From a virus, in IMG/VR virus record IMGVR_UViG_3300022837_000111, positions 1-22,039 of that record: DNA of 22,039 bases. One strand, written 5' to 3'. Of this stretch, positions 1 to 22,039 are shown piece by piece; position 1 is the first letter of the stretch, and every line of letters begins with the position of its first letter. The notes beneath the pieces were generated by a model, which worked only from the letters and a program-made list of their open reading frames with translations, was not told the origin of the DNA and did not search any database. The position numbers and the translations under genes were made by a program.

Positions 1-306
1 ACTAGGTGGTGGCAGTCTATGAATTAAGAACTCACGATTAAGCGTTGGCATATCAAATCTTTTGCCGTTGTACGTAATAATGGCATCAGCCTCATCTACT
101 AACTTATGTATTTCCTTTATCATCTTCGCTGGAGTTGCGTCATAAATACTAGAGAAATGTACTTTTTTATCATCCAGCCATTTAGCAGCCCAACATAGAA
201 CCGTCGAACTTTCTATTAACTGACTAATGCTAATGTTCTGTTGGAATAGTCCCCAATGGAATCCTGTGTGTGGTGATGTTTCCAAATCTAAAATAAGTAT
301 CTTCAT
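1..306 (-). CDS. DnaQ-like 3'-5' exonuclease (N-terminal part, runs off the window)
   Basis: The first 102 codons are present and the C-terminus lies beyond the left edge. The N-terminus holds an ExoI motif (DLET, residues 7-10, with D7 and E9 as expected metal ligands). An ExoII-type segment, YNGKRFDMPTLNREF (79-93), contains the conserved N80 and D85. This pattern fits the RNase H-fold DEDD exonucleases, such as predicted 3'-5' exonucleases or the proofreading domain of a family B/A polymerase. Whether a polymerase follows cannot be seen. The ATG at 306 is preceded by GAGG about ten bases upstream, and the gene starts 24 nt after the endolysin stop, so it is probably read from the same transcript. 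It likely marks the change from lysis to DNA metabolism genes. The family call is firm; the exact subfamily is not. Confidence 0.85.
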   Translation of the reverse strand, partial: MKILILDLETSPHTGFHWGLFQQNISISQLIESSTVLCWAAKWLDDKKVHFSSIYDATPAKMIKEIHKLVDEADAIITYNGKRFDMPTLNREFLIHRLPPPS

Positions 307-329
307 AATTAAGCTACCTCGTTAATATC

Positions 330-773
330 TTAATTCGAGTATAGCACTGTTCCTGTCTTGTTAATAGCTAATGCTTGTCGTCTAGGTGTTTCATTATCTT
401 CGCAAAAAGAGATATGCACCCACTTATCATATTCCAGAATAATTTGGTCAAAAGGAATATTGGAATTAATAAGAGCCATAACAATGTCATTAGGACTACC
501 AAAACCCCTTGCTGTAAAGTCACAAGCCAGTCCTTTAACGTGGCTAGATGTTTTTTTAGAACCGAGAAGGGTATTAAGCTCAAGGCAACGATAACCGCTA
601 GAAACATATATAATATTATTACCAAGATGTTCACGCACGTCCTCCATAAAATTTGCTGTTAATAAAAGATTGTCTTTCTGCTTTTCGTCTGGAGTATTAT
701 CTATACCATGCCTTATTGCTGTTTCGCTAAAAGTTAGTTCGTCAATACTAAAGTGCGGACTTGCCATTATCAT
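330..773 (-). CDS. M15-family peptidase endolysin
   Basis: This 147-residue protein fits the single-domain peptidase M15 (D-Ala-D-Ala carboxypeptidase/L-Ala-D-Glu peptidase-like) endolysins, which cleave peptide bonds in the host peptidoglycan. Visible motifs are SGYR (59-62), SSHVKGLACDF (76-86; H78 and D85 expected zinc ligands) and WVHIS (118-122; H120 third ligand), with E114 or D116 as the likely catalytic acid. There is no signal peptide, so it should need a holin to reach the wall. The ATG at 773 overlaps the preceding holin stop as ATGA and has AGGG upstream. An in-frame ATG at 767 would remove two residues. It is the last gene of the lysis cassette. A same-strand hydrophobic reading frame is nested within it. 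Confidence 0.92.
   Translation of the reverse strand: MIMASPHFSIDELTFSETAIRHGIDNTPDEKQKDNLLLTANFMEDVREHLGNNIIYVSSGYRCLELNTLLGSKKTSSHVKGLACDFTARGFGSPNDIVMALINSNIPFDQIILEYDKWVHISFCEDNETPRRQALAINKTGTVLYSN
368..634 (-). CDS. Possible nested hydrophobic protein inside the endolysin gene
   Basis: An 88-codon frame lies wholly inside the endolysin gene, on the same strand, in the +1 frame. It starts at GTG 634. A GGAGG Shine-Dalgarno sits six bases upstream, a strong match for this phage. The product has a hydrophobic helix at about residues 2-24, a charged loop with several lysines, a second long hydrophobic helix at about 43-67, and an amphipathic basic tail. That layout resembles a two-TM holin or antiholin. 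The caution is that AT-rich genes often give hydrophobic translations in the +1 frame, and the GGAGG also encodes endolysin residues. I recognise no family. It is entered as a candidate because start signal, length, topology and position within a lysis cassette agree. Confidence 0.35.
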   Translation of the reverse strand: MNILVIILYMFLAVIVALSLIPFSVLKKHLATLKDWLVTLQQGVLVVLMTLLWLLLIPIFLLTKLFWNMISGCISLFAKIMKHLDDKH

Positions 774-1165
774 TTAGTCAGACCCTTCATCTTCTCGAAT
801 GTTCTCATAGAGCCAAGACCTAATAGTCCCATAAGGACAGTCATTAAACTACCCATATCAAACACAGGCAATGGAGGTATGGTTGCACCAGCCCATGCTG
901 CGAAGAACGTAATTAGTGGAACGCCAACAAAGTGCCAAGCCATAGCAACGCCACATACCCATCCTATAAATGGTCGCCATCCTGCTACCCATACGGTTCT
1001 ATGTGTTGCTTCAATCTTGTTAGTTTCTGCTTGAGCTAGGTTGAGTTGTGTTGCATTGGCAATAAGCTCTGCCTCTATAGCTTGTTTAGCTTTATTTGCA
1101 CCATTCTTGTCTGGGATGACTCTATCAATCACAGTGGAGATTAGTGGTAATAGTATGTTTAGCAT
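770..1165 (-). CDS. Holin, GTA_holin_3TM-like
   Basis: This 131-residue membrane protein has an N-terminal hydrophobic helix (about 1-17), a polar helical stretch rich in Ala, Gln and Glu (20-55), and then the motif RPFIGW (64-69). That motif starts two further membrane segments (about 66-93 and 104-120) ahead of a basic tail. The RPFIGW motif and overall layout match the 3TM holin family known from gene transfer agents and many phages, which form the inner-membrane lesion releasing the endolysin. The ATG at 1165 directly follows the TAA of the 37-residue membrane protein, and its own TGA overlaps the endolysin start. These junctions place it firmly in a co-translated lysis operon. It could act with, or be countered by, the other small membrane proteins upstream. 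Confidence 0.85.
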   Translation of the reverse strand: MLNILLPLISTVIDRVIPDKNGANKAKQAIEAELIANATQLNLAQAETNKIEATHRTVWVAGWRPFIGWVCGVAMAWHFVGVPLITFFAAWAGATIPPLPVFDMGSLMTVLMGLLGLGSMRTFEKMKGLTK

Positions 1166-1279
1166 TTAGTGAGTCCATCCGTATAATATACAAGCAATAA
1201 TTGGGGTGAGAGGTAGTACAGCGATTAGCGTTAAAAGCGTTACCACTGGCTTGGCGCATAGTTTAGTTAAGTAGTACAT
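1166..1279 (-). CDS. 37-aa hydrophobic membrane protein in lysis cassette
   Basis: A short frame (37 codons plus TAA) begins at ATG 1279, with GGAG eight bases upstream. It ends with a TAA touching the ATG of the 3TM holin. The product has basic residues at K6 and K10 and a long hydrophobic segment from about residue 11 to 33, ending in YGWTH. IIAC (27-30) superficially matches a lipobox, but only seven residues would follow the cysteine, too few for a usual outer-membrane spanin. Its start overlaps the end of the 24-residue frame by 17 nt in another frame. I know no family for it. An antiholin, pinholin-like or accessory lysis role is inferred from position only. Confidence 0.6.
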   Translation of the reverse strand: MYYLTKLCAKPVVTLLTLIAVLPLTPIIACILYGWTH

Positions 1280-1337
1280 AGCAGTAGCTCCATAACAACA
1301 CTACTGCAAAACAGGCAATAAGAACATGCTCTTTCAT
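1263..1337 (-). CDS. 24-aa single-TM peptide in lysis cassette
   Basis: This very small frame starts at ATG 1337, overlapping the TGA of the upstream holin as ATGA, with AAGGA eight to nine bases upstream. The 24-residue product begins MKEH and is then almost entirely hydrophobic (about residues 5-23), so it should be a single membrane-spanning peptide. The exact ATGA junction and ribosome binding site argue that it is translated. The same junction type joins the other lysis genes. No homologue is recognised. It may tune lysis timing, or its translation may simply couple to the 37-residue protein downstream, whose frame it overlaps. Confidence 0.55.
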   Translation of the reverse strand: MKEHVLIACFAVVLLWSYCYVLLN

Positions 1338-1537
1338 TGTACCCATCCTTTAATTAATACAGATACTATGCCTCCGATAAATGATGCGATTGCCATACCC
1401 ATCCAGAAGCCACCTTTACCTTGATTAGCTAGAGCTAGGATTGCCTTCATATCTTTTTGTAACTCATCTTGTGTGTGTTGTAGGTGGTTGATTTGTTCTT
1501 TCATCTTACCAAATTCTACTGGGTTTATGGTGTTCAA
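1334..1537 (-). CDS. Small coiled-coil/single-TM holin-like protein
   Basis: This 67-residue protein has a polar helical N-terminal part (residues 8-38, with heptad-like hydrophobic spacing) followed by one membrane segment (about 43-63) and a short basic C-terminus. The layout resembles XhlA-type haemolysin/holin accessory proteins, which lie cytoplasmic-helix first with a C-terminal anchor. The start chosen is TTG 1537, overlapping the TGA of the preceding ejection gene and carrying AGGA about eight bases upstream. ATG 1504 (residue 12) is a possible alternative that would shorten the helix. It is the first gene of the lysis cassette and is followed by an ATGA junction. Family assignment is by shape only. 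Confidence 0.7.
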   Translation of the reverse strand: MNTINPVEFGKMKEQINHLQHTQDELQKDMKAILALANQGKGGFWMGMAIASFIGGIVSVLIKGWVQ

Positions 1538-3486
1538 AATAATAATCCTATTTCTTTTTTAGCCCTTTCTCTTAATTCTTTTTCAAATGTTTTGTTTGCA
1601 TCTAATGAGTCTAGTAAAGATGCAGGTCTTAATGTGTTTTTATTATTCAATGTTTTAGCTATCCCCCCTGTAAAGTCTAATGCTGTCGTAGGCATATTTC
1701 CTGCTATATCATCCAAAGACCTTAATCCAGAACCAGCTTTATATAAAATATTCCCCATTAATTTAGGAGATTGAGATAACATAAGTGGTATCATCCAAGG
1801 GTTATATAGTCCTGCGGTTGCGGTTGCCATCATTCCTACACCTGCTCCTTTAGGAATTAAACTATCCAAACCTCTGGGTAAATCAGAACTCATCATTTGT
1901 CCTGCAAGAGCAGGCATAATGTCTGGATTTCTGTCTACGATAGCTTGTATATTCCCAATTCTAGCTCCGTAATTGGTGTTGGAGTTATTTCTAAATATTG
2001 ATTGTAGTTTTCGTAATGCTTGGTCAGTTTTACCAGTTCTACCTTTATTTAAACTAAAGGTTCTGTCTAGTTCTTGTATTTGTAATGTAGCATCCATGTA
2101 ATCGCTCATTATTTCTGCGTACACAGGAGCATCTTTATTAATAGCCTCCCTAACAGTTCTTTGTATTGGGTCAAATATAGTTTTATCTTGACTTCCAAAT
2201 TGCAGGTCATCATTAATGGTATTAATATCTTGCTTTAGTTGGTCAAAATCATCTGGTTTATTTAACCCATTCTTTTTGTATTCATTAATTTTGTCTTTTA
2301 TTTCTTGCCATCTTTTTAGTCTTTCTGGGTTAGGTTTATTAGTTTTATATTTTACTTTGGAATCATAAAGATTTTGCATAGCCTCGTCTATAAGATTAAA
2401 AGAAATACTAGACTCTGTTGTCTTTAATTCAGCCATTTTATCATTGTATGCTTTGTTTTTTTCAATCTTCATATCGTTTAAAATTCTTTTAACTTTATCT
2501 ACAACATCTGTCGCATAAATTTCTGGCTTATTCATATTATTAATAAATGTTTCATTCTTTGATAGTCCAGATTTCCATGCTTGACTTAAAGTTTCTAACC
2601 CAACTTTTGGGCCAATAATATCAAGTGCATTTTTAGTTAGGTCTACACCAAATTTAGCTGTTGTTCCTATTGCTTTTCCTGTAGCCCTAATAGGTGTTTC
2701 TAAAATACTTGCTGTTTTTGATAAAACGGGAGATACTTTAGGTATCCTTAACCCTGCACCACCTCTTAATACTGTTGTAATGTCTAACAAAACCATAGCT
2801 GGGTCTTCGGCAATAGCTTTTTTAAAACCATCCAAACTACCATATCTTTCTTTGTAAAATTTATTGACTGTATCTGCTGTATTTGTTTGCCTTAATACTC
2901 TATCTGTCATTTCCCCTGCATCTATAGCTGATTCAGATGCAAATTTTCTATATCGTTTTGCAGCTGATTTATTCCCATCCACCTCAAACTTTTCTGCTTG
3001 TTGCAGATATAAATCTCTTTTTTTAAAAATATTTTCTGCTTCAGATTTAAGTTTTTGATTTTGTTTTTCTATAAATGCTTCTGGTAATGCTTTGTTCGCA
3101 TACCCACCTATTAAATCAATTATACTACTCATAGTATCAACTGGATTGTAAGCAGCAACAGCCAAATTAGCTGCGGCATTACCTGCAGAAGGTAAAAAGT
3201 TTATTGCTCCATATCCAGCACTTTCTAATGGAGAATATTCTTCACTTGGTAACTTTTTCATCCAAGGCTCTACTATTCTTTCTTCATCTTGAGGTGAGTC
3301 AGACTTTAAATTTAGTAAATCATTAGCGTTTAGTAAATTGGAATTATTGGTAGTTTCTGCTGTAGCACCATCTGTTGGATATAGTTTTTCTTTGACTAGG
3401 TTAGCTTGTGCTTCATTAACATCTATATTTATGTCATAAGGTATTAACTTGCCTGCTTCTTCATCTGATAAAAGTGGTAATCCCAT
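1534..3486 (-). CDS. Probable internal virion/DNA ejection protein (650 aa)
   Basis: This is a long, mainly helical protein lying last in the structural block, just before the lysis genes. The N-terminal 80 residues are polar and probably flexible. A weakly hydrophobic Gly/Ala-rich stretch follows at about 87-127. A Lys/Glu/Asp-rich coiled region fills the middle (about 130-480). A second hydrophobic stretch rich in Met, Leu and Pro lies at about 545-585. Alternating amphipathic and hydrophobic helices are typical of podovirus ejection proteins (P22 gp7/gp16/gp20 or T7 gp14-16 in role), which pass into the envelope during DNA delivery. I see no transglycosylase motif. The ATG at 3486 follows the previous stop by one base, with AAGGA upstream. 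Role inferred from position and composition, not from a recognised domain. Confidence 0.6.
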   Translation of the reverse strand: MGLPLLSDEEAGKLIPYDINIDVNEAQANLVKEKLYPTDGATAETTNNSNLLNANDLLNLKSDSPQDEERIVEPWMKKLPSEEYSPLESAGYGAINFLPSAGNAAANLAVAAYNPVDTMSSIIDLIGGYANKALPEAFIEKQNQKLKSEAENIFKKRDLYLQQAEKFEVDGNKSAAKRYRKFASESAIDAGEMTDRVLRQTNTADTVNKFYKERYGSLDGFKKAIAEDPAMVLLDITTVLRGGAGLRIPKVSPVLSKTASILETPIRATGKAIGTTAKFGVDLTKNALDIIGPKVGLETLSQAWKSGLSKNETFINNMNKPEIYATDVVDKVKRILNDMKIEKNKAYNDKMAELKTTESSISFNLIDEAMQNLYDSKVKYKTNKPNPERLKRWQEIKDKINEYKKNGLNKPDDFDQLKQDINTINDDLQFGSQDKTIFDPIQRTVREAINKDAPVYAEIMSDYMDATLQIQELDRTFSLNKGRTGKTDQALRKLQSIFRNNSNTNYGARIGNIQAIVDRNPDIMPALAGQMMSSDLPRGLDSLIPKGAGVGMMATATAGLYNPWMIPLMLSQSPKLMGNILYKAGSGLRSLDDIAGNMPTTALDFTGGIAKTLNNKNTLRPASLLDSLDANKTFEKELRERAKKEIGLLF

Positions 3487-3487
3487 G

Positions 3488-5179
3488 TTAATATCCTTTT
3501 GGTTTATATGCTATTTCGCCTGTTTCCGCCCAAACCATTGTTCCGTCAGCATATTTATAAATTTTCTTGCCATTAAATTCTACTTTTTCACCGTTATATG
3601 TTGAAACATCAATTAATGGGCCACGCAACATTTCCTCACTCATTTGATATTTTTTATCTAAACCTCTAACTCCTTGTTTAGTTGCCCTTTGATATAAATC
3701 ACTACCTGAACTTTCATTAAATTCTCTAGCGGTGCTTATAAGCCTACCTCTTCTAGTTAATGTTGCCTGCAATAAAGCCTCGGATGACATTGTTTTTGAA
3801 CCAACCATAGATTGAATTAAGAACTCTCTTTCTGTTGGAGTATCCATCCCTTTAGCTCCAATGCCTAGCTCTTTAATAAGAGGAAACACATCAGAATTTA
3901 ACGCCATGTCTAATATTTCTGTATTTGGAATAGTAGGATTTTTTTCTTTAATGTTTCTAACGGCAGCTTGAAATTTGTCTGCCTCTAGTTTGAAATTAGC
4001 AAAAGCTCCAGTATAAACTCCTGCATCTAACCCCATTTTATCTTTAATTAAAGCAGTAACAATACCATCAATTTTAGGGAGATTTTTTCTTGCTCTGGTA
4101 TGGTCATCTCTTAAAGAAACTAAATCTTTTATTGCCACCTCACTTAAACCTTGGTCTTTTTTGTCGTTTAAAGTAAATGAAAATCCTTTATTTCCACCTA
4201 TGTCGGTAACATCAAGTTTTCCATCTTTGTTAAATTGATAAATGTATGGATTTCCATTTGCGTCAGCTCTAGGATAAAATCCTTTTTCATATCCTTGATT
4301 TTTTTCAAAATTTTGTAATCCAGCTTCAGATAAAACTTGTGATTTGTTGTTTTTTCCTTCTCGAATTATATTACCAGTAGATTTGCTTATAACATCTTTA
4401 TCTGTGTCTACTGCCATAACTTCATCTGCTTTAGATGTAGCAATACTAGCCTTCATAGCTAAAGCATCTTTTAATTCTAATGCTCCGTTAGCTACTGCAT
4501 CATCTATAGCTTTCATAGAGTCAAAGCTACCTACCATTTGTTGTTCTAAATTATTATTGTCTAATAAGAAACTTTCTGGGTCTGTCCCTAATAATTGATT
4601 GTCTAGTAATGATTGAATAGATGATTGATTAGTATTAAAATTTGGTGAAACAATATTCATTGGGTTTGGAGCATTTCTTGCTCCCATTAAGCTAGAGCCA
4701 ACACCATAATCTTGTCCTGTTGCATATCCTTGTGAAGCAACATTAACCATTTGGTCTCCATTTACCCTCATATTACCTGTATTATCTTGACCCCATGTAG
4801 ACAGGAATTTATCTTTTAAGGCCTCTTTATCTTTAGCTCGTTTCATTTCCTGTAATTTAGCGGAAGTCATTGCATTTTGAGTAAGTTGGTCGTAAGGACT
4901 TTGAGCTGCTTGTACACCAGCTAATCCAGCTTTTGCTAAATAAGGAAATATACTTCCGTAGCCTTGATTTTTAGGTTGTGCTGCATAGCTTAACCCAGTG
5001 TTTAATAGACCTTGAAATATAGACTGTTTATTTGCTTTTTTCAACATATCTGTGTAATCCATGTCGCCTAACAATCCCATTTCTGCCATTTGTTTTAAAT
5101 TAGCGTTAGGGGATGCTCCAAACATATTCGTATTTTGCGGTACTAAATCTTTTAAGTAATCTAGTGGGTTAAATGCCAT
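3488..5179 (-). CDS. Probable internal virion/DNA ejection protein (563 aa)
   Basis: The N-terminus (MAFNPLDYLKDLVPQ) leads into a short hydrophobic Ala/Gly/Tyr-rich region (about 55-92, including GLLNTGLSYAAQP), then an Asn/Gln/Ser-rich low-complexity region and a helical C-terminal half. The stretch around 410-500 is densely helical and charged. No enzymatic motif is visible. The gene lies between two other probable ejection genes and has a good AAGGA site upstream of ATG 5179. By position and composition it fits the set of ejection proteins packaged inside the capsid around the portal. Its low-complexity Asn/Gln content and AT-rich codons set it slightly apart from the head genes. Function is inferred only. 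Confidence 0.55.
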   Translation of the reverse strand: MAFNPLDYLKDLVPQNTNMFGASPNANLKQMAEMGLLGDMDYTDMLKKANKQSIFQGLLNTGLSYAAQPKNQGYGSIFPYLAKAGLAGVQAAQSPYDQLTQNAMTSAKLQEMKRAKDKEALKDKFLSTWGQDNTGNMRVNGDQMVNVASQGYATGQDYGVGSSLMGARNAPNPMNIVSPNFNTNQSSIQSLLDNQLLGTDPESFLLDNNNLEQQMVGSFDSMKAIDDAVANGALELKDALAMKASIATSKADEVMAVDTDKDVISKSTGNIIREGKNNKSQVLSEAGLQNFEKNQGYEKGFYPRADANGNPYIYQFNKDGKLDVTDIGGNKGFSFTLNDKKDQGLSEVAIKDLVSLRDDHTRARKNLPKIDGIVTALIKDKMGLDAGVYTGAFANFKLEADKFQAAVRNIKEKNPTIPNTEILDMALNSDVFPLIKELGIGAKGMDTPTEREFLIQSMVGSKTMSSEALLQATLTRRGRLISTAREFNESSGSDLYQRATKQGVRGLDKKYQMSEEMLRGPLIDVSTYNGEKVEFNGKKIYKYADGTMVWAETGEIAYKPKGY

Positions 5180-5188
5180 AATTTTTCC

Positions 5189-5866
5189 TTATAATAAACC
5201 TAACATTGCTAATTGTTCTGGAGTTAATTCATTTCGTGTCATTGTAGAACCACTTGGTTCTGAAACTGATATATCTAATAATCCATCAGTAGGCTTTTGA
5301 TATTGTGACTGTAGCATTTCACCATTAGTTACTCTTTGCATAGCTGGGTCTGATTGCCCTAATGCTTGATACCCCATTGCTCCTGCATTTAATTTGTCTG
5401 AAAAAGACATACCATCTAAACCTTCAGCTACATAATCATATGCTTTGCCAGCGTATTCTTTGCCTGTATCAAATACATTGCTAACTTCGCTCGGTAACGT
5501 AAATGCGTTAGATGCTGAAGCAACATTATTCCCTGCACTCATAAGATTAGAACCAGCGTTTAAAGAGTTTAATCCAGCAGTTGCATCATAACCTCCTGCG
5601 CCTAATGATAACGCATCGAAGGCTCCAGGCAATACTGCTCCTCCATATGTTGCTTGTCCTGCCGCATTTGTTGACGCTAATAATGCTGGTGTTGTACCCC
5701 CAGCAGTAGTTGCTGCTCCTGTTGCAGCACCTTTGCCACCATCAGCACCCATTGTGCCAGCAGAAAGACCAACACCTGCACCAGTCATTCCACTACCGCC
5801 CATCATTTTATCTATAGCATAACCACCAATAGTAGTTGCTATGGGAATTGCAAATTGAAAAGCCAT
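5189..5866 (-). CDS. Gly/Ala-rich probable ejection protein (225 aa)
   Basis: The protein starts with a hydrophobic segment (AFQFAIPIATTIGGYAI, 2-18). A long Gly/Ala/Thr-rich low-complexity region runs to about residue 130, and then a more polar tail ends in a predicted short helix. Small glycine-rich, membrane-active proteins of this type commonly sit among podovirus internal virion genes. The start ATG at 5866 overlaps the previous stop as TAATG. It is driven by an unusually complete AGGAGGTGG site embedded in the last codons of the upstream gene. That arrangement points to coupled, high-level translation. No known domain is recognised, and a role in forming the DNA ejection channel is an inference from context. 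Confidence 0.55.
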   Translation of the reverse strand: MAFQFAIPIATTIGGYAIDKMMGGSGMTGAGVGLSAGTMGADGGKGAATGAATTAGGTTPALLASTNAAGQATYGGAVLPGAFDALSLGAGGYDATAGLNSLNAGSNLMSAGNNVASASNAFTLPSEVSNVFDTGKEYAGKAYDYVAEGLDGMSFSDKLNAGAMGYQALGQSDPAMQRVTNGEMLQSQYQKPTDGLLDISVSEPSGSTMTRNELTPEQLAMLGLL

Positions 5867-6780
5867 TACTTTCCACCTCCTGAAGTGGTAGTCGTACTGT
5901 TAATAGGAGCAGGAGCACCATAGGCTGCACTTAAATAGCTACCTAACTGTTGTTGTGGAGCGTTAGCACCATACTGATACCTGTTAATATCAGAGTCTAG
6001 TGCTTGTCTTGAATAGTCCTCTTGTACTTTACCAACATTCATTAATTGTTGTATATCACCGTAATCAGCTTGTGCTAATTGTGGAGCGTTAGCGACTGCT
6101 TGGTTTTGAAATCCCCTTTCTTGACCGTAGTTTTGGTATGCTAATTGAGCTCCTTGTCGGCTTAATGCGTCTGCTAGGTTAGTCGTAGCATCTGATTGCA
6201 TTTGTGCTTGAGCATTTGAGCCATATCTTCCTGCTTGTGATGCAGTGCTATTAAGGTTTTGTGTGGCTTTGTTATATTCTGATATGACTGGCTTTGCTGC
6301 TGATGACATCATAGATGAAAAATAAGGATTACCTGCTGATAAATAGTCACCTTGTATAGAGCCTAATTGTTGAGCTTGAGCTGCAGGTAGTAATGGATTT
6401 CCACCCAATGCCCTTGACTGAATAGCATCTAATGCAGATGTAGTAGTAGATGACGCAGGAATGTAAGTATCACCAGGATAGTAGTCAGGAGCACCTGCTT
6501 CGTATAAGTTTTTCGCTTCATCGAGCCCGTAGCTTATATAGGGTTTTAGCATTGGGTCAATTTCAGATGTAGTTGTTTGTTGTTGCGGACTACCACCTTT
6601 GTATTCTCTTAATCCAGTTGTGGCATTGAGAGTCCCAGAACCACCATGAGCCATAAGTAAATTAGATTCCCATTTATTTATATGTGCGAGTTCCGTATCT
6701 CCACCATACCCTAAAGACGCAATGTCTTTATAGAGTAGTTTTAATAACCAGATTTTAAAAGCGGTTGGTAAGAATTTCAT
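5866..6780 (-). CDS. Probable internal virion protein, Gln/Ala/Ser-rich (304 aa)
   Basis: An amphipathic N-terminal helix (about 6-24) is followed by a short conserved-looking motif, AHGGSGTLNATTGLREY (44-60). I know variants of this motif from the N-termini of internal virion proteins in many marine and aquatic podophages. The rest (about 100-280) is rich in Gln, Ala, Ser and Asn, with few charges, and looks helical. The C-terminus is a Thr/Ser/Gly tail that also encodes the ribosome binding site of the next gene. The start ATG 6780 has AAGGGAAC upstream. With the three downstream genes it forms a four-gene ejection cluster. The HGGSG/TTGLREY motif supports a virion role but not a precise function. 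Confidence 0.65.
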   Translation of the reverse strand: MKFLPTAFKIWLLKLLYKDIASLGYGGDTELAHINKWESNLLMAHGGSGTLNATTGLREYKGGSPQQQTTTSEIDPMLKPYISYGLDEAKNLYEAGAPDYYPGDTYIPASSTTTSALDAIQSRALGGNPLLPAAQAQQLGSIQGDYLSAGNPYFSSMMSSAAKPVISEYNKATQNLNSTASQAGRYGSNAQAQMQSDATTNLADALSRQGAQLAYQNYGQERGFQNQAVANAPQLAQADYGDIQQLMNVGKVQEDYSRQALDSDINRYQYGANAPQQQLGSYLSAAYGAPAPINSTTTTSGGGK

Positions 6781-6808
6781 AGTTGTTCCCTTATTAGTTA
6801 TTATAATT

Positions 6809-7213
6809 TTATATCCGAAGTTCCATTAACGTATATTTCTTTTCATATCCGTATAGCCTGTTAAATAACTTAACTATACTTTCGTATTTAGTAGAACCTT
6901 GAATACAGTTTCCACCATGATTTTTAACCCAAACTTTAAAATCTTCAAAGCCTGCTTTAGTATTCCTTCCGCCCATATAAGTGATATAAGCTACTCGTTC
7001 GTTTGGAAAGTTAATCCATTGCACAGTAAAGGCACAATAGCATTTATCTTCATCCATCAACATCAACAGTTGTTGCTGTCCTTGTATGACTAATAGTTTT
7101 AATTGGTCAGCAGTAAACTCTCCATTACCCTTGTCTAATGCTAGCTGTAATAATGGTTCTGCTAGATGCCAATATTGCTGTACATGATTAGTTGGTACAA
7201 TATATAGTTTCAT
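6809..7213 (-). CDS. GNAT-like acyltransferase-fold phage protein (134 aa)
   Basis: The length and pattern fit the small GNAT-fold proteins often found next to internal virion genes in podophages. There is an N-terminal helical pair, a beta segment (about 58-70) with a cysteine-containing strand, the region VAYITYMGGRN (74-84), a helix GFEDFKVWVK (88-97), and a C-terminal beta/helix ending. A classical Q/RxxGxG/A acetyl-CoA loop is not obvious, so catalytic activity is doubtful. No good Shine-Dalgarno precedes ATG 7213, although a 36-nt gap separates it from the gene upstream. Translation may be weak or coupled in another way. The protein may be a virion component rather than an enzyme. Confidence 0.6.
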   Translation of the reverse strand: MKLYIVPTNHVQQYWHLAEPLLQLALDKGNGEFTADQLKLLVIQGQQQLLMLMDEDKCYCAFTVQWINFPNERVAYITYMGGRNTKAGFEDFKVWVKNHGGNCIQGSTKYESIVKLFNRLYGYEKKYTLMELRI

Positions 7214-7249
7214 AATTTATGTCTGCAAGGTAAAGCTATATTTTATCAC

Positions 7250-7549
7250 TTATCCTACGATAATATAATCAAAATCTAGGTCTGTAGATACAACGCTGGT
7301 ATGTGTAATAACCGCACTACCTTTTGCTTTAGTAGAAACATAAGGTGTCTGTGCTGCTGCGTTTTCCGTAAGCGGTGATAATAAAATTACGCTATCAAAA
7401 CCTAGTCTTTCATCGGTAATGGTTGTGGTAGTTGTAGAGGCTGTTAGTGTTACTGTACCCACGTTATTAGTCTTTCCGTTCATTGCGTTATTAACTACTT
7501 CAGATACATTTCTAGGCTCACCACCCTGATACGGTAAAGTTCTGAACAT
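7250..7549 (-). CDS. Small conserved-type structural protein (99 aa)
   Basis: The N-terminus (MFRTLPYQGGEPRNVSEVVN) is followed by a Thr-rich beta-strand region (GTVTLTASTTTTTI, 31-44) and a C-terminal strand-rich half ending in DFDYIIVG. I recognise this as the type of small protein that follows the propeller-like tail gene in many aquatic podophages, but I know no assigned function. Its ATG overlaps the preceding TAA as TAATG, so it should be translated in step with the tail protein and may be a partner of it, for example a tail plug or knob subunit. That role is inferred from coupling alone. Confidence 0.6.
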   Translation of the reverse strand: MFRTLPYQGGEPRNVSEVVNNAMNGKTNNVGTVTLTASTTTTTITDERLGFDSVILLSPLTENAAAQTPYVSTKAKGSAVITHTSVVSTDLDFDYIIVG

Positions 7550-9174
7550 TACCTATTTCCTTGGGGTTTAAAGTCTACATCTACCGCCATAGCTGTTGTC
7601 CAGTTACCAGTAGGTTTTACAGATATTCTATGGTATCTGCCATAACTTCTTAAGTTAGCCCTGCCTTCTGATGTAGTAGTAACATCATCACTAAATATAA
7701 CGACATCATCTAATTCTCTGCGACTAGCAACTGCAACATCTGCACTACCATTATCTATCTGTGGTCGGGCTAATGTTACGACACTGTTGTATCCTGACTC
7801 CACATCTGATGTAATAATCTCTGGTGATATTGGTAAGCCAGTAAAAATTGCAATCTTATCAGTGATGACTCCAGAAAATAAAATCTTGCCACCAACAAAC
7901 AGTCTTGAGTCTAGTGAAGCAACTAATGTGTCTAGTGTTGTGGTTGCTGTGACTGCTGCTGCCATATCGGTAGCTGTTCCTGTTCCAGCACCTGCGCCTG
8001 TTGCAGTAAAGGTTAAACCTACAGTATTTGCTGTTGCACCGATAAGAGTAAAGTCGGTTGTTGCACCGCCAATACCGTCATTAAGCGTGACAATAGTATA
8101 AGATTTACCAGAAACTGTTGCTGTTGCTGCTACATCAGATTCGCTAGTAATGCCTTCTAGTGTTGTTCCTGTGGTTGCAATAGTTCCTACAACATCTGAA
8201 ACAGTGCTTCCTCTTGTCCATTTCTGGAGTTGCCAGTTATAGATAAGTAAACTTCTTGTTCCAGCATTGTTAGCATAGTTCCATACCACTAAATTTTTAA
8301 TAGGGTCAACAGCAACACTCATAGTATTAATACTTGCTAGAAGGACATCATCAAAAAACCACCTATCTACTTTCTCCAAGCCTATAGGAGTGATAGTTTG
8401 TCCGTCTGTTGAATACCATCCATCATCAGAGAGAAAGAAGCTTACAGAGCCATACTGTGCCACTGAATTGCCTTCTAAACAGCCTAGCCCTCTTGATATA
8501 GTATCAAACTGGAAGAATAAAGGTGAGCCTACATAGGAAGCTCGTAATACAGCCCTTTGTAAGAATACTAACCCAAACTCACCGCCTGTAATAGCTTGTA
8601 CGTTTCCGCCATCGGCTATAATTTGATAATCTGATTGAGAAGTAGTACCGCTAGTCCAATCTGTTTCATCGTTAATATCTGACCATTGCACCTTGTTAGT
8701 ATCTGTACCACCTGCAAGATTTCCTGCGAATACAAAATCCCTCACAATAGCAATGTCTTTAGCTATAGGAGCAGCAGCTGCAACATCTGCGAATACAGTT
8801 GACACACCTACTGTCCATGCTTGTATCTTTTCAGAGTTATTAGTTGCTAATACTACCTTACCAAATTGCTCAAATTTCCATATACCAGTTCCACCATATC
8901 CGCCAGCTTTAGATACATCTGCTAAAGCGAGAGTGGTATTGTTTAGATTAAATAACTTGGTTGCTCCGCCAGCAAATACCGCAACATCATCACCATATCT
9001 GGCAACGAATACCGAGTTTAAGTTTTCACTAGCAGCACCAGAATAATTTTCAGCACTAGTGAATGGAGCATATCCAACAGATACTGGATAGACATTTTTA
9101 GCATCAATAATAGAGCCAGCGTTAGATGGTTGGTCAGGCAACCAATCTGTAAATTGTAATCTTTTTGTTGGCAT
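7549..9174 (-). CDS. Propeller-like tail/hub protein with inserted repeat module (541 aa)
   Basis: Residues 1-330 are a run of short beta strands with recurring Trp, Gly and Asp turns, such as FTDWLPDQPSNAG, IWKFEQFGKVVLATN, LFFQFDTISRGLGCLEGNS and FFLSDDGWYSTDGQ. These resemble the beta-propeller tail hub or stabilisation proteins of podophages (P22 gp10 in role). Residues about 346-412 form a Thr/Ala/Gly-rich module with DFTLIGATANTVGLTFTATG (374-393), a short repeat known from many phage virion proteins. The C-terminal part (420-541) returns to hub-like sequence. The ATG at 9174 has AAGAG upstream, supplied by the last codons of the HNH gene. The likely role is closing the portal channel and carrying fibres. 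Confidence 0.75.
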   Translation of the reverse strand: MPTKRLQFTDWLPDQPSNAGSIIDAKNVYPVSVGYAPFTSAENYSGAASENLNSVFVARYGDDVAVFAGGATKLFNLNNTTLALADVSKAGGYGGTGIWKFEQFGKVVLATNNSEKIQAWTVGVSTVFADVAAAAPIAKDIAIVRDFVFAGNLAGGTDTNKVQWSDINDETDWTSGTTSQSDYQIIADGGNVQAITGGEFGLVFLQRAVLRASYVGSPLFFQFDTISRGLGCLEGNSVAQYGSVSFFLSDDGWYSTDGQTITPIGLEKVDRWFFDDVLLASINTMSVAVDPIKNLVVWNYANNAGTRSLLIYNWQLQKWTRGSTVSDVVGTIATTGTTLEGITSESDVAATATVSGKSYTIVTLNDGIGGATTDFTLIGATANTVGLTFTATGAGAGTGTATDMAAAVTATTTLDTLVASLDSRLFVGGKILFSGVITDKIAIFTGLPISPEIITSDVESGYNSVVTLARPQIDNGSADVAVASRRELDDVVIFSDDVTTTSEGRANLRSYGRYHRISVKPTGNWTTAMAVDVDFKPQGNR

Positions 9175-9175
9175 A

Positions 9176-9586
9176 TTATCTCTTTATTGTTAAATAGTTA
9201 ATTGCTGATTGCAATATTGAAATATTATCTTTTGCTTTGCCTAATAAAATATTACAAGCCGAACATAATAATCCACGAACTTTATTTGTATTATGACAAT
9301 GGTCAACAGCTAAACGGTTTCCTGAACCTTTTTCACAATTTTCTACATTTTCGCCACATATTTCACAACAATGATTTTGCATTAATAATAAATCATCATA
9401 GTCTTGCAAGCTAATATTATATTTTTGTGATAAATGAGCTTTTCTTGCTGATATTTTACCTTGATTAGATTGCTGCCATTTTTTAAAACATAATTTGCAC
9501 ATTGACTGAACTCCTTGCTTACTTCTATTTTCTTTATAAAATTCAGTTTTTGGCTTTTCAATATTGCATTTAGAACATATTTTCAT
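9176..9586 (-). CDS. HNH (endonuclease VII-type) free-standing endonuclease, copy 2
   Basis: Starting at ATG 9586, the 136-residue protein has an N-terminal zinc-ribbon-like part (C4/C7 and C30/C33). The recombination endonuclease VII-type HNH core follows: C74xxC77, VDHCHNT (94-100, catalytic DH) and C108xxC111. Enzymes of this group in phage genomes are usually homing or intergenic endonucleases that cut DNA lacking the insertion. A longer TTG-started form (9610) would overlap the collar gene by 22 nt. I prefer ATG 9586, which sits two bases after that gene's TAA. The region is noticeably more AT-rich than its neighbours, a sign of separate origin. Its last codons provide the ribosome binding site of the next gene. 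Confidence 0.9.
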   Translation of the reverse strand: MKICSKCNIEKPKTEFYKENRSKQGVQSMCKLCFKKWQQSNQGKISARKAHLSQKYNISLQDYDDLLLMQNHCCEICGENVENCEKGSGNRLAVDHCHNTNKVRGLLCSACNILLGKAKDNISILQSAINYLTIKR

Positions 9587-9588
9587 TT

Positions 9589-10311
9589 TTATGTTTTTTG
9601 GATATAACAAAGAGCATAGTATGGAGGTAAGTTAGCATTAGTACCACTAACACCAAAGTCGCTATTAGCTACTGTAACTCCTGTTGTTGCAGATGCAGTT
9701 GACTTATTGACTGCTCCACCAAAGGCTGTACCACCATAACCACCACCTGCACTAAAACCTAGTGTCCCAGAGTAGGCTATTCCATGTAGATGACCAGGGT
9801 CCGTTACCGTTGCAGTATGTGAATGAGAGACAACTACAGCAGTTGCACTACCGCCAGTCGCATCTACTGCATAAGTAGAGCCTGCTCCTACAACAAACCT
9901 ATCTCGTAAATCGGGTGTTGAGCTTGTTCCGTTACATAGCAACCATCCAGCAGGGATGGAGGCTGTAGAGCCAGACCATAACATAATCATACCGCTTACA
10001 AAGGTAGTTAATGTAGACCATGTTGGCGTTACCCCACTACCAGCAGATGTTAAGTATTGTCCTGAAGTTCCTGATGCAGCATCTAGTGTTAAATTACCTG
10101 TTACTGCCAGCGTTCCTGAAGATGTTAATGTTCCAGCATTAGTGAAGCTATCAAGACTAGAGCCGTCCTGAAATTTCTTAACTTGCGACATGAGCTCTCT
10201 GCCCATATTATTGAGGGTTGAGGGCGGACATCCTTCATTTATATTGATACCATTTATATCAGTATTTGATGCAGCGGTTGCTGACCATTCACTTACTTTA
10301 GTTCTGCTCAT
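9589..10311 (-). CDS. Tail fibre protein with phage tail collar domain (240 aa)
   Basis: The N-terminus (MSRTKVSEWSATAASNTDIN) is of the type used to attach fibres in aquatic phages. A short helical/linker region follows, and then a collar domain from about residue 105. The collar shows GMIMLWSGSTASIPAGWLLC, then NG and PDLRDRF (138-144), ending in SHSH (165-168) and a Gly-rich tip region with PPYYALCYI near the end. Collar domains occur in distal fibres of T4, lambda and many other phages and are often host-recognition tips. The ATG at 10311 has AGGAT upstream. The gene is followed after two bases by HNH copy 2, so its 3' end may be an insertion target. Confidence 0.88.
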   Translation of the reverse strand: MSRTKVSEWSATAASNTDINGININEGCPPSTLNNMGRELMSQVKKFQDGSSLDSFTNAGTLTSSGTLAVTGNLTLDAASGTSGQYLTSAGSGVTPTWSTLTTFVSGMIMLWSGSTASIPAGWLLCNGTSSTPDLRDRFVVGAGSTYAVDATGGSATAVVVSHSHTATVTDPGHLHGIAYSGTLGFSAGGGYGGTAFGGAVNKSTASATTGVTVANSDFGVSGTNANLPPYYALCYIQKT

Positions 10312-10338
10312 AATTTATCCTGTTGAAGTTTATTAATA

Positions 10339-10692
10339 TTACCCAATACGCAACCAAATGTTAGAGCCTACAGGAACATCCGTCCAATTATTACCTTGAA
10401 TGTGTCCGTCAGCTATTAAATCACCTGTGCCTGAAATTGCACTAGATGCTGAATAAGTTACTGAAGTATTAGCGTGTAAATCAGCAGTACCTGTAATACT
10501 TGCTTCACCTGTCGCTGTAAATCCACCTATTGCTACTAGATTACCAGTACCAGATATAACACCTCTTCCGTAAACAAATTGCCCATATGATGTGGCAGTA
10601 ACAGTAGCGGAGCCAGTTATAGAGGCTACTCCACTAAACGTATTTGCTAATGAACTATAGGTGTCTTCTGAAAATGCTGTTATACCAAACAT
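10339..10692 (-). CDS. Beta-repeat structural protein (117 aa)
   Basis: The protein is built from four degenerate repeats around I-[ST]-G-[ST]-[AG]-x-[LV]-x-A: ASITGSATVTA, GVISGTGNLVA, ASITGTADLHA and AISGTGDLIA. They sit between an N-terminal MFGITAFSEDTYSSL segment and a C-terminal tip containing NNWTDVPVGSNIWLRIG. Similar Thr/Gly/Ala strand repeats are seen in phage fibre shafts and decoration proteins. The Trp-rich C-terminus could be the binding end. The start ATG 10692 has a strong AAGGA site. It lies between the Cys-rich mini-gene and the collar fibre, consistent with a tail-fibre or decoration role. No named family is claimed. Confidence 0.7.
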   Translation of the reverse strand: MFGITAFSEDTYSSLANTFSGVASITGSATVTATSYGQFVYGRGVISGTGNLVAIGGFTATGEASITGTADLHANTSVTYSASSAISGTGDLIADGHIQGNNWTDVPVGSNIWLRIG

Positions 10693-10707
10693 CTATTATC
10701 CTTAAAG

Positions 10708-10758
10708 TTATTTATTACAGGTACAAGGTTTGCATTTACATTCTTTACATTTACACAT
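10708..10758 (-). CDS. Cys/Lys-rich mini-peptide (16 aa; 24 aa if started at 10782)
   Basis: This mini-gene encodes MCKCKECKCKPCTCNK from ATG 10758, with an AGAGGAAGG ribosome binding site about five bases upstream. Six of sixteen residues are cysteine, in the regular order C-x-C-x2-C-x-C-x2-C-x-C, and five are lysine. An in-frame ATG at 10782 overlaps the previous stop (TAATG) and would add eight residues, but the strong site favours 10758. The following gene begins 16 nt downstream with its own site. The spacing suggests metal binding (Zn, Cu or Fe-S) or redox activity, metallothionein-like in composition. I recognise no family. The excellent start signal and periodic cysteines make chance unlikely, but expression is unproven. 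Confidence 0.6.
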   Translation of the reverse strand: MCKCKECKCKPCTCNK

Positions 10759-10781
10759 AATACCTTCCTCTTTGATTGTCA

Positions 10782-11114
10782 TTACAGAGCCTCCACATCT
10801 ACACCACTAAACCATTTCTTTGGCATAGGAATCACTTGGTTCTCTACATCATCAGGAAAGGCTACATATATATGCGTATCCCCTAATCTAGTATTCCAGC
10901 ATCCTGTATGCGTATTACCATTCTCTGTAGCAATCACTTCGTAAGGCATGTTAAGTAATACTGGGAATGAACAAGACTTCTCTGTTAGCGTTACTGTGCC
11001 TACATCTGTTGTCATTACCATAATATCAGGAAGGTCTGTTTCTGCTGATACCTGTGTGTAACTAAAGGCAAAGAGTAGCGTTACTGCTAATAACGTTTTA
11101 GTTAGATACCCCAT
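10782..11114 (-). CDS. Secreted (signal-peptide) protein of unknown function (110 aa)
   Basis: The N-terminus is a clear Sec signal peptide: K6, a hydrophobic core (about 8-18, LLAVTLLFAFS) and a VSA site that predicts cleavage after residue 24. The mature part (about 86 residues) has two cysteines, C48 and C72, in SCSFPVLLNMPYEV and HTGCWN, which could form a disulphide in the periplasm. The rest looks beta-rich, ending in VIPMPKKWFSGV. The gene overlaps the upstream fibre-chaperone gene by 13 nt and its stop overlaps a downstream ATG. A periplasmic protein amid cytoplasmic tail genes suggests a host-modifying accessory, perhaps superinfection exclusion, but that is conjecture. It could also be a minor surface-exposed factor. 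Confidence 0.75.
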   Translation of the reverse strand: MGYLTKTLLAVTLLFAFSYTQVSAETDLPDIMVMTTDVGTVTLTEKSCSFPVLLNMPYEVIATENGNTHTGCWNTRLGDTHIYVAFPDDVENQVIPMPKKWFSGVDVEAL

Positions 11115-11653
11115 GACTGGGTTCCCATAACTTCTATAAGTGCTACAACATCCACACTTGCTGTAATTGCAGTTTCTAATCTCTCTGATTCTGCTACTAC
11201 TACTGCTCTTTGTAATACAACATCTGCAGGAATAGCTACTTCTCTTTCTACCTTACGAGTAATATACCAATCTGTCTGGTTTAACAGACTACCTGCTGTA
11301 CTCTTTACTTGTTGTATCATCTGATACTTAAGACCACGTGTTACTTCTTGGACTAGTGGTTGCTTATTCACCATAAATGGTTTTTCTGGGTTAGAGTTAT
11401 CTAGCTCTTGTTCCCATACTGCGTTACCATCTTTATCTACAACTAGGACATCCTCCATTTCTTTAGGATTATCTAGTTCACCATTCCAGTAATATCTATC
11501 ATCATGTCTTACTGGGTCTGCTTCCCATGTAATACCTAGTCTGTCTTTATCTTCTTGTGTTGCTAGTCGTAACCAGTTTCTTGGATACTGTATCTCGTTA
11601 TGTGTAAATCCCCTGTCTACAGGGAGTGTTTCATTATTTAATTTAAAAGCCAT
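11102..11653 (-). CDS. Probable tail fibre assembly chaperone-like protein (183 aa)
   Basis: The first half is a mixed domain with NWLRLATQEDKDRLGITWEADP (26-47), followed by a beta region. The C-terminal half contains LLNQTDWYITRKVEREVAIP (103-122) and a helix-rich end. The pattern of a short domain followed by LLxxTDWxxxR, a Pro and a helix is typical of tail fibre assembly (Tfa-like) proteins and related DUF4376-like phage proteins. Such proteins help trimerise fibres or remain at their tips. It follows the LamG fibre and HNH gene, the expected place for a chaperone of that fibre. ATG 11653 uses a GAGGTAA site made of the last codons of HNH copy 1. The family link is by motif only. Confidence 0.6.
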   Translation of the reverse strand: MAFKLNNETLPVDRGFTHNEIQYPRNWLRLATQEDKDRLGITWEADPVRHDDRYYWNGELDNPKEMEDVLVVDKDGNAVWEQELDNSNPEKPFMVNKQPLVQEVTRGLKYQMIQQVKSTAGSLLNQTDWYITRKVEREVAIPADVVLQRAVVVAESERLETAITASVDVVALIEVMGTQSWGI

Positions 11654-11659
11654 TTCTTG

Positions 11660-12154
11660 TTACCTCGCTAAAGAATGTTGTAAATATTGTATTGCTTTTT
11701 TCATACCTTCTATGTTGTCACCAAAAGAACCTAATCCATTATTACAGTTATTACATAGAACTCCTCGTACTTTTCCTGTTGAATGACAATGGTCTATAGC
11801 CAGTCTTCTTCCGTCAGGCTCTTCAGTTCTACTACAAATGGCACAACCATTATTTTGTTGCATTAACATATCATCATATTGTTTTTGAGTAATTCCATAC
11901 TTCCTTCTAATATGAGCATCATTCTTTTCTAATCCAACATAATTGGGTGGCTTATATTCTGAACACTTTTGATATTTCATTCCTTGCTTAAGATGTTTAG
12001 CATTTCGTAAATGTATTTCATTACAATCTATACACTTCACTTTATATAATATTGCTCCATTCTTTTCACGTCTTTCTGACAAACCTATAACTACCCCAAG
12101 TATGCCATTGTAGCTTCTGTATAACTGTGCTGATGGTCTTTGTTTAGTTTGCAT
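11660..12154 (-). CDS. HNH (endonuclease VII-type) free-standing endonuclease, copy 1
   Basis: The 164-residue protein has an N-terminal DNA-binding-like zinc domain (GVVIGLSERREKNG, then C41xxC44 and C64) of the kind found ahead of phage HNH nucleases. An endonuclease VII-type core follows: YGITQKQYDD (86-95), C104xxC107, IDHCHST (120-126, catalytic DH) and C134xxC137. It probably acts as a homing endonuclease. The start ATG overlaps the fibre-gene stop as TGATG. The C-terminus ends in SLAR, the same four residues that end the upstream fibre protein, but in different codons. The core resembles the second HNH protein of this window, while the N-terminal domains differ, so they are related but not recent copies. 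Confidence 0.92.
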   Translation of the reverse strand: MQTKQRPSAQLYRSYNGILGVVIGLSERREKNGAILYKVKCIDCNEIHLRNAKHLKQGMKYQKCSEYKPPNYVGLEKNDAHIRRKYGITQKQYDDMLMQQNNGCAICSRTEEPDGRRLAIDHCHSTGKVRGVLCNNCNNGLGSFGDNIEGMKKAIQYLQHSLAR

Positions 12155-14541
12155 CAGCGAGCCAAGCTATTCTTGAATGGATTGCTTGCAAATGCCATGT
12201 AAATCCAAGTTGTACCTGATGAGTTATGTACTGCTGTACTTCTCATTTTAAAACCATTAGAAAGAAAATCAGCAACAGTATAAGTTGAACTTTCTGCATT
12301 AGAAGAATCAGAAAGAACGTAGGGTTCAACAACATTATATCCATCTCGTTTACTATCTATCATTACCCAAGAAGAAACTCCTGTTCCTTTTATTAGAATA
12401 AAAGCTGGTCTAAATCCTGTGTATATAAATGGACCATCAGCAGAGCCATTACCTGTATAGCTACCAATCTTACTATAACCTTCTACATCTGCAAAACAGT
12501 AGGCAACTATTCCATCTCCGCTTCCATTAACATCATTGTTACCAGAAATATTTAAAACAGTGCTGGAGGGCGGGGTATCCCCACTATCCCCTTTAGCACT
12601 TGTAGTGTTTAAAAATAAATAATCTAAACTTCCATCTACTGCTGTTGTTTGAACTATCCAGTTATTACCAGCATCTGTTCTCTGTTTAACTATATATAAC
12701 TTTGGTACAACTCCTAATCCGTGACCTACACTTCCTGCCACTCCTGTTCCAGTATAAGTCACCACACTAAACCCTGCTGTAGTATTAGCACTTACTGTAG
12801 ATGTTATAGAGCCATCTGTGTTAGATACTCCTGTACCCCCTGCTTTCCAGTTCCATGCTGCAAAAGTAGTTCCGCTATAATTAGCATCTCCTGTACCAGA
12901 GCCATCATCAGCACCTAATGTAAAACCAGTTGAAGTAAAACCTGTTAATTTTATAGTTGAAGAGGCTTCTGCACTAGTTAAATTAGAAAATAACTGTTTG
13001 TTTCCCCCTCTAACTGAATCATTTAAAATATGTGTTCCAGTAGTACTTCTACTTTTTAACCATACAAAATCTGGACCAAATTTAATAGCTTCTCCAGTTT
13101 CTACACCACCTGAATCAGTAATAGTATTATTAATACTTCTAGCTGCACCACTTCCTGTATATAATGCTGTTACAAAATGCTCACTACCATTTACAATATT
13201 ACTATCAGGTAGGTTAAATGTGTTTAGTTTTTTAAATCCTGATGGTGGTGTATAAGCAAAAGGTCTTTGACCAAAGTTAATATAAAAACCATCACCACTA
13301 TTATACATAGAACAGGCTGCTACATACTCTCCAGTAATACCTGTTGCAGCAGTACCTTGACTTACATTATTATTATAAAACACCAATGTTCCTGCATCTA
13401 AATCTAGTGCAACTCCAATAATATCATTTGCTACAACTCTATCACCATAAGCAGAAACTGAACCTTCCACTTGTTTTCTTCCATCTTGGAGGTATGCTAT
13501 AGACCCTGAACTTCCTATTCCACCTGTATTACTAAAAGAAGGAATAGATATACCTGTACTAGCAGCATCGTTTGCTCCAACAGAATTCCATAATACTTCC
13601 CAGTAAACTTTTCCTGATGAAGCTGCTATTGTGCCAAATAAAGTTCTACCTGCATTAGTGCTTTTAGACACTAATAAATTAGCTTGAGTAATACTTAAAT
13701 CAGAGCTAACATTCAGGGGATTTAATGTAGCAAAGTTACTAGTATCCTCATCTGTTAGTGTAGGTACATCTGACATGATGTCATAAGTAGTTAGAGTAGA
13801 ATCACTGGTGCTAAAATTATTCTCTGTCCAGTCATTACCATTACCAGAGTTATCTGTTCCTCTACCTTTTAAATAGAATCCATTAGTACCATAGGTACCT
13901 GCATATTCTATAGGTTGCCATGAACCTGTAGTTGCGTTAGTTTCACCAAAGTCTGCTGGTGTTAATGCTTGTCCATCTACAAAGTTTACTTCTGATAAAT
14001 AACCATCATAGTAAGTTGCTGTTTTTCTTCTTCCTATACTGTGTATAGCACTAGCATTAATGTCATATTGCCCATCAAGAGCAGGAAAACCTGAGTAACT
14101 AGGACGAGCTACAAGAATCTGTTGCTCACCATTAATATACAATTTGACTCTATTTGTTGATGTAGACTCAGTCGTATCAAAAACAAGAGTTATGTGATAC
14201 CAAGCAGAATAATCTCTGTACAAGGCTGTAGTATTTACTCCCCAACCCGATGAAGCACCGTTATATTCAATTAAAGAAAGAAAACCACCACTTTCTTTCA
14301 TAAACTGTACAAAGTAATTTCCACTTGAGTTAGTTTCTGCTGAAAACAGCACTCCAGTTGTTATATTACCTAACTTAACCCACCCACTCCAAGTCCAAGT
14401 TTTACGGTCTCCAGCACTTCCTGGAGTTCTATTTAAGTAAGCAGAAGCACTTGAACGAAAGCGTAAGCTATTGTCTAGGGTATAGCCACCACTAGTCTGT
14501 CCAGAAGCACCACCTAACTGATTGTTATTTAATATAGCCAT
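12154..14541 (-). CDS. Large LamG/SPRY-like tail fibre (795 aa)
   Basis: Starting at ATG 14541 (MAILNNNQLGG), the protein has a LamG-like jelly-roll domain (about 20-190; RTPGSAGDRKTWTWSGWVKL, WYHITLVFD, VKLYINGEQ). A SPRY-like domain follows at about 305-440 (GKVYWEVLW, GVALDLDAGTLVFYNN). The C-terminal region holds three related modules around FVWLKSR, LYIVKQR and FILIKGT, each leading to a W- or Y-containing strand, and ends in ASNPFKNSLAR. LamG and SPRY folds bind glycans or proteins, so this is a strong candidate receptor-binding protein. A longer TTG start (14565) would overlap the previous gene by 23 nt; ATG 14541 follows that stop by one base. Its 3' end adjoins an HNH gene. Confidence 0.88.
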   Translation of the reverse strand: MAILNNNQLGGASGQTSGGYTLDNSLRFRSSASAYLNRTPGSAGDRKTWTWSGWVKLGNITTGVLFSAETNSSGNYFVQFMKESGGFLSLIEYNGASSGWGVNTTALYRDYSAWYHITLVFDTTESTSTNRVKLYINGEQQILVARPSYSGFPALDGQYDINASAIHSIGRRKTATYYDGYLSEVNFVDGQALTPADFGETNATTGSWQPIEYAGTYGTNGFYLKGRGTDNSGNGNDWTENNFSTSDSTLTTYDIMSDVPTLTDEDTSNFATLNPLNVSSDLSITQANLLVSKSTNAGRTLFGTIAASSGKVYWEVLWNSVGANDAASTGISIPSFSNTGGIGSSGSIAYLQDGRKQVEGSVSAYGDRVVANDIIGVALDLDAGTLVFYNNNVSQGTAATGITGEYVAACSMYNSGDGFYINFGQRPFAYTPPSGFKKLNTFNLPDSNIVNGSEHFVTALYTGSGAARSINNTITDSGGVETGEAIKFGPDFVWLKSRSTTGTHILNDSVRGGNKQLFSNLTSAEASSTIKLTGFTSTGFTLGADDGSGTGDANYSGTTFAAWNWKAGGTGVSNTDGSITSTVSANTTAGFSVVTYTGTGVAGSVGHGLGVVPKLYIVKQRTDAGNNWIVQTTAVDGSLDYLFLNTTSAKGDSGDTPPSSTVLNISGNNDVNGSGDGIVAYCFADVEGYSKIGSYTGNGSADGPFIYTGFRPAFILIKGTGVSSWVMIDSKRDGYNVVEPYVLSDSSNAESSTYTVADFLSNGFKMRSTAVHNSSGTTWIYMAFASNPFKNSLAR

Positions 14542-14542
14542 A

Positions 14543-15619
14543 TTAGCTGTATGCCAGAGTAACAACAGCTTGTATAGAAGTAGCTGTCCTTACGACATAA
14601 TCAATTCTATCTACTGCTGAAGCAGTTGTTGTTAGTACAGGAGCTGTTGCTGCAATGAAGTCCCAGTAAGAACCATAAGCTAATGTTCTGCTACCTGTGC
14701 CATCTTGTGTTACAAAGATTGAACCTACTTGACCTACGGTTATATTTGTTGGATTAGCTAATGTTCTATTACCACCAAGAGTAACTGAATAGTTATTAGT
14801 GTCATTCATGTCTGGAGTAATAGTAGCTCCATCTACTAATGCAGTGATTGCACCACGTTGAGCTGTTGTAAATGTCTGAACAACATCGGTCTTTGCTGTA
14901 TCCGCATCATAAGCCTGCACTGTTACCCATGTCATTGAACCATCAGCATCCGAGGTTAACGCCTGACCTGATGTTCCATCACCTGTTACATTTAATTTAG
15001 TCGCATTAACAGAGTCATCTGCCATTTTGGCTGTTGTTACATTAGCATCTAATATTTTAACCGTAGTAACAGAATCTGTAGCTAACTTTCCTGCTGTAAC
15101 ATTAGAGTCTAATATTTTAGCAGTAGTAACTTTATCTGCTCCTATTGTTAATGCTGTTGCTCCTGTTACATCTCCAGTATGAGTAGCATTAGTTACTTTA
15201 GCTGTGTTATCTGAAATTGCTGTATTAATAGCATCCGCTAGTTTATCGGCTGTAACTGCATCATCAACAATGTTTGCAGTAGCTACTACGTTGGCATCAT
15301 TAATCACTGTGCCATTTAATGTCACCGCTTTTTCGGCAGGATAGGTACAAAATACATCACTTGTTCCTGACAATGTAATTGCTGAACCACTATTACTGGA
15401 TTCAAGTATGGTAGTTCTGGATAAAGTTGTGCCTGATGAAGTGTAAGTACCTAGACCTACTTCCCAGTTATTACCACTAACAATAGCGTAATAGGTAGTG
15501 CTAGCATCACCAATAACAGAGAAGGATTGAAAGCCATCCTCTGCTCCAGCTAATGTAACCGTACCTGTGCCAGTAGTGGTGGTCGTTTCCTTTACCCTAT
15601 CCTTTACTATAAGAGCCAT
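14543..15619 (-). CDS. Tail fibre/adaptor protein with 20-residue repeats (358 aa)
   Basis: The N-terminal domain (MALIVKDRVKETTTTTGTGT, then FQSFSVIGDASTTYYAIVSG, about 1-98) is a common phage-particle attachment domain. A helical/coil shaft follows with two near-identical 20-residue repeats (residues 165-204; TTAKILDSNVTAGKLATDSV and a partner), then a C-terminal beta domain (about 250-358) containing TLGGNRTLANPTN and GSIFVTQDGTGSRTLAYGSY. That type is found as a distal domain in aquatic phage fibres. ATG 15619 has AGAGGAA upstream. The next gene begins one base after its stop, so this protein and the LamG fibre probably form one appendage, with this one nearer the virion. Confidence 0.82.
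   Translation of the reverse strand: MALIVKDRVKETTTTTGTGTVTLAGAEDGFQSFSVIGDASTTYYAIVSGNNWEVGLGTYTSSGTTLSRTTILESSNSGSAITLSGTSDVFCTYPAEKAVTLNGTVINDANVVATANIVDDAVTADKLADAINTAISDNTAKVTNATHTGDVTGATALTIGADKVTTAKILDSNVTAGKLATDSVTTVKILDANVTTAKMADDSVNATKLNVTGDGTSGQALTSDADGSMTWVTVQAYDADTAKTDVVQTFTTAQRGAITALVDGATITPDMNDTNNYSVTLGGNRTLANPTNITVGQVGSIFVTQDGTGSRTLAYGSYWDFIAATAPVLTTTASAVDRIDYVVRTATSIQAVVTLAYS
15008..15127 (-). repeat. Tandem 60-nt repeat in tail fibre gene (two copies)
   Basis: Two 60-nt units (15068-15127 and 15008-15067) encode the consecutive 20-residue repeats of the 358-aa fibre. Stretches such as TCTAATATTTTA recur exactly 60 nt apart (on the plus strand near 15049 and 15109). The units keep the frame, so gain or loss of copies would change shaft length without disrupting the protein. 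Confidence 0.75.
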
Positions 15620-15630
15620 GTGTTATTCCT

Positions 15631-16023
15631 CTATGCTAATGTTACTGTTAGGTTGCCTGTAACTATCTTGAAAATATCCCCAGAGTCAATAGTTTTAGAT
15701 GCGTCTAATGCAGAATGATAAAGCATGTTACCACCTGATACTGCATCCCAAATACCAATCCATCCTACTGTTCCCCAACTAGCTGTTGCTGTAGGAAATG
15801 TGGCGTCTGCGTTTGAAGCTAAAGCACCAGATGTACCAGATGCAACGCCAAAGGAAGATGCTACTCGTGCGTAAGAACCGCCAGTAACTTCTGTGCCTGT
15901 TCCTGCATCTGTAGGGTCTGCTGTGTGTAAAGAAATGTATGGGTTATTCATACCTGCCCATGCTGTTCCGTTTAGACTTAAATTTAATAAAGTCACTTCC
16001 AAAAAGTCTGACATATCTGCCAT
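15631..16023 (-). CDS. Gp80-like small tail/head structural protein (130 aa)
   Basis: The sequence MADMSDFLEVTLLNLSLNGT, then NNPYISLHTADPTDAGTGTE (26-45) and GWIGIWDA (86-93), fits a widespread family of small phage structural proteins. I know the family as Gp80-like or fibre-associated proteins, with YxxLHTxDPT as its hallmark. The C-terminal half is beta-rich and ends DIFKIVTGNLTVTLA. It sits between the head-tail adaptor and the first fibre, which suggests a collar, neck or fibre-base component. The ATG at 16023 has a GAGGTAA site. The motif makes the family likely; the exact position in the virion is not known. Confidence 0.7.
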   Translation of the reverse strand: MADMSDFLEVTLLNLSLNGTAWAGMNNPYISLHTADPTDAGTGTEVTGGSYARVASSFGVASGTSGALASNADATFPTATASWGTVGWIGIWDAVSGGNMLYHSALDASKTIDSGDIFKIVTGNLTVTLA

Positions 16024-16029
16024 GATAAA

Positions 16030-16656
16030 TTACCTCGTAGTTAAAGTTATTGACATTGGATGAGCAGGGAATTCCCCCTCATCATCTGATTTAGTTAATG
16101 AATTAAGACCTCTGTCATACATTGCTGCCCAAGTATTAATCCTCTCATCATTCATTAAGAATGGCTCTGCTTCACCAAGTGCTGCATAAAGCAGTAAATC
16201 AGGTGTATTTGCTAACCAAAGGTTTGATGAAACAGTTGAGCTCATGTATTCAGGTTTGTAGTAATACAACATCTGCAATTCATAAGCTGCGTCTGGTATA
16301 GGAGCGAATCTGAACTCACTACCTAGTGCGGTATAAAATACTGGTTGTCCATTAGATGTTGCTCTGGTATTTCTATAAAAGTTACTAGGTGATTGAAAGT
16401 TTATTGTGCCTATTGGGTCTGTACCAGATAGGTGTAAATCTCTCATTGCTAGAAAGTCTGATGGAATCTCTACAGTAGCGTCGGCTGCAACGGTATTGGT
16501 AGTAACAACCTTTAGCATCTGCCTAATACGCAAATCTCTGCTTAATCTATCTTCAGCGAGTCTAATGAACTCTGGGATAGTTGTCGTTAAATCACTACGA
16601 GCTAAATAACTAGCTATGGTAGCTTGCAGTGTTGTATAGTCCGTAAAAAATGCCAT
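16030..16656 (-). CDS. Head-tail adaptor protein (208 aa)
   Basis: The start, MAFFTDYTTLQATIASYLAR, followed by DLTTTIPEFIRLAEDRLSRDLRIRQM (22-47), is the typical N-terminal helical part of the phage adaptor family that docks under the portal ring. A beta-rich middle (50-130; DFLAMRDLHL, PVFYTALGSEFRFAPIP) and a helical end (LLLYAALGEAEPFLMND) complete it. These proteins extend the portal channel and join head to tail in P22- and SU10-like phages. The ATG directly follows the TAA of the 109-aa gene, with GGAAAAG upstream. Its place after the capsid gene agrees with head completion. I am confident of the family level. Confidence 0.8.
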   Translation of the reverse strand: MAFFTDYTTLQATIASYLARSDLTTTIPEFIRLAEDRLSRDLRIRQMLKVVTTNTVAADATVEIPSDFLAMRDLHLSGTDPIGTINFQSPSNFYRNTRATSNGQPVFYTALGSEFRFAPIPDAAYELQMLYYYKPEYMSSTVSSNLWLANTPDLLLYAALGEAEPFLMNDERINTWAAMYDRGLNSLTKSDDEGEFPAHPMSITLTTR

Positions 16657-16986
16657 TTATACTTTTCCTGGTTTTGTTCTAAAGAATCTGTTGTCTGGAT
16701 GATTCAAGAAAGCCTTAAACCTTTTTAGGTCTAATACTTGAAATCCTTGCATAATTTGTTTTTTGTTTAAGTCATCAATGACTGTCATAGGTATAGATGC
16801 TACTTTGTTGTCAAACATATCATTACCCCATTTAGTATTGGCGGTAATCATATCTTCTTTGTTTGAGTCTACAATAGCGGTACAGTCTTGGTATGTTTCT
16901 ATAACATAACCATTGTCGGTATCATGTTTTGTCTGATGCCTATATGTAATTGGTTTATTTAACTCTTCTTCTAATGTGTTATCCAT
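16657..16986 (-). CDS. Hypothetical head-region protein (109 aa)
   Basis: This is a polar 109-residue protein with mixed strands and helices (ITYRHQTKHDTDNGYVIETY near the start, LDLKRFKAFLNHPDNRFFRT near the end) and a basic C-terminus. No domain is recognised and there is no membrane segment. It lies between the capsid gene and the head-tail adaptor, behind a hairpin, and has a strong AAGGA site six bases before ATG 16986. Position makes a head-completion, decoration or capsid-associated role likely, but nothing in the sequence shows it directly. Confidence 0.6.
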   Translation of the reverse strand: MDNTLEEELNKPITYRHQTKHDTDNGYVIETYQDCTAIVDSNKEDMITANTKWGNDMFDNKVASIPMTVIDDLNKKQIMQGFQVLDLKRFKAFLNHPDNRFFRTKPGKV

Positions 16987-17000
16987 AAGTATCCTTAAAA

Positions 17001-17027
17001 GATATGCCCACCGAAGTGGGCTATATC
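17001..17027 (-). terminator. UUCG-loop hairpin after the capsid gene (partial terminator or processing site)
   Basis: Just after the capsid stop the minus strand folds into a stem GCCCAC-TTCG-GTGGGC, a six-base perfect stem with a stable UUCG tetraloop. The stem extends by five more pairs (GATAT with ATATC) across one bulged A. Four T residues follow immediately. The T-run is short, so read-through is likely, as expected for lowering downstream expression relative to the capsid or stabilising the capsid mRNA. It sits between 17028 and the ribosome binding site of the 109-aa gene. Confidence 0.75.
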
Positions 17028-17037
17028 AACACTTAAA

Positions 17038-18024
17038 TTAAGCGTTCAAATCAGCAACAATTGCATGTGCTGCTTCGTTATTAACTTGCAGAGTTACCTC
17101 TGTAAGCATTTGATGTTTTTCAGCATCACCAGTTTTAGCAAGAAGCGTAGACTGGAATGGTCTTAATGTAGCTAGAGCTAACATAGTAGGGTCAAGAATT
17201 AACGCTTGTTCCCCATTGTTAGAAGCGTAATCAGAAGTCATGAATCTTTCTGGAATTACTGAAAGCATACCGAAGTCTGAAAGATACACATCTGCTGCAC
17301 CAACAATAGCTGCTGCTTTAGTGCTTTTACCAACGTTGTCAGTCCAAACACGATTAGCTGCAATACCAGTAAAGCCTGATACTTTAACTTTCTGGTTAGG
17401 TGGAACAACCAACATAGTTGGAGTACCGCCAGCATTAAACGCTGCTTTCATTGCTGCTTTAAGAGATGCTTCTGTAAACGCTGCTGTAGTACCAGTTGAA
17501 GTTGCAGTTCTAATTGCAGAACCTGGAGGTGATGCAGGAGCAGCTGGAGAACCTGTACCAACTGAAGTCCAGTTAGTTCTAATCCAAGTTTGTAAAGAAG
17601 CCATTTTAGGTGCTGTATCTGCTGCACTTGTTACAGGTGCTACGTTACCAAGAATAGCGTACTCAATATCTCGTTTAAGTTCTTGTCCTGCTTTAGCTAA
17701 TTGATAAGCTGTTTCTGTCTTACGACCTGCTGTGTCAACGCTATCAAGAGTGCCAGTAATGTTTACTGTCTTACCTAGAATTTGAGTTCTGTTAGTAGCT
17801 CTAACTGTAGCGACTGCGGTAAATGCTGCTGCATCCGCACCCTCTACTAATGCTGTGTTAGCTGCTGCTCCTAGTGTATCTGTTTGCCACTCATGTAGAG
17901 TAGCTGTTGCTTTAGTTTTACCAATTGAAGAAACTACTGGAGTTTCTGTTGGAGCGATGTTGTAAATCGTGTTGGATAAATCCTCACGCATACCAACCGC
18001 ACTGTACGTCTTAAATGAAGCCAT
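17038..18024 (-). CDS. Major capsid protein (SU10/DUF5309-type)
   Basis: The 328-residue protein begins MASFKTYSAVGMREDLSNTI, followed by YNIAPTETPVVSSIGK (21-36) and HEWQTDTL (44-51). This is the N-terminal pattern of the SU10-type major capsid family (DUF5309), an HK97-fold shell protein. The middle carries the Ala/Thr-rich stretch expected of the A-domain loops, and the end has TLRPFQSTLLAKTGDAEKHQ and EVTLQVNNEAAHAIVADLNA. It lies directly after the scaffold gene, as usual, with an AAGGA site. A hairpin lies just after its stop, in keeping with high expression. Scaffold and shell being separate genes suggests no delta-domain in this protein. Confidence 0.93.
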   Translation of the reverse strand: MASFKTYSAVGMREDLSNTIYNIAPTETPVVSSIGKTKATATLHEWQTDTLGAAANTALVEGADAAAFTAVATVRATNRTQILGKTVNITGTLDSVDTAGRKTETAYQLAKAGQELKRDIEYAILGNVAPVTSAADTAPKMASLQTWIRTNWTSVGTGSPAAPASPPGSAIRTATSTGTTAAFTEASLKAAMKAAFNAGGTPTMLVVPPNQKVKVSGFTGIAANRVWTDNVGKSTKAAAIVGAADVYLSDFGMLSVIPERFMTSDYASNNGEQALILDPTMLALATLRPFQSTLLAKTGDAEKHQMLTEVTLQVNNEAAHAIVADLNA

Positions 18025-18036
18025 TGTTATTTTTCC

Positions 18037-19053
18037 TTAAATGAATTTTTCAAATAAAGCTGCTGCATCCCTAGCATCGCCAGTTCGCAGTAACCTCTGT
18101 TGTTGTTTTTTAGTTCTGTCTGTCACAGTCTGATTTACTTTAGCTCCACCCTTTATTGTTTTGGGAGCATTAGCTACTTTCTTCTTAACGCCAGCTTTAC
18201 CTGCCATTAATTTGTCGTATTGTGCAGCTTTGTGTAAGACTAGAACATGCCGTGAATCATAGACTTGAGATAATTCTTCATCTGTGAAACCAAGCTTTTT
18301 TCCATAGTTACGAATCTCATTACGAGTTTGTTCGCCTTTGACTTTATCTGAAAACTCTGGCAAGGATTGCGTTAATTTTTCTGCTTCTGCAGCTACATAC
18401 TTTTGCATTTGTGCTGCCCTATCCGATTGTTGCTGTTGAGCAATGCGGTTTTGTTCAGCATGCACCTGTTGTAACTGTTCTTTTTTCTCGGTCATCTCTG
18501 CGACCTTAACTGCGTATCCTATTGGGTCGTTCTCTTTCATGCCTGCTAAATCTTCTTGGCTATCGTTACTACCAACCAAAAATTGTTCTACTGCTTGCAA
18601 GCGTTGTGAATAGTCATCCCTAACTTGTCGAGCTTCAATAATAGCTTTAGCTTCTTGGTCAATGACCTTACGCTGTTCGGCTATTTCTTGAGTCTTCTTT
18701 GTATAATCAGAGCCCAGTTGATAGGATTTCTTAAGTTCATCAAGGGTAACTTCTTTTTCTTCACCAGCAGCCTTCACTGTGAAAGTTTGTTCTTCCTCAA
18801 CTTCTTCTTCATCTTCAACTTCGGAGTCATCTTCATCTTCCACTTCGTCATCAGCTTCATCGGCTTCTAACTCTGCTTCATCTTCAGTTTCCTCTACCTC
18901 TACTTCTTCTGTATCTTCTTCCTGTTCAGTTGGTTGCTCGTTAGAGTCCTCTGGGGTGGATAACATACCTTCAAAAGCAGATGCTGCATCTTCTAATGTA
19001 ATAGGGCTGTCTTGTCCACTTCCAACTTCTGGAGTCGTGGTTTCTTCACTCAT
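18037..19053 (-). CDS. Capsid scaffold protein (acidic, coiled-coil; 338 aa)
   Basis: Residues 35-89 are extremely acidic (long runs of Glu and Asp). Next come FTVKAAGEEKEVTLDELKKS (91-110) and a motif with SDYTKKTQEIAEQR (115-128), which I know from scaffold proteins next to SU10-type capsids. Residues 120-225 are a long Gln/Glu/Lys-rich coiled coil, and the C-terminus is basic (KKKVANAPKTIKGGAKVNQ). Acidic N-terminus, helical rod and basic C-terminus are hallmarks of assembly scaffolds that bind the capsid protein and exit before DNA packaging. No protease motif is visible. ATG 19053 has an AAGGA site. Order portal, scaffold, capsid supports the call. Confidence 0.88.
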   Translation of the reverse strand: MSEETTTPEVGSGQDSPITLEDAASAFEGMLSTPEDSNEQPTEQEEDTEEVEVEETEDEAELEADEADDEVEDEDDSEVEDEEEVEEEQTFTVKAAGEEKEVTLDELKKSYQLGSDYTKKTQEIAEQRKVIDQEAKAIIEARQVRDDYSQRLQAVEQFLVGSNDSQEDLAGMKENDPIGYAVKVAEMTEKKEQLQQVHAEQNRIAQQQQSDRAAQMQKYVAAEAEKLTQSLPEFSDKVKGEQTRNEIRNYGKKLGFTDEELSQVYDSRHVLVLHKAAQYDKLMAGKAGVKKKVANAPKTIKGGAKVNQTVTDRTKKQQQRLLRTGDARDAAALFEKFI

Positions 19054-19103
19054 TGTATTTCCTTAATTACCAGCTAGGCGTGGCATACCATATAATCAAA
19101 AGA

Positions 19104-19334
19104 TTATAATATCGTCCATGATTTATCCTTAATCTTGTCGCTGTCGACTACAGATTGAAGTCTAGTCATCATGCTATCTATTGCTTTAATCCTGTTGTAA
19201 GCTCTTTCTCTTGCTTCCGTATCTTCAGGGTTAGAGTTCTTTATGTCGTTAAAACATTCTTGGGTCATATCATCTAGTTCGTTGATAAAGGACTCGGTGT
19301 TTAGTACGCTCCGTATTTCTGCTTTTCTATCCAA
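19104..19334 (-). CDS. Small helical protein between portal and scaffold (76 aa)
   Basis: This charged, all-helical protein (MDRKAEIRSVLNTESFINEL at the start) has no recognised domain. It occupies the slot between portal and scaffold where many podophages carry a small accessory head protein. The start is TTG at 19334, directly after the portal TAA, with AGGGG six bases upstream. No ATG occurs until residue 23, so the TTG start is well supported. A short AT-rich palindrome overlaps the stop codon. A role in prohead assembly or portal nucleation is guessed from position. Confidence 0.7.
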   Translation of the reverse strand: MDRKAEIRSVLNTESFINELDDMTQECFNDIKNSNPEDTEARERAYNRIKAIDSMMTRLQSVVDSDKIKDKSWTIL

Positions 19335-21554
19335 TTAAATCCCCTGTTGGGACAAGTTATTAATCTTATCTAAAGCGTTGATTAGTTCTTTGGATTGTGC
19401 AAGGTCAGATTTCTTATTATCATTCTGTGCTTTTTGCATAAGCTCCATTTCTTTGATAGCCATCTCTGCTTCAAACTGTGCTTGTTTCTGTTGTAGCTCA
19501 AGCATTTCTTTCTGGATTTTTAATTCCAACTGTTGTTTGTCTAATTCAAGTTGAGCCATCTTGGCCTGCATTTGCATTTCAGCTTTCTCTTTCTCTACCT
19601 GTGCCAGTATTTTAGCTGCTTCGGTATTAGGGTCAGTCTGTGGTTGCTCTGCTTGTTGTTGAGCCAACTGCTCTGATTCTTCGTCAGTAATATCTTTTAG
19701 GAATCCAGACTCATCTTTAAATCCAGCCATGTTGACAAATTTAGCGAGGGTATCTCGGTATTGTTTAATGCTGACTAATGGGTTGCCTAGTCCGTACTGG
19801 GTTAGCATCTGCTCTTGCTTATCAAGAATCATTTGCATAACACTTAACTGTTCGCCTTTAGAGCCAGTGCCTAGTCCTACGTTAACAGTGACATTGTATT
19901 GATTGCTCCACTCTCTGGGATTCATGGGTACATAACTATTATTAACTTTAATGATTCTTTCTTTATCTTGGTATTTACATACGAGTTGCAAGATGCCTTT
20001 GAATAAAGAGGTAACGCCAGTGTCTGCAAAGATACGAGCTATCAATTCTATTTTACCGCCTGCTGCACTTGACATAGCTGCGACTGCGGTTGCTGTTACA
20101 TTCTGTAGTATGTTTGGGTCTAATCCTTGTGATGCTTCGCTTACGCCAGTTCTTTTAGCCTGTACAGTATCTAAATACTCAAGCATAGGGAATGATTGTC
20201 CAGCGCTGGATTGAACAGATAATGGTACTAACGCATTAGGGTTCTTAATTCTAATGACACCGCCTGCTGTGGATGTTAGTAAGTCATCAAGATTTACTTG
20301 ACCTTCTACTGCGCCTACACGGTAGTTGTTAGTGAGATATAAGTTATCTAGCATCTGTCTAGTGATAGTCGACTTGATGAGTTGTATGTCCATTGTCCTG
20401 TCGGCTAATGATTCACCAAAGAACTTATGTGGGATAGGGAATGGGCAAACACTATGGAATGGAACGTAGTCACATTCTTCATGTGATAGCACTTGGTTGT
20501 CTGCATAACAAACTCTGTGAAGTGATGCTATACCTTCGTTATCCAAATCTGCCTTAACATAACACTCGTAATACTCTACCAACTCCTGACTTTCGTCACC
20601 AGAGTTATTAGTATTGAAAGGCTCTTCGCCTGCTTGGTATCTTGCTACTCTTTCTGGAGTAAAGTCTAACGTATCACCAATAGACAATCCCGCAACCGTT
20701 TCTTTGTCATAACCCATTGCGACTAAATCACTGCGAGTGACTAAACTTCTTTGTGCAACAAATGTAGCGTCTGCTATGGTAGTGGCACGTTTATCTATCA
20801 GGAACTCTTCTGGAGCAACTGACTCTATTTTAACTTTAGATGAATCGACAGTACGTTTACATTTAATGTTGTAGTAAGTATTAACAATAGGTGGTACTTC
20901 TACCATCAAAGGCATACCCATCTCATCAACCATAGGTTGTCCAGACATAGGGTCTAGGGGTGGCTGACCAGTGGATGGGTCTATAATAGGTTCTGGTTCT
21001 TGTTCTATGACTTCCTCTACTATTTCCTGCGATACTATTTCTACTTCATCGTCCTGCATAATGAGTGCAAGCTCATCTTCTGTTAGGTTGTTATACTTTT
21101 CTTTGGTAACGTCTTTCTTGTCATCCCAGTATGCTTTGAGTACGCCGACCTTTTGACAGAGCCCATCCCAGAACATATCGTGTAGTAAAGCGAATCCGTT
21201 ATTGTCTTTATAGAATATGTGATTGACATACTGCGTTGCCTGTTCGGCTAACTCTGCATCACCATCGTTGACTGGTTCAAACACTACTGCGTTCTTTGAT
21301 TGAGTGAATACTTTGATTAGTTGTGGTAAAGCTCCATCGACAGCCTCTGCTACTTCTGCAGTTACTATCTGGCTACGGCCTTCAACCTCATTACCATAAG
21401 GCTCTCTCATGTAATACTCAAGGCTTCTTTGGCGACCTAGTGATGTTTCGGTAGAGATAAATCCTAGAGAGTCATCAATGTATGAGCCAATAATATTAAC
21501 AAGCTCCCTACTCTCATCTGAATTTACATCCATCTTCTTTTTGTCATATGCCAT
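19335..21554 (-). CDS. Portal protein, P22-like (739 aa)
   Basis: At 739 residues it is close to the 725 of P22 gp1. The N-terminal half (SYIDDSLGFI, RSLEYYMREPYG, SRSQ-type segment EGRSQIVTAEVAEAVDGALP at 59-78) matches the wing/stem region of P22-like portals. The central part includes NYRVGAVEGQVNLDDLLTST and a region rich in Ala and Ser (TATAVAAMSSAAGG). A Pro/Gly/Gln linker with a repeated DPxxGQP unit (192-207) is an insert in the wing. The last 100 or so residues (about 640-715) are an unbroken Gln/Lys/Glu/Leu helix, like the P22 barrel that reaches into the capsid. It serves as the DNA channel and the terminase docking ring. The ATG follows the terminase TAA directly. Confidence 0.93.
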   Translation of the reverse strand: MAYDKKKMDVNSDESRELVNIIGSYIDDSLGFISTETSLGRQRSLEYYMREPYGNEVEGRSQIVTAEVAEAVDGALPQLIKVFTQSKNAVVFEPVNDGDAELAEQATQYVNHIFYKDNNGFALLHDMFWDGLCQKVGVLKAYWDDKKDVTKEKYNNLTEDELALIMQDDEVEIVSQEIVEEVIEQEPEPIIDPSTGQPPLDPMSGQPMVDEMGMPLMVEVPPIVNTYYNIKCKRTVDSSKVKIESVAPEEFLIDKRATTIADATFVAQRSLVTRSDLVAMGYDKETVAGLSIGDTLDFTPERVARYQAGEEPFNTNNSGDESQELVEYYECYVKADLDNEGIASLHRVCYADNQVLSHEECDYVPFHSVCPFPIPHKFFGESLADRTMDIQLIKSTITRQMLDNLYLTNNYRVGAVEGQVNLDDLLTSTAGGVIRIKNPNALVPLSVQSSAGQSFPMLEYLDTVQAKRTGVSEASQGLDPNILQNVTATAVAAMSSAAGGKIELIARIFADTGVTSLFKGILQLVCKYQDKERIIKVNNSYVPMNPREWSNQYNVTVNVGLGTGSKGEQLSVMQMILDKQEQMLTQYGLGNPLVSIKQYRDTLAKFVNMAGFKDESGFLKDITDEESEQLAQQQAEQPQTDPNTEAAKILAQVEKEKAEMQMQAKMAQLELDKQQLELKIQKEMLELQQKQAQFEAEMAIKEMELMQKAQNDNKKSDLAQSKELINALDKINNLSQQGI

Positions 21555-22039
21555 TTATACTATCCATTGTGAATTTATTTTTAGAGGTTTGTCCCATCCA
21601 TCATCTGTTTCGTTTAATCCAATTGCCAAGTATCTGAATGAATCAGCAGCATGGCTGGTAAAATCATGCAGAGGCTTATCAAAGAACACATCTCTTTTCT
21701 CGTCATATGTTCTGCGGTAGTTTCTTAATAGGTCAACTGCGTCTTTTACTTTAGTATGAAACCAACAGCGTGGTAGCATCCTTCTAACAGCCTGTATGCC
21801 ATCATCGATACCCAGCTTTGGCACAACCCTACAATTCAATCCTGCCTCCTGTAATACTTCTAGTCTGGACTTACCTGTCCCTAATTCTCTTACTTGTATG
21901 TCGTGTGGTAGCAACTGCTCTGCTGTGTCGTATCGGTTATCTCTTAACCAGTTGACGTAATGGTCAAGTCCTTGTCCGTGGTCTTCCATGTAATCTATAA
22001 TGTGTAACTCTTGTCCTGCAACTTGGCAGACCCATATAG
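21555..22039 (-). CDS. Terminase large subunit, nuclease-domain end (partial)
   Basis: The frame is open to the right edge, and IWVCQVAGQELHIIDYMED precedes the first in-window ATG (21989), so this is the C-terminal part of a longer gene, not a gene starting there. The visible part is the RNase H-like nuclease domain. The strand HIIDYMED carries one acidic catalytic position, VRELGTGKSRLEVL follows, and LHDFTSHAADSFRYLAIG near the end supplies the last catalytic Asp. This pattern belongs to the large terminases that cut concatemeric DNA during packaging. The ATPase domain lies outside the window. The stop TAA directly precedes the portal ATG, so the two are co-translated. Confidence 0.93.
   Translation of the reverse strand, partial: IWVCQVAGQELHIIDYMEDHGQGLDHYVNWLRDNRYDTAEQLLPHDIQVRELGTGKSRLEVLQEAGLNCRVVPKLGIDDGIQAVRRMLPRCWFHTKVKDAVDLLRNYRRTYDEKRDVFFDKPLHDFTSHAADSFRYLAIGLNETDDGWDKPLKINSQWIV

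Follow-up and report, generated by a model that had tools for sequence, protein, structure and literature searches.

The endolysin gene of a 22,039-base virus record very probably contains a second gene, read on the same strand in the +1 frame and lying wholly within it. We regard this nested gene as overprinted on the endolysin and its product as a two-helix membrane protein that may act in lysis timing, either as a second holin or as an antiholin, and we assign this reading a probability of about 0.6. The existence of the gene is far better supported than its role. Features of the window, by which we mean the whole record that was analysed, are listed in Table 1.

Table 1. Nested gene, host gene and neighbouring lysis genes in the window
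Feature	Position	Strand	Basis
Nested +1-frame gene, 88 aa, GTG start	368..634	-	ORF, comparative tests, hydropathy
GGAGG, Shine-Dalgarno-like, six bases 5′ of GTG	641..645	-	Sequence
Host gene: M15_3 peptidase endolysin, 147 aa	330..773	-	PF08291, phrog_894
GTA_holin_3TM family holin, 131 aa, upstream of the endolysin with a 4-base overlap	770..1165	-	PF11351, E 1e-18; phrog_3427 holin, E 3e-27
Small conserved ORF of 37 aa with a single hydrophobic helix, immediately upstream of the holin gene	1166..1279	-	Conservation
67-aa gene, polar N-terminal part, C-terminal hydrophobic helix, conserved in relatives' cassette	1334..1537	-	Conservation

The host gene matches Peptidase_M15_3 in Pfam (PF08291, E 5e-19) and the endolysin family phrog_894 in PHROG (E 3e-34). 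Within it, the nested frame runs on the minus strand from GTG 634-632 to a stop at 370-368, 88 codons in +1 relative to the endolysin, and its start is spaced GGAGG-ACGTGC-GTG, as described in the original prediction. That prediction had also taken it for the only long one among the same-strand alternative frames it examined, and its run is indeed the longest +1 run among the window's genes (97 codons stop-to-stop; the next is 67). Codons ending in A make up only 1 of the 21 Leu, Ile and Val codons inside the frame, whereas elsewhere among the window's genes their share is about half. In a single sequence the run is only moderately unusual: runs of at least 96 codons arise somewhere in 3.5% of codon-shuffled windows (P about 0.03, anywhere in the window), so that one sequence leaves the nested gene unsettled. 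AT-rich genes do produce hydrophobic +1 frames, and the amino acids of the endolysin combined with AT-rich codon usage could have given such a frame by chance, with no product.

Relatives were collected by scanning IMG/VR with the endolysin, an endolysin alignment, the neighbouring holin and the Venkman endolysin; phage records were added, and the comparison set comprised 144 distinct, complete, codon-aligned endolysin genes. By endolysin identity, the cultured relatives are the Methylophilales phages Venkman EXVC282S (66%) and MEP301 (50%), together with P19250A (44%). The number of +1 stops expected was obtained by redrawing each gene's codons among synonyms, drawn from genes of similar G+C. 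A real gene had been predicted to keep its frame open in homologous endolysins, and it does so in the clade of the window and Venkman, where codons 45-135 contain no +1 stop in 43/43 distinct genes. The expectation was 5-7 stops per gene (P at most about 0.002 for every one), and the first 44 codons of these genes carry at least as many +1 stops as expected. Across all 144 genes, the distribution at codons 46-99 is bimodal, with 82 genes having no +1 stop, 7 having one and 55 having at least two, whereas synonymous shuffles yield 4-8 stops in almost every gene tested.

Outside the window's clade, frame-bearing genes come in a long form, open to about codon 131-135, and a short form, open to about codon 99-118; nested products are about 90 aa in the long form and 55-76 aa in the short form. 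Stops disappear at the predicted start and reappear at the predicted end. In long-form genes the frequency per codon is 0.09-0.24 before codon 41, zero at codons 51-130 and 0.14 at codons 131-140, and in short-form genes +1 stops resume past about codon 100. The open frame is retained in divergent relatives beyond what codon usage predicts, which is difficult to reconcile with a chance frame. In P19250A-like and G+C-rich genes, stops are roughly as frequent as expected, some genes having slightly fewer. Many related phages that retain the endolysin lack the nested frame or have it broken, so the nested gene is dispensable in some backgrounds.

The presence of a start codon was compared with the state of the frame in 69 representatives (39 with both, 27 with neither, 3 with the start only and 0 open without a start), and the two agree in 66/69. 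On a tree built without the start columns, the open state needs 9 changes, at least 6 of them on starred branches, gain not being told from loss. In a sign test on independent pairs, 5/5 informative pairs agree in a typical pairing (median p 0.06, with few pairs). As a natural test of overlapping genes, coupled changes of start and frame of this kind are unusually clean, and they are not what a chance frame would be expected to give.

Most relatives start at an ATG that lies two codons upstream of the position of the window's GTG. This ATG arises from the endolysin's own E-N/D-V motif, a point in favour of chance, so that its conservation cannot by itself count as independent evidence; it is informative that nearly all frameless genes lack it. 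Shine-Dalgarno-like sites are found in 29/38 frame-bearing genes, compared with 12.5 expected (SD 2.5), and in 1/22 of the other genes. According to the original prediction, loss of the GTG or GGAGG in close relatives would count against the gene. Taken literally, such loss has occurred in relatives L004 and L101, but the ATG two codons upstream serves there as it does in most relatives, so that the start has moved and has not been lost. The upstream ATG, including that of L004 and L101, usually has a purine-rich site of its own.

Synonymous variation in the endolysin frame provides a further measure of constraint. In the Venkman clade, third-position diversity drops from 0.216 before the nested frame to 0.100 inside it and is 0.268 beyond its end. 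In this clade, changes that alter the nested product while leaving the endolysin protein the same are rarer than changes silent in both frames (pSN/pSS 0.31 (0.17-0.84), few sites being silent in both). In the pooled short-form groups, diversity falls from 0.19 ahead of the frame to 0.092 at codons 46-99 (p 8e-6 relative to outside). Suppression is missing at codons 108-134 of these groups (diversity 0.232), as expected for a frame that ends earlier. Lineages that lost the nested frame show no synonymous suppression. In the pooled long-form groups, suppression at codons 46-99 reaches only p 0.09, and a group that never had the frame is also low in diversity over codons 108-134, so that this segment is not decisive alone. 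The suppression foreseen in the original prediction was thus observed, within the limits of the overlap, in the Venkman clade and the pooled short forms, and did not extend to the four genes closest to the window, in which there is no clear drop (0.250 vs. 0.244 at codons 46-99, few sequences).

The window's nested protein has predicted hydrophobic helices at residues 3-21 and 44-62 and a basic C-terminal stretch, in agreement with the two helices and basic tail first ascribed to it. Two hydrophobic segments are present in 15/15 representatives examined, short forms among them, and long-form products have a positively charged end. In the window protein the loop and the C-terminus are both positive, and charges give no clean two-helix topology in the long form. 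Hydropathy exceeds the synonymous-codon expectation in every tested frame-bearing row of the window's clade (z 2.0-3.9; window z 3.9), as it does in most frame-bearing rows elsewhere; the tested frameless rows show no clear excess. The initial caution that hydrophobic +1 frames can be a chance product of AT-rich genes does not account for this pattern. By hydropathy, then, the product is predicted to be a small membrane protein of the kind expected of a holin or antiholin. Pfam and PHROG searches with the nested products gave weak matches only: the best PHROG match of the window protein, at E 0.013, is to a family of unknown function, and one PHROG "holin" family matches nested products at E 0.005 (2/31 members). 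A search of solved structures gave no convincing match, and membership in any holin family is accordingly not claimed.

The nested gene sits directly after the holin gene in a cassette with 4-base overlaps and is therefore placed, inside the endolysin and beside a holin gene, within the lysis cassette. We considered whether the nested frame occurs only beside GTA_holin_3TM genes, and this was ruled out by L027 and L043, which carry the frame although the gene upstream has no match in Pfam. The idea that frameless lineages carry a separate replacement gene, raised by a 106-113-aa membrane gene in L139 and L149, is unsupported, since the frame-bearing L004 has a similar gene and L138, L026 and L040 have none. 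As a cassette component, a membrane gene of 106-115 aa is seen in L139 (-342 to -1), L149 and L004 (-1012 to -665). L149 also has a 64-aa lipoprotein-like ORF (LLQGC), 418-612 after the endolysin start, that overlaps the endolysin end and is possibly part of a spanin.

Other small genes accompany the cassette. The 37-aa ORF at 1166-1279 (window sequence LIAVLPLTPIIACILYGWTH) lies between the 67-aa gene and the holin gene and is probably a further membrane protein of the cassette. Directly upstream of the holin, 88/160 holin loci have an ORF containing the motif P-[IVLFM]-[ST]-P, in 42 distinct sequences; this ORF is unannotated in Venkman and MEP301. The 67-aa gene at 1334-1537, whose N-terminal part is probably coiled, is kept in L004, L009, L014, L051 and L159; no Pfam or PHROG family matched it above the cut-off. 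After the endolysin, an ORF at 1-306 on the minus strand runs off the window end and appears by eye to be exonuclease-like, with an RNase H fold. A similar gene takes its position in L004 and L009, and a phosphodiesterase in MEP301.

How should the nested product be interpreted? The original prediction proposed a lysis gene embedded in the endolysin gene. Its reality is strongly supported, and the proposed holin or antiholin role is plausible for a product lacking a family match and with a GTA_holin_3TM gene directly upstream. A two-helix protein made from the endolysin message beside a holin would most simply be a second holin or an antiholin, and cassette place and two-helix build favour a holin-like or antiholin-like role. 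With a dedicated holin gene next door, a second holin is not required. The alternative that survives best, although we consider it doubtful, is a real nested membrane protein with some other role, for example in phage exclusion, in host takeover or as an aid to outer-membrane disruption. Small membrane proteins serve many roles in phages, the product matches no family, and no spanin pair was evident beside the endolysin in the loci examined by eye; a position inside the lysis cassette next to the holin gene and a build typical of holins and antiholins argue the other way.

Programmed frameshifting from the endolysin, which would fuse its N-terminus to a membrane tail, is highly improbable. In some relatives the frame is already open as far as 11 codons ahead of the start (codon 34), and L006 (1503-1942) and L020, which are the same contig, carry a one-base deletion that creates exactly such a fusion to an intact nested frame. 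This deletion may be a sequencing error or a real mutation, and it is a single case. A slip site would have little room in L031, L043 and several short-form genes, where the open run precedes the start by a single codon, and the joint occurrence of start codon and open frame and the excess of Shine-Dalgarno-like sites likewise argue against slippage. That the frame is a chance by-product of endolysin coding is scarcely credible and is in effect refuted by the comparisons of stops, start coupling and synonymous changes, the last of which track the frame ends in long and short forms.

In the preferred reading, the nested gene would be translated independently from the shared lysis mRNA and its product would insert into the inner membrane, where, as a second holin or as an antiholin, it might act together with the GTA_holin_3TM protein to set when the membrane opens for the endolysin. 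Nesting would couple the gene to the endolysin message, keeping enzyme and membrane protein in step. More tentatively, these genes could form a family of overprinted lysis regulators that has escaped annotation in marine and other phages with M15_3 endolysins, its members probably being antiholins that pair with GTA_holin_3TM proteins. Such a family would exist in long and short forms, would have been lost more than once, and would have its regulator amount tied to endolysin amount.

Annotation routinely overlooks genes that lie entirely inside others. This one is carried by two cultured phages, Venkman and MEP301, and is missing from both deposited annotations; it is therefore testable at the bench. 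The MEP301 copy is a short form of 61 codons, with GGAGG nine bases before its TTG start. The setting is one of phages of streamlined marine bacteria, in which lysis control has hardly been studied. A tblastn search of phage records with nested products matched Venkman alone and found no standalone homologue among those records, and a literature search of incomplete coverage found no report of a nested gene within these M15_3 endolysins.

Among known systems, small membrane proteins of ICP1, a phage of Vibrio cholerae, include an identified pair of holin and antiholin, and antiholins often occupy overlapping frames according to the authors of that study (PMC7182436). The GTA_holin_3TM family (PF11351) resembles the nested product in being a membrane protein of the same cassette, but the nested product does not match the family, and the holin gene and the nested gene lie side by side. 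S68 of phage phi21 has two helices. The phi21 pinholin is described in PMC6139136, and two-helix holins and pinholins of this type are like the nested product in small size and in having two hydrophobic helices; unlike S68 and its kin, the gene studied here is nested instead of separate and has no detectable family match. Rz1 within Rz, the lambda spanins (PMC6139136), is likewise a case of a lysis-cassette gene that occupies a different frame within a lysis gene. Rz1, however, is an outer-membrane lipoprotein, whereas the nested product has two hydrophobic helices and, by eye, no lipobox with a cysteine (as in o-spanins such as Rz1) in the aligned sequences read.

The closest parallel in arrangement is a holin-like gene inside an endolysin gene, reportedly known from one phage, the Staphylococcus phage 187. 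As far as can be taken from the title cited in PMC4353335, which reports such a gene in phage 187, both cases involve a holin-like product encoded wholly within the endolysin gene in another frame, the likeness in our case being one read from sequence. The phages considered here differ in having M15_3 endolysins and in being phages of Gram-negative marine bacteria, the cultured members infecting Methylophilales; a separate holin gene adjoins, conservation extends over a large clade, and long and short forms exist. The likeness is one of arrangement, and the nested gene would make a second case, and a broadly conserved one, of a membrane gene lying inside an endolysin gene.
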